Assembly (NCBI GenBank): GCA_902776435.1
Contig: CACYQB010000014.1
Location: 46,180 to 110,179 of the forward strand
Length of the DNA stretch: 64,000 nt
From: an uncultured Bacteroidales bacterium
GTDB taxonomy: Bacteria; Bacteroidota; Bacteroidia; Bacteroidales; Muribaculaceae
Direction of reading: 5' to 3'
The notes beneath the pieces are model-generated. The model was given only the letters and a program-made list of their open reading frames with translations, did no database searches and was not told where the DNA came from. Within the stretch, counting starts at the first letter, position 1. Each line of letters starts with the position of its first letter. The position numbers were made by a program, and so were the translations under genes. Of the stretch, positions 1 to 64,000 are shown one piece after another.

Positions 1-426
1 CTCGGCTATGCGTTGTGCCACCTCGCGCTGCAGCATACCGCTGCAGCAGGTCACCTGGTCACGGTATTCCAGTATCTTAAAGAAAATCTGTGTCGAGATA
101 TTATAGGGATAATTGCCGATAACGCAGAATGGCTGGTCGCCATACAGACGCTTGAGGTCCATCTTGAGGAAGTCCTCACCGATGATACGCCCGTGCAGTT
201 GCGGATAAGCAGCCTCAAGGTAGTCCACACTCTCGCTGTCCAGTTCCACTACAGTCAAGTCAAGGCCCATGTCTAGCAGGAACTGAGTGAGCACCCCCAT
301 CCCTGGTCCCACCTCGAGCACCGGCAGGTGCTTGAAGTCGTCCAAGGTGTGGGCGATACGCTCAGCAATTGACAAATCGGTCAAGAAATGCTGTCCCAGT
401 GACTTTTTTGCTCTAACTTTCCGCAT
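1..426 (-). CDS. rsmA: RsmA (KsgA) 16S rRNA dimethyladenosine transferase, 3' part outside the window
   Basis: The first 142 codons of the methyltransferase that dimethylates two adjacent adenines near the 3' end of 16S rRNA during small-subunit maturation. The protein begins MRKVRAKKSLGQHFLTD, the usual family N-terminus. It continues with the SAM-binding motif LEVGPGMGVLT, an acidic loop VVELDSE, and the catalytic motif IGNYPYNIS, the Bacteroidetes form of NLPY. The ATG at 424-426 is preferred because the family start and conserved KSLGQHFL follow at once. The gene runs off the left edge, so the C-terminal domain is not seen. It is divergent from the flippase-like gene at 552. Confidence 0.95.
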   Translation of the reverse strand, partial: MRKVRAKKSLGQHFLTDLSIAERIAHTLDDFKHLPVLEVGPGMGVLTQFLLDMGLDLTVVELDSESVDYLEAAYPQLHGRIIGEDFLKMDLKRLYGDQPFCVIGNYPYNISTQIFFKILEYRDQVTCCSGMLQREVAQRIAE

Positions 427-443
427 GTTTGCTCATTTATTGT

Positions 444-451
444 TACCTTTG
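444..451 (+). promoter_or_regulatory. -7 box (TACCTTTG) for the flippase-like gene
   Basis: TACCTTTG matches TAnnTTTG and points towards the gene at 552. It lies between rsmA and the rsmA promoter, so the two transcripts would overlap at their 5' ends. Confidence 0.55.
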
Positions 452-480
452 CAGGCTCAATAGAGTCCGTAAGTAATTTG

Positions 481-488
481 CAAAGATA
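481..488 (-). promoter_or_regulatory. -7 box (TATCTTTG) for rsmA
   Basis: On the minus strand this reads TATCTTTG, matching the Bacteroidetes -7 consensus TAnnTTTG. It lies about 55 bases upstream of the rsmA start. Confidence 0.6.
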
Positions 489-551
489 GCGATTTTTTGG
501 CGACTTGAAGCAATGCACGGAACTATTTAACTCAACATTAAAAGAAAAAAC

Positions 552-1604
552 GTGAAAAAGGTAATATCCTATTTGGTAAAATACGGCATTCCTCTCGTCA
601 TTGGCGTTGGATTGATGTATTTCCTGTACAAGAACGTGGACGTCACAAGCATGATGGACACGCTCAAGAACGATGTCAATTATTGGTGGTTTTCAGCAGT
701 GGCGGTGGTCAGCATCATGAGCCATATCTTCCGCGCACTGCGCTGGCGCCTCCAGCTCAAGGCCATCGACGTGAAACCCTCGTTCAGCGCAGTGCTGAAC
801 AGCATCTTCGGCACCTATGCCGTCAACCTGGTGTTTCCCCGCCTGGGCGAAGTGTGGCGCTGCGGCTACATTGCCAACAGGCAGAAGGCCTCGGTGACCC
901 AGGTCATGGGTTCGATGGTAGCCGACCGTCTGACCGATACCGCCACCGTGCTCTTGCTGACGCTGGTCACGTTCCTGCTGGCGCAGGGGGCCTTCGGACA
1001 GTTCTTTGACGCTTATCCGCAGATGAAGGAGAACTTCATGAGCATCGCGAGTGACGCCCGCATCTGGTTCGGAACGGCCATCGTCATCATCGCATTGGGA
1101 TGGCTGCTGGTCATGAAGACCGAAAACAAGATCATCAAGAAAATCCAGCTCATGGCCCGCAACCTGTGGGAAGGCTTTGCCGGCATCGGCCGCATGGATG
1201 GCAAGTGGTGGTTCCTGCTACTGACCATCCTCATCTGGGGATGCTATTTCCTGCAACTGTACCTTGCCTGCCAAGCGTTCAACTTCACCAGCAACTTGAG
1301 CGTGCTGGCCGTGCTGGTGGTCTTTGTCCTGAGCAGTATCGGCATGGGTATTCCCACCAATGGCGGTCTGGGAGCGTGGCATGTAGCCACCATCTTCGGT
1401 CTGTCGCTCTACGGCATTGGCGTATTTTCGCCCTCACACTTTGACCCGCGCGCTTCGGCATTTGCCATGCTCGTGTGGGGATTCCAGCAGGTGCTGATTA
1501 TCGCGCTGGGCATCTACGCCTTTATCAGCATGACGATTGACCGCAACCGCATCGAGAGCGGCAAGACCGTGGTCGATACCACCAATGACGAAATCAAACT
1601 CTAA
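552..1604 (+). CDS. Flippase-like membrane protein (lysylphosphatidylglycerol synthase TM-region / UPF0104 family)
   Basis: A 350-residue polytopic inner-membrane protein with about eight hydrophobic segments, from residues 12-28 onward. It has the family signature near the end of the domain as GIPTNGGLGAWH, a variant of the usual PxxPGGxG motif. Related domains are the membrane part of MprF-type lipid flippases; the aminoacyl-lipid synthase domain is absent, so substrate and direction are unknown. The start is GTG at 552. Its position beside rsmA is an order I recall from other Bacteroidales. The next gene begins 39 bases downstream and is probably cotranscribed. Confidence 0.85.
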   Translation: MKKVISYLVKYGIPLVIGVGLMYFLYKNVDVTSMMDTLKNDVNYWWFSAVAVVSIMSHIFRALRWRLQLKAIDVKPSFSAVLNSIFGTYAVNLVFPRLGEVWRCGYIANRQKASVTQVMGSMVADRLTDTATVLLLTLVTFLLAQGAFGQFFDAYPQMKENFMSIASDARIWFGTAIVIIALGWLLVMKTENKIIKKIQLMARNLWEGFAGIGRMDGKWWFLLLTILIWGCYFLQLYLACQAFNFTSNLSVLAVLVVFVLSSIGMGIPTNGGLGAWHVATIFGLSLYGIGVFSPSHFDPRASAFAMLVWGFQQVLIIALGIYAFISMTIDRNRIESGKTVVDTTNDEIKL

Positions 1605-1643
1605 GCAAAATAGCTAAGGACTTAAAACTCAAAACCAAGGACT

Positions 1644-2207
1644 ATGGACGACAACTTTGACGATTATTTCACCGACAATGCTCCCGAAGAGCAGCAACAG
1701 TCCCATCAAGAGACTGAACAAGAACGCGAAGAACGGGAAATCAAGGAGGCCACCATTGAGCGCCGCGGCAACACGGTCAAGATGATACTGGTGCTCATTA
1801 TCCTTGCCATGGCAGCGTTTCTGGGATGGTGGATGTGGCAGCACTATTTCCACCCCTACCGCACGAGCCAGGAAAAGGGCTGGATTATGCAAGTGAGCAA
1901 CGAGGGTGCCGTGTTCAAGACCTACGAGGGAGAAATGATCAGCGAGAGCTATATCGAGGATACGCTGGTTGCCATGACGAGCAACTTCAGTTTCAGTATC
2001 CCCAACGACAGCCTTGCCTTAGAGGCCATGCGATGGGCCAAGAATGGTCAACGACTCATCCTTACCTATAATGAATACAAGGGCAAAGTCCTGTGGCGCG
2101 GCAATTCCCGCCATGTCGTCACCAAGATAGAGCGCGATAGTGACTTTGTAAAATCCAACCCCTATAAGGATCCCGGACAACCTCAGCCCGAGAAGAAAAA
2201 AGACTGA
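1644..2207 (+). CDS. Conserved single-pass membrane protein, function unknown
   Basis: A 187-residue protein. An acidic, glutamine- and glutamate-rich cytoplasmic N-terminus (about residues 1-45) is followed by one membrane segment near residues 47-65, then an extracytoplasmic domain containing EKGWIMQVSNEGAVFKTYEG, and a charged, proline- and lysine-rich tail. I recognise no catalytic motif. It follows the flippase-like gene by 39 bases and ends just before a strong terminator, so the two form a short transcription unit. A role in envelope lipid handling with its neighbour is only a guess. Confidence 0.8.
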   Translation: MDDNFDDYFTDNAPEEQQQSHQETEQEREEREIKEATIERRGNTVKMILVLIILAMAAFLGWWMWQHYFHPYRTSQEKGWIMQVSNEGAVFKTYEGEMISESYIEDTLVAMTSNFSFSIPNDSLALEAMRWAKNGQRLILTYNEYKGKVLWRGNSRHVVTKIERDSDFVKSNPYKDPGQPQPEKKKD

Positions 2208-2233
2208 CGTCCGCCAATCCACTACGGAACAAA

Positions 2234-2270
2234 AACAACCCTGACTTCGTTGCCGCAAGTCAGGGTTGTT
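2234..2270. terminator. Bidirectional hairpin terminator
   Basis: A perfect 14-bp stem (2234-2247 with 2257-2270) with a 9-base loop, A-rich before and T-rich after. It separates two convergent genes. Confidence 0.85.
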
Positions 2271-2293
2271 TCTATTATACCGGAAGCAGATTA

Positions 2294-3667
2294 TTACATG
2301 GCGAGCCGGAACCCTAGGCGATTACTGCCAGCATAGGTCGGCGAACTGTAATACCTATAGGATACACGGCACCCGTGGGCGGGGTATTCCCAACAACCAC
2401 TGTGGTACACGCGATCAGAGCCAGTTGCAGGCCCGACAGGGTCTATCTGGGTTTCACTGGTAAATCTGCTATACCAATCCTGGCACCATTCCAAAACATT
2501 ACCCGACATGTCGTACAGACCCAATTCGTTAGGTTGTTTCATGGCAACGGGATGGGTTGTGTTATCAGAGTTACCGCTATACCATGCCACATCGTCAATG
2601 TTATTGCTGCCAGCATACTTATAACCCTCGGTCTTGTTGCCACCACGAGCAGCATATTCCCATTCGGCTTCAGTAGGCAAGCGGAAGGTCTTGCCCGTCA
2701 ACTGGTTCAACCTGGCAATAAACGTCTGACAGTCATTCCACGACACCCGCTCCACGGGACGTTGCAAGTCGCCAGTAAAATAACTCGGGTTTTCACCCAT
2801 CACTGCCAGCCACAAAGCCTGAGTCACCTCGGTCTCGGCTATATAGTAAGGAGAGGTCAACGTCACTTGATGTGCAGGTTTCTCCCAATCATAGGCTTCG
2901 TCCTGTTCGGCCGTCGCTCCCATAGTAAAAGAGCCACTCGGCACAGGCTTCATCGTGAACGCAATACCCTCGACCACACAAGTCACAGGATTCCTCTCTC
3001 CCGACAACAGCAAGTCGATGAGAGCCGTCACATCACTGATGGCCACTTTTCCATCCTTGTTGACGTCACAGTTAATCATTAAGACACTCCCTTCGTCACC
3101 ACTCAACAAGTAATCGATCAATGCTGTCACATCGCTAATCGTCACGTTGCCATCACCATTCACATCACCTAGCATGATGATGACATCGGCCATGACCGCA
3201 ACATTATCCACCGCAAAGTAATCCCCTTCAGGATTGAGGCTGGAGTCCTTGACATAGCTCCACATCAGGGTGTGAGTTCCTGCATCTATCCTCACCGATG
3301 TAGTCTGCCAATCATTCTTATAGGCCCCATAAGTGAATTGTGTCTCTCCGTCAAGAACAAACTCACATTTGTCCCAGACCGTTGACGTGCCCTCGCCCCA
3401 CGCTTTGAAATCAAACGATAATGTTGCAGCACGCGCCACAGTGACTGTGGCTGTGAGCGTTGAGTTGCTGGAATGCACACCCGCATTGCCTGATTGAGCG
3501 AAGGTCCTACCATCCTCCGTCACCACGATCCATGGATATTCACCATCAGACACAAAATTGATATTGCCACCAGTGACATTGAGGGCTTCGTCCAGGGTTG
3601 CAGCCGAAGTCTGCACACCAAATGACGCCATCAATGCTATCACAAAAAGAAAAAATGTTTTTTTCAT
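2294..3667 (-). CDS. Secreted protein: lectin-like N-terminus, central dockerin, C-terminal SUMF1/FGE-fold domain
   Basis: A 457-residue exported protein. The ATG at 3667 is chosen over an upstream in-frame one because it starts a clean signal peptide (MKKTFFLFVIALMASFG...TSA). Residues about 25-160 resemble a beta-sandwich ending EGDYFAVDNVAV. Residues 167-223 are two dockerin F-hand repeats (GDVNGDGNVTISDVTALIDYL and DVNKDGKVAISDVTALIDLL). Residues 230-457 are a formylglycine-generating-enzyme fold (FRLPTEAEWEYAARGG, YDMSGNVLEW, LGFRLAM). The first catalytic cysteine of true FGE is replaced: in the segment GCWEYPAHGCRVSYR the position five before the last Cys is Tyr. Sulfatase activation is therefore unlikely. 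The dockerin in the middle is unusual; elsewhere in this window it is C-terminal. Confidence 0.85.
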   Translation of the reverse strand: MKKTFFLFVIALMASFGVQTSAATLDEALNVTGGNINFVSDGEYPWIVVTEDGRTFAQSGNAGVHSSNSTLTATVTVARAATLSFDFKAWGEGTSTVWDKCEFVLDGETQFTYGAYKNDWQTTSVRIDAGTHTLMWSYVKDSSLNPEGDYFAVDNVAVMADVIIMLGDVNGDGNVTISDVTALIDYLLSGDEGSVLMINCDVNKDGKVAISDVTALIDLLLSGERNPVTCVVEGIAFTMKPVPSGSFTMGATAEQDEAYDWEKPAHQVTLTSPYYIAETEVTQALWLAVMGENPSYFTGDLQRPVERVSWNDCQTFIARLNQLTGKTFRLPTEAEWEYAARGGNKTEGYKYAGSNNIDDVAWYSGNSDNTTHPVAMKQPNELGLYDMSGNVLEWCQDWYSRFTSETQIDPVGPATGSDRVYHSGCWEYPAHGCRVSYRYYSSPTYAGSNRLGFRLAM

Positions 3668-3730
3668 AAAAATATAAATTTTAGCGGTTATTACCTTCTG
3701 GATTAAATTATAGATGTTCAATTTAACCCC

Positions 3731-3738
3731 CAAAGGTA
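3731..3738 (-). promoter_or_regulatory. -7 box (TACCTTTG) for the SUMF1-dockerin gene
   Basis: TACCTTTG on the minus strand, about 65 bases upstream of the chosen start at 3667. It supports that start over the upstream in-frame ATG at 3766, which lies upstream of the box. Confidence 0.6.
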
Positions 3739-3851
3739 ATAAAAAAACATAAACCATTATTATCAAACAAATAGATTTCCATAGCTATCGATTTTTCTGC
3801 CAAAATGTCACTTTTTAACGTTTTTTGATGTCAGTTCACGAAAAATGTATG

Positions 3852-3859
3852 TAACTTTG
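3852..3859 (+). promoter_or_regulatory. -7 box (TAACTTTG) for the acyltransferase operon
   Basis: TAACTTTG matches TAnnTTTG and lies 25 bases before the ATG at 3885. Confidence 0.6.
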
Positions 3860-3884
3860 CAGCCCAAAAATTTATCGACTAATA

Positions 3885-4796
3885 ATGGAAGAAAACAAGA
3901 TAGAACAAAACAAACCAGAGGAGCAGACCCAACAAACCCAGCAACAGGAACAGGCCCAGCCCTCTACCCCAATCAAGCCCGACATTCTGGACTATGATGA
4001 CATCAGGAAGATGGCGCCCTTCTTTGACGGCAAGCCCAAGTTGGTCAAGTGGTTATTTCACCTGCTTGATATGGACGACGCCAACTGGATTCACGGGCAC
4101 AACTGCCACACGCCGGGTGTTCCCTTCTGCACGGGTGTGCTTAAGGACCTGAATGCTACTATCACCTATAATAACGGCAAGGTGCTCGACAACCTGCCCG
4201 AGGGGGCCTTTATCACTGTGAGCAACCACCCCTTTGGCGCCGCAGACGGTGTGATGATGATTCACATCATCGGCACCCATAGGCCCGACTACAAGTTCAT
4301 GGTCAACATGATGCTGAGCAAGATTGGCGGCATGATGCCCAACTTCATTACCGTCGATGCCCTGGCCAGCGACGACCCCGCCAAGCGCGCCGTGTCGATG
4401 CAGGGCATCAGTGACACGATGAAACACGTCAAGGCCGGTCATCCGATGGGATTCTTCCCCGCTGGCGCCGTGAGCAAACTGACCTGGAAACTGCGTGTCG
4501 AGGACCGCGAGTGGCAACCCGTGATCATGCGCCTGATCCAGAAACTCAAAGTGCCCGTCATCCCCATTTACATTCACGGGCACAACAGTTGGATTTCGCT
4601 CGTCCTAGGCGTCATCAGCTGGAAACTGCGCACATTGAGGTTACCTTCCGAGATGTTCCGCCGCAAGAGTTATAACTTCCGCGTCTCTGTGCATGATCCC
4701 ATCATGCCCGAGGAATACGCACAATATACCACGCCCGAGGAATTAGGGAAATTCCTGAAAGCAGAAACTTATAAAATGAAGAAATGGCAACAGTAA
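3885..4796 (+). CDS. Lysophospholipid acyltransferase-like protein (PlsC / hemolysin-type)
   Basis: A 303-residue acyltransferase. A Gln/Glu-rich N-terminal tail (residues 1-35) precedes a PlsC-type domain. Motif I reads SNHPFGAADG, the H-x5-D form seen in the COG3176 hemolysin/OlsA-like branch, not the classical H-x4-D. The later motif GFFPAGAVS fits the glycerol-phosphate-binding region. It probably transfers acyl chains in membrane lipid synthesis; amino-lipid (glycine or ornithine lipid) synthesis is possible for this branch but not shown. The stop overlaps the start of the sigma-54 activator gene by 13 bases, so the two are translationally linked. Confidence 0.8.
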   Translation: MEENKIEQNKPEEQTQQTQQQEQAQPSTPIKPDILDYDDIRKMAPFFDGKPKLVKWLFHLLDMDDANWIHGHNCHTPGVPFCTGVLKDLNATITYNNGKVLDNLPEGAFITVSNHPFGAADGVMMIHIIGTHRPDYKFMVNMMLSKIGGMMPNFITVDALASDDPAKRAVSMQGISDTMKHVKAGHPMGFFPAGAVSKLTWKLRVEDREWQPVIMRLIQKLKVPVIPIYIHGHNSWISLVLGVISWKLRTLRLPSEMFRRKSYNFRVSVHDPIMPEEYAQYTTPEELGKFLKAETYKMKKWQQ

Positions 4797-6025
4797 ATGA
4801 AAGCACCATCCGCGCTATCAAGCAGCGCTTTGGCATCGTGGGCGAATCATCCGCCCTGCTTGCCGCCATCCGCCGCGCTATGCTGGTGGCTCCTATCGAC
4901 TTGAGCGTGCTCATCATCGGTGAGAGCGGCTCGGGTAAGGAGTCATTCCCCAAAATCATCCACGAGAGCAGCCCGCGCAAGCACAAGAAATACATCGCCG
5001 TGAACTGCGGCGCCATCCCCGAGGGCACCATCGACAGTGAACTATTTGGCCACGTAAAGGGCTCATTCACAGGTGCAATCGCCGACCATAAAGGTTACTT
5101 TGAGGAAGCCGACGGCGGCGTCATCTTCCTAGACGAGGTTGCCGAAATGCCCATGAGCACCCAGGCCCGCTTGCTGCGTGTGCTCGAGAACGGTGAATAC
5201 CTGCGTGTGGGCGACAGCACCGTTCGCAAGACGAACATCCGCGTGGTCGCCGCCACCAACAAGGATATGCTTCAGGCCGTCAAGGACGGTAAGTTCCGCG
5301 AGGATCTCTACTACCGCCTCTCAACGGTTCAGATCAACGTGCCGCCCCTGCGCGACCGCGGGGACGACATCATACTGCTGGCCAGGCTGTTCCTGCGCAA
5401 TTTCGTCACCGAAAACCGCACAGCCCCTGTCACCCTGAACGACGACGCCCAGAATCTGCTCAAGGCCTACCATTGGCCCGGCAACGTGCGCCAGCTGAAG
5501 AGTGTCATCGAGCAGGTCGCCCTGTTCGAGTCGGGCAATACGGTCGATGCCGCCACGTTGAGTCAGTACATGCCCAGCAACCGCGAGACCGCATTGACGA
5601 TACAGTCGCAACCCAACTTCGACTACAATTCTGAGCGTGAGCAGTTGTTCACCCTGATCCTGTCGATGCGCGCCGAAATCGAAGCCCTCAAGAAACGCAT
5701 GGACGGCGTTGGCCCAACGTCACACGTATCATCGAGCATTCACGACCTCAAGCGCGACACCAATCCGCTGCTTGAATACGGTAACAGCGAAAACATGTCC
5801 TCACCATACCGCAACATGCAGCACGAAACCGAGGAGCTGGGACGCATCGACGAGGTTACGGATGTGGAAAGCGAGACCGTCAAGACGCTCGATGAGACCG
5901 AACGCGAAACCATCGAGAACGCCCTACGCCGCAACAACGGCCGCCGCAAACTCACCGCCCAGGAATTGAAGATTTCGGAGCGAACCCTCTACCGGAAAAT
6001 CAAGCAATACAATCTCGAACGATAG
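4784..6025 (+). CDS. Sigma-54-dependent activator, AAA+ and Fis-type HTH, no receiver domain
   Basis: A 413-residue enhancer-binding protein. The AAA+ domain starts almost at the N-terminus: Walker A GESGSGKES near residues 46-54, the sigma-54 contact loop as GSFTGA (usually GAFTGA), Walker B GGVIFLDEVAEM, and the arginine-rich sensor region FREDLYYRLS. The C-terminal helix-turn-helix reads LKISERTLYRKIKQYNLER. No response-receiver or ligand domain precedes the AAA+ part, so activity is likely set by amount or a partner. It lies between an acyltransferase and lptE, an order I recall from other Bacteroidales, and may serve envelope control. Its TAG stop overlaps the next GTG by one base. Confidence 0.9.
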   Translation: MATVNESTIRAIKQRFGIVGESSALLAAIRRAMLVAPIDLSVLIIGESGSGKESFPKIIHESSPRKHKKYIAVNCGAIPEGTIDSELFGHVKGSFTGAIADHKGYFEEADGGVIFLDEVAEMPMSTQARLLRVLENGEYLRVGDSTVRKTNIRVVAATNKDMLQAVKDGKFREDLYYRLSTVQINVPPLRDRGDDIILLARLFLRNFVTENRTAPVTLNDDAQNLLKAYHWPGNVRQLKSVIEQVALFESGNTVDAATLSQYMPSNRETALTIQSQPNFDYNSEREQLFTLILSMRAEIEALKKRMDGVGPTSHVSSSIHDLKRDTNPLLEYGNSENMSSPYRNMQHETEELGRIDEVTDVESETVKTLDETERETIENALRRNNGRRKLTAQELKISERTLYRKIKQYNLER

Positions 6026-6540
6026 TGAAACGCGCCCTTTTCATACTCACCCTAGTCATGGCCGCGCTGAGCTGGAATGCCTGCATTCCCAGGTACACGC
6101 TCAATGGCGCGTCCATCGACTACAATGTTTACAAGACCATCTCGTTTGGCGAGTTCCCCATCCGTGCTGCGCTTGTTTACCCACCATTGCAGTCCATGTT
6201 TGAGAACCGCATGACGGACATGATTGCCCAACAGACGCGTCTGCGCGTCATCGACAGCAACAATGCCGACTTGCGCATGGAGGGCGAAATCACCAACTAC
6301 CAGTTGTCGCCCCAAGCCGTTGGCGAGGACGCATACGCGAGCCAAACGCGACTCACCATCAGTGTGCGCGTGAAATATATCAACAACAAGAACCAGGCCT
6401 TGACCAAGGACTTATCATTCAGCGCTTATCGAGATTTCTCGAGCAGCGAACTGCTGGTCGACGTGCAGGACGAGTTGTGCAACCAAATCTGCAAGGACCT
6501 TTCCGACCTGATTTTCAATGCCACACTAGGCGACTGGTAA
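6025..6540 (+). CDS. lptE: LptE-family lipoprotein of LPS transport
   Basis: A 171-residue lipoprotein matching the LptE family of Bacteroidales. A GTG start overlaps the previous stop. The signal ends in SWNAC with the lipidated Cys at residue 20, a weak lipobox. The mature part has the typical LptE beginning (YTLNGASIDYNVYKTISFGEF) and conserved segments RMTDMIAQQTRLRV and ADLRMEGEITNYQLSPQAV. LptE plugs the LptD beta-barrel that inserts LPS into the outer membrane. lptD is not in this window. Confidence 0.88.
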   Translation: MKRALFILTLVMAALSWNACIPRYTLNGASIDYNVYKTISFGEFPIRAALVYPPLQSMFENRMTDMIAQQTRLRVIDSNNADLRMEGEITNYQLSPQAVGEDAYASQTRLTISVRVKYINNKNQALTKDLSFSAYRDFSSSELLVDVQDELCNQICKDLSDLIFNATLGDW

Positions 6541-6608
6541 TGTCACATTCCGCGTTGGCACGGAATATGAAGTATAATGTTTAGAGGTTAACGTTATAAG
6601 ACTGATTC

Positions 6609-7382
6609 ATGAGTGTAACGACTTGGATTGAGGATATCAAGCATCTGGCCACCGACGAGACTCACGAGTTGTCAAGAGAGTGGTTGGAACAAGCCGAGCA
6701 GGACGCCCCTTACAGTGTGCTGCCTGCCCTGCTGTACCTCAAGCGAAACGGCGTTAAAGGCCATGAGGATGTGCTCGCCAAACTCGCCATATCCTTTCCT
6801 GATCGCCATGCCTTAGGACTCATGCTGGGCGAGGACACCGGCCTGATGACCAGTTTCTATCCCCCTGAAGGTCTGCCCGAGACACCCGATACGGTGACAA
6901 CCATCGACCGTTTTCTGGACAACTACGGCAAGACAAGCCCCAGCGAGGTCGAGGCCATCAGCCGCGCTATCTTCAACCCCCAGCCCGACTATGCCGACGT
7001 ACTCGCCGCCCAGGAGAAGGCCGAAGGCGGTGGCACTCAACCCACTAGCGGAGATTCCCAGGACGAACTCATCAACCAGTTCATTGCCGAGCAGATGCAG
7101 TTGAGCGAGCAGGCTGCACAAACGCCTCTTGCCACCCCCATCGACGAGGAGGAAAAGGCTGAAATCGCTGGTGAATCCATCGATGATCCTACCAAAACTG
7201 ATGACTCCATGCTGAGTGAAAGTCTGGCTAAAATGTATATCTCCAGACACAAATATTCTCAGGCTCTTGAAATTATTAAGCAATTAAGTTTGAAATATCC
7301 AGAAAAAAGTATTTACTTTGCAGACCAAATTCGGTTTTTGACCAAATTGGTCTTAAATGAGACACTAAACGACAAAAAATAA
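6609..7382 (+). CDS. TPR-like protein of unknown function, upstream of secG
   Basis: A 257-residue soluble protein with no signal peptide. The N-terminal half is helical with repeated acidic and leucine positions. The middle (residues about 130-195) is low-complexity, rich in Gln, Glu and Pro. The C-terminus (SLAKMYISRHKYSQALEIIK) looks like a tetratricopeptide helix pair. It lies 68 bases after lptE and 6 bases before secG, so it is almost certainly cotranscribed with secG. The pairing is one I recall from other Bacteroidales. A role in envelope or secretion is inferred only from the neighbourhood. Confidence 0.8.
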   Translation: MSVTTWIEDIKHLATDETHELSREWLEQAEQDAPYSVLPALLYLKRNGVKGHEDVLAKLAISFPDRHALGLMLGEDTGLMTSFYPPEGLPETPDTVTTIDRFLDNYGKTSPSEVEAISRAIFNPQPDYADVLAAQEKAEGGGTQPTSGDSQDELINQFIAEQMQLSEQAAQTPLATPIDEEEKAEIAGESIDDPTKTDDSMLSESLAKMYISRHKYSQALEIIKQLSLKYPEKSIYFADQIRFLTKLVLNETLNDKK

Positions 7383-7388
7383 GAAAAA

Positions 7389-7781
7389 ATGTACACTATT
7401 TTTGCAATTCTGATTGTGATCGCATCGATTTTGTTGGTCGGTGTAATCCTTATCCAAAAATCTAAGGGTGGCGGCCTTGCTGCCAATGTGAATAGTTATA
7501 ACCAGTTTATGGGTGTTCGCAAGACCACCGACTTCGTTGAGAAGGCAACATGGGGTCTGGCAGCGTTCATCTGCGTGTTGAGCATTGCTTCGGCGTTTGT
7601 AACCGCCCCCAGCATTGTTGAAGGCGCTCCCCAGATCAAGAAATTACCCACCAGCGAGACTCAGGCTCCCAACTTCGGCACTCAGGCCGAGGAGGCTCCT
7701 GCTGCCGCTGCTCCCGCCCAGGAGGCCGCTCCTGCTAAGGAAGCACCCGCAAAGGAAGCACCCGCAAAGGAAGGTAAGTAA
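7389..7781 (+). CDS. secG: SecG, preprotein translocase subunit
   Basis: A 130-residue small subunit of SecYEG. Membrane segment 1 is residues 2-22, followed by the family motif LIQKSKGGGLA; segment 2 is residues 53-72. After the second segment comes a long Ala/Pro/Glu tail with three KEAPA-type repeats, longer than in proteobacterial SecG and typical of Bacteroidetes. SecG assists SecA-driven export through the inner membrane. It starts 6 bases after the TPR-like gene. Confidence 0.93.
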   Translation: MYTIFAILIVIASILLVGVILIQKSKGGGLAANVNSYNQFMGVRKTTDFVEKATWGLAAFICVLSIASAFVTAPSIVEGAPQIKKLPTSETQAPNFGTQAEEAPAAAAPAQEAAPAKEAPAKEAPAKEGK

Positions 7782-7873
7782 TCTATCCACCGTATCTTAA
7801 AACAACATCAAGGATGCGGTATGTCGTATCCGCATCACAGCGGATCAAGACATACCACATCTTTTTTATTATC

Positions 7874-8848
7874 ATGAGAATGACATTATTATATATAGTG
7901 CTCGCCGCCATCATGGCAGCATGCGGAAGCACGGGCACCTCGACGACTAGCGAGACCAACTCGCCTGACACGGCCACCTCGGCGGCACAGGCAATCCGCA
8001 AAGCCTTTGACGGAGAGGGTGCATACGCCTTAACACGCCAGCAGTGCGACTTCGGGCCACGCGTGCCTGGCACTCCCGCTCATGCCAAGTGTGCCGAGTG
8101 GCTTGAATCCACGCTGAAAGGCTCGTGCGACACCGTCATGGTTCAGACAGGTACCGTCCAGACCGCTACCGAGGGCAAGATGGGCATCAAGAACATCATC
8201 GGCATCATCAATCCCGAAGCCAGCCAGCGTCTGCTGCTGCTCGCCCATTGGGACACCCGCCCCTGGGCAGACAATGATCCTGATGCTGCTAATCACAGCA
8301 AGCCAGTCATGGGCGCCAATGATGGAGCCAGCGGCGTAGGCGTACTGCTGCAGTTGGCCAGCCAACTCAAGGCTGAGAGCCCAACCATCGGTGTGGACAT
8401 CGTGCTGGTTGATGCCGAGGACATGGGCGAGGATGATAACGAAGAGTCATGGGGACTGGGCACCCAGTACTGGGTTCAGCATCCTCACGTGAAAGGCTAT
8501 AAGCCCCTGTTCGGCATCTTGCTCGACATGGTGGGCGCCAGTGATGCCACCTTCACCCGAGAGTATTACTCAACGCAGTATGCCGGCGGCTTTGTTGACT
8601 TGGTGTGGAAATGCGCGGCAGGCAGCCACTTCATCAATGCCCAGGGCGGAGCCGTTACCGATGACCACGTCTTCGTTAACCGTGCGGGCATCCCGTGCGT
8701 CGATATCATCGACCTGCGCAGCGACAGCCCCACGGGCTTCTGCCCCGAGTGGCACACCATCAATGACACCATGGGCGCCATTGACCCCGCCACGCTAGCC
8801 CAAGTCGGCCAAACCCTCCTTAATGTCATCTCTTCCCTAGAGCAATAA
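7874..8848 (+). CDS. Glutaminyl-peptide cyclotransferase-like M28 lipoprotein
   Basis: A 324-residue exported zinc protein. The start at 7874 is preferred over 7814 because it gives a lipoprotein signal (MRMTLLYIVLAAIMAACGS, Cys17). The M28 core aligns with type II glutaminyl cyclases: LAHWDTRPWAD (His125), ANDGASGVGVLLQLA (Asp150), VDAEDMG (Glu182), LLDMVGASD (Asp218) and TDDHVFVNRAGIP (His265). The single-zinc ligand set and the second-shell Asp218 favour cyclase over aminopeptidase, though an aminopeptidase cannot be excluded. Such enzymes in Bacteroidetes turn N-terminal Gln of exported proteins into pyroglutamate. Many exported proteins in this window expose Gln after the predicted signal cleavage. 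Confidence 0.8.
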   Translation: MRMTLLYIVLAAIMAACGSTGTSTTSETNSPDTATSAAQAIRKAFDGEGAYALTRQQCDFGPRVPGTPAHAKCAEWLESTLKGSCDTVMVQTGTVQTATEGKMGIKNIIGIINPEASQRLLLLAHWDTRPWADNDPDAANHSKPVMGANDGASGVGVLLQLASQLKAESPTIGVDIVLVDAEDMGEDDNEESWGLGTQYWVQHPHVKGYKPLFGILLDMVGASDATFTREYYSTQYAGGFVDLVWKCAAGSHFINAQGGAVTDDHVFVNRAGIPCVDIIDLRSDSPTGFCPEWHTINDTMGAIDPATLAQVGQTLLNVISSLEQ

Positions 8849-8871
8849 CACTTAGGATACTACCCAAATAA

Positions 8872-8911
8872 AATGCCTCCAAAAGTAAACTATGAAACTT
8901 TTGGAGGCATT
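8872..8911. terminator. Bidirectional hairpin terminator
   Basis: A perfect 15-bp stem (8872-8886 with 8897-8911) with a 10-base loop, between convergent genes. Confidence 0.85.
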
Positions 8912-8931
8912 GTTGTTATCTTACTTATCAG

Positions 8932-11211
8932 TTATTCAGCATCTAGCAGAATATCAATGAGTGCTGTGACATCCTTGATGGTGATGGCAGAATCATTGTT
9001 CACGTCAGCACAAATGGGGCATGCTGAATCCTCCGATCCTAACAGGTAGTCGATCAATGCTGTGACGTCCTTGAGGGTCAGGTCGCCATCATGGTTCACA
9101 TCACCGGCATCATAAACGTGGCCACCATACTCGGTCAAGATGTACTTGATGCCAGCCAGGGCATCAATCTTGCCGTTTCCGAAGTGGCTGCTGTTAGGTC
9201 CATCGGTTACCCACCAGTCTTTAATGGCCGTTTCTTTCATAATGTGCTTGACCTCGCCCAGGGTGAGGTGCTTGCCACACTCGGTAGCAGCCTGCATCCA
9301 CAGGGCAACGGTTCCGGCCACAGTGGGCGTAGCCATTGAAGTGCCACCAATACGGCCATAGGGATAAGTCGGATTGGGCACCACAAGATATGCGCTATCG
9401 GTGCGATGGTACCAGCTGTTAAAGGCCGAAACCAGATACTCGCCAGGAGCCGTAATCCACGGAATCATGTTTCCTAAGGGTCCCATACCCTCGACCGCAT
9501 ATCCCGAAAAGTCGGAAATATCACCCAACGTATTGCTGTCCTCATCGGGGCGTGTGACATAGGAACCTACAGTTATCACCTCGGGATAACAAGCGTTGGC
9601 AATCGCACACATGTCATCGGTACCCTGAACCCACGTGTGACCCGGCGTAGTCAAGTAGTTGTCAAAGAACGTATAGTTACCCGCCGACCAGACGTCGATG
9701 ATATCTGAGCTACCGCCAATAGGGTAATACTCAACCGCCAACGAGTAGTCCATACCATAGAAGCCTGTCGTTGTCCTCAACAGGACCTCTTTGCACCCAT
9801 TCTTTGAAGAGTAATCAAAGTAAACCACGATTTTCGCTCCACCACTGCTACCGTTAGTGAAATAGGCAGGGTCAATGGTCAAAGTCTGGTTTCCGTCGCT
9901 ATTCGTGAGGCTATGCGTTTCCACGATTTCACCCGTTGCATTATCGAGAATGTGGATGTTCACACCGATACCTGTCGCATCGTGGGCACGGGTAAACGCG
10001 TCAGCAAAATACTCGCCTGCGTATATTCGCCAGCCTTCCTCAATGGGCATGGGATGAGAGGTAATGATAGTACCCAAAGGGGCTTCATAGCTAGCGCTGC
10101 CACCGACATAGTTTCCACCGGGTCCGCCAGCACTGTTTCCAGCATTATTACCAGCAGCGAACACACAGATGCGGTCAGGGTGCTCTTCACCGAAAAGTTG
10201 CGAAATAACTTCGCCCAGCGGTCCTTCGCCATTTCGGTTGAAGACATTGTTACCATAACTATTGCTGATCACAACAGGTTTCCCAACACTATCAGCATAA
10301 TTGCAAATCTTGTTGAAAGCATTGGCGATATGGGTGGCATTAGTGCCCCTCAAGCCACACAGGAAGAGGTCTGAGCCAGGAGCCATACCACCATAGGTCG
10401 CACTGGCATGGTCGTCGGTGACTGTGATGTCAGTGCCATCGACAATCACGCTCGAACCGCCCGCAATCGAACTGGTGTGGGTTCCGTGGTTAGAATTCGC
10501 TGAATAATCCACGGGCAAGTCCCCAGTGCCATAATAGTCTATCAAGGAGCCATTGTAGCAATATGCACGCTTGATGCGGCAATTTCCGTCCTTATCCTTG
10601 AAGGCGATGTGGTTGAAGTCGATACAGCCGTCTATCACTGCCACAACCACCCCGCTGCCGTCATAGCCATGAGGCAACCCGGCAGCTATGGCCTCGCTAG
10701 AGTAAGTCAGCAAGTCATCAATATGGGTGGCTTCGCGGGCTAGGTTGGTGGTTTCAGTCATGACCGGTGACACCTCGATGCGCACTACGCCCTCGAGAGC
10801 GGCAATCTCGCTAATGCGTTCTACGGGGAGCATGGTGGTCAGGAGCCCGTTTTTATATTCCGTCTCAACCATAACGCCCAAAGCCTTCAAGGCCGCAATG
10901 TCACCATTGGATTCCACCATGACAAAGGCAGGAACAAAGGCCTTGCCGTCAATGACACTCGGAGTGGCGTAGAGCCGACCCTGCGGTTTTATCCATTCAG
11001 GTATGCCCGGCATGTTCATCCTCATGTCAGGCGTCTCTTCACAACTGAAGCCCTGCTCCATTTCATCGAGGAACATCTGGGTCGTAATCGACATTTTCTC
11101 GACATGAGCCCGCTGCAGAGGGGATGCCAGCGTGGCCTGGGCCGACATCAGGGTGGTCCAAGCAGCGGCTACGAGCAAGAGTGGCAGCTGTTTTGTAATA
11201 TACTTCATCAT
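8932..11211 (-). CDS. Secreted subtilisin-family (S8) serine peptidase with C-terminal dockerin
   Basis: A 759-residue exported peptidase. Signal peptide MMKYITK...TLMSA with Gln at the likely +1. A propeptide-like region covers residues 25-180. The catalytic triad is Asp194 (VVAVIDGCIDF), His242 (NHGTHTSSIAGG) and Ser625 (GGTSMATPTVAGTV). About 140 residues between His and Ser form an inserted beta-rich domain, common in Bacteroidales subtilases. The last about 60 residues are two dockerin repeats (GDVNHDGDLTLKDVTALIDYL and DVNNDSAITIKDVTALIDILL); in the second repeat a calcium-loop Asp/Gly pair is degenerate. No T9SS sorting domain is seen. Met at 11208 is an equal start choice. Confidence 0.93.
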   Translation of the reverse strand: MMKYITKQLPLLLVAAAWTTLMSAQATLASPLQRAHVEKMSITTQMFLDEMEQGFSCEETPDMRMNMPGIPEWIKPQGRLYATPSVIDGKAFVPAFVMVESNGDIAALKALGVMVETEYKNGLLTTMLPVERISEIAALEGVVRIEVSPVMTETTNLAREATHIDDLLTYSSEAIAAGLPHGYDGSGVVVAVIDGCIDFNHIAFKDKDGNCRIKRAYCYNGSLIDYYGTGDLPVDYSANSNHGTHTSSIAGGSSVIVDGTDITVTDDHASATYGGMAPGSDLFLCGLRGTNATHIANAFNKICNYADSVGKPVVISNSYGNNVFNRNGEGPLGEVISQLFGEEHPDRICVFAAGNNAGNSAGGPGGNYVGGSASYEAPLGTIITSHPMPIEEGWRIYAGEYFADAFTRAHDATGIGVNIHILDNATGEIVETHSLTNSDGNQTLTIDPAYFTNGSSGGAKIVVYFDYSSKNGCKEVLLRTTTGFYGMDYSLAVEYYPIGGSSDIIDVWSAGNYTFFDNYLTTPGHTWVQGTDDMCAIANACYPEVITVGSYVTRPDEDSNTLGDISDFSGYAVEGMGPLGNMIPWITAPGEYLVSAFNSWYHRTDSAYLVVPNPTYPYGRIGGTSMATPTVAGTVALWMQAATECGKHLTLGEVKHIMKETAIKDWWVTDGPNSSHFGNGKIDALAGIKYILTEYGGHVYDAGDVNHDGDLTLKDVTALIDYLLGSEDSACPICADVNNDSAITIKDVTALIDILLDAE

Positions 11212-11282
11212 CAGTTTATAAATATGAAATTAGAAATTAATAAAATATGATATTTGCTCCAGCAAAGATAAAATTCTTGGCA

Positions 11283-11290
11283 CAAAGGTA
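11283..11290 (-). promoter_or_regulatory. -7 box (TACCTTTG) for the subtilase gene
   Basis: TACCTTTG on the minus strand, about 72 bases upstream of the subtilase start. It is back to back with the promoter of the prolyl oligopeptidase gene. Confidence 0.6.
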
Positions 11291-11333
11291 ATACTTTTTT
11301 CCCGCCCATAAACGTTTTATCATCTAAAACCAT

Positions 11334-11341
11334 TACCTTTG
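11334..11341 (+). promoter_or_regulatory. -7 box (TACCTTTG) for the prolyl oligopeptidase gene
   Basis: TACCTTTG, about 72 bases before the ATG at 11414. Confidence 0.6.
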
Positions 11342-11413
11342 TAACTTTATAATCAATCTCTCACAAGAGAGAAGCAAACTATTAACTTATACATAACTAT
11401 CAATAACAAACCA

Positions 11414-13534
11414 ATGAGAAAAGAAAGGATTCTACTCATGAGCAGTGCATTAATTGCAGCGTCGGCTGTGACGACGCAGGCTCGTATCAACTATCCCGAT
11501 CCCCCGCGCTTGGACACGGTGGACACTTACTTTGGCACCCCAGTAGCCGACCCCTACCGCTGGCTCGAGGATGACCGCAGCTCCGAGACCGAGGCTTGGG
11601 TGAACGCCCAGAACAAGGTGACTCAGAACTACCTGTCAAAAATCCCGTTCCGCAAGGACGTGAAGAAGCGCATTACCGAACTCGCCAACTACGAGAAGAT
11701 GGGTGCTCCCTTCAAGGTGAAGGACAAATTCTATTTCTTCAAGAACGACGGCCTGCAGAACCAGAGCGTCCTCTACGAGTACAAGGCCGATGGCAACCAC
11801 AAGATGGTGCTCGACCCTAACACCCTGAGTGAGGACGGTACCGTGGCCCTGCAGCAACTGGACTTCTCCAACGACGGCCGCTACCTGGCCTACGTGATTA
11901 CCCGCAGCGGCAGTGACTGGAACGAGATTTATGTGAAAGACCTCAAGGAAGACAAGGTGCTGGATGACCACATCGTGTGGGCCAAGTTCACCGATGCCCA
12001 GTGGCTGGGCGACGGCTTCTTCTACAGCGGCTATGACGCTCCCGAGGATGCCAAGTCGTCCAAGAACGAGTTCCAGAAGGTGTATTACCACAAGCTTGGA
12101 ACTCCCCAAAGCGAGGACTATGTGGAATATCAGGACAAGGGCGAACCCCTGCACTTCCACCAGGTGAGCGTGAGCGAGGACGAGCGCTATGTCATCCTGT
12201 GGAAGAGCGATGCCGAGGGCAACGACATTTACATCAAGGACCTCAAGGACCGCAATCCTCACTATGTGCAGCTCATCGGCGGCATGAAGTATGAGCGCGG
12301 CATCGTCGGCATCGACAACGGCAAAATCTATGTGATGACCAACGAGAACGCCCCCAAGGGCAAGATTGTCACCTACGATGCCGAGACGTTGTCTCCCGCC
12401 AGCTGCGCCGAGTTCATTCCCGAGCAGGATGCCGTACTGTCGGGCGTGGCCATGGCCGACCACAAGTTCATCCTCACCTACGACAAGGACGCTTCGAGCC
12501 ACCCCTACCTCTACAGCGCCGACGGCAAGCTCATCCGTGAGATTCAGCTGCCCACCTTCGGTTCGGTAGGCTTCAGCTCCAAGAAGAACGCCAAGGAGGT
12601 CTTCTACAGCTTCACCAGCTACACCTTCCCAGGTGCCATCTACAAGTATGACCTGGAGACGGGCAAGAGCGAGCTCTTCTTCCAACCCAAGGTCAACCTC
12701 AAGAGCGACGACTATGTAACCGAGCAGATATTCTTCAACAGCAAGGACGGCACGCGCATACCCATGTTCCTCGTTTACAAGAAAGGTCTCAAGCGTGACG
12801 GCCAGCGTCCCACGTTCCTGTATGGTTACGGCGGTTTCAATGTGAGCCTCAATCCCGGTTTCACTTACACCCGCACGCTGTTTGCTATGCTGGACTGCGG
12901 CGGCATCTGCGCCTACGTTAACCTGCGCGGTGGTGGCGAGTACGGTGAAGAGTGGCACCAGGCCGGCACCAAGATGAACAAGCAAAACGTGTTTGATGAC
13001 TTCATCGCTGCCGCCGAGTGGCTCATCGAGAACAAGTACACCTGTCCCCAGAAGCTCGCTTGCAACGGCGCCAGCAATGGCGGTCTGCTCGTCGGCGCTG
13101 TGGTTAACCAGCGTCCCGACCTGTTCGCCTGTGCTGTGCCTCAAGTCGGTGTAATGGACATGCTGCGTTACCACGAGTTCACCATCGGTTGGAACTGGGC
13201 TCCCGACTACGGCCGCAGCGACGACAGTCCCGAGATGTTCCGCTACCTGCGCAGCTACTCACCCCTGCACAACATCAAGAACGACGGCACCCGTTACCCC
13301 GCCATCATGGTAACCACCGGTGACCACGATGACCGCGTCGTGCCTGCCCACAGCTTCAAGTATGCCGCCGAGCTGCAACACTGCAACACCGGCGACCAGC
13401 CCAAGCTCATCCGCATCGACAGCAAGGCTGGCCACGGCCACAGCAAGCCCATCAGCAAGATCATCGACGAGTACACCGACATCCAGGCCTTCATCATGTA
13501 CAACCTGGGCGTGAAGTACAAATACAAAAAGTAA
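11414..13534 (+). CDS. Prolyl oligopeptidase family (S9A) serine peptidase, exported
   Basis: A 706-residue post-proline endopeptidase, the usual family length. The signal peptide covers residues 1-23 (cleavage near TTQA). The N-terminal part has YPDPPRLDTVDTYFG and DPYRWLED, a family hallmark, then a seven-blade propeller to about residue 430. The C-terminal alpha/beta-hydrolase has Ser554 (NGASNGGLLVG), Asp640 (GDHDDRVVP) and His674 (GHGHSKP). It degrades proline-containing oligopeptides, probably in the periplasm. It is divergent from the subtilase, suggesting a shared peptide-use theme. Confidence 0.95.
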   Translation: MRKERILLMSSALIAASAVTTQARINYPDPPRLDTVDTYFGTPVADPYRWLEDDRSSETEAWVNAQNKVTQNYLSKIPFRKDVKKRITELANYEKMGAPFKVKDKFYFFKNDGLQNQSVLYEYKADGNHKMVLDPNTLSEDGTVALQQLDFSNDGRYLAYVITRSGSDWNEIYVKDLKEDKVLDDHIVWAKFTDAQWLGDGFFYSGYDAPEDAKSSKNEFQKVYYHKLGTPQSEDYVEYQDKGEPLHFHQVSVSEDERYVILWKSDAEGNDIYIKDLKDRNPHYVQLIGGMKYERGIVGIDNGKIYVMTNENAPKGKIVTYDAETLSPASCAEFIPEQDAVLSGVAMADHKFILTYDKDASSHPYLYSADGKLIREIQLPTFGSVGFSSKKNAKEVFYSFTSYTFPGAIYKYDLETGKSELFFQPKVNLKSDDYVTEQIFFNSKDGTRIPMFLVYKKGLKRDGQRPTFLYGYGGFNVSLNPGFTYTRTLFAMLDCGGICAYVNLRGGGEYGEEWHQAGTKMNKQNVFDDFIAAAEWLIENKYTCPQKLACNGASNGGLLVGAVVNQRPDLFACAVPQVGVMDMLRYHEFTIGWNWAPDYGRSDDSPEMFRYLRSYSPLHNIKNDGTRYPAIMVTTGDHDDRVVPAHSFKYAAELQHCNTGDQPKLIRIDSKAGHGHSKPISKIIDEYTDIQAFIMYNLGVKYKYKK

Positions 13535-13560
13535 CTGAGTTATATCCAGTTAATAACAAC

Positions 13561-13595
13561 AAAGAGGGAGAGCCGGAAATTGGCCCTCCCTCTTT
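13561..13595 (+). terminator. Hairpin terminator of the prolyl oligopeptidase gene
   Basis: A 14-bp stem with one mismatch (13561-13574 with 13582-13595) followed by TTTTATT. Confidence 0.75.
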
Positions 13596-13832
13596 TATTG
13601 TAAAGTGGTAGTTACCGCGAGTTAGATGAATTTAAATGCTGAAGCTCAGCTCCCCCTCTTGGATAAGAGGGGGCCGGGGGGGCGTCGAAACCACCCAAGG
13701 CATGCGCCGTCACGGTAGCATCAACGCCCCTGCCCTTCGGGCACTCCCTCTAATCTTAGAGAGGGAGGTACTAACGCGCTGAATACCGATAAACAATTCC
13801 GTCGAACTCACGTTATTATAAAGTGGTAGTTA
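13595..13832. mobile_element. MITE-like non-coding element flanked by a 20-bp direct repeat
   Basis: A 187-bp segment (13616-13812) bounded by imperfect 11-bp inverted ends (CGCGAGTTAGA at 13616-13626; TCGAACTCACG at 13802-13812, 9 of 11 paired). Immediately outside, a 20-bp direct repeat (13595-13614 and 13813-13832) differs at one base. Inside are two G/C-rich hairpins: a perfect 9-bp stem at 13652-13660/13665-13673, and CTCCCTCT...AGAGAGGGAG near 13744-13767. It has no coding capacity. The right repeat abuts the stop codon of the next minus-strand gene. The arrangement suggests a past insertion by an element lacking its own transposase. Confidence 0.55.
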
Positions 13833-14606
13833 TTACTTGCACGGGATATTCTTAAAATGCCACTCCTTGCTCTCCTTGAATTCAAACTCGGAATCCTCAA
13901 GTGACAGAGGTGGGAAAATGAGGGCAAAACGCAGTTTCTGATAAGGCTGTTCAACCCTGGTTGTAGATGGCTTGACGCCGATGTTCTGGGCGCTCACAAT
14001 CCTCAACTTGCCACTCTTTTTGCCCTTGATGTAGGCATCGGGATCAATGTAGGGATTGGCATTCATTGACGCGGTCTCATATTCCATTTCGATGCGCGTC
14101 TCGGTGTCGGAGCAGCATACACGCAAGATCTGAATACGCTCGGCTTGCTTGCTCGGCTTGCAGATCGGGTTCTCTCTCATGAAGCGGTAACCCGAATAGT
14201 CAGGCAGCGTCACTTTGCTGTTGTTGAGGATACTGGGGCCCTCTTCGGTGCGGCCAGCAGGCACATACAGGCTGGTGATTTTGCGGGTAAGGCTACGCTG
14301 GTCACTGTACCCATATTTCCAATTCAACACAGCTGCTTCCTCATACTTGGCAAGGGCATCGGCATATTTGCCGTCTTCTTCCAGTTCGCGAGCAGCATCC
14401 ATTGCATCGTCAAAGGCAGATTTGAACTGAGCCTTCTCTTTAGCATAAAGTTCGGCCTTCTGCTTGCGTTCCTGAGATTCCAACACTGAGTTAAGACCGC
14501 TGAGCACGCCATGAGTGATGCGCTCGGCTTCGGTGAATTGTGCAGCCATCGTCATGTTAATGGAGACGAGCACTACTAATGCCATGTAAAATCTTACTTT
14601 CTTCAT
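13833..14606 (-). CDS. Exported protein of unknown function with a TPR-like helical N-terminus
   Basis: A 257-residue protein with signal peptide MKKVRFYMALVVLVSINMTMAA and Gln at +1. Residues about 30-110 are strongly helical and charged, with a TPR-like pair (ARELEEDGKYADALAKYEEAA). The second half is beta-rich with two adjacent Cys (RVCCSDTETR). I recognise no enzyme motif. It begins 34 bases after the membrane-anchored AraC regulator gene on the same strand, so the two are probably cotranscribed. Confidence 0.75.
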   Translation of the reverse strand: MKKVRFYMALVVLVSINMTMAAQFTEAERITHGVLSGLNSVLESQERKQKAELYAKEKAQFKSAFDDAMDAARELEEDGKYADALAKYEEAAVLNWKYGYSDQRSLTRKITSLYVPAGRTEEGPSILNNSKVTLPDYSGYRFMRENPICKPSKQAERIQILRVCCSDTETRIEMEYETASMNANPYIDPDAYIKGKKSGKLRIVSAQNIGVKPSTTRVEQPYQKLRFALIFPPLSLEDSEFEFKESKEWHFKNIPCK

Positions 14607-14640
14607 TTCTGTCTAAATTTTATGATTGATTAAATGTTTA

Positions 14641-15333
14641 TTATTCTTGGGAGCCCTCTATCAGGCGTTTTTTCTCGCGATACTGCTTGGGCGACATGCC
14701 AAACCGGTTCCTGAAGATGGTGCGGAAGGTGGTCGTCCCGCCGAAGCCCGCCTCGTGGGCCACAGCGTCGATCGTCCAGTTGGGCTGTTCCACCAGCAGT
14801 CGGCAACCGTTCAACAGACGCTTGGTGTTCAAGTACTCTGCGAGTGTGTTGCCTTCCTTTCGAACCTTGAGAGCCTGAGTCACACGACGCTGGGTCAAGC
14901 CTAGCGTCTGGGCAATCTCTTTGAGCGTTACATCAGGGTTCTTGTACAGTCCCAATTTTTCCATTTGCGTGTCTATCCAGCTCATCAGCTGTTCATCGGT
15001 CATGTCGGCAACGTTGGCCACATCATTGATCTCCTGCTGTAACGACTGGCCCGACTGTTCTGTCTGCTTGGCTTGACGCAACATGTCATTGATTCTGTCT
15101 TGGGCTATCTTGAGCTGTGCCTCAGCCTCATGCAGTTCATGCTCGGTCTCATATAAGGCCTGCCGGGTCGATGCCTGCTGCTGGTCGCTCTCCTTGACCT
15201 GGCCCACCAGATTAGCATTATGCTTCATCAGCTTTTGAGTCACATTAAAAGACAGCACCAAAGCAATGATGACTGCAATAAATGTGACGGCCAGTGCCAG
15301 TATGATGAGTTTGAGGATGAGAGCCTCTTGCAT
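14641..15333 (-). CDS. Membrane-anchored AraC-family transcription regulator
   Basis: A 230-residue regulator of unusual layout. One membrane helix lies at residues 8-30, then a long coiled coil at about 40-105 (Gln/Glu-rich heptads), then an AraC/XylS double helix-turn-helix at about 120-222 (VTLKEIAQTLGLTQRRVTQAL, TIDAVAHEAGFGGTTTFRTIF, FGMSPKQYREKK). There is no periplasmic sensor or ligand-binding domain. The DNA-binding part faces the cytoplasm if the short N-terminus is outside. It is followed at once by a gene for an exported protein that it may control. Confidence 0.88.
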   Translation of the reverse strand: MQEALILKLIILALAVTFIAVIIALVLSFNVTQKLMKHNANLVGQVKESDQQQASTRQALYETEHELHEAEAQLKIAQDRINDMLRQAKQTEQSGQSLQQEINDVANVADMTDEQLMSWIDTQMEKLGLYKNPDVTLKEIAQTLGLTQRRVTQALKVRKEGNTLAEYLNTKRLLNGCRLLVEQPNWTIDAVAHEAGFGGTTTFRTIFRNRFGMSPKQYREKKRLIEGSQE

Positions 15334-15367
15334 ATATCAATCGTTTCCTTATTTCGAAATTTAGCTA

Positions 15368-15375
15368 CAAAGTTA
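15368..15375 (-). promoter_or_regulatory. -7 box (TAACTTTG) for the AraC-family gene
   Basis: TAACTTTG on the minus strand, 35 bases upstream of the regulator start. Confidence 0.6.
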
Positions 15376-15504
15376 TTAATATTTTAAACAAGACAGCGCC
15401 ATTTGGGCGAAAACAACCATTCTACACCGACAAAATTGGTATCAAAGCGACCAAATCACCCATTTTATATCAAAATCTGCTGTTTCAGCCAATTGTTAAG
15501 CCTC

Positions 15505-15532
15505 TTGTTTTAAAAGAGAATGATTACCTTTG
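15505..15532 (+). promoter_or_regulatory. Promoter: TTG, 17-base spacer, TACCTTTG
   Basis: A -33-like TTG (15505-15507) and -7 box TACCTTTG (15525-15532) lie 30 bases upstream of the membrane protein start at 15562. Confidence 0.55.
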
Positions 15533-15561
15533 TGCCATCAAACTAAACATTAACTACACAA

Positions 15562-16146
15562 ATGCATAGCCAAACCGACGACAATTTCGATTATACGCGA
15601 AATGATAAGCGCATCATCAACCACCTGACCTCCGGGCTGCCCCAGTGGGTTATCATAGCAGCCTTCATCATCATGGTGGCAGCAGCCGTGTGCACCATCA
15701 CCCAGATCGACAGCTGGTTTAAAGAGCATGCTTCGGTTGCCATTGCCCTCATCAACACCGTGGGCATGGTGACGATGTATTATGCGACGATGCGCGGCAT
15801 GAAGCGCCTGTATCACCCGCTCTCGGCACTGTGGATCATTGTCATAGCGCTCAACATCATCAGTTTCGTCGCCATCATGTTTGAGGAGGCTTTGCCTGAG
15901 GTCAGTTTCGTCGTTGCCTGCGCACTGCCGTTGTGTTACCTGCCGCTGGGAGCGCTGATTATCATCTGGTACCGCGGGCTGTTGCAACGCCTGGGCATCT
16001 GGATGATTGTCCGCATCCTCGTTATCTTCCTCCTCCCCATTGCCTGGTACATGCTGGGCATCGGTCTGAGCGACATCACCTTGGATGCTATCATCGTCAT
16101 TATCGAACTCATCTACGCCTGGCAATTCTATCGCCTGCTGCGATAA
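15562..16146 (+). CDS. Integral membrane protein, function unknown
   Basis: A 194-residue protein with five to six predicted membrane helices from about residue 32 to the end, and a charged cytoplasmic N-terminus (HSQTDDNFDYTRNDKR). No conserved motif is recognised. The N-terminal acidic-aromatic pattern resembles that of the protein at 1644 only in composition. It stands alone between the divergent AraC gene and the UvrA-like gene. Confidence 0.75.
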   Translation: MHSQTDDNFDYTRNDKRIINHLTSGLPQWVIIAAFIIMVAAAVCTITQIDSWFKEHASVAIALINTVGMVTMYYATMRGMKRLYHPLSALWIIVIALNIISFVAIMFEEALPEVSFVVACALPLCYLPLGALIIIWYRGLLQRLGIWMIVRILVIFLLPIAWYMLGIGLSDITLDAIIVIIELIYAWQFYRLLR

Positions 16147-16220
16147 CCCAGTTAGAGGTTTGTAGTGCACAGCTCATGGCTAACGGCAAAAAAGCTGATA
16201 GCAAATAGCTAAAAAATCAC

Positions 16221-16228
16221 TACCTTTG
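16221..16228 (+). promoter_or_regulatory. -7 box (TACCTTTG) immediately before the UvrA-like start
   Basis: TACCTTTG ends five bases before the ATG at 16234. Transcription would begin at or next to the start codon, giving a leaderless message. Confidence 0.6.
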
Positions 16229-16233
16229 CAGGC

Positions 16234-18495
16234 ATGAAAGGCGACAAGATAGTTATCAAGGGAGCGAGGGAGAACAACCTCAAGGACATCTCACTGGAGA
16301 TTCCCAAGCATCAGATTACGGTTTTCACGGGCGTTTCGGGCTCGGGCAAGAGTTCGCTCGTGCTCGACACCATTGCGGCCAAGTCGCGACGGGAACTGAA
16401 TGACACCTTCCCGTCGTTCGTACAGCAGTACCTGCCCAAGTACGGCCGTCCCCACGTGGATGCCATCGAGAATCTGCCCATCGCCATCGTCATCGACCAG
16501 AAGAAGCCTGCCCAGAACTCGCGTTCGACCGTGGCGACCTATACCGACATTGCTGCCCTGCTGCGCCTGCTGTTCTCGCGCGTGGGCCAGCCCTTTGTGG
16601 GCTATGCCGAGTCGTTCAGCTTCAACCACCCCGAGGGCAGCTGTCCGCGCTGCTCGGGATTGGGCGAAATCCGCGAGTTGGACATCCACAAGCTGGTGGA
16701 CTTCGACAAGAGCCTCAACGACGAGGACACAATTCACTACATCGCCTTCGGCAAGGGCGGCTGGCGCTGGATTCGCTACGCTCACAGCGGCCTGTTCGAC
16801 CTGGACAAGAAAATCAAGGACTACAGCCCCGAGGAGCTCGACCTGTTCCTCAACAGCCCGCAGATACGCCTCAAGAATCCACCCTCCAACTGGCCGAAAT
16901 CGGCCAAGTATGAAGGCATCATCCCGCGCATGTACCGCAGCATCATCAACAGCGAGGAGGGCTTGCTCCATGCCGCCGTGCTCAACCCGATGCTCAATAT
17001 GGGCGTCTGCCCAGACTGCGGCGGTTCCCGCTTGAGCCCACGGGTGCTCTCGTGCAAAATCGAGGGCATCAACATCGCCGACGCCTGTGCCATGTCTATC
17101 ACGCGCCTCAACGAGTGGGTCCAGGCGCTCACCTCACCACTGGCCGTGGATATCAAGCAGGCCATCAGCGCACGCCTCACGGCACTGGAGGAAATCGGGC
17201 TGGGTTACCTGAGCCTGGAGCGCGGTGTGGGCACCCTGTCGGGCGGTGAGGCCCAACGCTGCAAAATCGCCAAATACATCAACTCCTCACTGGCCGACGT
17301 GCTCTATATCCTGGATGAGCCCAGCACGGGCCTGCACGACCACGACATCGAGAAGATGAAGCACTCAGTACGCCGCCTGCGTGACGCGGGCAATACGGTC
17401 CTGCTCGTCGAGCATCACCGCGAGATGATTGGCATTGCCGACCACATCGTCGATCTGGGACCTGGACCAGGCAGCCAGGGCGGCAACATCATCTTTGAAG
17501 GCAACTACCAGGAACTGCTGCACAGCGGCACCAGTACGGGACAGATGCTCAGCCAGCACGGCGATTTCAAGGCCCAACCGCGCGAAATGAAGGCGACCTT
17601 CCCGCTGCGCCATGCCACCCTGCACAACCTCAAGGACGTTTCCATCGACCTGCCCCTGGGCGTATTTGCCGCGGTAGCCGGTGTGGCGGGCTCGGGCAAG
17701 AGTTCGCTGATGGAGTGTTTCCGCCGCGAACACGGCAACGTGGTGTATGTCAGCCAGAAGAACATCGGCGTGAGCCTGCGCTCCACGCCAGCGACCTATA
17801 TGGATGTGGCGCCCGATATCCGCAAGCGCTTTGCCAAGGCCCACAAGATGAAAGAACAGTACTTTACCTTCAACGGCAAGGGCGGCTGCCCCGTGTGCGG
17901 CGGCAAGGGCGTGGTCATCGCCGAGATGGCCTTCATGGACAACATCGAGACGACCTGCGAGGCCTGCCATGGTCTGCGCTACAGCCGCGAGGCGCTGCAG
18001 TACACCCTCGACGGCAAGAACATTGCAGAGGTTATGGACCTATCGGTGCGCCGCGCCAGCGAATTCTTCAAGGGCACCGTCATTGAGCAGAAGTTAAAAC
18101 CCATGATGGACGTCGGCTTGCACTACCTGCACCTCAACCAAGCGCTGAGCACCCTGTCGGGCGGCGAGTTGCAACGCTTGAAGATTGCATCCTACCTCCA
18201 GCAATACACCATGCCTATCGAGGCAGGTGGCCAGCGCGGCGTGTTTGTCATCGACGAGCCCACCGACGGCCTCCACCTCAAGGACGTGCGCCACCTCATC
18301 GACCTGTTCGAACAGATGGTCGATATGGGCAACACGGTCTATGTCATTGAACACAACACCGACGTCATCAAGGCGGCCGACCACGTCATCGAACTCGGCC
18401 CCGGCGCCGGCGACCTGGGCGGCACCATCATCTACCAGGGCACCCCCCGCGCCATGCTCGCCTGCCCCACCAGCATCACCGCTCCCTACCTCTAA
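16234..18495 (+). CDS. UvrA-like ABC ATPase lacking the UvrB-binding domain
   Basis: A 753-residue UvrA paralogue (normal UvrA is about 940). Two ABC modules are complete: Walker A GVSGSGKS (33-40) with signature LSGGEAQR near 335 and Walker B ILDEPSTGLHD; second Walker A GVAGSGKS near 485 with signature LSGGELQR near 641 and VIDEPTDGLH. Zinc-module CxxC pairs are kept (CPRCSGLGE, CPDCGGS, CPVCGGKG, CEACHG). The motif FSFNHPEGSCPRC lies near residue 125-137, whereas in E. coli UvrA it lies about 118 residues later. The gap matches the UvrB-binding domain, so it probably cannot load UvrB. Such short paralogues act in damage tolerance or drug self-protection in other bacteria. Confidence 0.9.
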   Translation: MKGDKIVIKGARENNLKDISLEIPKHQITVFTGVSGSGKSSLVLDTIAAKSRRELNDTFPSFVQQYLPKYGRPHVDAIENLPIAIVIDQKKPAQNSRSTVATYTDIAALLRLLFSRVGQPFVGYAESFSFNHPEGSCPRCSGLGEIRELDIHKLVDFDKSLNDEDTIHYIAFGKGGWRWIRYAHSGLFDLDKKIKDYSPEELDLFLNSPQIRLKNPPSNWPKSAKYEGIIPRMYRSIINSEEGLLHAAVLNPMLNMGVCPDCGGSRLSPRVLSCKIEGINIADACAMSITRLNEWVQALTSPLAVDIKQAISARLTALEEIGLGYLSLERGVGTLSGGEAQRCKIAKYINSSLADVLYILDEPSTGLHDHDIEKMKHSVRRLRDAGNTVLLVEHHREMIGIADHIVDLGPGPGSQGGNIIFEGNYQELLHSGTSTGQMLSQHGDFKAQPREMKATFPLRHATLHNLKDVSIDLPLGVFAAVAGVAGSGKSSLMECFRREHGNVVYVSQKNIGVSLRSTPATYMDVAPDIRKRFAKAHKMKEQYFTFNGKGGCPVCGGKGVVIAEMAFMDNIETTCEACHGLRYSREALQYTLDGKNIAEVMDLSVRRASEFFKGTVIEQKLKPMMDVGLHYLHLNQALSTLSGGELQRLKIASYLQQYTMPIEAGGQRGVFVIDEPTDGLHLKDVRHLIDLFEQMVDMGNTVYVIEHNTDVIKAADHVIELGPGAGDLGGTIIYQGTPRAMLACPTSITAPYL

Positions 18496-18516
18496 AAAAC
18501 CACGAAAAACAAACTA

Positions 18517-18531
18517 CGAATTACACGAATT
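18517..18531 (+). repeat. Intergenic 15-mer shared with the porV-ispF spacer
   Basis: The word CGAATTACACGAATT occurs here and in both arms of the hairpin at 45659-45734. See findings. Confidence 0.6.
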
Positions 18532-18658
18532 CCACATATTTCACTCTGTTCACACGTGCGTGTCCATTCCACTCCTTTCTAGATGGGCTAGATTGACTAG
18601 GGATTGTTTGTGGGTGCACAATTTAGGGAAAAATGTGGGTTCTACAAAAAGTTTATAG

Positions 18659-18666
18659 TACCTTTG
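18659..18666 (+). promoter_or_regulatory. -7 box (TACCTTTG) for ruvB
   Basis: TACCTTTG ends nine bases before the ATG at 18676. It lies inside any longer ruvB frame starting at 18604, so it supports the shorter start and a very short leader. Confidence 0.6.
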
Positions 18667-18675
18667 CGGTTTGGT

Positions 18676-19695
18676 ATGGAGGAGGAATTTGACATCAGAC
18701 GGGAGCAGCTCAAGACGGATCAGGATTTTGAGCGGGCGTTGAGGCCTGTAAGGTTTGAGGACTTTGCGGGGCAAGACAAGATTATCGAGAACCTGCGCGT
18801 GTTTGTCGCGGCGGCCAAGCTGCGTGGCGAGTCGCTGGATCATGTGCTGTTCCATGGCCCTCCGGGCCTGGGCAAGACGACGTTGAGCAACATCATCGCC
18901 AACGAACTGGGCGTGGGCTTCAAGGTCACGTCGGGTCCTGTTCTCGACAAGCCGGGCGACCTGGCTGGCTTGCTCACTTCGCTCGATGAGAACGATGTGT
19001 TGTTCATCGACGAAATCCACCGCCTGAGCCCCATCGTGGAGGAGTACCTCTACAGCGCGATGGAGGACTACCGCATCGATATCATGATCGACAAGGGCCC
19101 GGGTGCACGCTCGGTACAACTGACGCTGGCTCCGTTCACGCTCATCGGTGCCACCACCCGCAGCGGCCTGCTGACGTCGCCGCTGAGGGCCCGCTTCGGC
19201 ATCAACTGCCACCTGGAATACTATGACCACAAGGTGCTGGAGGGCATCATCCGCCGCTCGGCCCGCTTGTTGTCCGTTCCCATCGACGACAAGGCCGCCA
19301 TCGAGATTGCCCTGCGCAGCCGCGGCACGCCCCGTATCGCCAACTCGCTGCTGCGCCGCGTGCGCGACTTCGCCCAGGTGAAAGGCAGCGGCCGCATCGA
19401 CCTGGAGATAGCCCGCTATGCCCTGGAGGCGCTGAACATCGACAAATATGGCCTGGACGAGATTGACAACAAGATCCTGCTGACCATCATCGACAAGTTT
19501 GGCGGCGGCCCCGTGGGCCTGAACACCATCGCCACAGCGATGAACGAGGACGCGGGCACCATCGAGGAGGTCTATGAGCCCTACCTGATCAAGGAAGGTT
19601 TCATCAACCGCACCCCGCGCGGCCGTGAGGCGACCACCCTGGCCTATAACCACCTGAAGCGCGACCGTCCCGGCGAAGTGGGAAGCATATTTTAG
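18676..19695 (+). CDS. ruvB: RuvB, Holliday junction branch-migration ATPase
   Basis: A 339-residue AAA+ motor that drives branch migration with RuvA and RuvC. It begins [10 protein letters not shown], with [14 protein letters not shown], Walker [11 protein letters not shown], Walker [13 protein letters not shown], sensor motif [20 protein letters not shown], and a C-terminal winged helix ([29 protein letters not shown]). In-frame codons go back to 18604, but family alignment and the promoter favour 18676. ruvA and ruvC are not nearby. The stop codon falls inside a tandem AGATAAR repeat. Confidence 0.96.
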
Positions 19696-19754
19696 ATAAG
19701 AGATAAGAGATAAAAGATAAGAGATAAAAGATAAGAGATAAAAGATAAGAGATA
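19694..19754. repeat. Tandem 7-bp repeat AGATAAR, about 8.7 copies
   Basis: Units AGATAAG and AGATAAA nearly alternate from the ruvB stop codon onward. No coding or CRISPR-like character. Confidence 0.85.
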
Positions 19755-19762
19755 TTTTAGCG

Positions 19763-19798
19763 ACTATAGGCACTATAGATGCTATAGATACTATAGGA
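19763..19798. repeat. 9-bp repeat around CTATAG, four copies
   Basis: Four units of the form ACTATAGNN follow the AGATAAR array and end just before the flippase start at 19806. Confidence 0.75.
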
Positions 19799-19805
19799 GA
19801 AGATT

Positions 19806-21302
19806 ATGGCAAATCTGAAATCATTGGCAAAAGACACCGCTATCTATGGCCTGAGCAGCATTATCGGGAGGTTCCTGAATTACCTGCTCGTGCCGCTATA
19901 TACCGCCAAGCTCTCGGCCGCATCGGGAGGCTATGGCGTCATCACCAACGTGTATGCCTACACGGCACTGCTGCTGGTCATCCTCACCTACGGCATGGAG
20001 ACGACCTTCTTCCGCTTCGCCAACAAGAGCGAGGAGAACCCCAACACCGTCTATAGCACAACCCTTATCAGCGTGGGGACGACCTCGCTGTTGTTTGTCC
20101 TGCTGGTGTTGGCCTTCCTGCCCGGCATCGCGGGATGGATGGGCTATAGTGCCCACCCTGAGTATGTGGGAGTCATGGCCATTGTGGTCGCACTTGACGC
20201 CTTCCAGTGCATACCGTTCGCCTATCTGCGTTATCAGCGCAAGGCCATTAAGTTTGCTACACTCAAACTGCTGTTCATCTTCCTGAACATCGGCTTGAAT
20301 CTGCTCTACTTTGTCGCCCTGCCGGCCCTGTACGAGAGTTATCCCGACCTTATCGGCAAGATCTATAGCCCCACCGTGGGCGTGGGCTATGCCTTCTTCA
20401 TCAATCTGGCTTGCACGAGTGTGGTGACGTTCTTCTTCTGGAAGGAACTCACGGGCATCAAGTACAAGTTTGACTGGTCGCTGCTAAAGCGGATGCTATC
20501 TTACAGTTGGCCCATCCTGGTGCTGGGCATCGCAGGCATCTTGAACCAGACGTTCGACAAGATGATGTTCCCCAAGATTTACGGCAATCAGGCCGATACA
20601 CAGTCGCAGTTGGGCATCTATGGAGCGGCAGTCAAGATTGCAATGATTATGGCGCTGATTACCCAAGCTTTCCGCTACGCCTACGAGCCATTTGTGTTCG
20701 GCAAGAGTAAGGAAAAGGACAGCCGCGAGACCTATGCCCAGGCGATGCGCTACTTCATCATCTTCACCCTGCTGGCCTTCCTGGCCGTGATGGCGTGGAT
20801 CGACGTATTCAAGTACATCATCGCCCCCGACTACTGGTCAGGTCTCAAGGTCGTGCCCATCGTCATGGCGGCAGAGATCATGATGGGCATCTACTTCAAC
20901 CTGTCCTTCTGGTACAAACTCATCGACAAGACCATCTGGGGCGCATGGTTCTCGGGCATCGGCTGTGCCGTGCTGATTCTGGTCAACGTCATCTTTGTGC
21001 CCAAGTACGGTTACATGGCGTGTGCATGGGGTGGTTTTGCCGGCTATGGCACTGCGATGGTGCTGAGCTACCTCGTGGGACAGAAGTATTATCCCATCAA
21101 GTATCCGTTGCGCGACATCCTGCTCTATGTCGCAGTAGCGACCGTCCTGTTTGCCGCGATGATGCTCCCCGTGGAGAACACGATACTCGCCCTGGCCTAC
21201 CGCACGGTGCTGCTGTGCCTCTTTGTGGGCTTGATCTACCGCAAGGAGAAACTGGGACAGATGCTGGCCAAGTTGCCCGTCGTCGGCCGCTTTTTCAAGT
21301 AA
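19806..21302 (+). CDS. Wzx/MATE-type polysaccharide flippase
   Basis: A 498-residue inner-membrane protein with about 14 membrane helices, in the COG2244 (RfbX/oligosaccharide flippase) family. Start: MANLKSLAKDTAIYGLSSIIGRFLNYLLVP, typical of the Bacteroidetes subgroup. TYGMETTFFRFANK and a C-terminal polysaccharide-biosynthesis domain follow. It probably turns undecaprenyl-linked glycans across the membrane. No glycosyltransferase cluster is adjacent, so the substrate cannot be named. It follows ruvB by 110 bases of simple repeats and ends at a strong terminator. Confidence 0.9.
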   Translation: MANLKSLAKDTAIYGLSSIIGRFLNYLLVPLYTAKLSAASGGYGVITNVYAYTALLLVILTYGMETTFFRFANKSEENPNTVYSTTLISVGTTSLLFVLLVLAFLPGIAGWMGYSAHPEYVGVMAIVVALDAFQCIPFAYLRYQRKAIKFATLKLLFIFLNIGLNLLYFVALPALYESYPDLIGKIYSPTVGVGYAFFINLACTSVVTFFFWKELTGIKYKFDWSLLKRMLSYSWPILVLGIAGILNQTFDKMMFPKIYGNQADTQSQLGIYGAAVKIAMIMALITQAFRYAYEPFVFGKSKEKDSRETYAQAMRYFIIFTLLAFLAVMAWIDVFKYIIAPDYWSGLKVVPIVMAAEIMMGIYFNLSFWYKLIDKTIWGAWFSGIGCAVLILVNVIFVPKYGYMACAWGGFAGYGTAMVLSYLVGQKYYPIKYPLRDILLYVAVATVLFAAMMLPVENTILALAYRTVLLCLFVGLIYRKEKLGQMLAKLPVVGRFFK

Positions 21303-21303
21303 A

Positions 21304-21336
21304 ACAAAAAACCGCCCTTTAAAGGCGGTTTTTTGT
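21304..21336. terminator. Bidirectional hairpin terminator
   Basis: A 13-bp stem (21304-21316 with 21324-21336) with A-run on the left and T-run on the right, between convergent genes. Confidence 0.85.
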
Positions 21337-21356
21337 CACATGCATGTATGTTGGTT

Positions 21357-23897
21357 CTAATGGCTGAGGATCCAGTCGATTAACCAATTGACATCGGCAA
21401 TGGTTACCTCGCCGTCACCATTAACGTCGAAGTATCGCGGGTCATCTATCGGCCAAGGAATACCATAACCATGTTTCACAATGCGAGTGGGATATAGTTC
21501 GAGGTCATACCTGTACAGCGTCAAGAAGCCCCAGATATCATAGGTCGCATCAAAATCAATGTCATCAACCAGGTCTCTGAGGGTGTAGCCTTCGGGCAAG
21601 CCATTGAGTATCACATCAATAATTGCATTAACATCGGCAATCGTCACCTCTCCGTCACAATTCACGTCACAGGGGTAATAATAAGAACCATCATGCCCCG
21701 GCTCGACCTGGACATGGAATTTATCCCATATCTTGAGCAGTTCTATACCGTCATCGATGTAAAGACTGCCGTCTTCGCCGAGCACAATTTTCACGTCCTC
21801 GAAGTACAGATACCAGTGTGCCATGTCCTGAGAGAGTTCCTCAATTGGCATTTCCTCAGGCTCCACTTCGGGACCATGTCCGACTAATGACCAGGGTTCC
21901 GCAGGCGTGAGCTGACGTGCGCCCTGATAAGTGGTCCATGAGGCATAGCCAATGATAGAGTCGCCCATGGCAAACGTGCCACCCACGTTACCATAGATCA
22001 AACCAAACTGGCCGCAAGTGTCCTTCACATAGAGATTAGGGCCATTCTGGTAGACCACAATCAGGGGAAGGCTGAACTGGCCGATTACACCCTGTGGCAA
22101 ATCATAAAGGTCTTCCAAACACGGGATAAGTCCAGGTATCGGTTTCGGGAACCAGTCAGTAATCAATAGTTCGTAAATACAGTTCTTACTATAGGAATCC
22201 ACAATGCCATACACGTCATAGTAAAGAGATAAATCTGCGGGAAGATTGACATAGAAGCGATTGTAATAAGGAGTCTCATTGCCATTGTCATCGTACAACA
22301 CTCGGCGTTCAAGGTCAAACTTCACGTGCTTGATGACCACATAATGTCCCCAATGGACGTCGTCCAACTGGTCGAGCGTGATCTCTTCGGGGACAAGTTC
22401 AACATGGCCGATAGCTGGCTGGAAGCCTGTGGGCTGTTCCAACTCGGGATGGCAATCGTATTCTTTCACCTTGCCTCCAAAACCTGCAGGAATCACATCA
22501 CCAGGCAAGTAGGAGTTGCCAACAGAACCATAGACCATACCAAATCCTGTCTCGTCCTTCGCATACAGATAATTACCCTGCTGGTGCAAGACGGTCGCGT
22601 CATATCCCATCGTGACCTCGGGATTAGGATTCTCGGGGTCAGCAACGATGTCAAAAAAGTCTCCGAAGCCGATGGGCTCAATAGGCGGCATTCTATCAAC
22701 CCAAATGGGTAACAACTGGTAAATCGTATTCTCGCGGCCATAGGAGCCCACCATGGCATATACATCATACCTAGCTGTCAGGTCATTAGGCGCTGGAAAT
22801 CCCATTGAACCGAAGTAAGCGGGATACTCATTACCGTCCTCGTCGATGATGATATATTGAGTGCCATTTTTCACAATGCTCACGTTGTGCAAGACAACAT
22901 AATGGGCAAACAGTTCATGTCCGATGCCACCGGAGATTTCTTCGGGCTCAACAGGCGTGTTGCCAATAGCGGGTTGAAAACCTTGGGGATCGGAGAATTC
23001 GGGCTCACCATTATAGAAGGACTTGGTCACGTAGAAGCCACCAGGAATGATATCACCTTGAACATAAGTCTGGCCGGTATTACCATAAATCAAGGCATAA
23101 GCCGTCATGTCCCTGACGAACAAGTATTTATTATTCTGAGCCAGTACCGTCACGGGGTTGGGGATAAAAATGACTTCCCCGTCAGGAGCGAGAAGGGCAT
23201 CCGAGAGACAACTCACCTCGGTTGCTTCAAGAAACTCATAGGTTGCTGCCGTCACGTCAGAGATCTCGTCGTCAAGGACTGCGACGGCCTTGACTGTGGT
23301 TCCCGCACTGAGGGTAAAGGGAGCCATATAAGGTGTCGAAGCGGGTGTCGGGTTGCTCCCGTTAGTCGTGTAATAGATATGCGCGCCACTGGTCGGGCAG
23401 GTCATCGTCACCTCTATGGGGTTATAGTAAGTACCACTCGCCGGACGGATGACGGGAGGCATCACAGCGGCACAATCAAAGGTGACAACAATCTTGGTGA
23501 GCCGCACCTGATTGCCCTCGGCAATGAAGGTGACGCACGTCTCGCGACCCTCCCATAGTCCTGTATAGCCTTCATAGCTATAGCTGCCCGCGCTGGTCAC
23601 GAAATTACCTGGACCATATTGGGCATCGTCCTGCGCTGTACACTCAAACTCAATAGACGTAATCTCACCCATAGTGGAACAAATGGTAATGGTCGAGTTT
23701 TTATACACACGGTAGTGATTGGCACTGACGATACCGTTGGAAATGCAGACAGAAATACCGTCTTTCTCAATACAGTAAGGACCGGCTGTGGTGCTGCCTG
23801 TGCCCACATCAATAGTGGGATCAAAGACCACGACACACGCCCCTGCCGTGATCGCAGTCACAAGCCAGAGAAAGAGTAATAAACAGATTTTCTTCAT
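21357..23897 (-). CDS. Large secreted protein: chitobiase-like Ig domain, three OB-like repeats, split dockerin
   Basis: An 846-residue exported protein, paralogous to the next gene upstream. Signal peptide 1-19. Residues 22-142 are a beta-sandwich (VTFIAEGNQVRLTKIVVTF). Residues 150-221 are a chitobiase/FN3-associated domain (IYYTTNGSNPT). Three repeated modules follow, each with a core like KYLFVRDMTAYALIYGNTGQ, near residues 247, 433 and 612. The first dockerin repeat (742-768, CDVNCDGEVTIADVNAIIDVI) sits inside the third module, whose strand FLTLYRYDLELYP resumes at 790. The second repeat (823-845) ends the protein. No catalytic residues are recognised; glycan or surface binding is likely. 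Confidence 0.88.
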   Translation of the reverse strand: MKKICLLLFLWLVTAITAGACVVVFDPTIDVGTGSTTAGPYCIEKDGISVCISNGIVSANHYRVYKNSTITICSTMGEITSIEFECTAQDDAQYGPGNFVTSAGSYSYEGYTGLWEGRETCVTFIAEGNQVRLTKIVVTFDCAAVMPPVIRPASGTYYNPIEVTMTCPTSGAHIYYTTNGSNPTPASTPYMAPFTLSAGTTVKAVAVLDDEISDVTAATYEFLEATEVSCLSDALLAPDGEVIFIPNPVTVLAQNNKYLFVRDMTAYALIYGNTGQTYVQGDIIPGGFYVTKSFYNGEPEFSDPQGFQPAIGNTPVEPEEISGGIGHELFAHYVVLHNVSIVKNGTQYIIIDEDGNEYPAYFGSMGFPAPNDLTARYDVYAMVGSYGRENTIYQLLPIWVDRMPPIEPIGFGDFFDIVADPENPNPEVTMGYDATVLHQQGNYLYAKDETGFGMVYGSVGNSYLPGDVIPAGFGGKVKEYDCHPELEQPTGFQPAIGHVELVPEEITLDQLDDVHWGHYVVIKHVKFDLERRVLYDDNGNETPYYNRFYVNLPADLSLYYDVYGIVDSYSKNCIYELLITDWFPKPIPGLIPCLEDLYDLPQGVIGQFSLPLIVVYQNGPNLYVKDTCGQFGLIYGNVGGTFAMGDSIIGYASWTTYQGARQLTPAEPWSLVGHGPEVEPEEMPIEELSQDMAHWYLYFEDVKIVLGEDGSLYIDDGIELLKIWDKFHVQVEPGHDGSYYYPCDVNCDGEVTIADVNAIIDVILNGLPEGYTLRDLVDDIDFDATYDIWGFLTLYRYDLELYPTRIVKHGYGIPWPIDDPRYFDVNGDGEVTIADVNWLIDWILSH

Positions 23898-23942
23898 TGG
23901 GACAAGTTTGATAGATATATTGGAAATTAGTTTATAAAAAAA

Positions 23943-23967
23943 CGGGGCCCACGCAGTGTGAGCCCCG
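23943..23967 (-). terminator. Hairpin terminator of the upstream paralogue gene
   Basis: CGGGGC (23943-23948) pairs with GCCCCG (23962-23967), followed on the minus strand by seven T. It ends the transcript of the gene at 24096-26582. Confidence 0.7.
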
Positions 23968-24095
23968 ATAGAAAATCAAATCCATAGTGCAGCAACAACC
24001 CCGACACTCCATAAGGGGAAAGCGTCTGGCAAGATGCCTTGCTGGGGACTAGTTATCAGTTTTAACGGCTGCATAAGCTAGTTCAGATGGATGGA

Positions 24096-26582
24096 TTAGC
24101 TCAGGATGATGTCGATAACGGAATTAACGTCGGCAATACCAACCTCGCCGTCACCATTCACATCGGAGCGGCCCTCGCTATTGTCCTCAGCACCCAGGAT
24201 GATATCAATCAGCATATTGACATCAGCAATGGTTACCTCACCGTCACCGTTCACGTCACCAACGGGATAATCGCTGTGCTCTTTCACCACAATGGGATAG
24301 AGCTCGAGCTGGCCCTTATAGATGGTCAGGAAGCCCTTTACATCATAGGTCTTGTCAGCGCTCAGTTCGGGAATTGTGACAGACTGGTTGAACTTGTTGA
24401 ACACGAGCATCTCGCCAGTCTCGTCTACCATGTTATAGGTATTGGCGGCATCGGTTGCGGTCAGCTGTACGTTCTCAAATCCGAGATAGAAGTGAACATT
24501 GTCCTGAGAAACCTCCTCGATGGGCATCATCTCAGGCTCAACAGCGGCACCATGGCCAGCCTTCACGAAGGTGTCGCCCACGGGAACCATCTGCTTAGCA
24601 CCCTGGTACTCGGTCCAAGTTGCCTTAGCGTCATTGATGAAGTCACCATTGGCAAAGTCATTGTATGCAACACTGCCATAAACCAGGCTGTACATACCGC
24701 ACTCATCCTTCACATACAGGTTAACACCATTCTGATAGATGGTGGTCAGCGGCTGGGTGAAGTGACCCACCTGACCGCTGCTCAGGCCATAGAGGTCCTC
24801 AATGCAGGGAACATCAACCTCGGGGATTTCCACATTCACCTCAAGGGGCAGAATCTGATAGTCGTTGTGCTTACCTACAACAGCATAGATGTCATAGGGC
24901 TTAGACAGGTCAGCGGGGAAGGCGCAGTTGAAGGTGTTATTGTAATAGGGCACTTCATTGCCATTGGCATCCCTGAAGACGCTCTTCTGGGTGTCAATAT
25001 AAACCTGCTTCAACAGTACATACCATGCCCAAGTATCGTGACCTACCTGAGGCAGGCTGATTTCCTTGGCCAGAGCATGGAGCTCGTCCTTGGTCAAGTG
25101 CCTTGAAGGAGCCTCGAAACCAGTATGAGTCTCGGCGAGTTCGGGCTCGTCCTTGTAGGTAATCTTCTTGCCGCCAAAGCCCTCGGGGATTACATCACCA
25201 GGGGTATAAGTCTTGCCGGCACGTTCACCGTAAGCAAGACCGTAGCCCGTATCATCCATAGCATACATGTACTTGCCACTGATAGCGACTACAATCGACT
25301 CATAGTCGAAAGTCACATCCTCGTTGTCAGGAGTGCCTTGCATGGAACCCCAACCGAAAATGCCAGGATTGTGCTTCTTGATGCTGGTGGGGAGCAACTG
25401 ATAAACAGTGTTCTCGCTGCCATAGGAGCCGACAACGCCAATCACGTCGTAAGTAGCATCCAAGTCACTGGGAGCGCTCACGCCCATCGAGCCGAAATAG
25501 ATGGCACAGGTATTACCATTGGCATCGGTTAATACATAATTGCGGTCGTCCACCTTAGCAATGGTAGCCTCGGTAAACTTCACATAGTGAGCAAACATGT
25601 TGTGGCCCACCTGGTTAGCGCTGATCTCTTCAGGAGCGATGGGGCTATTGCCAGAAGCGGGCAGGAAGCCACTGACAACTGCCAACTCGGGCTCGCCAGC
25701 ATAGGTGGTCTTAGTTCCAGCAAAACCAGCGGGAATCACGTCACCATTCTTGTAAGTCTGACCTGTCTCACCGAAGAAGAGAGCATAGCCTGAATTGTCC
25801 TTCACATACAAGTACTTCTTGTTCTGTGCAAGCACGTTCACAGGGTTATTGAACTTAACCACGGTTTCGTCTGCCGTATTCTGGAAAGCGGCGATATTTG
25901 CCACAGGCGTTGCGGTAGCGAATTCGTAGGTAGCCTCAACCACGTCACTGACATCACCGTCCTTGGCCGAGATGGCCTTAACAGTAGCATTGCTGCTCAA
26001 AGTGAAGGGAGCATTGTACTGAGTGGAACTGGTGGTGGGATTGCTGCCGTTGGTGGTGTAATAAATCTTAGCGCCACCCGTGCCACAGGTAATGGTCACC
26101 TCGATGGGGCCATAATAGGTGCCAGCAGCGGGATTGATGGTGGGATTGGCAAGACCACCGCCGTCAACGGTGACAACAATCTTGGTAGCACGCACCTGAT
26201 TGGTCTCGGCCGTGAATTCCACGCTAGCGGCTGAACCGGTCCAAGTGCCCACGTTACCCTCGTAGCTGTAACCCGTCTGTGCAGCAAAGCAGCCAGGGCC
26301 GTACTTCTCGGTACCACTTGCCGAGCAAGTGAACTCGATTTTCATGATGTTACCAATGGCTGAAGAAACAGTAGTAACGGAACCCTTGGCAAAACGATAC
26401 TGAGCGGCCTTCAAGCCACCACTGGTCGTTGCAATCGTGATACCGTCCTTTTCCATCTGGTCAGCACCCTGGGCTGTCTCATTGTTGCCGACAGTCTCGC
26501 CAGGGATAAACGTCACGACGGTCTGTCCCCATACGGTAGTTGCCAGCAGCAACATGGTGAATAAAGTAAAGATTTTCCTCAT
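24096..26582 (-). CDS. Large secreted protein: chitobiase-like Ig domain, three OB-like repeats, C-terminal dockerin
   Basis: An 828-residue exported protein with the same architecture as its downstream paralogue. Signal peptide MRKIFTLFTMLLLATTVWG with Gln at +1. It then has a beta-sandwich (VEFTAETNQVRATKIVVTV), a chitobiase/FN3-associated domain (IYYTTNGSNPTTSSTQYN), and three modules with cores KKYLYVKDNSGYALFFGETG, KYMYAMDDTGYGLAYG and VNLYVKDECGMYSLVYG. Two intact dockerin repeats lie together at the end (GDVNGDGEVTIADVNMLIDII, DVNGDGEVGIADVNSVIDIIL). The pair probably arose by tandem duplication. No enzyme motif is seen. Confidence 0.88.
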   Translation of the reverse strand: MRKIFTLFTMLLLATTVWGQTVVTFIPGETVGNNETAQGADQMEKDGITIATTSGGLKAAQYRFAKGSVTTVSSAIGNIMKIEFTCSASGTEKYGPGCFAAQTGYSYEGNVGTWTGSAASVEFTAETNQVRATKIVVTVDGGGLANPTINPAAGTYYGPIEVTITCGTGGAKIYYTTNGSNPTTSSTQYNAPFTLSSNATVKAISAKDGDVSDVVEATYEFATATPVANIAAFQNTADETVVKFNNPVNVLAQNKKYLYVKDNSGYALFFGETGQTYKNGDVIPAGFAGTKTTYAGEPELAVVSGFLPASGNSPIAPEEISANQVGHNMFAHYVKFTEATIAKVDDRNYVLTDANGNTCAIYFGSMGVSAPSDLDATYDVIGVVGSYGSENTVYQLLPTSIKKHNPGIFGWGSMQGTPDNEDVTFDYESIVVAISGKYMYAMDDTGYGLAYGERAGKTYTPGDVIPEGFGGKKITYKDEPELAETHTGFEAPSRHLTKDELHALAKEISLPQVGHDTWAWYVLLKQVYIDTQKSVFRDANGNEVPYYNNTFNCAFPADLSKPYDIYAVVGKHNDYQILPLEVNVEIPEVDVPCIEDLYGLSSGQVGHFTQPLTTIYQNGVNLYVKDECGMYSLVYGSVAYNDFANGDFINDAKATWTEYQGAKQMVPVGDTFVKAGHGAAVEPEMMPIEEVSQDNVHFYLGFENVQLTATDAANTYNMVDETGEMLVFNKFNQSVTIPELSADKTYDVKGFLTIYKGQLELYPIVVKEHSDYPVGDVNGDGEVTIADVNMLIDIILGAEDNSEGRSDVNGDGEVGIADVNSVIDIILS

Positions 26583-26634
26583 TGCAATGAAAAGATTAAA
26601 TGGTTAATAATGAATTGTTTCGTCTATAATTGGA

Positions 26635-26642
26635 CAAAGGTA
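26635..26642 (-). promoter_or_regulatory. -7 box (TACCTTTG) for the paralogue pair
   Basis: TACCTTTG on the minus strand, about 53 bases upstream of the start at 26582. Confidence 0.55.
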
Positions 26643-26758
26643 CTCGTTTTTTTTCAATAATCGCCCAAATTGGACGCCAAAAATTTAAACTCTCCCTAAA
26701 AAAAACTTTTTGATCATGAAACAAGCGATAGCCACTCTATAAAATCCAATATTATTTG

Positions 26759-26766
26759 TAATTTTG
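26759..26766 (+). promoter_or_regulatory. -7 box (TAATTTTG) for the CotH-dockerin gene
   Basis: TAATTTTG fits TAnnTTTG and lies about 92 bases before the chosen start at 26858. Confidence 0.5.
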
Positions 26767-26857
26767 CAGGCTCATGTAACACATTTATAAATCTGCCATT
26801 TATAAATTGCTACGTGAAAAAATCGACTATCACTTGAATCATAGTTTTCATTATATC

Positions 26858-28591
26858 ATGTTGGAATTGAGTAAAAACAAATTAATGCTCACACTGATAA
26901 GTGTGTTCACGACTTGCCTCGCGTGGGGTCAACCCTTTTACATCAATGGCCACAAGGCCGTGCAGGACAAGCCTAACGGCGTCTGGCTGTGCAGCATTCC
27001 CCAAGAGTGCTTCAACACCGATTGGGATGCCGTAGTGGAGCCGGACAGCACATGGAGCGGTTTCACGATTAACGGCATCGGCCTTAGTGCCGACGGCACC
27101 GCGACATTCCGTGACATTACCGGAGGCAAGCGGTACCCGTTTGCCGCCATCGATGCCGAGGGACAACCCATCAGCGGCGAGATCACATTCACCTTCCTGC
27201 CCGTGATAGAGCTCAACGGTGAATTCGGATATGAGTATGTCGAGGGTACGGTATCCATCAACGGCCCTGACACGACCAGCAAGAACGACATGCGCGCCAA
27301 ACTCAAGTGGCGCGGGCACTACTCCAACAACGAGGACAAACACAAGCGCAACTACAACATCAAGTTTCTGGACAAGAACGGAGACAAGAAGAACCGCAGT
27401 TTCTACGGCATGCGCAAGGACAATCACTGGAAACTCGACGCTGGCCAGGCCGACCGTCTGAGGCTGCGCAACCGCATCTGCAACGACCTGTGGCTGGACA
27501 TGTCGGCGAAGCCCTGGTACCAGGAATTGGAGCCCGAGGCCATCAACGGCTCACGAGGTAAAGTCACCGAGGTCTTCCTCAACGGTGAGTACCGCGGCAT
27601 CTATGGCCTGATGGAACCTGTAGACCGCAAGCAGCTCCAGCTCGTGAAACACGACACCATCAACAATGAATTCCACGGCCAGTTGTGGTTCTCACGCACC
27701 TGGTGCCGTACAGCCACCATGTCCTACCCCCTACCCTGGGACAACAACGAGCCCACGTGGGACGGCATCGAGCTGGATTACCCCGATTTTGAAGAAGTAT
27801 GCCCCACCGACTGGAGTACCCTGGCCCGCTCCATCCAGTTTATCAATACGATGGACACCTATGACAACTGGACAATGCTCAACGATTCCATCGGCAACTA
27901 CTTTGACATGCCCGTCATGATGGACTATTTCATCTTTATCGTGACGATTCAGGCCCTGGGTAACGAATCCATCAACATTTACTATAGTTGCTACGACAAG
28001 GCCCTCAACCCGCCGTTGACAATGACGCCTTGGGATCTGGACAACACCTTCGGCTCCCAGCACTTCCCGGAATGGACAAGCAGCACTTATTCGCCCGAAC
28101 GTCCCATCAAATGGATCAATAATGTCGCCCTGCTCGACATGTTTAACCATACCAACTACCACGACCAACTCATCGAGCGCTACTGGCAACTTCGCAATAC
28201 GATACTGGATGCCGACAGCCTGATTTCACGTTTCCAGCAAGCTATCGACCTGCTCAAGCAGAGTGGCGCGGCCGAACGCGAGACCGCTCTGTGGAGCGGA
28301 GACAGCGACCTCTATGGCCGCAGCATCGACTTTGATGACGAGTTGAACTACATAGCTGATTGGATCAGGCGACGCCTGGCCTATGTGGACGCCAACGTCT
28401 TTGTCCGTCCCGCAGTCCAAGTCGGCGACGTGAACGGTGACGGGGAGGTCAACATCGCCGATGTGACCGAACTCATCGACATCCTGCTGGGCAGTCTGCC
28501 AACAGATATAACTGTTGCCGACATTGATAAGGACGGAGAAGTCACAATCGGCGACGTGACCGAGCTCATTGATTACATTCTCAGAAAATAG
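26858..28591 (+). CDS. Secreted CotH-kinase-family protein with C-terminal dockerin
   Basis: A 577-residue exported protein. The ATG at 26858 is chosen because it starts a plausible signal peptide (MLELSKNKLMLTLISVFTT...AWG, Gln at +1); an in-frame ATG at 26807 would add 17 non-signal residues, and 26885 is another option. The CotH domain shows AKLKWRGHYSNN, NHWKLDAGQADRLRLRN, FLNGEYRGIYGLMEPVDRKQ and TPWDLDNTFGSQ; the last two resemble substrate and metal motifs of CotH kinases. The C-terminus has two dockerin repeats (GDVNGDGEVNIADVTELIDIL, DIDKDGEVTIGDVTELIDYIL). CotH domains with dockerins also occur in cellulosomal bacteria. The target is unknown. Confidence 0.88.
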   Translation: MLELSKNKLMLTLISVFTTCLAWGQPFYINGHKAVQDKPNGVWLCSIPQECFNTDWDAVVEPDSTWSGFTINGIGLSADGTATFRDITGGKRYPFAAIDAEGQPISGEITFTFLPVIELNGEFGYEYVEGTVSINGPDTTSKNDMRAKLKWRGHYSNNEDKHKRNYNIKFLDKNGDKKNRSFYGMRKDNHWKLDAGQADRLRLRNRICNDLWLDMSAKPWYQELEPEAINGSRGKVTEVFLNGEYRGIYGLMEPVDRKQLQLVKHDTINNEFHGQLWFSRTWCRTATMSYPLPWDNNEPTWDGIELDYPDFEEVCPTDWSTLARSIQFINTMDTYDNWTMLNDSIGNYFDMPVMMDYFIFIVTIQALGNESINIYYSCYDKALNPPLTMTPWDLDNTFGSQHFPEWTSSTYSPERPIKWINNVALLDMFNHTNYHDQLIERYWQLRNTILDADSLISRFQQAIDLLKQSGAAERETALWSGDSDLYGRSIDFDDELNYIADWIRRRLAYVDANVFVRPAVQVGDVNGDGEVNIADVTELIDILLGSLPTDITVADIDKDGEVTIGDVTELIDYILRK

Positions 28592-28604
28592 GGCAACCAC
28601 AACA

Positions 28605-28635
28605 TTGTCAAATTGCCAAAAAAGTTGTATCTTTG
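28605..28635 (+). promoter_or_regulatory. recA promoter: TTG, 20-base spacer, TATCTTTG
   Basis: TTG at 28605-28607 and TATCTTTG at 28628-28635, 53 bases before the recA ATG. No SOS-box-like palindrome was noticed. Confidence 0.6.
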
Positions 28636-28688
28636 CACCTATACAAAGAATATCAACATCATTTAAAAAAACTGAATACATTTGATTT

Positions 28689-29735
28689 ATGGCAGAAGAA
28701 ATCGTTAACCAAGAGGAAATGAACAACCAACCGCAACGCAAGGAGGTTTCCCCCGAGAAACTCAAAGCCCTGCAGGTGGCTATGGACAAGATAGGCAAGA
28801 CCTTCGGTAGCGGGTCCATCATGAAACTGGGCGACGACCACATCGAGGATATCGAGGTCATCCCCACCGGCTCCATCGGACTGGATAATGCGCTGGGCGT
28901 GGGAGGTTATCCCCGCGGCCGCATCATCGAGATTTACGGTCCTGAGTCATCAGGTAAAACCACGCTGGCAATCCATGCCATCGCCGAGGCTCAGAAAATG
29001 GGCGGCATCGCTGCCATCATCGACGCCGAACACGCCTTTGACCGCTTCTATGCCGAGTCGCTGGGTGTCGACGTGAACAACCTGTGGATTTCGCAGCCCG
29101 ACAACGGTGAACAGGCCCTGGAAATTGCTGACCAGCTCATCCGTAGCAGCGCCATCGACATTATCGTGATCGACAGTGTCGCAGCCTTGACCCCCAAGGC
29201 TGAAATCGAGGGCGAAATGGGTGAAAGCAAGATGGGTCTGCAGGCCCGCCTGATGAGCCAAGCGCTGAGGAAACTGACCGCCACCATCAGCCGCACCAAC
29301 ACCTGCTGCATCTTCATTAACCAGTTGCGCGAGAAGTTGGGCGTGATGTTCGGCAACCCCGAGACCACCACTGGCGGCAACGCCCTGAAGTTCTACAGCA
29401 GTGTGCGTCTGGACATCCGTCGCACCGGCCAGATCAAGGACGGCGACCAGGTTGTGGGCAACCTTACCCGCGTGAAGGTCGTGAAAAACAAGGTGGCTCC
29501 CCCCTTCCGCAAGACCGAGTTTGAAATCCGCTTCGGTGAGGGCATCAGCAAGGTGGGCGAGATCATCGACCTGGGTGTAGAGTTCGGCATCGTCAAGAAG
29601 AGCGGAGCCTGGTTCTCCTACGAGGGCACCAAACTGGGACAGGGTCGTGACGCCGCCAAGCAAATGGTAGCCGACAACCCCGAACTGGCCGAAGAACTCG
29701 AGACCAAGATCAAGGAAGCCATGAAGGCCAAGTAA
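28689..29735 (+). CDS. recA: RecA recombinase
   Basis: A 348-residue strand-exchange ATPase. An N-terminal extension of about 20 residues precedes [15 protein letters not shown]. Then come Walker [10 protein letters not shown] (84-92), [16 protein letters not shown], Walker [22 protein letters not shown], the DNA-binding loop [17 protein letters not shown] and [20 protein letters not shown]. It is complete and of normal length. It polymerises on single-stranded DNA for repair. It stands alone, and a bidirectional terminator separates it from metK. Confidence 0.98.
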
Positions 29736-29763
29736 AAACTACTACTATTTCTATCCAATAACA

Positions 29764-29799
29764 AAACGGGTCGCTCAACTTAAGGAGTGACCCGCTTTG
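29764..29799. terminator. Bidirectional hairpin terminator between recA and metK
   Basis: An inverted repeat around CGGGTC...GACCCG with flanking A and T tracts. It serves both convergent genes. Confidence 0.75.
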
Positions 29800-29824
29800 T
29801 TATCTAACCCACCTTTGACCGCTG

Positions 29825-31096
29825 TTACTTGACGCGGAAGGCGGTGCGAAGTTTCTCGACCATGTCGAGTTTTTCCCATGGGAAGAGTTCTACCTCAACC
29901 TCGGCAGTTGCGTTGTAGAGCGATTCAAACTTTTTCACCTTCTTCACGCACTTGCGGCCCATGTGGCCGTAGGCTGCCGCCTCGGTGTAGATGGGACGGA
30001 GCAGGTTCAAGCGCTCGATGATGGCCTTGGGTCGCATGTCAAACTCGCTCATGCCTTCGATAACGGCGGCAATCTCGGCATCGCTCATGTCCACATGGCT
30101 GGTGCCGTAGGTGTTGACATAGAAGCTGACGGGTTTAGCACGACCGATGGCATAAGCCACCTGCACGAGCACCTCGTCGGCGATGCCAGAGGCTACCACG
30201 TTCTTGGCAATGTGACGGCAGGCATAAGCAGCGCTGCGGTCCACCTTGCTGGGGTCCTTGCCACTGAAGGCGCCACCGCCATGGGCACCGCGGCCGCCAT
30301 AGGTGTCCACGATGATTTTACGGCCCGTGAGGCCCGTATCGCCGTGAGGCCCGCCGATGACAAACTTACCCGTGGGATTGACAAATTCCTCGGTCTTGTC
30401 ATCATACAGAGCCTTAATCTCGTCGCTATAGCGGGCCAGGGTCCTGGGAATGAGGATCTCGTGCACATCGCGGTCGATGCGCTTTTGGTCCACATTGTCG
30501 TCATGCTGGGTGCTCACCACGATGGTGTGGATGCGCACGGGGCGATGTGTGTCACCGTCATACTCGACGGTCACCTGAGCCTTGCTGTCAGGGCGCAGGT
30601 AGGGCATCAATTCAAGGTGATTGTGGCGGATGTCGGCCAATTCATACATGAGCGCATGAGCCAGGTCAAGTGTCAATGGCATCAAGTCGGGTGTCTCGTT
30701 ACAGGCATAACCGAACATCATGCCTTGGTCACCAGCGCCCTGGTCTGCGTTGTTGTCCTCGGCCTTCTCCACACCCTGGGCGATATCGCCGCTCTGCTCG
30801 TGCACACTGTTGAGAATGCCGCATGAATTGGCGTCGAACTGGTACTCACTCTTGGTATAGCCGATTTTCTCTATCATCTCGCGCGCCGTGCGCTGCAAGT
30901 CGATATAGACATTGGTGGTTACCTCGCCGGCAATGATGACCTGGCCAGTGGTCACCAGTGTCTCACAAGCCACATGGGCCTGTGGGTCAAAGGCTAGGAA
31001 CTTGTCAAGGATGGCGTCGCTGATCTGGTCGGCGACTTTGTCGGGGTGTCCTTCGGACACGCTCTCGGACGTGAATAGATAATTCTTACTGTTCAT
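29825..31096 (-). CDS. metK: MetK, S-adenosylmethionine synthetase
   Basis: A 423-residue enzyme joining ATP and methionine to SAM. The N-terminal signature is [24 protein letters not shown]. The ATP-binding motif [12 protein letters not shown] and the phosphate-binding [19 protein letters not shown] are intact. The C-terminal [16 protein letters not shown] is typical of the Bacteroidetes branch, which is longer than E. coli MetK. A leader of about 140 bases with structured features precedes it. It is monocistronic. Confidence 0.97.
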
Positions 31097-31236
31097 TGTA
31101 CCAAAAAAACTTTTTTGTGGAAGATGAACGCTAAAGAGTACCGATAAAGATGATTGATTATCGCAGTTTTAGCATTTTTTCAAGTGGTTGCAAGCAGCCA
31201 AATTTTTCCACTATTAATAATATGTTATCTCAAATG
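31097..31236 (-). promoter_or_regulatory. metK leader with mutually exclusive hairpins, candidate regulatory RNA
   Basis: Reading the minus strand, GTGGAA at 31211-31206 can pair either with the nearby CCACT (31187-31183, as AGTGG/CCACT) or with TTCCAC just before the start codon (31122-31117). Between them is a compact hairpin: GCTAAA/TTTAGC enclosing a perfect CGATAA/TTATCG stem. The choice of pairing could expose or hide the start region. I cannot match it to a SAM riboswitch class that I know. Confidence 0.4.
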
Positions 31237-31242
31237 TGGCTG

Positions 31243-31250
31243 CAAAGGTA
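31243..31250 (-). promoter_or_regulatory. -7 box (TACCTTTG) for metK
   Basis: TACCTTTG on the minus strand, about 147 bases upstream of the metK start, which sets the long leader. Confidence 0.6.
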
Positions 31251-31294
31251 CACAATTCTTTCAGTATATCATGTCTGATTCCCACTTTTTTTAT

Positions 31295-31302
31295 TATCTT
31301 TG
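31295..31302 (+). promoter_or_regulatory. -7 box (TATCTTTG) for lolD
   Basis: TATCTTTG, 25 bases before the ATG at 31328. It lies inside the longer open frame, so it supports the shorter lolD start. Confidence 0.55.
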
Positions 31303-31327
31303 CAATTCATTTGAAACGTTGGCAACA

Positions 31328-31999
31328 ATGATTGAGGCTCGAAACATAGTCAAACGATATGGTGATCTGGAGGTGCTGAGGGGTGTTGACCTCGACATCG
31401 CCCAGGGCGAAATTGTCTCAATTGTAGGCCCCAGCGGCGCTGGAAAGACCACATTGCTGCAAATCATCGGCACTTTGGACACTCCCCAGCAGGGAGAAGT
31501 GCGCTACGAGGGCAAGAACGTGCTGTCACTCAAGGACAAGGAACTGGCCCACTTCAGGAACCGCAACATCGGCTTCGTATTCCAGTTCCATCAATTGCTT
31601 CCCGAGTTCACTATGCTGGAGAATGTCGCCATCCCCGCTCTGCTGGGCGGAGACCACCGCAATGATGCCTATGACCGCGCACGCCGCCTGCTGGAGCGCA
31701 TGCACCTGGGCGACCGACTCGACCACAAGCCCTCACAACTGAGCGGCGGAGAATGCCAACGCGTGGCAGTGGCAAGAGCACTCATCAACAGCCCCAAGGT
31801 CATCCTCGCCGATGAGCCATCGGGCAGCCTTGACAGCCAGAACAAGCAGGAGCTCCACAGCCTATTCTTTGAATTGCGAGAGGAACTGGGCCAGACGTTT
31901 ATCATCGTCACCCATGACGAAGGCCTTGCCGCCCAAGCCGACCGCACGCTCCACATGAGCGACGGCATCATCATTAACCAGACAACCCGCACCGCATGA
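31328..31999 (+). CDS. lolD: LolD-like lipoprotein-export ABC ATPase
   Basis: A 223-residue ABC ATPase of the LolD/MacB type. Start [21 protein letters not shown] is the family start; in-frame codons further up to 31154 are not conserved. Walker [10 protein letters not shown], the Q-loop [12 protein letters not shown], signature [15 protein letters not shown], Walker [13 protein letters not shown] and the switch His in IIVTHDEG are intact. LolD powers release of outer-membrane lipoproteins from LolCE. The permease is not adjacent; instead the stop overlaps the next lipoprotein gene by four bases (ATGA). A related ABC system cannot be excluded. Confidence 0.85.
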
Positions 32000-32661
32000 T
32001 GAAACAAGTGTCCATATTGCTGGCCGCGGTACTCATCGCGCTGACCTCTTGCAACAAGCAGGAGGACATAGACCGCGCCTATACCGACTACCGCTATGAC
32101 ATCGTGACCTACCTGGGCCAGAATGAACGAGGTGCCATGTTTGAGTACTTGGGACATGGCGATTCGGCTTCGGTCATGCTGCAATCGAGTGTGGCAGTCG
32201 ATAAGGAGATCAAGACCCATCAGCGTGTGCTGCTTCGCTATGACTTTGCCGACAAGAGCACTGGAAGTGCCAACCGCAATATCGACGTGTTTGGCTGCAA
32301 CGCCATCTTCAGCGACTCGCTGCGCATGACCCCTGCGAGTCCCGACAGCCTGCCCCGCCACGAGATAAAGTTGCGCAGCCTGTGGCGGACCGGCGAATTC
32401 ATCAACCTGCATTGCCAGGTGGAATATACCGACAAGGCACGCACCATGATGCTCGTCGCTGACGGCGCAACCCTGGCCAATGACACCGTGGACTGCTACC
32501 TGGTTCACGACCTGAGGGGGGAAACAGGCACCTTCTGGCGCGACTGCTACGCGTCGTTCAAGGTGGGTGCGTTGTGGAAACGGGATACCTTCAAGTGCTT
32601 GAGGGTGTTCCTCAATGACAAGACATATCCCGAAATCGGACAATACGATTTCAATAAATAA
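31996..32661 (+). CDS. NigD-like lipoprotein, function unknown
   Basis: A 221-residue lipoprotein with signal [19 protein letters not shown] (lipidated Cys19). The mature part is beta-rich: [20 protein letters not shown] suits an N-terminal OB-like domain, followed by an Ig-like domain. The layout resembles the NigD-like family of Bacteroidales lipoproteins. The ATG overlaps the lolD stop, so the two are coupled. I cannot name its function. Confidence 0.75.
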
Positions 32662-32707
32662 TCATCTATATTATAAACACATTAATTTATTATTTTCGAT
32701 AACAATT

Positions 32708-33025
32708 ATGGCAAACGAAAATCAGAACCAAATTAAGATTGAAATTCCCAAGGAAGAACTTCAAGGACGTTACGCTAACATGGCAATGATTGCCCATGGC
32801 CCCAACGATTTCTTTATCGATATGATCCTGCGTGGTCCCAATATGCCCCAAGCACGTGTACAGAGCCGCATCATCATGGCTCCCCAGCATGCTAAGGAGT
32901 TGATGCTCGCCCTGCAGGATAACATCCATCGCTACGAGCAGAACTTCGGCGAAATCAAGATCAACCGTCCTGCCGGCGGCAACAGCAACATCATGGATTT
33001 CCCCCTGCCCAAGGGACAAGCATAG
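32708..33025 (+). CDS. DUF3467 protein
   Basis: A 105-residue protein with the pattern of the DUF3467 family (ELQGRYANMAMIAHGPNDFFIDM; HAKELMLALQDNIHRYEQNFG). The start at 32708 (MANENQNQIKIEIPKEE) is the conserved one; in-frame codons further up are not. It has no signal peptide or membrane segment. The function of the family is unknown. It lies between the lipoprotein gene and cysS, spaced by 46 and 62 bases. Confidence 0.88.
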   Translation: MANENQNQIKIEIPKEELQGRYANMAMIAHGPNDFFIDMILRGPNMPQARVQSRIIMAPQHAKELMLALQDNIHRYEQNFGEIKINRPAGGNSNIMDFPLPKGQA

Positions 33026-33073
33026 TTAGAAGTTAGGGTTCCTACCCCTAGAACTTGGAACCTAACACCTAAA
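33026..33073. repeat. Intergenic near-palindrome of GTTAGG/CCTAAC words
   Basis: GTTAGGGTTCC (33032-33042) faces GGAACCTAAC (33057-33066), an inverted repeat with one bulge in the cysS upstream spacer. Confidence 0.55.
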
Positions 33074-33087
33074 AAAACTGAGAGAAA

Positions 33088-34563
33088 ATGGAACATCCCT
33101 TGTTCATCTACAATACCCTGACGAGGCGCAAGGAGCATTTCGTGCCCCTTAATGTGCCGATGGTGGGCATGTATGTGTGCGGTCCCACGGTTTATGGCGA
33201 CCCGCACTTGGGTCACACCAGACCTGCCATCACGTTTGACGTGTTGTTCCGTTATCTGCAACAGTTGGGCTACAAGGTGCGCTATGTGCGCAATATCACC
33301 GATGTGGGCCATCTGGAGCATGATGCCGATGAGGGCGAAGACAAGATTGCCAAGAAGGCACGGCTCGAACAACTCGAGCCCATGGAGGTGGCCCAGTACT
33401 ATACTAACCGCTACCATGCCGCCATGCAATCGCTCAACGTGCTGCCACCCAGCATCGAGCCTCACGCCACGGGACATATCATCGAGCAGGAAGAGTTAGT
33501 CAAGCAGATTATGGCTAACGGCTATGCCTACGAGAGCAATGGCAGCATCTATTTTGACATCGAAGCCTATAACCGTAACCACCGTTACGGTGTGCTCTCA
33601 GGACGCAACCTCGATGATATCATGAACGCCAGCCGTGAACTCGAAGGTGTGGGCGAGAAACACAACCAAGCCGACTTTGCCTTGTGGAAAAAGGCACAGC
33701 CCGAGCACATCATGCGCTGGCCGTCGCCCTGGAGCGACGGTTTCCCCGGCTGGCACTGCGAGTGCACAGCGATGGGACGCAAGTACCTGGGCAAGCACTT
33801 TGACATCCACGGCGGCGGCATGGACCTTGTGTTCCCCCACCACGAGTGCGAGATTGCCCAGGCTGTTGCTAGCCAGGGTGACGAAATGGTGCACTACTGG
33901 ATGCACAACAACATGATCACCATCAATGGGCAGAAGATGGGCAAGTCGTTAGGCAACTTCATCACTCTGGAGCAGTTCTTCACGGGCGACCATCCGGCCT
34001 TGACCCAGGCCTACACGCCCATGACCATCCGCTTCTTTATCCTTCAGGCCCATTACCGTGGCACAGTGGACTTCAGCAACGAGGCCCTGCAAGCAGCCGA
34101 GAAAGCCCTTGAGCGCATGCTCGATGGCTGGCACCGCCTGAATGCCCTCAGCGCTGCAGCCCAGTCATCGGTGAAGTTAGAGGATTTCCGCCAGCGTTGT
34201 GCCGACGCGATGAACGACGACTTGAACACGCCGACGGTTATCGCCACCCTGTTTGATGCCTGCAAGGTCATCAACCAGGCCAATGACGGCCACGCCAGCC
34301 TGTCACAGGCCGACATCGACGAGTTGAAGAGCATCTTCCAGACCTACCTATTTGATGTGCTCGGCATCCGCGATGATTCGGAAGGTGGTGACAGCGTGAA
34401 CCTTGAGCCTTACCGCCAAGCCGTTGACCTGCTGCTGGAGATGCGCCGCACCGCCAAGGCCAATAAGGACTGGACGACGAGCGACCTGATCCGTGACAAA
34501 CTCAGTGAGTTTGGCTTTGAGGTCAAGGACACTAAAGACGGCTTTGAGTGGAAAGTGAAATGA
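33088..34563 (+). CDS. cysS: CysS, cysteinyl-tRNA synthetase
   Basis: A 491-residue class I synthetase charging tRNA-Cys. [16 protein letters not shown] contains the HIGH-type motif (HLGH) and the first zinc Cys. The other zinc ligands are in [10 protein letters not shown] and [16 protein letters not shown] is the KMSKS-type loop. The C-terminal SNFGFEV-like end ([19 protein letters not shown]) is complete. Length is normal. Confidence 0.97.
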
Positions 34564-34565
34564 TC

Positions 34566-34634
34566 AGTTAATAGTTAATAGGGAGATGTTACTTCGCTAT
34601 CATCTGATCCACAACTCTCTATTAACTATTAACT
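34566..34634 (+). terminator. Long inverted repeat after cysS, possible terminator
   Basis: A perfect 16-bp inverted repeat (34566-34581 with 34619-34634) with a 37-base loop and a following TTTT. AT-only arms make it a weak terminator. Confidence 0.5.
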
Positions 34635-34675
34635 TTTAAAACTACTAACTATTATCTTTAATCTACTTACCAAGA

Positions 34676-35653
34676 ATGGAACCGCTCATATCAGTTATCG
34701 TTCCCGTATATAACGTGGAGGACTATCTGGACCAATGCTTGGATAGTATTGTGAACCAGAGTTATACTAATCTTGAGATTCTGGTGGTGGATGATGGAAG
34801 CACCGATGGAAGCGGAGCCTTGTGCGACCAGTGGGCCACTCGAGACCAACGCATCCGCGTCATCCATCAGGCCAACGGCGGCTTGTCGGCAGCCCGCAAT
34901 TCAGCGCTCGACGTGATGCAGGGCGAAATGGTGACGATGGTTGACAGCGACGACGTGCTGCACCCCTCGGCCATTAAAGTCATGGTTGAAGCCATGCTCA
35001 AGAACCAGGCAAGCCTCGTCATCGGCGACTACACCCCCTTTGACTCAGACAGCGAACCATCATGGCCCACACAGGGAGAACAACCCGTAGCGGCACGTTT
35101 TCCCCAGCACAGGGCATTACTCCTGATATTCTACCAGCAAGGGCTTACCCACTCGGCATGGGGCCGCTTGTATGACGCGTCACTATTTGAAGGCATCCGC
35201 TATCCCGTGGGGCAGAATTATGAAGATCTCGCCATCATCTATCCCTTGCTGCTCAAGTGTGGCCGCGTGGCGAAAATCAATTACACACTCTACGGCTACC
35301 GCCAGCGCCCAAGCAGCATCCTGGGCGCATTCTCGCCCAAGAGGGCCGATGTGCTCGACATCTGTGAGAATCTGGAACAACTCATGGAACAGCAGGACCC
35401 GAAGTACTTGAAGGCTGTGCGCAGCCGCCTGTTGAGCGCCTACTTTAACATCCTGTTGTTAAGCCATCAGGACACTAAGGGCGACTACCATGAGTTGCAA
35501 GACCGATGCTGGAAAGGTATCAAGCGACTGCGTTGGGGTTGCCTCCTCGATAAGAACGTCAGGCGCAAGAATAAGTTAGGAGTCCTCGCGTCATTGTTAG
35601 GGCGCAATTTCCTATGCAAAGTAGTAGGACGCGATTACCAACCTAAGGCCTAA
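34676..35653 (+). CDS. Family 2 glycosyltransferase
   Basis: A 325-residue GT-A glycosyltransferase. The N-terminal domain has SVIVPVYNVEDYLDQCLDSI, VDDGSTDGSG, NGGLSAARNSALD and the metal-binding VDSDD near residue 92. The C-terminal part carries the acceptor region NYEDLAIIYPLLLKC. It probably adds a sugar in surface glycan synthesis; donor and acceptor are unknown. It lacks membrane helices and stands alone after cysS. The flippase at 19806 is too distant to call an operon partner. Confidence 0.92.
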   Translation: MEPLISVIVPVYNVEDYLDQCLDSIVNQSYTNLEILVVDDGSTDGSGALCDQWATRDQRIRVIHQANGGLSAARNSALDVMQGEMVTMVDSDDVLHPSAIKVMVEAMLKNQASLVIGDYTPFDSDSEPSWPTQGEQPVAARFPQHRALLLIFYQQGLTHSAWGRLYDASLFEGIRYPVGQNYEDLAIIYPLLLKCGRVAKINYTLYGYRQRPSSILGAFSPKRADVLDICENLEQLMEQQDPKYLKAVRSRLLSAYFNILLLSHQDTKGDYHELQDRCWKGIKRLRWGCLLDKNVRRKNKLGVLASLLGRNFLCKVVGRDYQPKA

Positions 35654-35832
35654 ATGTCGTGTTAGCAGAGAAAATATGGCAATTGATAGAATTTATTTTG
35701 TCACTTGAGAATGATTATTTTACTTTGTATCGTCAAAATCAAAGCATAACACAAAAAGAATAATCATTTATTGCCAATCTAATTACCATCTACATTTGGG
35801 TTTAGTTAAAAGAATTTAGGCTTCAGAACACT

Positions 35833-35874
35833 AAAAAAGGAAAGACGAGGTGTGAACCTAGTCTTTCTTTTTTA
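35833..35874. terminator. Bidirectional hairpin terminator
   Basis: A stem of at least 14 bp (35833-35846 with 35861-35874), with inner AGGT/ACCT pairing in the loop and A/T flanks, between convergent genes. Confidence 0.8.
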
Positions 35875-35900
35875 ATTCAATAGCAACCCATCTCTTAAAC

Positions 35901-36581
35901 TCATTCTTCGAGTCGGAACTCCAGTTCTTCTACATCTTCCCTGAAATCGGAATCTATCCAGAAATCCTTACTGGTAAAACAAACTCCGATTACATAGCAA
36001 ATTAAACACTCAATGATCCTTTGGCCAAGAAACTCATTAATCGTCAAGGCAGGGAGCCAAAATAGAAGACTAATTACGATAATATTTCTAATCCTTACAC
36101 ACTTTTTCAGTCTTTTGGCCACAGGTAGAAACTGCTTGGGGGTTGAGGCAAGATTCATTTCGTTAATCAATTTTTGATTGATCTTGAAGAAAATAGAGGT
36201 CACCACTACGATAGCCCCTATAAAAATGGCCCCGAGTCCCCAATCCACATACATCTTGCCGTTCCAAGCCAGAGCCAGACACACTGGCAGAGCCACAGCC
36301 CAAATGAGCAGGCGAATCTTATCATCCTTGGGAAGATAGGTTTTGAAGATGAAAAAGCCCCCCGTCAAGATGGCGCCCTCCACGACGACACAAAACCACA
36401 TAGCGACATTCGTCTTGTAGTAGAAGTGCAGAGCCACAAAACCTAAGAAAAACACAATGAAAAAGAGCAGGCCAAACTTATCCTTCTTGAGAAACGATTT
36501 CTCGGCCTTGATATTGATGTCCCGGCACAACTCCTTAGGTGTTCTCTCCTTGTAAGGAATATATGTTTCTTCTCGTTTCAT
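35901..36581 (-). CDS. Membrane protein of unknown function
   Basis: A 226-residue protein with a charged N-terminus (MKREETYIPYKERTPKELCRD) and about six membrane helices, grouped as pairs at roughly residues 37-75, 88-128 and 165-200. It ends in an acidic tail (DFREDVEELEFRLEE). No conserved motif is recognised. The DNA is more AT-rich than the housekeeping genes around it. The 240 bases upstream hold no clear promoter or other feature. Confidence 0.65.
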   Translation of the reverse strand: MKREETYIPYKERTPKELCRDINIKAEKSFLKKDKFGLLFFIVFFLGFVALHFYYKTNVAMWFCVVVEGAILTGGFFIFKTYLPKDDKIRLLIWAVALPVCLALAWNGKMYVDWGLGAIFIGAIVVVTSIFFKINQKLINEMNLASTPKQFLPVAKRLKKCVRIRNIIVISLLFWLPALTINEFLGQRIIECLICYVIGVCFTSKDFWIDSDFREDVEELEFRLEE

Positions 36582-36821
36582 AATACTATTGCCAGGTCCC
36601 TTAAATCCATTCTCAAGGTCGCCTGAAGGTCAGAACCACTTTAAAGCCTTTCATGCAACCCTTCATTGTCTCACGAACTCACTATTTTCACTGCAAAAAT
36701 CGTTCCACCCTTCATTCAAAACTACTGAAAAACTGATGTGCTACTTCAGAAATGCGATGAAAATCTGAAGTAGCACTCCAAATATTTCGCATTTTAGATG
36801 TGCTATTAGAATGGTGGGGGA

Positions 36822-38294
36822 TTAGTTGCTGGAGAGGAGGAGATCGATGAGGGCGGTCACGTCAGAGATTGTGATGGTGCCGTTGCCGTTCACATCATAG
36901 GCGTGCAGGGCCGGGCTGTCACTGCCTAATAACCAATCAATAAGGCTGGTGACATCGTTAATCTGGACCTTACCATCAAAGTTGATATCGCCCACCGGAT
37001 TGAGCGCGTTGATAACGGGATTAATCCACGCGACACGTCGTTGATACCAGTATTTGCGGTCATAAACACAGGTATCGACCACCAAATTGAAATTCCAACG
37101 CTGCAATTCCAGCGGCTCGCTTGCCCTCAACCCCTGGCACTCGTCAGAGTACGAAAAGGCGTTCATCGCAGCAACAAAGTCTTGGTAGAAAGTAGTGCTT
37201 ACCTGACGCCATTGCCATACAAATTCATCGACAAACTGAGGGTTTGAGTTATTAAAGAGTTTATCAAAATGGCTTACGTGGCAACGGGACCATTGCGAAG
37301 TGGTGCGCTCTACCATGTCAAAGTCCCACAAGACAGGCATCACAATGCGAGTAGTGTCAGTATCATCATACTTATAATAGAAGCGATTGGCGCCGCCGGA
37401 GTCCTGGGTACCCATCAAATCATGAGCCAAACACCAAGTCGCAAACGAAATGACATCAATTTTGTCTGGATAGTCAGTGCGATTCAAACTGTTCTCATAA
37501 TCACTGACCATACCCTGGAAGTACGTCATCTGCTCGGGCAGCAGATCCTCACTATCAGGATACTTGAACGTGAAATTATAGGCTGGAGAAGTGATTGAGG
37601 TGGCATACACGTCCTCATTCCACCAGTAAGGGTCACACTCAAAGATATATCCCGTGTTCTTATCGACATTGATGCGGCAATCGGGATTCCGTTTCACTGA
37701 TTCGCACAACAGATACACACCCCGATACTCATCGTTGAGAACCACATTGACAAACCTGTGTCCCGGAGTCCACGGCATGTTCAACAGTTCACTGACAATG
37801 TAACCGGCGGTGACAAACAGGTAGTGGTCCTTGATTAAAAGCCAGTCTTTATCTTTGAACTTATCCTCGTTACCACGCAGGAGCAAATCCTTCTTTTTCT
37901 GTAATTTGATTTTGTAGGGTTTCTTGTCGGCATAGGCGCTTGTGTTGCCACGGATCCTGATGGTCATGCCACTGACATCATCCTCATAGTCACCGCTATC
38001 ATAGACCACGCTGTCGATTCCGTCAAGACGCTGATACATGGTGAGGCGTCCCGGCACCTTAGTAGCATTGCGGATTGTACGCCCCATACTGCCCGATGGC
38101 GCCGACACATATTCACACGTGGGCTCTTCCTGGTTCACAGTCATGACATACAGCACGGGCAAGCCCTTCTCGATGATGGATGACAAGGCCACATCATCAG
38201 AATTGCCCATTCTCACCATTGTCGTTGAGGTATCAGCAGAAGCCGCACCAACAGACAAGAGCATCAATACAAACAACAGAAAAAGGTTCCTCAT
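36822..38294 (-). CDS. Secreted CotH-kinase-family protein with C-terminal dockerin
   Basis: A 490-residue exported protein. Signal peptide MRNLFLLFVLMLLSVGAASA, cleaved before Asp. The CotH domain shows MTIRIRGNTSAYADKKPYKI, the lysine-bearing KDWLLIKDHY, NDEYRGVYLLCESVKRN and PVLWDFDMVE, equivalent to blocks in the CotH protein at 26858. The last 57 residues are dockerin repeats (GDINFDGKVQINDVTSLIDWL, DVNGNGTITISDVTALIDLLL). It begins 38 bases after sufS on the same strand with no terminator seen between, so read-through from the suf operon is possible. Confidence 0.87.
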   Translation of the reverse strand: MRNLFLLFVLMLLSVGAASADTSTTMVRMGNSDDVALSSIIEKGLPVLYVMTVNQEEPTCEYVSAPSGSMGRTIRNATKVPGRLTMYQRLDGIDSVVYDSGDYEDDVSGMTIRIRGNTSAYADKKPYKIKLQKKKDLLLRGNEDKFKDKDWLLIKDHYLFVTAGYIVSELLNMPWTPGHRFVNVVLNDEYRGVYLLCESVKRNPDCRINVDKNTGYIFECDPYWWNEDVYATSITSPAYNFTFKYPDSEDLLPEQMTYFQGMVSDYENSLNRTDYPDKIDVISFATWCLAHDLMGTQDSGGANRFYYKYDDTDTTRIVMPVLWDFDMVERTTSQWSRCHVSHFDKLFNNSNPQFVDEFVWQWRQVSTTFYQDFVAAMNAFSYSDECQGLRASEPLELQRWNFNLVVDTCVYDRKYWYQRRVAWINPVINALNPVGDINFDGKVQINDVTSLIDWLLGSDSPALHAYDVNGNGTITISDVTALIDLLLSSN

Positions 38295-38332
38295 AATTCT
38301 TATAGCGTTTAGGGGTTAAGCTCAATATTATG

Positions 38333-39544
38333 CTACTGGAGCATGGCGGCGACACGGTGGGTGGCGGCGACAAAGGCGGCGACCTCGTCAAGTGTATTAT
38401 AGACCGCGAACGAAGCGCGCACCATACCCGTCACACCATATCGCGCCATCAACGGTTGGGCGCAATGATGACCTGTGCGAACGGCAATACCCAGTTTGTC
38501 AAGCAACAGGCCCATGTCATAACTGTTGATATCACCCACAAGGAAGGACACCACACCACTCTTGCCAGGGGCCGTGCCGAAAAACCGGATACCATCGATT
38601 GTGTTCAGTCCCTCGACAGCGGCTCTGAGCAATTCATGCTCATGAGCGGCAATATTCTCGATGCCCAAACCCTGAATATAGTCAATCGCAGCGCCAAAGG
38701 CAGCGATATCCACAAAATCGGGCGTACCAGCCTCGAACTTGAAGGGCAGGTCGGCAAAGGTCGTGCGCTCAAACGATACCTGTCCAATCATCTCTCCCCC
38801 ACCCTGATAAGGAGGCATCTTCTCTAACCAATAACGCTTGCCATAGAGGATGCCCACGCCAGCGGGGCCATACATCTTGTGACTTGAAAAGGCATAGAAG
38901 TCACAATCCAAGTCCAGAACATCAACCTTGACGTGAGGAGCGGCTTGAGCACCATCGATGAGCACGGGCACACCATGACGATGAGCAATGGCGATCATCT
39001 GCTTGACGGGATTGACTGTTCCCAGCACATTTGACACATGGGCCAAGGCCACAAAACGCGTGTTGTCGCTGAACAGGTCCTCGTAAGCCTCCAAGTCCAC
39101 CTGGCCGCTGTCGTCGATGGGCACGACACGCAAGGTCACACGCTTGCGCTGGCCGATGAGTTGCCAAGGCACGATGTTGCTGTGGTGCTCCATGACGGTA
39201 ACAATAATTTCGTCACCATTCTCGAGCATCTGGCCAAACGACGAAGCGACGAGGTTGATGCCCTCGGTCGTGCCACGAGTGAAGATGACCTCCTCGACAC
39301 TGCCCGCATTGATGAAGGCACGCACCTTCTCACGAGTGAGTTCCACCATGTCGGTAGCCTCCTGGGAGAGCGTGTGCACGCCGCGGTGCACATTGGCCTT
39401 GTAGTGGTAATACATCTGGTCGATGGCCTCCACAACGGAGCGGGGCGTCTGGGATGTGGCAGCGTTGTCGAGATAGACAAGCGGCCGTCCCTCGATGTGG
39501 CGTTGCAGAATGGGATAATCCTCGCGTATCTTGTTAATATCCAT
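38333..39544 (-). CDS. sufS: SufS cysteine desulfurase
   Basis: A 403-residue PLP enzyme giving persulfide sulfur for Fe-S assembly. The ATG at 39544 (MDINKIREDYPILQRH) is the conserved start; an in-frame ATG 11 codons earlier is less likely. YLDNAATSQTPRSV, the PLP lysine in AFSSHKMYGPAGVG, and the persulfide cysteine in GIAVRTGHHCAQPLM are all present. It is the last gene of sufBCDS, and the dockerin-CotH gene follows. Confidence 0.97.
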   Translation of the reverse strand: MDINKIREDYPILQRHIEGRPLVYLDNAATSQTPRSVVEAIDQMYYHYKANVHRGVHTLSQEATDMVELTREKVRAFINAGSVEEVIFTRGTTEGINLVASSFGQMLENGDEIIVTVMEHHSNIVPWQLIGQRKRVTLRVVPIDDSGQVDLEAYEDLFSDNTRFVALAHVSNVLGTVNPVKQMIAIAHRHGVPVLIDGAQAAPHVKVDVLDLDCDFYAFSSHKMYGPAGVGILYGKRYWLEKMPPYQGGGEMIGQVSFERTTFADLPFKFEAGTPDFVDIAAFGAAIDYIQGLGIENIAAHEHELLRAAVEGLNTIDGIRFFGTAPGKSGVVSFLVGDINSYDMGLLLDKLGIAVRTGHHCAQPLMARYGVTGMVRASFAVYNTLDEVAAFVAATHRVAAMLQ

Positions 39545-39648
39545 ATTATTATGATTATCACATGGAGACTGTGTCATAATTCATTCGTAGCATTTATGTC
39601 GCGCTACGCATAATCACAGTTACAGGTATGACACACTGTCCAAAATCT

Positions 39649-40998
39649 TTAGTTCTTTCGGCAAGCGGCCATGCAACTGGAGCAGTTGCTCAAGGTGCCA
39701 GCAAAACGCTTCTCTACCAGATAGTGGAGACGGTCCTTGAGGGCATCGAGGCGCACGCCATCAATAACGTCGGCGACGAAGGCCTGCATCAACAGGCGAC
39801 GGGCCTCATCGATACCGATGCCGCGAGTGCGCATATAGAACAAGGCGTCCTCATCGAGTTGGCCAACGGCTGAGCCGTGAGAGCACATGACATCATCGGT
39901 GTAAATCTCGAGTTGAGGCTTGGTGTACATCTTGGCCGTTGGAGCACCACAGATGTTGCGGTTACCCTGATAGGCCTCGACGCGCGGGCAATCGGGCTTG
40001 ACCAAAATCTTACCGGCGAAAGCGCCAACAGCAGAATCATTGAGCACATACTTGAACATCTCGTTGCTGTGGCAGCGAGGTGCGTTGTGGCTGATGAACG
40101 TGTGGCTGTCCACATGCTGCTCCCCACTAGCGATGGTCATGCCCAGCAGCCTTGTCTCGGCATGCTCGCCGTTCACTTCCACATGATAGTTGTTGCGGGT
40201 GAAGCCATTAATGAGCGTGATGCCGTCGATGAGTACATTGCTCCCCTCATGCTGATCGACATAGATCGACGAGACGCGGCGTGTGAGGGGCGTGCTCTCC
40301 TCCATGTCATAGTAATCGATGGTACTGCCCTGCATGGCCACAATCTCAACGACCTGATTGTTCAGGTAATGGTAGTCGGGGCTCTGCGTGTGGTCACAAG
40401 CCAACAGCTTGATGGAGGCATTCTTGCCGACAACGATGAGCAGACGGCGCTGCACCATCATGTCGAGCGCGGCATTAAAGATATTGACCAGCTGGATGGG
40501 ACGCTCGGCAACGACACCGTCGGGCACATAGATGAACAAGCCATCCTGCACCAACAGGGTGTTGAGCGCCACCGTCGGGTCGGTCATACGGGCCAACTGA
40601 CCATAATAGGCATTCATCAATTCGGGATAATCCACTGCCGCCATGCTGAAAGGCTCCACCACAACTTGGCCGATGTTGCGTTCGGCCGTAGGGCTACTGT
40701 GGAAGGCGTCATTGCTGCTGTAGTACAGGCAGGTGCTCATGTTGGGCACATCGCAATGGAAAGCCTCGGCGGGGTCGGCATCAAAGGGCAGACGGTTCAC
40801 GTTCACGCCATAGTCGTGGGCAAAGACCGCTTCGAGGTCGGTCGCCTCATAGTCCTCACTGCCCTTGCGCGGCAGGCGAGCCGTTTCCAAATGCTCCCGA
40901 GCAACGCGGCGCAGGTTATTCAATAACGCAGGCGACTGTTGCTCGATAGCCTCGCGGCTTTCATCATACAGGTCGATATATTGCTTGAGTGCGTTCAT
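39649..40998 (-). CDS. sufD: SufD, Fe-S assembly scaffold subunit
   Basis: A 449-residue beta-helical partner of SufB and SufC. The C-terminal half carries the SufBD core (YQGNRNICGAPTAKMYTKPQ, CSHGSAVGQLDEDALFYMRTRGI) with the conserved His/Gly region. The N-terminus (MNALKQYIDLYDESREAIEQ) is helical. It lies 8 bases after sufC, with 104 bases to sufS. SufBC2D builds clusters using electrons and ATP. Confidence 0.95.
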   Translation of the reverse strand: MNALKQYIDLYDESREAIEQQSPALLNNLRRVAREHLETARLPRKGSEDYEATDLEAVFAHDYGVNVNRLPFDADPAEAFHCDVPNMSTCLYYSSNDAFHSSPTAERNIGQVVVEPFSMAAVDYPELMNAYYGQLARMTDPTVALNTLLVQDGLFIYVPDGVVAERPIQLVNIFNAALDMMVQRRLLIVVGKNASIKLLACDHTQSPDYHYLNNQVVEIVAMQGSTIDYYDMEESTPLTRRVSSIYVDQHEGSNVLIDGITLINGFTRNNYHVEVNGEHAETRLLGMTIASGEQHVDSHTFISHNAPRCHSNEMFKYVLNDSAVGAFAGKILVKPDCPRVEAYQGNRNICGAPTAKMYTKPQLEIYTDDVMCSHGSAVGQLDEDALFYMRTRGIGIDEARRLLMQAFVADVIDGVRLDALKDRLHYLVEKRFAGTLSNCSSCMAACRKN

Positions 40999-41006
40999 GT
41001 GTCGCG

Positions 41007-41765
41007 TTATTGCTGTGAATCGACTTGTTCCTTAATCCAGTCATAACCCTTCTCCTCGAGTTCTAAGGCCAATTCGGGGCCAGCACTCATCACAATGCGT
41101 CCCTTGTAGAGCACGTGAACGAAGTCGGGCTTGATGTAGTCCAACAGACGCTGGTAGTGGGTGATGACGATTGTGGCGTTGTCCTTGCTCTTGAGGGTGT
41201 TCACGCCATTGGCCACAACGCGCAGGGCATCGATGTCCAATCCGCTGTCGGTCTCGTCAAGGATGCTCAGTTTCGGCTCAAGCATTGCCATCTGGAAAAT
41301 CTCGTTACGCTTTTTCTCACCGCCTGAGAAGCCCTCGTTGACGGCACGCGAAGCGAGTTTGTTGTCGAGTTGCACGATGGTGCGCTTCTCACGCATGAGT
41401 TTCAAGAAATCAGCGGCACTCAGCGGCTCCTGACCGAAATACTTGCGCTTCTCATTCAAGGCGGTGCGCATGAAATTGACCATCGACACGCCCGGGATCT
41501 CGACAGGATACTGGAAACTCAAGAACAAGCCCTCATGGGCACGGTCCTCGGGAGAAAGTGCCAGCAGGTCCTTGCCATAGAACTCGACGCTACCGCCCGT
41601 GACGGTATAGGCAGGATTGCCCGTGAGCACGGCGCTCAAAGTACTCTTGCCCGAGCCATTGGGTCCCATAATGGCGTGCACCTCACCGGGCTTAACGGTC
41701 AGGTTAATACCCTTCAATATCTGTTTATCCTCAATCGAGGCCTGTAAATCCTTAATTATTAGCAT
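41007..41765 (-). CDS. sufC: SufC, Fe-S assembly ATPase
   Basis: A 252-residue ABC ATPase. MLIIKDLQASIEDKQILKGI, Walker A GPNGSGKST, signature SGGEKKRNE (the SufC form), Walker B LSILDETDSGLD and the switch IVITHYQRLLDYI are intact. It lies between sufB (77-base spacer of TTAG-type words) and sufD (8 bases). Confidence 0.97.
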   Translation of the reverse strand: MLIIKDLQASIEDKQILKGINLTVKPGEVHAIMGPNGSGKSTLSAVLTGNPAYTVTGGSVEFYGKDLLALSPEDRAHEGLFLSFQYPVEIPGVSMVNFMRTALNEKRKYFGQEPLSAADFLKLMREKRTIVQLDNKLASRAVNEGFSGGEKKRNEIFQMAMLEPKLSILDETDSGLDIDALRVVANGVNTLKSKDNATIVITHYQRLLDYIKPDFVHVLYKGRIVMSAGPELALELEEKGYDWIKEQVDSQQ

Positions 41766-41815
41766 ATTTAGTTCTTAGTTTTAAGTCCTTAGTCCTTAGT
41801 TTTTTAGTTGCTGAC
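41766..41815. repeat. Intergenic CTTAGT-word repeat between sufB and sufC
   Basis: Iterated variants of CTTAGT (TTCTTAGTTTT, GTCCTTAGTCCTTAGTTTTTTAGT) fill the spacer. No coding content. Confidence 0.6.
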
Positions 41816-41842
41816 CATTAAAACGGTCTTTCACTTTTAACC

Positions 41843-43306
41843 CTAGCCTACCGAGCCCTCGAGGGATACACTGAGGAGTTTTTGGGCCTCTACGGCAAAC
41901 TCCATCGGCAACTTGGCCATGACCTCCTTGGCATAGCCGTTGACGATGAGGCCCACAGCATCCTCGGTCGAAATGCCGCGCTGATTGCAGTAGAAAATCT
42001 GATCCTCGTTGATTTTGCTCGTTGTGGCCTCGTGTTCTACCACCGATGTGTCATTACCCACCTCGATAACGGGGAAGGTGTGGGCACCGCTGGTGTCGCT
42101 CAGCAGCAGGCTGTCACACTGGGTGAAGTTGCGGCATCCCGTTGCCTTGGGGGCAATCTTGACCATACCACGGTAGCTGTTCTGGCTATGTCCGGCGCTG
42201 ATGCCCTTGCTGACGATAGTACTTGTGCTGTTCTTGCCCAAGTGAATCATCTTAGTGCCCGTATCGGCCTCCTGCCAGTTGTTGGTCAGCGCCACGCTGT
42301 AGAACTCGCCCACCGAATGGTCACCCTTGAGGACACAACTGGGATATTTCCAAGTGATGGCGCTACCTGTCTCGACCTGGGTCCAGGAGAGTTTGCTGTG
42401 GTCACCACGGCACAGTCCGCGCTTGGTCACCAAGTTGTAAATACCGCCCTTGCCATCCTTGTCGCCAGGGTACCAGTTTTGTACGGTGCTGTACTTGACC
42501 TCGGCACGGTCCTCGACGATAATCTCGACGATGGCGGCGTGCAACTGGTTCTCGTCACGCATCGGAGCAGTGCAACCCTCCAGGTAAGAAACGTAGGCAT
42601 CATCATCGGCCACGATGAGTGTGCGCTCGAACTGGCCCGTTTGGGCAGCATTGATGCGGAAGTAGGTAGACAGCTCCATCGGGCAACGAACGCCCTTGGG
42701 GATATACACAAACGAGCCATCGCTGAAGACCGCCGAATTCAAGGCAGCATAGAAGTTGTCGGTATAGGGCACCACCTTACCCAAGTACTTGCGCACCAGG
42801 TCGGGATAGTCCTTCACCGCCTCGCTGATGGAGCAGAAAATGACGCCCAACTCGGCCAAGCGCTCGCGATAAGTTGTCTTGACGCTCACGCTGTCCATCA
42901 CGGCATCCACTGCCATACCACTCAGGCGCATCTGCTCCTCGAGGGGAATACCTAACTTGTCGAATGTTTTCTTCAGCTCAGGGTCAATCTCCTTGACCTC
43001 GCCCTGCTTCTTCTGTCGCGGGGCTGCATAGTAGCTGATGTCCTGGTAGTCGATTTCGGGAACATGGACGTGGCCCCATGTGGGTGCCTTGAGTGTCAGC
43101 CAGTGGCGGTAGGCCTTCAGGCGGAATTCCAGCAACCACTCGGGCTCGCCCTTCAGGGCTGAGATGCGACGCACGACATCCTCGTCAAGTCCCTTAGGAA
43201 TGACCTCCGTCTCGATGTCGGTCACAAAGCCATACTTGTACTCTGCCTGCGCCGCTTCTTCTATAATCTGGTTACCTTTTTCAGGTTTTTCAATCTCTTT
43301 CATCAA
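41843..43306 (-). CDS. sufB: SufB, Fe-S assembly scaffold
   Basis: A 487-residue scaffold that receives sulfur from Suf[21 protein letters not shown] begins the family region; the beta-helix core holds [20 protein letters not shown], the essential-Cys segment SYLEGCTAP, and [16 protein letters not shown]. It ends [15 protein letters not shown]. Met at 43303 is an equal start. First gene of the suf operon, with a promoter just upstream. Confidence 0.97.
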
Positions 43307-43337
43307 TTAAATATAAAACCTATTAGATTTGAGCCCA

Positions 43338-43345
43338 CAAAGGTA
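43338..43345 (-). promoter_or_regulatory. -7 box (TACCTTTG) for the suf operon
   Basis: TACCTTTG on the minus strand, 32 bases upstream of sufB. No IscR/RirA-like operator was recognised. Confidence 0.6.
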
Positions 43346-43431
43346 CAAAAAAGACTTCAGACTTGAGGCCTTAGACCTTAGATTTTCATGGCATTTCGCC
43401 AAAATTATATCCGGCGAAAATGGATGAGGTA

Positions 43432-43938
43432 TTACTTGTCGTGTTCCTCGAGGGGTTGCCAGAGTTCGATGCGGTTACCCTCGCCGTCAAGAATATGGAC
43501 GAACTTGCCAATACCCTCATAGTCCTGGATGTCATCGACAATGGTCACGCCTTCCTGTCGCAACTGCTCCACAAGGCGCTCGATGTCATCCACGCGATAG
43601 TTGATCATGACTTGCTGACTCGGGTCGCCAAAGTAGTCGGTTCCTTCAGGGAAAGGGCTCCACACGGTGCGACCCACGAGGTCGCTGTCGCGTTGTTCAT
43701 ACCACTTGAAGGTGTAGCCGTAGGGGTCCTGCGGAATTCCCAGATGCTTCTCGTACCACTGCTTCATCGCTTGAGGGTCTTTGCACTTGAAGAAGACGCC
43801 TCCGATTCCTGTTACTCGTTTCATTGGTTCTTTATCTTGGTTCATAGTCTGTGCGGTGATGGGGATGGTCATCAATGCCATCATGATTGCCGCCACAATT
43901 AGGCGGTGACACGCTGTATATCTCTTTCTTGTCGTCAT
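43432..43938 (-). CDS. VOC-family (glyoxalase-fold) protein with a signal-like N-terminus
   Basis: A 168-residue protein. The first 37 residues form an apparent signal (MTTRKRYTACHRLIVAAIMMALMTIPITA, Gln at +1). The rest is one complete vicinal-oxygen-chelate domain: GIGGVFFKCKDPQAMKQWYEKHLGIP at the front and GKFVHILDGEGNRIELWQP with a metal-binding Glu at the end. Most relatives start near MKRVTGIGG at residue 39 and are cytoplasmic, so the exported form is either an extension or an earlier-than-real start. Substrate unknown. Confidence 0.8.
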   Translation of the reverse strand: MTTRKRYTACHRLIVAAIMMALMTIPITAQTMNQDKEPMKRVTGIGGVFFKCKDPQAMKQWYEKHLGIPQDPYGYTFKWYEQRDSDLVGRTVWSPFPEGTDYFGDPSQQVMINYRVDDIERLVEQLRQEGVTIVDDIQDYEGIGKFVHILDGEGNRIELWQPLEEHDK

Positions 43939-43986
43939 CAGTTGCGCTATTTTATCATATATAGATTTTTGCAGTCAGTGATTATG

Positions 43987-43994
43987 CAAAGATA
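43987..43994 (-). promoter_or_regulatory. -7 box (TATCTTTG) for the VOC gene
   Basis: TATCTTTG on the minus strand, about 49 bases upstream of the VOC start. It supports the longer, signal-bearing frame being transcribed. Confidence 0.55.
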
Positions 43995-44054
43995 ACCCTA
44001 ACTGGAGACATAGCAAAAAAACAAAACGCAAATATTGCAGAGGCTCGCCTAGAA

Positions 44055-45122
44055 TCACTTGCCAATGACGAACTTGTGGAAGGGGAAGCGGCGGATGAGC
44101 AGGACCAAAAGGAAGCAAACGACAAAGGTAAAGATGCCACTCACCAGTGAGTCAACGAGCCAGTGGGCACGGGCCAGCCAGGGTGTCAAGGGCCAAATGA
44201 CCTGACGCAGGATAATCATCTGGGACAGGTAGATGCCAAATGTGCACACGCTTAACGTGGGCCACCAAAAAGCAGCGGACGGGTGATCCTTCCGGTCATA
44301 CTGCTTGGGAGCAAAGTGCTGCACCAAGGCAAAAAGCAAGGTCGCCATGGCGATGTTGTTCACGCTGATATCGCTTGTCACCGTATCGATGTGCTGCTGC
44401 CAGGTGATGCCGAAATTGCCCTGGGCCAAGAATTCGAACAAGGGCATGACAACGATGCCGAACAAAAGCAACAAGGCCCACTTCAAGCCATGGGCACGCG
44501 AAAAAATGGGCAAGCCGTAATTGTGCATGTAGTAGCCCAGCAGGACATAGCCGTAGTAGTTGGCGAAAGCGCCAAACATGTTGTGGCTGTACTGTGAGGC
44601 CTCGATAAAGATGCCGTGCTGATAAGGAATAAATGACGAGAGCACCCAGAGCACCAGCAAGGTCTCCACACCCCGCTTGCCGATGGCCTCGATGCACTTG
44701 CTCACCAAGGGCAAGGTCACATAGATGACCAACAGCACATAGACATACCACAGCAAACCCTCAACGGGGTTGAACAGGATAGAGGCCAGCAGGCGCGGGG
44801 TAAAGTTGTGCAACAGGAAGGCATGCTCCAGCAGATAGACGATGGTCCACACAATGAGCGGAAACAAGACCACCCGCAAGCGGCGCTTGATGAATCGCTT
44901 GCTTGTCATCGTCACGGGAAGCAGCAAGGCGCCTGTTATCATGAAGAAGAGATTACAATTCACCGCCACCAGCACTGTATAGGCAGCACTGGCAATAGAA
45001 GGCGAGTTGTAATAGGCGTCATATTGCCTGATGGGGGTATGGATGAGGATGACCAGCAGGCAAGCGACAACGCGCAGGATGTCTAGATAAGGGATGCGGC
45101 GTTGTAGTTGTGCCTGAGTCAT
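44055..45122 (-). CDS. Acyltransferase-3 family membrane protein
   Basis: A 355-residue integral membrane acyltransferase with about ten helices. YLDILRVVACLLVILIHTP carries the family's conserved N-terminal Arg and His in helix 1. Such proteins (OafA/WecH type) add acyl groups to surface glycans. It starts 26 bases after ispF on the same strand, separated by TTAGG-type words, and is the last gene of a porV-ispF-acyltransferase run. Confidence 0.88.
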   Translation of the reverse strand: MTQAQLQRRIPYLDILRVVACLLVILIHTPIRQYDAYYNSPSIASAAYTVLVAVNCNLFFMITGALLLPVTMTSKRFIKRRLRVVLFPLIVWTIVYLLEHAFLLHNFTPRLLASILFNPVEGLLWYVYVLLVIYVTLPLVSKCIEAIGKRGVETLLVLWVLSSFIPYQHGIFIEASQYSHNMFGAFANYYGYVLLGYYMHNYGLPIFSRAHGLKWALLLLFGIVVMPLFEFLAQGNFGITWQQHIDTVTSDISVNNIAMATLLFALVQHFAPKQYDRKDHPSAAFWWPTLSVCTFGIYLSQMIILRQVIWPLTPWLARAHWLVDSLVSGIFTFVVCFLLVLLIRRFPFHKFVIGK

Positions 45123-45148
45123 AGTTTCTAGGTGTTAGGCTTTAGGCT

Positions 45149-45637
45149 TTAGGTGTTAGGGGCCTTCTTTTCAATAAGGGCGACAGCATAGGCGGCAATG
45201 CCTTCGCCCCGGCCCGTATAACCCAGCTTCTCGGTCGTAGTGGCCTTGATGGAAACCTGATCAAGGTCACATTGCATGCAAGCCGCCAACTCCTGCTGCA
45301 TGGCAGGGATGTGGGGGTTGAGTTTGGGCTGCTCGGCACAGATGGTGATGTCACAATTGCCCAAACAGTAACCTTTCTCACCCAGCAATCGCATCACATG
45401 GCGCAACAGCAGACGGCTATCGATGCCCTTGTATCGCGGGTCGGTATCCGGGAAATGATAGCCGATGTCACGCAGGGCTGCAGCCCCCAACAGGGCATCG
45501 CACAAGGCGTGGATGGCAACGTCGGCATCACTATGGCCCAACAAGCCTTTTTCCCAGGGGATATTCACTCCCCCGAGCCACAGTTCACGCCCCTCGACGA
45601 GGCGGTGGACATCAAATCCCATTCCGATGCGCGACAT
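45149..45637 (-). CDS. ispF: IspF, MECDP synthase
   Basis: A 162-residue trimeric enzyme of the non-mevalonate isoprenoid pathway, forming the cyclic diphosphate intermediate. Metal ligands are Asp9 and His11 (GMGFDVHRL) and His43 ([10 protein letters not shown]). [17 protein letters not shown] and the CMP-contact [14 protein letters not shown] are intact. It follows porV, an order I recall from Porphyromonas, with a large hairpin between. Confidence 0.96.
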
Positions 45638-45658
45638 ATCTTCTATTATAGGTTAAAA

Positions 45659-45734
45659 AACTGCGAATTACACGAATTAAACGAAAGCCTCGCAGCGGAT
45701 GCTCTATTTAGTTTAATTCGTGTAATTCGCAGTT
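45659..45734. terminator. Perfect 24-bp inverted repeat between porV and ispF
   Basis: Arms 45659-45682 and 45711-45734 are exact reverse complements, with a 28-base loop. It could act as a terminator or a processing hairpin in the porV-ispF message. Both arms contain the 15-mer CGAATTACACGAATT also present at 18517. Confidence 0.7.
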
Positions 45735-45748
45735 ATAATTAGTTTTGT

Positions 45749-46921
45749 TTAGTTGCGGCCAAACAGATTCTTGATGCCGTCCAAGTCAAATGACAGGCTG
45801 AAGCGCAGCGTCTGGTCCAGAGGACTGTTCTGAGCCGTTGCGATCATGTAACTGGCATCAATCTTGATGACGTTGAGCGAGAAACCGGCACCCAGGCCGA
45901 AGTACTGACGGTTACCGGCATACTTGCTCTCGTAGTAGTAACCACCACGCAGGAAGAACTGCTGGTTGTAGGCATACTCGGCACCCACCGAGTAGGTGAT
46001 GCGCTTGGCGAAGTTGTCACTGAAACTGTCGAAGATACCCGAAATGGAAGACTTATCCTTCCATACCTGCAAGGCATCATCATAGGCCAACGCGTCCTCA
46101 TAGTCAGCCAGACGGGGCTTGGCGGGAACCAGCAACTTGTTGGCGTCAACGGACAGCGTGAGGTTGTTATAGTCGGCCAGGGGGAAGGTGAACGCCGTAC
46201 CAATCTTGAGGTTGGCAGGCAGATAAGCGGGGTCATTACCCTTGTTATAGGACACCTTGGAACCGATATTTGATACATTGAAACCTAACGACCATTGGCA
46301 CTCGTTGCGGCCAATCACAGGGAAAGTGGTATAGTAGCCCGACAAGTCGGCCGAGAAAGCTGAGGCACCCGAGGTTTGCTCACCCGTATTCATCTGACTG
46401 TAACCCAAGTCACTATAGATGTAACGGAGCACAACGCCCATCGAGAACTTCTCACTCAACTTGCGGCTATATCCCAAGTCGAACGCCATCTCGAACGGGT
46501 TGATTGTTGCCAAGGTCGCACCTTCGCCGTCGGTTGCCATTACTTCGCCCAACGAGAAGTAACGCAGCGAAGCACTTACCGCCTGATTGTCACTGCTACC
46601 AATCTTATAGTAGCCCGACAAGTTAGCCAAGTAGATGTCATTGACAATCTTGCGCAGCCAGGGGGTGTAGGATAACGATACGCCAGCCTGACTGTAGGCA
46701 AAAGCATACTTTGACGGATTCCAGAACTGGGAGTTGACATCGGGTTCGGTTGCCGCACCCAGGTCACCCATCGACGCACCACGCGCATCGGGGGTGATAC
46801 TCAACGACGTAACACCCGTGGTCACGGGGTTGAACTCGGTGTTCTTGATATCGTCTTGGGCCCAAGCAGTTAATGCGGTAGCCATCAGCGCGATGGCAAA
46901 TATTGATTTTGTCAGTTTCAT
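45749..46921 (-). CDS. porV: PorV, T9SS outer-membrane shuttle/attachment protein
   Basis: A 390-residue FadL-like beta-barrel of type IX secretion. Signal peptide to Ala21, then Gln at +1 (AWA-QDDIKNTEFN). Family features: VTSLSITPDARGASMGDLGAATEPDVNSQFWNP split over residues 38-70, GVSLSYTPWLRKIV, and the strand-rich remainder ending in aromatic FSLSFDLDGIKNLFGRN. PorV carries cargo from the translocon to the PorU sortase. porU-like genes lie about 10 kb away instead of adjacent. Confidence 0.95.
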   Translation of the reverse strand: MKLTKSIFAIALMATALTAWAQDDIKNTEFNPVTTGVTSLSITPDARGASMGDLGAATEPDVNSQFWNPSKYAFAYSQAGVSLSYTPWLRKIVNDIYLANLSGYYKIGSSDNQAVSASLRYFSLGEVMATDGEGATLATINPFEMAFDLGYSRKLSEKFSMGVVLRYIYSDLGYSQMNTGEQTSGASAFSADLSGYYTTFPVIGRNECQWSLGFNVSNIGSKVSYNKGNDPAYLPANLKIGTAFTFPLADYNNLTLSVDANKLLVPAKPRLADYEDALAYDDALQVWKDKSSISGIFDSFSDNFAKRITYSVGAEYAYNQQFFLRGGYYYESKYAGNRQYFGLGAGFSLNVIKIDASYMIATAQNSPLDQTLRFSLSFDLDGIKNLFGRN

Positions 46922-47029
46922 TTCTAATCAGGAAAATTACAATTCTCTTTTACCTAATTAACTAAGAAAACCGCCTTTTATTGTATTAGGCCTCAGTAAA
47001 GTTATTACCGATGTTGGCTGTGAGAGATA

Positions 47030-49129
47030 TCAATTACCACTCAGCAACAGGTCAATCAAGGCCGTCACGTCACTGATGGTGACGTCGGTTGAGCCGTTCA
47101 CATCGGCAGCCTGGACATCAATTGAGGAGTCGTCACCACCCAGCAGGTAATCGATCAAAGCTGTCACATCGCTGATGGTCACATTGCCATCACGGTTCAC
47201 ATCGCCAATTTGGAAATCATCATTCAGATAAGGCAGATAAGTGTCCGTGACGTTGCTCACTTGGTATTTGTTGGTCTGAGTCGTCACCTCGAAGAAGGAG
47301 GTCTCCCTCACACCCGTCACATCCACGGTTTGGTGACTGCCTGCCGTGCTGCCACCCTGATTGAACACGAAGTTCACATAATACTGGCTACCTGTGATGG
47401 TGAAGGTCTTGTAGTAGAACTTCTCGCCATGCACCATGCGGGTGTCGGTGATCACCTCACCGGGCCAGTTGCCACATTGCTGCTGGTCGTTGCTGTCCCA
47501 GCAATAGTAGGTAACCCTCGGCCAGTTGTTGGGAGCGACCGTCGGGTCCTTGAGAAAGACGGTAATCTCGTAGGAGTCATAGTTCTCGTTGATGACCGTG
47601 TAGTTGCGGGTAATGACACCCGAAACCACGCCATTGATGAGTAAGCCTGCCTTCATGGTCAAGCACTTGTCAATCAAGACGCTTGCACCACTGGCAATCA
47701 CGGTGCCGTTGGTAGCGGTGGGGTCGGTGCCGTCGAGGGTATAGACGATCTGGGCTCCAGCGTTCTGACTTACTGCAGTCAAGGTGACGTTAAAGGGATC
47801 CTGACGCACGCCGCTGGGAACGCTCGCCCAAGCCGTGCCGGTGCTCTTGCTCAATGCCAGGCGATAATTGGTGCCGCTGGCCACAAGCACATAACTTGAC
47901 GGGATGGCATAACTCGTGCTGCCCATAGCGACCAGTAAGGTTCCACGCGTACCCGTGGTGGACCGCGCATAATAGTTGCTCGACGAATTTGATGCCTGCT
48001 GGGCTGTCGCGCTCGTGTTGGTGATACCGGCCAGTTGGCGGGCATAAATCATCTGCTTGATGCTCTCCTTGTAGTCCATCCAGTGCTTGAGGAAAATGCA
48101 GGGTGTACCCGGCATGGCGAGCATGTAGGCATTAGCGGCCTCGACATATTGTTTGATGGGATCTTGAGGGTCACTGGCACTGCGGTACTGCGTGTCGTGG
48201 TTCTCAACAAAGGTCACTGCATAGCGAGCGTAATTGGACTCCATATTCAAGCCCCTGCTTGTACCAGCCAGGTTAGTCCATTTATTATTGTTGACCGCGT
48301 CGCGGATGGTGTAACGGAACGGGAAGTCAAAGGCGGCACTCTGTACCACGCCGTTTACCTTGGTACCGTCAATCCAGGCCTTCACTGCGCTCAGGTTGCC
48401 GTCCCAGTACTCGCCAACGGAGTAGGTGGGATTAGCATAGGAGTTATAGATACCCGTATATTGGGCGGCATAGCCCTTGGTCATGTCGTAACGGAATCCT
48501 GCATAGCCCAGGTCGTCAAGCAACATCTTGATGTAAGCCTTGACGCTTTTCTGGACATTGGCGCTCGAGTGGTCCAGGTCACGCATTCCGCCCCAGTCCT
48601 CACCCGTATCGTTGTTGGCGCTCAAGGAATAGCCATTCTGGGTAGCCCATGTCAAGGCCGCACCGCCATCGTCATCACGGCAGATGTCGGTGGACTTCAA
48701 CTGGTAGGTGACACCCTTATAGGTCTCGGCAGGAAAGTCCACCCAGTTCGAGACGTTCTTGCGGTGATTGATGACCACATCGGCGATGGTGCCGATGCCC
48801 TTGCTGCTGAAGGTGTTGATCATTGACTGCAACTGGGCCTTGGTACCGAAGGAACTATTGTAGTTGGTGAACCAATACAAGTCGTCATATCCCATCGAGT
48901 TATATCCGCTGCAATGACCGCTCTGGGGAATCCACACGAGATCGAAAAATTCGGCAAATTCGTCGGCCTGCGACTCCAGTTTAGTCCACTGGCTGTCGCT
49001 ATAGGAGTCCCAATAGAACCCCTGCAGCATCACGCCGCCATAGTTCGACGGCCACCCCTGCCCTATCATCACTGCGGGCAGCATCAATAACAGTACAATA
49101 CTATAAATACGTTTCATTGTCATCCTCAT
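47030..49129 (-). CDS. Secreted GH13 alpha-amylase with Ig-like and starch-binding modules and a dockerin
   Basis: A 699-residue exported amylase. Signal ends at MIG with Gln24 at +1; Met5 is an alternative start. The (beta/alpha)8 domain has DVVINHRK, GFRYDMTKGY (nucleophile Asp215), SVGEYWDG (acid/base Glu240) and FVENHDTQYR (Asp312), so it should be active on alpha-1,4-glucans. Residues about 450-530 form an FN3/chitobiase-like domain (IVYTLDGTDPT). Residues about 535-630 resemble a starch-binding CBM26 (NNWPRVTYYCWD, YYVNFVFNQGG). Two dockerin repeats end the protein (GDVNRDGNVTISDVTALIDYL, DVNGSTDVTISDVTALIDLLL); the second has a damaged calcium loop. Confidence 0.93.
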   Translation of the reverse strand: MRMTMKRIYSIVLLLMLPAVMIGQGWPSNYGGVMLQGFYWDSYSDSQWTKLESQADEFAEFFDLVWIPQSGHCSGYNSMGYDDLYWFTNYNSSFGTKAQLQSMINTFSSKGIGTIADVVINHRKNVSNWVDFPAETYKGVTYQLKSTDICRDDDGGAALTWATQNGYSLSANNDTGEDWGGMRDLDHSSANVQKSVKAYIKMLLDDLGYAGFRYDMTKGYAAQYTGIYNSYANPTYSVGEYWDGNLSAVKAWIDGTKVNGVVQSAAFDFPFRYTIRDAVNNNKWTNLAGTSRGLNMESNYARYAVTFVENHDTQYRSASDPQDPIKQYVEAANAYMLAMPGTPCIFLKHWMDYKESIKQMIYARQLAGITNTSATAQQASNSSSNYYARSTTGTRGTLLVAMGSTSYAIPSSYVLVASGTNYRLALSKSTGTAWASVPSGVRQDPFNVTLTAVSQNAGAQIVYTLDGTDPTATNGTVIASGASVLIDKCLTMKAGLLINGVVSGVITRNYTVINENYDSYEITVFLKDPTVAPNNWPRVTYYCWDSNDQQQCGNWPGEVITDTRMVHGEKFYYKTFTITGSQYYVNFVFNQGGSTAGSHQTVDVTGVRETSFFEVTTQTNKYQVSNVTDTYLPYLNDDFQIGDVNRDGNVTISDVTALIDYLLGGDDSSIDVQAADVNGSTDVTISDVTALIDLLLSGN

Positions 49130-49151
49130 ATAATTATGGTTATTAACACCA

Positions 49152-49159
49152 CAAAAATA
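49152..49159 (-). promoter_or_regulatory. -7 box (TATTTTTG) for the amylase gene
   Basis: TATTTTTG on the minus strand, 23 bases upstream of the first Met. Confidence 0.5.
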
Positions 49160-49200
49160 CTACTTTATCCCAAACGCACAAAACTACCCAAATAAAAAAC

Positions 49201-49233
49201 AACCCCGGCAACGGTTGAATCGTCGTCGGGGTT
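49201..49233 (-). terminator. Hairpin terminator of the Bax-inhibitor-1 gene
   Basis: AACCCCG (49201-49207) pairs with CGGGGTT (49227-49233), with extra inner pairs, and is followed on the minus strand by a T run. Confidence 0.75.
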
Positions 49234-49258
49234 TATGATGAGAGGTCATCCTGTCGCA

Positions 49259-49987
49259 TCAGTTGCGGCTGCCGAAGAAGCGAAGCAGATGCAGGAACAG
49301 GTTGATGAAATCGAGATAGAGGCTCAAAGCGCCCATCGTAGCGACCTTACCCAAATCGGAGGGATCGGCCTGAGCACACATGCGCTTGATAGCCTGGGTG
49401 TCCCATGCAGTGAGGCCGACGAAGATGAGCACGCCAGCACCGCTGATGAGCATGTCAAACATCGAGTTTTTCAAGAACAAGTTCACAAGCATGCACGCGA
49501 TCAAACCGAACAGGGCCATAAACAGGTAGGAGCCAAACTTGGAAAGGTCCTGACGGGTGACATAGCCGAAGATGGTCATTGCTCCGAAGGTGCCTGCCGT
49601 GATGGCAAACGTCGTGGCAATCGACACACCCGTATAAGCCAGGAAGATGGGTGTCAAGGCAACGCCGTTCAGGGCACTATAAAGGTAGAACAGAGTCGTT
49701 GCCATGCCTGTACTCAACTTGTCGATGCGAGCGCTCAGATAAATCACTACTCCCAATTCAATAGCAAACAAAATCCAAATCGTTGCCGTAGAACTGAACA
49801 GCAGGCTCAAAGCGGCGGGTGTCGACAGCAGCAAGAACGAGGTGATCGCTGTAACCAGCAAACCCAAGGTCATCTTGCCATAAACCTTACGCATCACACC
49901 AGCGACATAGCGCTTCAGCGTGATTTCGTTCTCGGCTTGAACGGCGGTGCTATAGCCGCTCTCATTAAATTCATTCCAGTTGTTCAT
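49259..49987 (-). CDS. Bax inhibitor-1 / YccA family membrane protein
   Basis: A 242-residue protein with seven membrane helices after a hydrophilic N-terminus of about 38 residues. YVAGVMRKVYGKMTLGLLVTA and the C-terminal LTAWDTQAIKRM, with its conserved Asp in helix 7, are family marks. Related proteins are calcium-leak channels or modulators of membrane proteases. It follows argS by 79 bases on the same strand. Confidence 0.92.
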   Translation of the reverse strand: MNNWNEFNESGYSTAVQAENEITLKRYVAGVMRKVYGKMTLGLLVTAITSFLLLSTPAALSLLFSSTATIWILFAIELGVVIYLSARIDKLSTGMATTLFYLYSALNGVALTPIFLAYTGVSIATTFAITAGTFGAMTIFGYVTRQDLSKFGSYLFMALFGLIACMLVNLFLKNSMFDMLISGAGVLIFVGLTAWDTQAIKRMCAQADPSDLGKVATMGALSLYLDFINLFLHLLRFFGSRN

Positions 49988-50066
49988 ATTTTTCTTCAGT
50001 TTTCAGTTTCAGTTGTATCTGCAATTTTCATGCCAACCTCTATTCAACGGGCATCAGGTTGCTTGA

Positions 50067-51851
50067 TTACATCCTGTTGGGCATTTCGATGCCGAGGAGG
50101 GACATGCCGCGCTTGATAACGTCGGCAACGGTCTCGCTCAGCAACTGGCGGAAGCAGCGCACAGCGGTGTCCTGCTCCTTGAGGATGCTGCAGTCGTGAT
50201 AGAACTGGTTATACTCCTTGGCCAGGTCATAGACGTAATTGGCGATGAGCGCGGGGCTGTAGTTACGTCCGGCATCGGCAACAACAGTGGTGAAATCGGC
50301 GAGACGCTGGATGAGTGAGGTCTCTTTTTCATTCGGAGCCACTGCGCTGATATCCATAGCCTTGTAGTCCTCACAGCACTTGCGCAGCACGGACTGGATG
50401 CGGGCGTAGGTGTACTGGATGAAGGGACCTGTGTTGCCGTTGAAGTCGATGGACTCGCTGGGGTCGAACAGCATGGTCTTCCTCGGGTCCACCTTGAGGA
50501 TGAAGTACTTCAAGGCGCCCAGGCCAATCATGCGCAGCACATCGTCGCGCTCGTCCTCGGGCACGCCCTGGAGACGGCCAGGCTCGTTGGCCATGTCGGT
50601 GGCTGTAGCAATCATTTCGTCCATCAATTCATCAGCATCAACTACGGTGCCTTCACGGGATTTCATTTTGCCGTTGGGCAACTCGACCATGCCGTAAGAG
50701 AAATGTACCAGGTCCTTGCCCCACTTGAAGCCCAACTTGTCGAGCAGGAGCGAGAGCACCTGGAAGTGGTAGTTCTGCTCATTGCCTACCACATAAATCA
50801 TGCGGTCGATGGGATAGTCTTTATAACGCAACTGGGCAGTGCCGATGTCCTGAGTCATATAGACCGAAGTGCCGTCGCTGCGCAGCAGCAGTTTGTGGTC
50901 GAGTCCGTCAGGCGTGAGGTCGGCCCACACGCTATTGTCCTCCTTGCGATAGAACAGACCTTTCTCGAGGCCCTCGAGCACAGTGTCGCGGCCCACCAGA
51001 TAGGTGTCACTCTCGTAATAGATCTTGTCGAACGATACGCCCATGCGCTTGTAGGTCTCATCGAAGCCGGCATAGACCCAATTGTTCATCTTCTCCCACA
51101 GGGCACGCACCTCGGGGTCGCCAGCCTCCCAGCGGCGCAGCATGTCGTGAGCCTCCTGGATGAGGGGAGCCTGTTTCTCGGCTTCCTCGGGACTCATACC
51201 CTTCTCGACGAGTTCCCTGATTTCGGCCTTATAATGCTTGTCGAAGGCCACGTAGAAGTCACCAATCAGGTGGTCACCCTTCTTGCCGGTCGATTCGGGC
51301 GTTTCGCCGTTGCCCCACTTGAGCCAAGCGAGCATCGACTTGCAGATGTGGATACCACGGTCATTGACAATATTGGTCTTGACTACCTTATAGCCATTGG
51401 CCTCCATGATGCACGAGAGGCTATAACCCAGCAGGTTATTGCGCACGTGCCCCAGATGCAGCGGCTTGTTAGTGTTGGGCGACGAGTACTCAATCATCAC
51501 CAGCTGGCTGTCCTCGGTCACGGCCTTGAAGCCATAGTTGGGCGTCGATGCCACATGCTGGAGCACGCCAGTCCAGAACGACGGCTTGATGGTGATGTTC
51601 AAGAAACCCTTGATGACGTTGAATTTCTCCACTGCGTCACAGTGGGCCAGCATGTGCTCGCCGATCTCCTGTGCCGTCACGTCGGGCGCCTTATGTGACG
51701 CCTTGAGGAACGGGAATACGACAATCGTCTCGTTGCCCTCAAACTCCTTCTTGGTGGTCTGGGGTACAATCTTCTCGGCAGGGAAATCCACGCCATACAA
51801 CTCCTTTACCGCCTGTGCGGTAGCCTGTGCAAGTATCTGATCAATCGACAT
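50067..51851 (-). CDS. argS: ArgS, arginyl-tRNA synthetase
   Basis: A 594-residue class I synthetase. YSSPNTNKPLHLGHVRNNLLG holds the HIGH-type motif; NGKMKSREG is the degenerate KMSKS usual for ArgS of this group. The C-terminal DALR anticodon-binding domain covers about residues 470-594 and ends GMSLLGIEMPNRM. Normal length. Its promoter lies just upstream. Confidence 0.97.
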   Translation of the reverse strand: MSIDQILAQATAQAVKELYGVDFPAEKIVPQTTKKEFEGNETIVVFPFLKASHKAPDVTAQEIGEHMLAHCDAVEKFNVIKGFLNITIKPSFWTGVLQHVASTPNYGFKAVTEDSQLVMIEYSSPNTNKPLHLGHVRNNLLGYSLSCIMEANGYKVVKTNIVNDRGIHICKSMLAWLKWGNGETPESTGKKGDHLIGDFYVAFDKHYKAEIRELVEKGMSPEEAEKQAPLIQEAHDMLRRWEAGDPEVRALWEKMNNWVYAGFDETYKRMGVSFDKIYYESDTYLVGRDTVLEGLEKGLFYRKEDNSVWADLTPDGLDHKLLLRSDGTSVYMTQDIGTAQLRYKDYPIDRMIYVVGNEQNYHFQVLSLLLDKLGFKWGKDLVHFSYGMVELPNGKMKSREGTVVDADELMDEMIATATDMANEPGRLQGVPEDERDDVLRMIGLGALKYFILKVDPRKTMLFDPSESIDFNGNTGPFIQYTYARIQSVLRKCCEDYKAMDISAVAPNEKETSLIQRLADFTTVVADAGRNYSPALIANYVYDLAKEYNQFYHDCSILKEQDTAVRCFRQLLSETVADVIKRGMSLLGIEMPNRM

Positions 51852-51880
51852 AGTTACTCGTATTTTTAATTTTCAAACTG

Positions 51881-51888
51881 CAAAGGTA
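51881..51888 (-). promoter_or_regulatory. -7 box (TACCTTTG) for argS
   Basis: TACCTTTG on the minus strand, 30 bases upstream of argS. Confidence 0.6.
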
Positions 51889-52005
51889 GTCATTTTAGAA
51901 GACAACTCCCACAACTTAAACAACAATATTTATAAAACAACAAGGAATTCAATCAGTACAAAGGCATCCGCATCCCTATTTCAAACAACCAGAACAACCC
52001 GTGTT

Positions 52006-52062
52006 ACAACCATAACAACAATCTGAAAGTTGTTAATGTTGTATCAGAGTTGTTATGGTTGT
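52006..52062 (-). terminator. Inverted repeat after the AddA-like gene, possible terminator
   Basis: A perfect 14-bp inverted repeat (52006-52019 with 52049-52062), with a loop also rich in AAC/GTT words. It lies 14 bases beyond the AddA-like stop on the minus strand. Confidence 0.5.
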
Positions 52063-52075
52063 CTGAATAGGTACC

Positions 52076-55000
52076 TTAGTCTATTGAAGTGGGGATGATG
52101 AGGTCGTGGGTGGTGTACCAGAGGCGGCCGGAGATGGGGGTGCCAGGGAAAATCAGGCGGAGTTTGGCTAGGTAGCGGTTGAGTTTCCTGAGGTCCTCCT
52201 TCTCGTTCAGGTCGCCACTCTTGTAGTCGATGACGAGTATCTGACCATCGGGGCGCATGATGATGCGGTCGGGGCGCAGGTTATCGATTCCGTTGGGGTG
52301 CTTCTTCATTTTCTCCTCGTCATTAGGATCGATGGCCGTGGTGATAGTGCGCTCACTATAGATGGTATTGGCAGGATCGAACCAGTCATAAACAGGGCTC
52401 TCGGGGTCCATCATGGGGCGCAAGACGTGGAGATTGACGTTGGTGATGCCACAGGGATCGTCATCATCGTCGGTAATTACGCCGTGCTTGATGGCGGTGG
52501 CGATAACACGCTGGGCGTCATTACGGTCGCGAATGCCACTCATGACGCTGTGGAGCCTGATACCGGAGTCGATGCTTGAACTGGAGGCACGGTCAACCCT
52601 CACGCTCAGATTCAGGTCGGAATCGCTAACGCGGTAAGTGTTGATGGAACACTGAATGGCCTTTTTTGGGGGTTCGGTGCGCTTATTGTCCAATTCCTCA
52701 CGCGAGGACATCACACCCCGCTCGTACCATCCTGTCGGGGTACCATCAGCGGCCAAGATGGGGGTGAGTGTATTCTTGGCTTCCTCGTCGGCGGCAAAAT
52801 CCTGGAACAGGGCCTTGATATCGTTGCCCGTGCTACCCGTGTCGCAGAAGAGGTGAAGTTCGGACCGTGGACGCGTAAACGCCACGTAGGTCTTGTTCAA
52901 GTTATCGATAATGACTGCCGTGCGCTGATCCTCGACAAACGCCCGGGCCTTGGGCCCCAAAAGGCCGCCGTCATACATCTTGGTCAAGGCCGACTTGTTC
53001 ACATTCATGAGCGGCGGCACCAATTCCTTGTCACAGGCATCAGGATAGGTAAGGGTGTCCATAAAGGCCTCTCGCGGCATCCAGTATTCCTGCTCCTTGG
53101 AGTTGTCGTCGATTTGCCAGGTGGCAAAAGGTATCAGCACACAATCAAATTCCAAGCCCTTGGCTTTGTGAATGGTCATGATGTTGATGGCATTGCTGGT
53201 CGAAGGCGAGTTGACAGCCAAGGTGCCCTTCTTCTCGTCCCAATACTTGAGAAATTCCCTAAGACTGCCACCATTGCGCATCGAGGCGAACTGCATGACT
53301 GTATCCTGGAAAGCCAGCAGAAATGCCGTCTCACGGTCAATATCGCCGCCTGATGCCTGATCAGCGCGGAAGTAGGCAATAATCGTCTCTACGATGCTCA
53401 CCAGCGTGGTCAATTCCTGGCTAGACGGCAACAAGTGCTGCAACAGCGCCTCGAAGTGCTCCTGGGCGTTGTCTTCGCTGGCGCCGACGGCGCCATCCTG
53501 GACATCGAGATCCTGCAGACATTTCACCAAGATCTTGCCGTTAGCGTCCGCATCAGTGCTAGATGCGGGGTCCTGCAACTTGATGAATTCACCAAGTGCG
53601 GTATAAAGGCGCTGGTCACCAGCCCGTTTACGCAACATTCTGGCAGCGGATTTCTCCTCCAACAAAGCCGCTGAATCATCATCCTCTTCGCCCGCGCCGA
53701 ACTGGCTGATATCGATGAAGCGCAGCATTGCGATGATGCGACGGACAACAGTCGAATTATTCAACAACAACGACTCTCCAGAGATGATATCAATGTGCTT
53801 GTCGGGGTTGTTGCGGTTGTGCTCGAGGATACATTCCACAATCTTGTCACTCTCGGAGTTGGCATTGACCAGGATACCCATTTTCCCCCATGCGTAACGC
53901 TCGTTCAACTTGAGCAGATAGTCGGGCAGAATGGAAAGGATATCGGCCTGTTCCGAGCCATTAAACAGGTGATAGTTCCCGGTAACCACACGAACAAAGC
54001 CCGGGACCTTCTTCTCGTCGATATCAGGCGGCATCCCCTGCTTCACGTCCTTATAGGAACTCTCCACAGCCGCATTTCCCGCATAACGTCTCCTGACGAA
54101 TTCAAACAGGCTGTTGTTGAACTCGATGATGTTTCTCGAACTGCGGTAATTGACCGATGAGGGGGCACCATCCTCGACTGGCGGCATGTAGTAGTCGCGG
54201 GAGAAGTCGGTATTCACCTTCTCGCGGAAGACCGTGGGGTCAGCATTGCGGAAACGGTAAATCGACTGCTTGGCATCACCGATGAGCATATTGAAATTGC
54301 CATTAGCCAGGCTCTCCTTGAGCAGACCACGGAAGTTCTCATACTGCTTGGTGCTCGTGTCCTGGAACTCATCAATCATGAAGTGGGCAATCATGGTGCC
54401 CACACGCTCATAGACGAAGGGCGAACCGCTCTCAAGAACGGTACCGATAAGCTGGTTGGTGTCACCGATGAGAATCGAGTTGGTCTCGTGACGGTAACGT
54501 TCAAGAAAAACATCGACCATAGCAATCAAGCCCAACAAGCCCAATTTGCTCTCCACCTTCTCATAGAAAGTGACTTGAAGCGCGATATTGAAATAACGCG
54601 TCACCAGGTCCAACACCCTGGTCACGACATCGCTGGATGGATTCACGCCCGACTTGAACTGGCCTGCAATTTTATCGAAATCCGCGCCCAGCAAACTCGA
54701 ACTCAACGGGCTGTATATATCGGCATTATACCAGTTTTTCAACGAGTACTTGAGTCCGTCGGCATAAGGATTCAACTCGACGCGAAGATCGTCCAAAATC
54801 TGATTGACTCCGCCCTTGACATCCTGAATGGTGTCATGGATAAACTTCTTGAAGGCACCGATTTTCCTGAAATCGCTCACAAACTCACCATTCTCGTCCT
54901 TGTGTCCCAGGTAGTCACGGATTTCCTCCATCTTGTTGCGGAAGAGCTCGCTATTCATCTGCTTGGCAAACTTGAAGAAACTGCCGCCATCGTCAAAGAA

Positions 55001-55612
55001 GCGCCAACTCTTCAATTCGGCATCTCCACGCATCTGGTGGCGCTGATAATCCTGCACCCACTTATCCACTTGGGTGGGTTTGTCTTTCTGGCCAAGAGAC
55101 AGCAGGAAATTGTGTATTGCCACGCGCACCGCATACTTCTCCTCGAGCTGGATATCATAATTGAAGTCACGGTCCAGTTCTCGCGCAAAGTTGCGTAGTA
55201 TGGTCTGGAAGAACGAGTCGATGGTGCTCACATTGAAGTTACTGTAGTCGAACAGCAACTCATTGAGCGCCTTGCGTGCCAGCGTCCTCACCTCGGCCTC
55301 ACTCAGCCCTGATTGCTCGACAAAGCCCTGGAGATAATCGCTCTTGGCGTCCGGCTGAGCCAGATTGTAGAGTTCGTTGACGATGCGCTCTTTCATCTCG
55401 TCGGTAGCCTTGTTGGTGAAAGTGATGGCCAGCAACTGGCGGTGGGCATTGATGATGCGATCATCGCCCTTGGCACGGCGTGGCACGAGACGGTTGTCCT
55501 CGCCAGTGGTGAAGAGTAACAGCCTGATGTACTGCAGAGCCAAGTTATAGGTTTTTCCAGATCCTGCCGATGCCTTCATGACCAGCAGATTGCGTTGATT
55601 GTCGTTCATCAT
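52076..55612 (-). CDS. addA: AddA-like UvrD-type helicase with C-terminal PD-(D/E)XK nuclease
   Basis: An 1178-residue helicase-nuclease of double-strand-break repair. The start at 55612 (or 55609, MNDNQRNLLVMKASAGSGKT) puts Walker A just inside the N-terminus, as in relatives; longer frames would run back to 55717 towards the upstream SUI1-like gene. Helicase motifs: MIDEFQDTS, GDAKQSIYRFRNADP, TIHKAKGLEFDCVL and YVAFTRPRSELH. The nuclease motif is GQILVIDYKSGD with an upstream Asp in NLRPDRII. AddA normally works with AddB, which is not next to it here; a RecB-like stand-alone role is possible. Confidence 0.88.
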   Translation of the reverse strand: MMNDNQRNLLVMKASAGSGKTYNLALQYIRLLLFTTGEDNRLVPRRAKGDDRIINAHRQLLAITFTNKATDEMKERIVNELYNLAQPDAKSDYLQGFVEQSGLSEAEVRTLARKALNELLFDYSNFNVSTIDSFFQTILRNFARELDRDFNYDIQLEEKYAVRVAIHNFLLSLGQKDKPTQVDKWVQDYQRHQMRGDAELKSWRFFDDGGSFFKFAKQMNSELFRNKMEEIRDYLGHKDENGEFVSDFRKIGAFKKFIHDTIQDVKGGVNQILDDLRVELNPYADGLKYSLKNWYNADIYSPLSSSLLGADFDKIAGQFKSGVNPSSDVVTRVLDLVTRYFNIALQVTFYEKVESKLGLLGLIAMVDVFLERYRHETNSILIGDTNQLIGTVLESGSPFVYERVGTMIAHFMIDEFQDTSTKQYENFRGLLKESLANGNFNMLIGDAKQSIYRFRNADPTVFREKVNTDFSRDYYMPPVEDGAPSSVNYRSSRNIIEFNNSLFEFVRRRYAGNAAVESSYKDVKQGMPPDIDEKKVPGFVRVVTGNYHLFNGSEQADILSILPDYLLKLNERYAWGKMGILVNANSESDKIVECILEHNRNNPDKHIDIISGESLLLNNSTVVRRIIAMLRFIDISQFGAGEEDDDSAALLEEKSAARMLRKRAGDQRLYTALGEFIKLQDPASSTDADANGKILVKCLQDLDVQDGAVGASEDNAQEHFEALLQHLLPSSQELTTLVSIVETIIAYFRADQASGGDIDRETAFLLAFQDTVMQFASMRNGGSLREFLKYWDEKKGTLAVNSPSTSNAINIMTIHKAKGLEFDCVLIPFATWQIDDNSKEQEYWMPREAFMDTLTYPDACDKELVPPLMNVNKSALTKMYDGGLLGPKARAFVEDQRTAVIIDNLNKTYVAFTRPRSELHLFCDTGSTGNDIKALFQDFAADEEAKNTLTPILAADGTPTGWYERGVMSSREELDNKRTEPPKKAIQCSINTYRVSDSDLNLSVRVDRASSSSIDSGIRLHSVMSGIRDRNDAQRVIATAIKHGVITDDDDDPCGITNVNLHVLRPMMDPESPVYDWFDPANTIYSERTITTAIDPNDEEKMKKHPNGIDNLRPDRIIMRPDGQILVIDYKSGDLNEKEDLRKLNRYLAKLRLIFPGTPISGRLWYTTHDLIIPTSID

Positions 55613-55652
55613 GTTGACAATAGTGAGTAATGTGTGTGAGATAGATTGCGGA

Positions 55653-56012
55653 TTAAATGATGCGGGCTTTGAAACCCATGGACAGGAGTTGGTCGAGAAC
55701 CCGTTGGCGGAAATCACCTTGTATCAGAATCTCGCCACCACGGGCACTGCCGCCCACGCCGAGGCTCGACTTGATGCGCGAAGCCACAGCCTTGAGAGCC
55801 TCGTCGTCACAGACGAAACCAGTCACGATGGTAGCCTGCTTGCCGGCACGGCCTTTACGCTCAAGAATGATGTCGAGACGCGTTTTTCCCTGCTGCTGCA
55901 AGGCATCGCCCTTCGGCTCTTGATGTTGGGCCTCGGAGGGTGAATTGTTGTCATCAGGTACAGGCATATTGAACGCTTTGCCTAAGGCTTCTTTCCAGTC
56001 GATGGAGTCCAT
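55653..56012 (-). CDS. eIF1/SUI1-like translation factor (YciH family)
   Basis: A 119-residue protein. The ATG at 56012 (MDSIDWKEALGKAF) is preferred over 56036, which adds only a few non-conserved residues. The C-terminal SUI1 domain shows RLDIILERKGRAGKQATIVTGF and LGVGGSARGGEILIQGDFRQRV, the basic loop and core of eIF1-like proteins. It may affect start-codon choice. It lies 40 bases before the AddA-like gene, and they are probably cotranscribed. Confidence 0.92.
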   Translation of the reverse strand: MDSIDWKEALGKAFNMPVPDDNNSPSEAQHQEPKGDALQQQGKTRLDIILERKGRAGKQATIVTGFVCDDEALKAVASRIKSSLGVGGSARGGEILIQGDFRQRVLDQLLSMGFKARII

Positions 56013-56061
56013 TGCAATAAAAAAAATAGGTGTCAATTAAACTTTCATGTTTCTCTCACAT

Positions 56062-56069
56062 CAAAGGTA
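56062..56069 (-). promoter_or_regulatory. -7 box (TACCTTTG) for the SUI1-addA unit
   Basis: TACCTTTG on the minus strand, 50 bases upstream of the SUI1-like start. Confidence 0.6.
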
Positions 56070-56164
56070 CAAAATTTACGTGAGAAAAAGGCATTAATCA
56101 CAAAAAAACTACAGTCGCAAAAGAAAAATAATCAAAAAATGCTTATCGAATCAAATAAAAGCAG

Positions 56165-56172
56165 TACATTTG
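56165..56172 (+). promoter_or_regulatory. -7 box (TACATTTG) for the ferredoxin gene
   Basis: TACATTTG fits TAnnTTTG and lies 58 bases before the ferredoxin ATG. Confidence 0.55.
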
Positions 56173-56229
56173 TCGCACTGTTTACTATTTAATTTATTAA
56201 TAACTTTTACACTTTAAAATCACACTACT

Positions 56230-56400
56230 ATGGCTTATGTAATTTCTGATAGCTGCGTAGCATGCGGCACCTGCCAGTCAGTATGCCCCGCCGACGCAAT
56301 CAAGGAAGGCGACATCTATTCGATCGATCCCGACACCTGCTTGGACTGCGGTACTTGCGCTGACGCTTGCCCCACTGGTGCTATCGCTCCCGGAGAATAA
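56230..56400 (+). CDS. Two-cluster [4Fe-4S] ferredoxin
   Basis: A 56-residue clostridial-type ferredoxin. It has two CxxCxxCxxxCP motifs: CVACGTCQSVCP (residues 9-20) and CLDCGTCADACP (residues 38-49). It begins MAYVISDSCVACG and ends TGAIAPGE, without extensions. It carries electrons in anaerobic metabolism, for example for pyruvate:ferredoxin oxidoreductase. It is monocistronic, with its own promoter and terminator. Confidence 0.96.
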   Translation: MAYVISDSCVACGTCQSVCPADAIKEGDIYSIDPDTCLDCGTCADACPTGAIAPGE

Positions 56401-56426
56401 TTCCGATTACAAACGACGAAACAAGC

Positions 56427-56461
56427 ATTGCGGCTACATCCTGTTGGGATGCAGCCGCAAT
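56427..56461. terminator. Bidirectional hairpin terminator
   Basis: A stem of about 15 bp with one mismatch (ATTGCGGCT...AGCCGCAAT, inner CATCC/GGATG), between the ferredoxin gene and the convergent PorU-like gene. Confidence 0.8.
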
Positions 56462-56492
56462 ATTGTTTATAGCCCTATGGTGACCTGCTAAA

Positions 56493-59400
56493 TCAGTTGG
56501 CTGTCTTGACGGGGTCAAGGACGATGAGGTCTTTGATGGGCGTTCCACCGTGGTTCTTACCGTCATTATAGGTGCCAAAGTAGCGGTACAAACCAGCGGG
56601 CACCTTCTGGCCCTTCATGTCGATTACTGGCCAAGAAACGGGGAAACTGGTGGTTGTGGTCTTCCACACAAGATTACCGACGGCATCGGTCACACGCACC
56701 ACATACTCAGGACTGCCATCGACGGTTGACTCGACATCAAAGTTGACCGTCTCGCCACGATAGACAGGGAGTTTGTCGGCCACCAGAGTCGAGGCGCCCT
56801 TCTGCCCCACCATGAATGTGATGGTCCGTGAAGCACGCTGCCCCATCAGGTCGGTGACGGTGAAGGTAAGGGTATGCAAGCCTTCGGACAGGTCCTCCAA
56901 GGGATAATTGACACTGATAGACTTGCCGTCTTGACCAGCCGTAACGTAACTAGCAATATCGTCAAAGGAAGGTCTGCCACCATCAAGCATCAGGTTCAAG
57001 CCATTGGTTACTGAACCTATCTGAAGGTCGATGGCCTCATTGTCACTGGCCGTGATATAGGCCATCGATTTAGATCCCACCATGGCGCCATCAGCAAATG
57101 ACGACTCGTCATTGATGTACATGGCATCGATGACAGGTGCCTCGGTATCATTGAGGGCACTGCTGGCGCTATAGGGCAACATGACCACCTGCTGGGTGAA
57201 GCCGTTGACCATGACGGATGAATTGTCCTGATGGGCATACACGCGCAGCAGGACGTTTTCATTAGATGCCTTGACGGTTCTGGGGACAACCATAGTGCCC
57301 CTGAAAATACCGTTTTCCACACGTCCCGTCACCTCGCCCAACTTATCGCGGTTGAAGTAGATATCACGCTGGACGATCGAGCCCAGACTGGTACCCGACA
57401 TGGTATTGAACAGGACCGCCTTGTCGTACAACGTCATCGTGACATCGCCGTTAAAGGTATTGTCTAACTGACCATCGTTGTTCATCACCTGAGCCTCGAC
57501 CGTGAAACGCTTGAGGGGGCGGAGTTGCGCCCTTGCGGTAGTGTCGGTCACGTCGGTATTATTCACCTTGACAATGTTGAAACGCGAGACAGGATAGTTG
57601 ATCTTGATGGCCGGGTCACCCAGCAAGAAGAATTTCATCTTATTGTAATTGGTGTAGCCCATCTGATGCTTGGCCAGTCGCAATGCCTCGCCCAAGGTCA
57701 GGAACTTGCCCGTTTCATGGTGGCTGAACATCTGATTGATGAATCGGGTGGACAGCGCGTCGTTATCTCCTGAGAGCACCATGCGAGAAGCGGTAACCAA
57801 TGCGATGGCGCCACCATCCCGCTTGTGGTACATCAACTCGGCTACACCGGGACGCCCATAGTCAAAGTGGGCAACATTACAGCAGGATGTGACGATGATG
57901 GGCTGGTGATGATAGGAAGTACTCATCACATCACCATTGTTCCACATATCAATAGCCTTGGTAAAACCGATGGAACCGGCATGGCCCGTATAGATACCAA
58001 AATAGACGCCACTCTTTAGGCAGTGGGTCAACTGCTCCTTGGCAGTCGTAGCAGGCATTGCAGAGAGTCCCGAGCCTGACATGTAAGCGTAATTCACGCT
58101 ATCACGGGGATACTGGGCACCATGTACCGACATGGCGTGCATACCAGTGTTCTCATTGTCAAGCTGGTACCTATAGCCCTCACCCTGGAAGGTGAACTCA
58201 CCCTTGTTATTCTTGGAATCATCCGTGAAGACCAATGAGTTGTTGCGCCACACGCCATAGTCAGGGTTAGCATAGTACTCGACCAGTTTGTCCACATCAT
58301 TAACGGCCTCGTCCATGTTGTTACAATTCATGCGTCCCACGCCAATCGACAGCTTATCGGATGCAATATTGTTACCCGAATTGTCGGCCAGCATGCCATA
58401 GAAGTCGTCGGACGTATAGGAGAAGTCCTCGGTATTGCAGTTAACGGTCTGATAGGTGAGCAGACTCCCCTTGACATCACCTAAAACCCCGCGGTTATCA
58501 ATCGTACCGCCACCGAAGATAAGCAGATTCTTCAGTTTGTCAGGATTGCGGTCGTAGAGCATCTTGCAGAACAGGCGGTAAGCCATCGCGTCACGTGTGC
58601 CGCTGGAGAACTCGTTGAAAATCTGATCCTGATCGACAACCGTCACATCGATGCCATCGACAGCGCGGTGCAGCGCTGCCACGCGCTCGGCCTGGTCATG
58701 ATACATTTTGTCGGTGATAATGAGCAGTTCGGGAGTCTGAAGCCCGTGCAGGTTCTGATTTCCAACAGGCTCATAGGATGAAATCTTCTTCAACTGCTTG
58801 GTGGGGTCAAATGCAACAAACAAAGCATTCAACTCATTCTTGGAAGAGAAATAATACCCTTGAACTGAGTGCTCATTATACCTGACAACAGGAATCGAAA
58901 GCGGGTTAGAAGGATCGGTAACCGACCACACGACCGTTGATGAAGCAGCGCCAGGCAACATAAAGCGCTCGTTGCCCAAGACCTTGCCATAGCCCATGAG
59001 CAACTGGTTATCCTGGTTTGCCTTGATGACATTGTTACGCAAGTAAGTCAATATCACATAGTCCAGTCTCGCCAGGGTGAGGTCATCATCCGTGTTGGAG
59101 CCAAATGTCAAGTAAGGCTCCAAACGTCCCTGTTCCAATGGCCGCGACAGCTTGACAGCAGCATAGGGCGAAGAGAAGAAGTAATAATCATACTTGCCCG
59201 CAATATTGATGCGTGACGCGAGCGAAGAGAAGGGAACAGTATCGGTGATACCGCCACAGGTGACCGCCGTATTGATATAGGACAACACCTTGTTAACTGC
59301 GGCAGCCTGCGTATTCACGATGATGGTGCTGTCGGCAATTTCAGGCAAGGTGAAATCAATCTGCACCCTATTCAACAGCATGTCTTCGCCCAGCATTTCC

Positions 59401-59957
59401 CTTCCCGTCCTGGAGACAGACTCCAGCTCCTTCTCATGATAGAAGTAGTTGAGGCACATATAGCTGTCCACGGGATTCTCGGGAACCACCTGCTCGGCTG
59501 CGGTAATGCCCAACTCGGTGGTGCTTTCCTCGGTCAGGAAATAACATCCTTCCAGAGAGTAGGGATTAAATGCACGCGTGAAGCGAGCCAGGGTTGCGCC
59601 GCCAGTCAAGGAGAACTGCGTGTGTCCTTTGCCATAGAAGCACAGTTTATCCCTAGTGCGCAAGACGTGCACGGGCTGCAAGTCGTCGATAGCAGAGCCA
59701 TCGAGTTTCTCACTGATGCTGTAACCACCATTGCCATAAATCCTGACGTTGGCGGGATTAGAGAACCCCATGTCCCTCAACTCGTTGTATGTTATCTCAT
59801 ACACGCCGTCCTCAGGGATAGAGATTTTTACCCATTTACCCGTTGCTAATTTGGACTGGATGGCATACTTGGACACGTCAAATGCCTCGGCCACACTGGA
59901 GCACAGCAGTGCTATCATGGCCGTTAAAACCACTTGAAATGAAGTCAGCCTGCGCAT
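56493..59957 (-). CDS. porU: PorU-like C25-family sortase of T9SS, copy A
   Basis: An 1154-residue exported peptidase of the gingipain (C25) family, near the length of Porphyromonas PorU. Signal peptide to about Ala25. The N-terminal domain shows GKWVKISIPEDGVYEITYNE and VRIYGNGGYSISE. The catalytic dyad is His659 (IYTGHAGSIGF) and Cys693 (TSCCNVAHFD), 34 residues apart. NEFSSGTRDAMAYRLF is the conserved block before the catalytic domain. The C-terminal Ig-like end is VPAGLYRYFGTYNDG...IVLDPVKTAN. PorU removes the C-terminal signal from T9SS cargo and joins it to A-LPS. It follows copy B by 16 bases. Confidence 0.92.
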   Translation of the reverse strand: MRRLTSFQVVLTAMIALLCSSVAEAFDVSKYAIQSKLATGKWVKISIPEDGVYEITYNELRDMGFSNPANVRIYGNGGYSISEKLDGSAIDDLQPVHVLRTRDKLCFYGKGHTQFSLTGGATLARFTRAFNPYSLEGCYFLTEESTTELGITAAEQVVPENPVDSYMCLNYFYHEKELESVSRTGREMLGEDMLLNRVQIDFTLPEIADSTIIVNTQAAAVNKVLSYINTAVTCGGITDTVPFSSLASRINIAGKYDYYFFSSPYAAVKLSRPLEQGRLEPYLTFGSNTDDDLTLARLDYVILTYLRNNVIKANQDNQLLMGYGKVLGNERFMLPGAASSTVVWSVTDPSNPLSIPVVRYNEHSVQGYYFSSKNELNALFVAFDPTKQLKKISSYEPVGNQNLHGLQTPELLIITDKMYHDQAERVAALHRAVDGIDVTVVDQDQIFNEFSSGTRDAMAYRLFCKMLYDRNPDKLKNLLIFGGGTIDNRGVLGDVKGSLLTYQTVNCNTEDFSYTSDDFYGMLADNSGNNIASDKLSIGVGRMNCNNMDEAVNDVDKLVEYYANPDYGVWRNNSLVFTDDSKNNKGEFTFQGEGYRYQLDNENTGMHAMSVHGAQYPRDSVNYAYMSGSGLSAMPATTAKEQLTHCLKSGVYFGIYTGHAGSIGFTKAIDMWNNGDVMSTSYHHQPIIVTSCCNVAHFDYGRPGVAELMYHKRDGGAIALVTASRMVLSGDNDALSTRFINQMFSHHETGKFLTLGEALRLAKHQMGYTNYNKMKFFLLGDPAIKINYPVSRFNIVKVNNTDVTDTTARAQLRPLKRFTVEAQVMNNDGQLDNTFNGDVTMTLYDKAVLFNTMSGTSLGSIVQRDIYFNRDKLGEVTGRVENGIFRGTMVVPRTVKASNENVLLRVYAHQDNSSVMVNGFTQQVVMLPYSASSALNDTEAPVIDAMYINDESSFADGAMVGSKSMAYITASDNEAIDLQIGSVTNGLNLMLDGGRPSFDDIASYVTAGQDGKSISVNYPLEDLSEGLHTLTFTVTDLMGQRASRTITFMVGQKGASTLVADKLPVYRGETVNFDVESTVDGSPEYVVRVTDAVGNLVWKTTTTSFPVSWPVIDMKGQKVPAGLYRYFGTYNDGKNHGGTPIKDLIVLDPVKTAN

Positions 59958-59973
59958 AGCAATAATCCTTTAA

Positions 59974-62900
59974 TTACATCTCTGTCTTGACAGGGTCAAG
60001 GACAATAAGTTTGTTGATGGGCGTACCACCATAATTGGTACCGTTATTATAGGTGCCAAAGTAGCGGTACAGACCTGCAGGAACCTTGTTGCCGTTCTGG
60101 TCCTTCATGTCCCAGGTCACGGGGAAATTGTCGGTAGTTGTCATCCACATGAGTTTGCCAGTGGCATCGGTTACACGCACAATGAAATTGGTGTTCACAC
60201 TCAGTTCGGAATCCTTCAAGTCAAAGCTTACCACATCATTCAGATAAGCGGGCAACTTGTCGGCCACAATGTCGGCAGCCATGTTCTGGCCCACGATGAA
60301 CGTAATTGTGCGAGTGGCGAGGTTGCCTAACAGGTCGCAGACGGTGAACGTGAGCGTGTGCTGACCCTCGGAAAGGTTGCTCAAGGGATACTCAACATTG
60401 ACCACACGGCCGTTATCGTCGGTGGTGACAAAGCAATTCACATCGTTATATGAAACCTTGCCGCCATCGAGCATCAGGTTCATACCCTGGTCAACCGAGT
60501 TGGACTGCACATTGATACCCTGGTCATCGCTGGCACTGATGTAGAGGATGGCATCGGGAGCGATAATGGCACCATTGACAAAGGTAATCTCATCGTTGAT
60601 GAACATAGAGTTGACAACGGGAGCCGTATCATCCTCGATGGCATTCTGCTCATTATAGGGCAACATCGTGATATTCTTGGTAAAACCGTTGACCATTACT
60701 GAACTGTTGTCCTGGTGGGCATAGACACGGAGCAATACCGTCTCGTTGCTGGCCTCGGGATGCTCGGGAACGATCATCTGGCCATGGAACACACCGTTGA
60801 CAACACGTCCGCTCACCTCGGCAAGTTTCTCACGGTCGGTATAGATATCACGATCAGTGGAAACACCGTTCACTTTATCATTGACAGTAGTGAAGTAATC
60901 CTCCTTATCGTAGAGCGTCACTGTGGCATCACCGTTGAAACCGCTATCAAGATTGCCATTGCCATCCAGCACTCGAGCCTCGATGTCAAACCTCATCAGC
61001 GGGCTGATTTGTGCCATGGCATTGGTACTGGTCATGTTAGTCGTGTTGATCTTGGTGATATTGAACCTTGACACAGGGTAATTGATCCTCATGGCGGGGT
61101 CACCCAGCAGCAAGAACTTCAACTTATTGAGTTCATCATACTGCTTGCTCTCCACAAAGGCCTCGCCCAAAGTCGGCATCCTTCCCTGAGTGGCGTTGCT
61201 GAACAATGCGTTGATAAAGCGGGTATTCAGTCTGTCATTGTAATTGCTGTATACCGTGCGCGAAGCCGTCAACAGGGCAATGGCACCACCATTCTTCATG
61301 TGGAACATGTGTTCGGCCACGCCACGCTGGTCTCCGTCAAATCGAGCGACATCACAACAAGCGGTCGTCATAATGGGCAAATAACGCATCGGGGTATTGA
61401 TCACATCGGTGGTCACCCACATTTTGTTATACTTGGTGAAACCCGTAACGCCAGCATGGCCCACATAAGTGCCGAAATACACACCGCTCTTGAAGATGCG
61501 GGAGAGTTTCTGCTTGCCTACTACAGCCTCCCTGCGGGTGAAATCGGTGTTAGGTTGCGTTGTGGAACGGGGATACATGGAATTGTGAACCGTTGATACA
61601 TGCATACCGGTTGACAGGGCATTGTCAATCTGGTTCTTGTAGCCTTCACCGTGGAACATGTATTTGCCCTTATCGGGAGAGTCCGAGAAGACCATCGTAT
61701 TGTTGCGCCACACGCCATAGTCGGGGTTAGTGTAGTACTCGATGAGTTTGTCCACATCGTTCTTGGCTTCCTCAACATCAACGCAGGAAATACGTCCGAC
61801 GCTGATTGACAGCCTGTCGGTAGCCAGGTCTGTACCAGAATTGTCGGCAAGGAAACCGAAGAAATCGTCGGTGGTGTAGGAATTGCTCTCAGAATTGCTG
61901 TTATCACTCTGATAAGTGAGCAGGAATCCTGGATGCTCGCCAAAGATTTCACGATTGTCGAGCGAGCCAGTTCCCACGAGCAACAGATGCTTGAACTTCT
62001 CGGGGTTGCGGTCATAGAGCATCTTGCAGAACAGGCGGTAGGCCATCGCGTCACGCGTACCGCTCGAGAACTCGTTGAACACCTGATCCTGGTCAACGAC
62101 AGCCACGTCAATGCCGTCAATCACGCGGTGCAGCTCGGCGATGCGCTCAGCCTGCTCGTGGAAAATCTTGTCGGTGAGAATGAGCAACTCGGGCGTTTCC
62201 ATACCATGCAGGTTCTGGTTAGCAACCGTCTCAAACTTGGAGATTTTCTTCAACGTCTTGGCAGGGTCAAAAGCCACATAGACGGCACGGCTCGACGAAG
62301 TTGAGCAGAACGAGTAACCATTGCCACTGGCATCATTATAGGGCTCGAGATGCATCATCAAGGGAGACTTGGTATCATTCACCAGCCACACTACCGTCGA
62401 TGAAGTTGCCCCGGGAAGCAAGAAACGCTCAGTGCCCTTGGGCTTAGCGTAAGCCATAATCGTCTGGTTGTCATCTTCTTCCCTGATGATATTGTCGTGG
62501 GTATAAGTGATGATAAAATAGTCGAGACGCGCAATACTGAGTGGGTTATCCGCCGAATCACTGGTGACAATCGGCTCAAACTGACCATGCTCAGCAGGAT
62601 GAGTCAACCTTACAAGGCCGTAAGGAGCGGCAGTAGAGTAAAACTCCATACTAGTGGGCACCTCGAGACGGGCCATACTTGAAGAATAAACCGTCATATC
62701 GGTCGCACCTCCACTATGAATCAAAGCGTTAGCATAAGAAACATTACTATCGGGATAAGCAGCTAACGCCGTCTGCACCATAATGGTGCTGTCAGCCAGG
62801 TTAGGCAGATAATAGTCAACGAGCAGACGGTCATTGAGAAAATCCTCTCCCATCATCTCCTTGCCCGACTTACCGATTGAAATCAACTCTTTCTCGTGGT

Positions 62901-63417
62901 AGAGATAAGTCATGCTGGTGGGCTTGTCAATATAGGAAGTAAGTGTCACCAGAGGCTTGAAAGCAATCAGATTATCGGCAGAACCGTCCTCGGTGAGGAA
63001 ATAACAAGCCTCCTGGGCATAAGGATTGAATTCGCGTGAGAAGCGAGGATTAGTCGAGTAGTTGGTGTAAGTGAAACGGATGGGGCCGTTGCCATAGAAA
63101 CAGATCTTGTCTCCAGTGCGCATCAGGGGCACCGAAACCAAGTCATCGGTTGCCAAACCATTGAGAACTTCACTGATGCGGTTACCGCCAAAGCCGTAAA
63201 GCCTTACCGATGACGGATTGTTGAAACCCATTTCGCGCAACTCATTATTGGTAATCTCATACACGCCCGTCTCGGGGATGGAAATTTTAACCCACTTACC
63301 CGTTGCGAGTTTAGACTGAGTGGCATAATGAGACACGTTAAGCGCACTTGCCATGCCAGAACACAGTAACAGCATCATGGCTGTGCAAACAACCTGTAAT
63401 ATCGATTTTTTACGCAT
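59974..63417 (-). CDS. porU: PorU-like C25-family sortase of T9SS, copy B
   Basis: An 1147-residue paralogue of copy A, collinear along its whole length. Signal peptide MRKKSILQVVCTAMMLLLCSGMASA has a start similar to that of copy A. The dyad is His654 (TYVGHAGVTGF) and Cys688 (TTACCDVARFD), so both copies look active. The block NEFSSGTRDAMAYRLFCKML is identical in the two. The C-terminus (GTPINKLIVLDPVKTEM) is closer to the partial third copy than to copy A. It has its own promoter and is probably cotranscribed with copy A. Confidence 0.92.
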   Translation of the reverse strand: MRKKSILQVVCTAMMLLLCSGMASALNVSHYATQSKLATGKWVKISIPETGVYEITNNELREMGFNNPSSVRLYGFGGNRISEVLNGLATDDLVSVPLMRTGDKICFYGNGPIRFTYTNYSTNPRFSREFNPYAQEACYFLTEDGSADNLIAFKPLVTLTSYIDKPTSMTYLYHEKELISIGKSGKEMMGEDFLNDRLLVDYYLPNLADSTIMVQTALAAYPDSNVSYANALIHSGGATDMTVYSSSMARLEVPTSMEFYSTAAPYGLVRLTHPAEHGQFEPIVTSDSADNPLSIARLDYFIITYTHDNIIREEDDNQTIMAYAKPKGTERFLLPGATSSTVVWLVNDTKSPLMMHLEPYNDASGNGYSFCSTSSSRAVYVAFDPAKTLKKISKFETVANQNLHGMETPELLILTDKIFHEQAERIAELHRVIDGIDVAVVDQDQVFNEFSSGTRDAMAYRLFCKMLYDRNPEKFKHLLLVGTGSLDNREIFGEHPGFLLTYQSDNSNSESNSYTTDDFFGFLADNSGTDLATDRLSISVGRISCVDVEEAKNDVDKLIEYYTNPDYGVWRNNTMVFSDSPDKGKYMFHGEGYKNQIDNALSTGMHVSTVHNSMYPRSTTQPNTDFTRREAVVGKQKLSRIFKSGVYFGTYVGHAGVTGFTKYNKMWVTTDVINTPMRYLPIMTTACCDVARFDGDQRGVAEHMFHMKNGGAIALLTASRTVYSNYNDRLNTRFINALFSNATQGRMPTLGEAFVESKQYDELNKLKFLLLGDPAMRINYPVSRFNITKINTTNMTSTNAMAQISPLMRFDIEARVLDGNGNLDSGFNGDATVTLYDKEDYFTTVNDKVNGVSTDRDIYTDREKLAEVSGRVVNGVFHGQMIVPEHPEASNETVLLRVYAHQDNSSVMVNGFTKNITMLPYNEQNAIEDDTAPVVNSMFINDEITFVNGAIIAPDAILYISASDDQGINVQSNSVDQGMNLMLDGGKVSYNDVNCFVTTDDNGRVVNVEYPLSNLSEGQHTLTFTVCDLLGNLATRTITFIVGQNMAADIVADKLPAYLNDVVSFDLKDSELSVNTNFIVRVTDATGKLMWMTTTDNFPVTWDMKDQNGNKVPAGLYRYFGTYNNGTNYGGTPINKLIVLDPVKTEM

Positions 63418-63490
63418 ATCTAAAGTATTTTAATTATCAATCCTTAACGATAATAACATTTCTCAAGCAATCATACTTGCCTATAGCCGA

Positions 63491-63521
63491 CAAAAATACG
63501 AAAAGTTTTTGGACTGACAAA
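63491..63521 (-). promoter_or_regulatory. Promoter of PorU-like copy B: TTTG, 19 bases, TATTTTTG
   Basis: On the minus strand, TTTG (63521-63518) is followed after 19 bases by TATTTTTG (63498-63491), fitting both Bacteroidetes promoter elements. It lies 74 bases upstream of copy B. Confidence 0.6.
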
Positions 63522-63579
63522 CATCCAGTCCCAAAGATTTTTTGCCATCGGCTTCAATCTCACTTCAGTGTCATAAAAA

Positions 63580-63620
63580 ACATCGTGCGGGCTCGGTCAC
63601 AGGGACCGCCCGCACGATGT
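63580..63620 (-). terminator. Hairpin terminator of PorU-like copy C
   Basis: A perfect 13-bp stem (63580-63592 with 63608-63620), extended by GGTC/GACC, followed on the minus strand by six T. Confidence 0.88.
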
Positions 63621-63651
63621 CTATAACATCTGCCTCACTGGCAGCGATGGA

Positions 63652-64000
63652 TTACTTCGTGGGTGTCTTGACAGGGTCAAGGACGATGAGCTTGTTGATG
63701 GGCGTACCACCATAGTTGGCCCCATCATTGTAGGTGCCGAAGTAGCGGTACAAGCCTGCAGGAACCTTGTTGCCGTTCATGTCCTTCATATCCCAAGTCA
63801 CAGGGAAGCTGTCGGTGTTCGTCATCCACATGAGTTTGCCGGTAGCGTCGGTCACACGGAAGATGAACTTGGCATTGGAGTTCATGTTGGCAGCGTCGAG
63901 ATCAAAGTTCACCACATCATCCACGTAGGCGGGCAACTTGTCGGCCACGATGTTGGCCGCCATGTTCTGGCCCACCATGAAGGTGATTGTGCGCGTTGCG
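63652..64000 (-). CDS. PorU-like protein, copy C, C-terminal end only (runs off the right edge)
   Basis: The last 115 codons of a third PorU-like gene, open to the window edge (the frame begins ...ATRTITFMVGQNMAANIV). It matches the C-terminal Ig-like region of copies A and B: VPAGLYRYFGTYNDGANYGG and INKLIVLDPVKTPTK. It is clearly closer to copy B. The catalytic domain is outside the window, so activity cannot be judged. It has its own terminator, so it is a separate transcript from B and A. Confidence 0.88.
   Translation of the reverse strand, partial: ATRTITFMVGQNMAANIVADKLPAYVDDVVNFDLDAANMNSNAKFIFRVTDATGKLMWMTNTDSFPVTWDMKDMNGNKVPAGLYRYFGTYNDGANYGGTPINKLIVLDPVKTPTK

Follow-up and report, generated by a model that had tools for sequence, protein, structure and literature searches.

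The stretch of Muribaculaceae DNA analyzed here (64,000 nucleotides; hereafter the window) raises the question of why one genome should encode several copies of the sortase PorU side by side. In P. gingivalis, PorU, PorV, PorQ, and PorZ constitute one attachment complex, and PorZ hands the glycolipid anchor to PorU. In the window, two full-length class B porU genes lie on the reverse strand at positions 56493..59957 (third in transcription order, 1154 amino acids, dyad H659/C693) and 59974..63417 (second in transcription order, 1147 amino acids, dyad H654/C688), and the 3'-terminal 115 codons of a further class B porU, first in transcription order, occupy positions 63652..63999/64000 of the same strand, the remainder being off the window. 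The open reading frames bear out the arrangement proposed in the original prediction, with 16 bases between the full-length copies and a further 234 bases before the 3' end of the third. The His-Cys spacing is 34 residues in both full copies (H654/C688 was checked by alignment column, and H659/C693 was taken from motif positions). Just 3' of the last array gene lies a terminator-like hairpin of 16 pairs (56426..56462, reverse strand), which is a consensus match only; the region holds 10 hairpins of this consensus compared with 6.6 expected. A sui1-like gene (55653..56036, reverse strand), which in many relatives borders the array on its downstream side, follows, and porV, encoding the outer-membrane partner of PorU, is found on the same strand ∼10 kb downstream of the array (45749..46921; 464 bits on NF033710, cut-off 250).

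Because the window stops where contig C14 ends (110179 bases), the third porU is cut by the assembly, and counting the array rightward, as originally proposed, meant moving to another contig of the same genome. Contig C8 opens with the first 867 residues of a porU copy (L037:1-2601) and also carries a class A porU, rex, and an FAA-hydrolase-domain gene (fah). Most simply, these 867 codons are the front of the broken first class B porU, with ∼165 codons unseen between the two pieces, and the genome then contains one class A and three class B porU genes. The assembly is a 43-contig draft, and its break falls inside the array, which is what an assembly or binning artefact might look like. However, on unbroken contigs of relatives the order is porU-A, rex, fah, one to four or more porU-B genes, and sui1, and at least two class B copies in this same order are present on single contigs of other assemblies in 37 of 64 stretches. 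Moreover, the divergence between the window copies is too great for one gene assembled twice. The 1154-residue copy has 74% identity to array copy 3 in L175. Nor do close genomes carry a single porU, the pattern that had been linked with assembly duplication: class A and class B porU are both present in all 37 genomes of the genus examined (Sodaliphilus-like Muribaculaceae). Overall, the results confirm that the porU array is genuine and is neither a chance arrangement nor an assembly duplication; we give an artefact next to no weight.

We then considered whether the class B proteins are PorU at all. On the NCBI PorU model NF033707 (cut-off 420), the window copies scored 650 and 712 bits, class A 942 bits, and the partial copy 544 bits. 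The catalytic His is present in 74 of 74 class B rows and the catalytic Cys in all 73 readable rows (one row is truncated). In a PDB sequence search (E ≤ 0.01), P. gingivalis PorU (6za2) was the sole match for both the 1147-residue copy and class A. The predicted structure of the 1147-residue copy (pLDDT 85.6, pTM 0.82) has PorU architecture over its full length, and its best fold match was again 6za2 (E 3e-72), at a TM score of ∼0.5 over 1188 columns and an rmsd of 15.4, values indicating that the domain arrangements of the two superpose poorly. The extra copies did not group with non-sortase C25 peptidases, an outcome that the original prediction had allowed for: when a tree was built from the C25 domain, the 18 rows of PorU (including class B) stood apart (100/100) from the two other C25 proteins of the window genome, the only non-sortase C25 peptidases included, whose PorU-model scores are 24 and 30 bits. 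Taken together, these data support class B as genuine PorU-family paralogues with intact dyads, for which sortase activity is predicted.

The two full window copies are 55% identical overall (dN 0.38, dS ∼1.8). Their identity is indeed uneven, as first noticed, but the near-identical pre-catalytic block amounts to 82% in one 60-column block, and N-terminal blocks range from 33 to 64%. This unevenness had been read as a sign of diverging cargo, a reading that does not hold, because class A orthologues compared between species have a similar profile (0.67 pre-catalytic, 0.48 N-terminal); it is the ordinary constraint pattern of the family. Gene conversion was likewise rejected as the cause, since dS is high along the whole window pair except for the last 52 codons (0.59 compared with ∼1.8 overall); conversion is at most local, at 3' ends, and one pair in G006 has a dS of 0.07 in the C-terminal domain (CTD) compared with 0.41. 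Across 43 class B pairs within genomes, the median identity is 55% and the median dN/dS is 0.25, with none above 0.65; class B PorU is thus under purifying selection. These values, together with the intact dyads, agree with the original view that the copies are paralogues, not dosage copies, and that neither looks dead. The 37 PorZ-B pairs within genomes have a median dN/dS of 0.14, with none above 0.25. Positive selection in substrate-facing domains was rejected on these whole-pair maxima; at domain level, the highest dN/dS in the eight least diverged pairs per family was 0.73. In 5 of the 37 genomes, we also observed a paralogue that has lost both dyad residues and in which purifying selection persists; no terminal repeats turned up in a search around two of these dead sortase units.

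That a T9SS genome has one porU, as the original prediction assumed, is mostly true of the order, but 51 of 171 other Bacteroidales with a PorU match have at least two among the matches listed, a hand count that includes at least G042, where the gene is split, and G066, where one complete copy is accompanied by fragments. In this order-wide survey, the best three PorU and best five PorZ candidates per genome were scored, so that counts of three and five, respectively, may be underestimates. Counts for the genus comprise PorU frames of at least 650 and PorZ frames of at least 500 amino acids; a PorZ-A split by a stop (G007) and the split first class B copy of the window genome (G000) were each counted once, and the second class B copy of G006 and the class A copy of G018, both cut by the border of the fetched stretch, were counted. 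One genome of another genus (G175) has a class B-like PorU and one PorZ. The genus also has a cultured member with a closed genome, Sodaliphilus pleomorphus (PMC7738495).

The analysis of the partner proteins revealed that PorU is not multiplied alone. The window genome encodes five PorZ proteins (one PorZ-A and four PorZ-B) outside the window, among the matches listed, and its four PorZ-B frames score 313–350 bits on NF052228 (cut-off 260). P. gingivalis PorZ (5m11) was matched by one PorZ-A (E 2e-54) and one PorZ-B (E 4e-41) of this genome, and the Pfam PorZ N-terminal propeller was present in the PorZ-A and PorZ-B examined (PF21544, 64 bits for PorZ-B). All 37 genus genomes contain two to six PorZ-type frames, as assigned by tree, and at least one PorZ over the NF052228 cut-off, with a few second copies under it among the matches listed. 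In the order-wide sample, two near-full-length PorZ were found among the matches listed in only G038 and G206 out of the 174 other genomes that had a match; both of these have at least two PorU matches, and multi-PorU genomes outside the genus have mostly a single PorZ among the matches listed. In the Muribaculaceae sample outside the genus, where the best nine candidates per genome were scored (a count of nine meaning at least nine), 9 of 93 genomes have two near-full-length PorZ. By contrast with PorU and PorZ, PorV was found once in 35 of the 37 genus genomes and never twice. PorQ of the window genome scores 368 bits (cut-off 220), and by the NCBI models PorU, PorV, PorQ, and PorZ are all encoded there.

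Across the genus, the number of PorU-B copies rises with total PorZ in phylogenetic independent contrasts (r = 0.61, p = 6e-5, n = 36 contrasts), a value reached in 0 of 2000 null simulations and similar on a rex plus fah tree (r = 0.617). The correlation was lower without the G000/G006/G035 clade (r = 0.42, p = 0.013) and without seven genomes (G018, G021, G023, and G024 also removed; r = 0.39, p = 0.03, or 0.33, p = 0.08, against PorZ-B alone); uncorrected for phylogeny, the Spearman coefficient of PorU-B with PorZ-B was 0.31 (p = 0.059). PorU-B was uncorrelated with genome size (r = 0.10) and completeness (r = 0.05), and the PorZ count tended weakly to increase with genome size (r = 0.31, p = 0.06). 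PorU-B and PorZ do not pair off in number: three PorU-B accompany two PorZ in G012, G013, and G029, and one PorU-B accompanies three PorZ in G025, G026, and G032. A mirror-tree signal for PorU-B/PorZ-B pairing (partial correlation 0.57, 10 species) was set aside as not specific because PorZ-A and PorZ-B keep 0.56. Within the fetched PorZ stretches, MBOAT genes occur in 12 of 37 genomes and AlgX-like genes in 9 of 37, in line with glycan work. Cargo number was rejected as a driver: PF18962 CTD counts do not track PorU-B (r = −0.10), although rumen cargo may escape this model, which also matches a few porU frames. CTD proteins detected in the window genome are few, with seven over the cut-off, and a search with the 115-residue fragment for class B-like CTDs in the genome returned PorU frames, PorZ frames as weak hits, and nothing else. 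The proposal that the copies differ in lipid-anchor partners gains indirect support from the number of PorZ copies, which climbs along with that of class B PorU; for different cargo there is no such support, and the detected CTD proteins do not increase in number with the sortases.

We posit, at a probability of about 0.5, that the class B genes belong to diversified sets of sortase and glycolipid carrier working on one PorV/PorQ platform, the chemistry being inferred. The class A PorU, first gene of the locus, would be the ordinary C-terminal signal peptidase and sortase, and the class B PorUs would be additional active cysteine transpeptidases, which probably split from class A before the genus arose and were later re-amplified in separate lineages. 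They would work with the parallel class B PorZ set encoded elsewhere, and the single-copy PorV and PorQ would be common to all sets. PorV would bring secreted cargo, a PorZ paralogue would present its own glycolipid form, and the matching PorU would remove the cargo CTD and join the new C terminus to that glycan, so that more PorU/PorZ sets may yield more anchor types or cargo classes at the surface. P. gingivalis PorZ has been reported to bind A-LPS and PorU (PMC8545088), and the linking sugar varies between species (PMC11969387). Weighing against this reading are the unequal PorU-B and PorZ counts, the lower correlation once certain clades are removed, the nonspecific mirror-tree signal, the small number of CTD proteins detected in the window genome, and the single PorZ of G175 and of most multi-PorU genomes outside the genus. 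Only tentatively do we extend this to several parallel sortase systems per cell, duplicated on the shared PorV/PorQ, in which each PorU-B would have its own PorZ-B and a different glycolipid as a kind of anchor code.

It is also conceivable, if unlikely, that class B proteins no longer anchor cargo but act at the surface as C25 proteases or hydrolases, with the PorU scaffold serving to dock them on PorV. Such a shift of function would agree with the long class B stem branch (0.77 in the PorU tree and 0.68 in the C25 domain alone) and with the greater drift in class B than in class A, between species, of the C-terminal part (0.47 in class B compared with 0.69 in class A) and Ig-like part (0.45 compared with 0.57), but not of the catalytic part (0.53 compared with 0.54); in the CTD sample, class B also lacks seven residues of one class A loop and has an extended tail. 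However, the class B scores well above the PorU equivalog cut-off, the full PorU architecture of the predicted model, and the co-expansion of PorZ, which is known to feed PorU, argue against this alternative.

A regulatory role, with class B in mixed dimers with class A that tune latency within one mixed attachment complex, would fit the title of 6za2 (a dimeric latent PorU in the P. gingivalis crystal), the PorV that is never found twice, and the conserved dyad-less paralogue described above. We regard it as quite unlikely because class B dyads are intact in all readable rows, and regulators would not need so many active sites. Very unlikely, in our estimation, is simple dosage, i.e. extra sortase copies for extra cargo. 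The copies are adjacent and on the same strand, and in P. gingivalis T9SS substrates are described as far more numerous than attachment complexes (PMC5562754), as dosage would have it, but the copies are only 55% identical with saturated synonymous sites, and PorU-B number is indifferent to CTD count.

If diversified sets on a common platform are the correct reading, a sortase and its glycolipid carrier that multiply while PorV does not would separate the adaptable from the fixed parts of the machinery. This reading would predict that PorU and PorZ paralogues recognize each other selectively, pair by pair, and that a cell bears at least two anchor glycans, and the diversity of linking sugars between species would recur within a single genome. 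In gut commensals, proteins anchored by the T9SS can affect host physiology, as reported for trypsin removal by Paraprevotella (PMC9477747).

Compared with known systems, the array proteins resemble P. gingivalis PorU (6za2; NF033707) in domain order, His/Cys, C25 domain, C-terminal T9SS-type domain, and a porV nearby, but the window genome has at least four porU genes (most simply one class A and three class B) and not one, the class B CTD loop is shorter and the tail longer in the aligned sample, and the class B Ig-like and CTD parts evolve faster. With the putative PorU2 (NF052324) and PorV2 (NF052325), too, T9SS genomes have an additional PorU-like protein; however, given scores of 90 and 96 bits for the window copies (PorU2 cut-off 450) and of 30 bits for the window PorV (PorV2 cut-off 325), we rejected this identity for the array. 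Adjacent porU pairs elsewhere in Bacteroidales (e.g. G041, G049, and G039, among the matches listed) are also tandem and on the same strand, but in trees they fall outside the clade that contains the window copies (G039 was placed in one of two trees). PorZ-A and PorZ-B of the window genome share with P. gingivalis PorZ (5m11; NF052228) the model match and the N-terminal propeller, but the genus has two to six copies in place of the usual single one. Finally, the genes for all four components of the PorU:PorV:PorQ:PorZ attachment complex are present in the window genome, but in contrast with that complex PorU and PorZ are multiplied and PorV is not.

Because contig C14 of the window genome is 110179 bases long and the window covers its bases 46180-110179, the right edge of the window is the end of the contig. 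The original prediction placed a tandem array of at least three PorU-like type IX secretion system (T9SS) sortases at 56493-64000, and the array was found as described: two porU-like genes of 1154 and 1147 aa (56493-59957 and 59974-63417, respectively) together with the last 115 codons of a third copy, all on the minus strand. At the start of contig C8 of the same genome lie codons 1-867 of a porU copy, and upstream of this copy come a 191-aa gene carrying a fumarylacetoacetate-hydrolase domain (fah), rex, and another porU (class A; the array copies are class B). In comparisons with the array of a relative (L175), the C8 piece came closest to the first class B copy, at 79% identity (65% to the next); the C14 contig-end piece was 77 and 76% identical to the first and second copies, the gene at 56493-59957 74% identical to the third, and the gene at 59974-63417 almost equally close to the first (69%) and second (68%). 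The simplest reading of these sequences is the order porU-A, rex, fah, three porU-B, and a sui1-like gene, with the contig break splitting the first class B copy and leaving ∼165 codons unseen; the gap may hold further porU copies. Between porV (45749-46921) and the array lies a gene for an alpha-amylase with a C-terminal dockerin-like repeat, recognised by eye (47030-49129).

Both complete window copies scored above the cut-off of the PorU equivalog model (650 and 712; cut-off 420) and far under that of the PorU2 model (90 and 96; cut-off 450). The sole match of the 1147-aa copy in a PDB sequence search was Porphyromonas gingivalis PorU (6za2), which was also the best fold match of its AlphaFold model (E 2.7e-72, TM ∼0.5, rmsd 15.4 over 1188 columns); thus, the domains align, not as one rigid body. 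In a C25-domain tree, 18 PorU rows, drawn from class A, class B, and other families, were separated from the two other C25 proteins of the window genome with support of 100/100, and the extra copies therefore do not group with these non-sortase peptidases. The catalytic dyad is retained throughout class B (His in 74/74 and Cys in 73/73 readable rows) and in 26/26 PorU rows outside the genus. In a mixture-model tree, class B joined, with support of 100 but on a very long branch, a second PorU of G175, a genome from another genus of the family, and class A joined G061 and the other G175 copy; because each class joins a different G175 copy, the split between them probably predates the genus. Within the class B tree, each of seven subclades has copies that cluster with one another apart from all other copies, a pattern implying repeated re-expansion or homogenisation of the array.

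The best 80 matches in a scan of relatives represented 64 distinct stretches, with records labelled Muribaculaceae, Prevotellaceae, Porphyromonadaceae, Bacteroidales, Candidatus Sodaliphilus, and, once, only "bacterium". One, two, three, and four class B frames of >300 aa were present in 27, 20, 12, and 5 of them, counts in which some stretches end within the array, one has a broken copy, and some share a genome. The genus set, to which we would give the name Sodaliphilus, comprised the window genome and 36 others taken from a larger group. All 37 carry at least one porU of each class (class B range, 1 to 4) and none has just one porU, which answers the objection that close genomes might have a single copy. 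Two stretches (L179 and L196) have two consecutive class A porU genes ahead of rex.

When the contig-end porU fragment was used as a genome query, extra weak matches in a run of frames on contig C15 turned out to be PorZ. The PorZ complement of the window genome is this run of five genes (one class A, four class B); across the 37 genus genomes, the count ranges from two to six. Among the matches listed, a few second copies fall under the NF052228 cut-off. An order-wide sample of 198 genomes contained, apart from the window genome, 174 with a PorZ match, and six of these had two among the matches listed: two near-full-length copies in G038 and G206 only, each with at least two PorU matches, and pieces in the other four. 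In a family sample outside the genus, 13/93 genomes had at least two PorZ matches and nine had two near-full-length copies (table read by hand). Therefore, what sets the genus apart is how widespread and deep its PorZ duplication is, since the duplication itself also occurs elsewhere. PorV was found as one copy in 35/37 genus genomes and as two in none. For G004 and G026, the PorV search gave just a weak second-type match; in the window genome, that type of match is PorQ (368 bits on NF033711, cut-off 220).

Among the fetched PorZ stretches, an MBOAT gene occurs in those of 12/37 genomes and an AlgX-like gene in 9/37, both lying between PorZ-B and PorZ-A in those nine (e.g. L281:4767-7275). 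MBOAT/AlgX-like pairs O-acetylate polysaccharides elsewhere, and their presence here, as context, would fit glycan diversity. DUF4251 genes, encoding small probable lipoproteins (N-termini judged by eye), occur in the stretches of 14/37 genomes (L138:14048-15145 and others).

The counts of PorU-B and total PorZ were correlated across the genus (Spearman 0.52, p = 0.001), also as phylogenetic contrasts on the PorU-A tree (r = 0.61, p = 6e-5) and on a rex+fah tree (r = 0.617; rex absent from four genomes and fah from one), and 0/2000 simulations of unlinked traits reached the observed r. Leaving out five genomes whose arrays reach contig ends gave r of 0.62 and 0.58 on the two trees, and keeping only genomes at least 85% complete gave 0.62. 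The coupling fell to 0.42 (p = 0.013) without the G000/G006/G035 clade, which includes the window genome (G000), and, without seven genomes, to 0.39 for total PorZ (p = 0.03) and 0.33 for PorZ-B alone (p = 0.08). At least three PorZ were present in 19/24 genomes with at least two PorU-B, compared with 3/13 with one. Among the genus genomes, PorU-B count showed no correlation with genome size, completeness, or number of C-terminal T9SS domains (CTDs); PorZ count showed a weak trend with genome size (0.31, p = 0.06). A distance-based test of PorU-B/PorZ-B co-divergence gave a signal that was not specific.

The class B pair of the window is 55% identical (dN 0.38, dS 1.8). Within genomes, median identity and dN/dS were 55% and 0.25 (maximum 0.65) for 43 class B pairs and 67% and 0.14 (maximum 0.25) for 37 PorZ-B pairs, the ratios leaving out 5 and 7 pairs, respectively, with saturated dS. 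Judged by their sequences, both sets of paralogues are old, maintained genes. Mean between-species identity shows the C25 part to be equally conserved in class B and class A (0.53 versus 0.54), whereas class B is lower in the N-terminal (0.41 versus 0.48), Ig-like (0.45 versus 0.57), and C-terminal (0.47 versus 0.69) parts.

Five class A-derived PorU copies, full-length or nearly so, lack the dyad (G002:C237:18940-22392, G018:C13:226840-230397, G023:C103:291-3662, G032:C25:119388-122816, and G035:C17:8799-12230); none was found in the window genome. Both residues are gone (His to Arg or Cys, and Cys to Ala). The copies are 79-95% identical to one another (dS 0.07-0.45, dN/dS 0.25-0.39) and share ∼3.6 kb, with no common flanks in the four that have flanks, the fifth filling its contig. 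This inactive paralogue appears to be passed from one species of the genus to another. In G035, it adjoins the PorZ array (G035:C17:8799-23827). Two loci of the window genome (L039, G000:C28:92-3397; L040, G000:C36:1668-5042) each encode a C25 peptidase of 727-745 aa and then a CTD-bearing protein of 369-374 aa, the final 25 residues of which are identical between the loci; these pairs are candidate T9SS cargo.

In the open-access literature, which mostly leaves subscription papers outside, we found no paper joining Sodaliphilus with "type IX secretion", no mention of PorU2, and, by titles and opening abstract lines of the papers listed, nothing on multiple PorU/PorZ sets; "duplicat" and "paralog" are absent from the main text of PMC7323717. 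According to passages in PMC8545088 and PMC5562754, the P. gingivalis attachment complex consists of PorU, PorV, PorQ, and PorZ, in which PorZ binds A-LPS and PorU, with PorU on PorV and PorZ on PorQ; a passage in PMC11285876 gives PorU and PorZ as proteins whose CTDs are left uncleaved. Given this arrangement and the joint growth of PorU and PorZ at constant PorV, their multiplication would provide more sorts of the catalytic/carrier half of the complex, not more docking sites. We infer both the chemical activity of class B and the PorU/PorZ pairing. Other Bacteroidales (e.g. G041 and G049) also carry adjacent porU pairs, and 51/171 other genomes with a PorU match have at least two (counted by hand among the matches listed, split genes included). 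A tandem porU as such is therefore less surprising than originally thought; the more surprising part is the parallel growth of PorZ.
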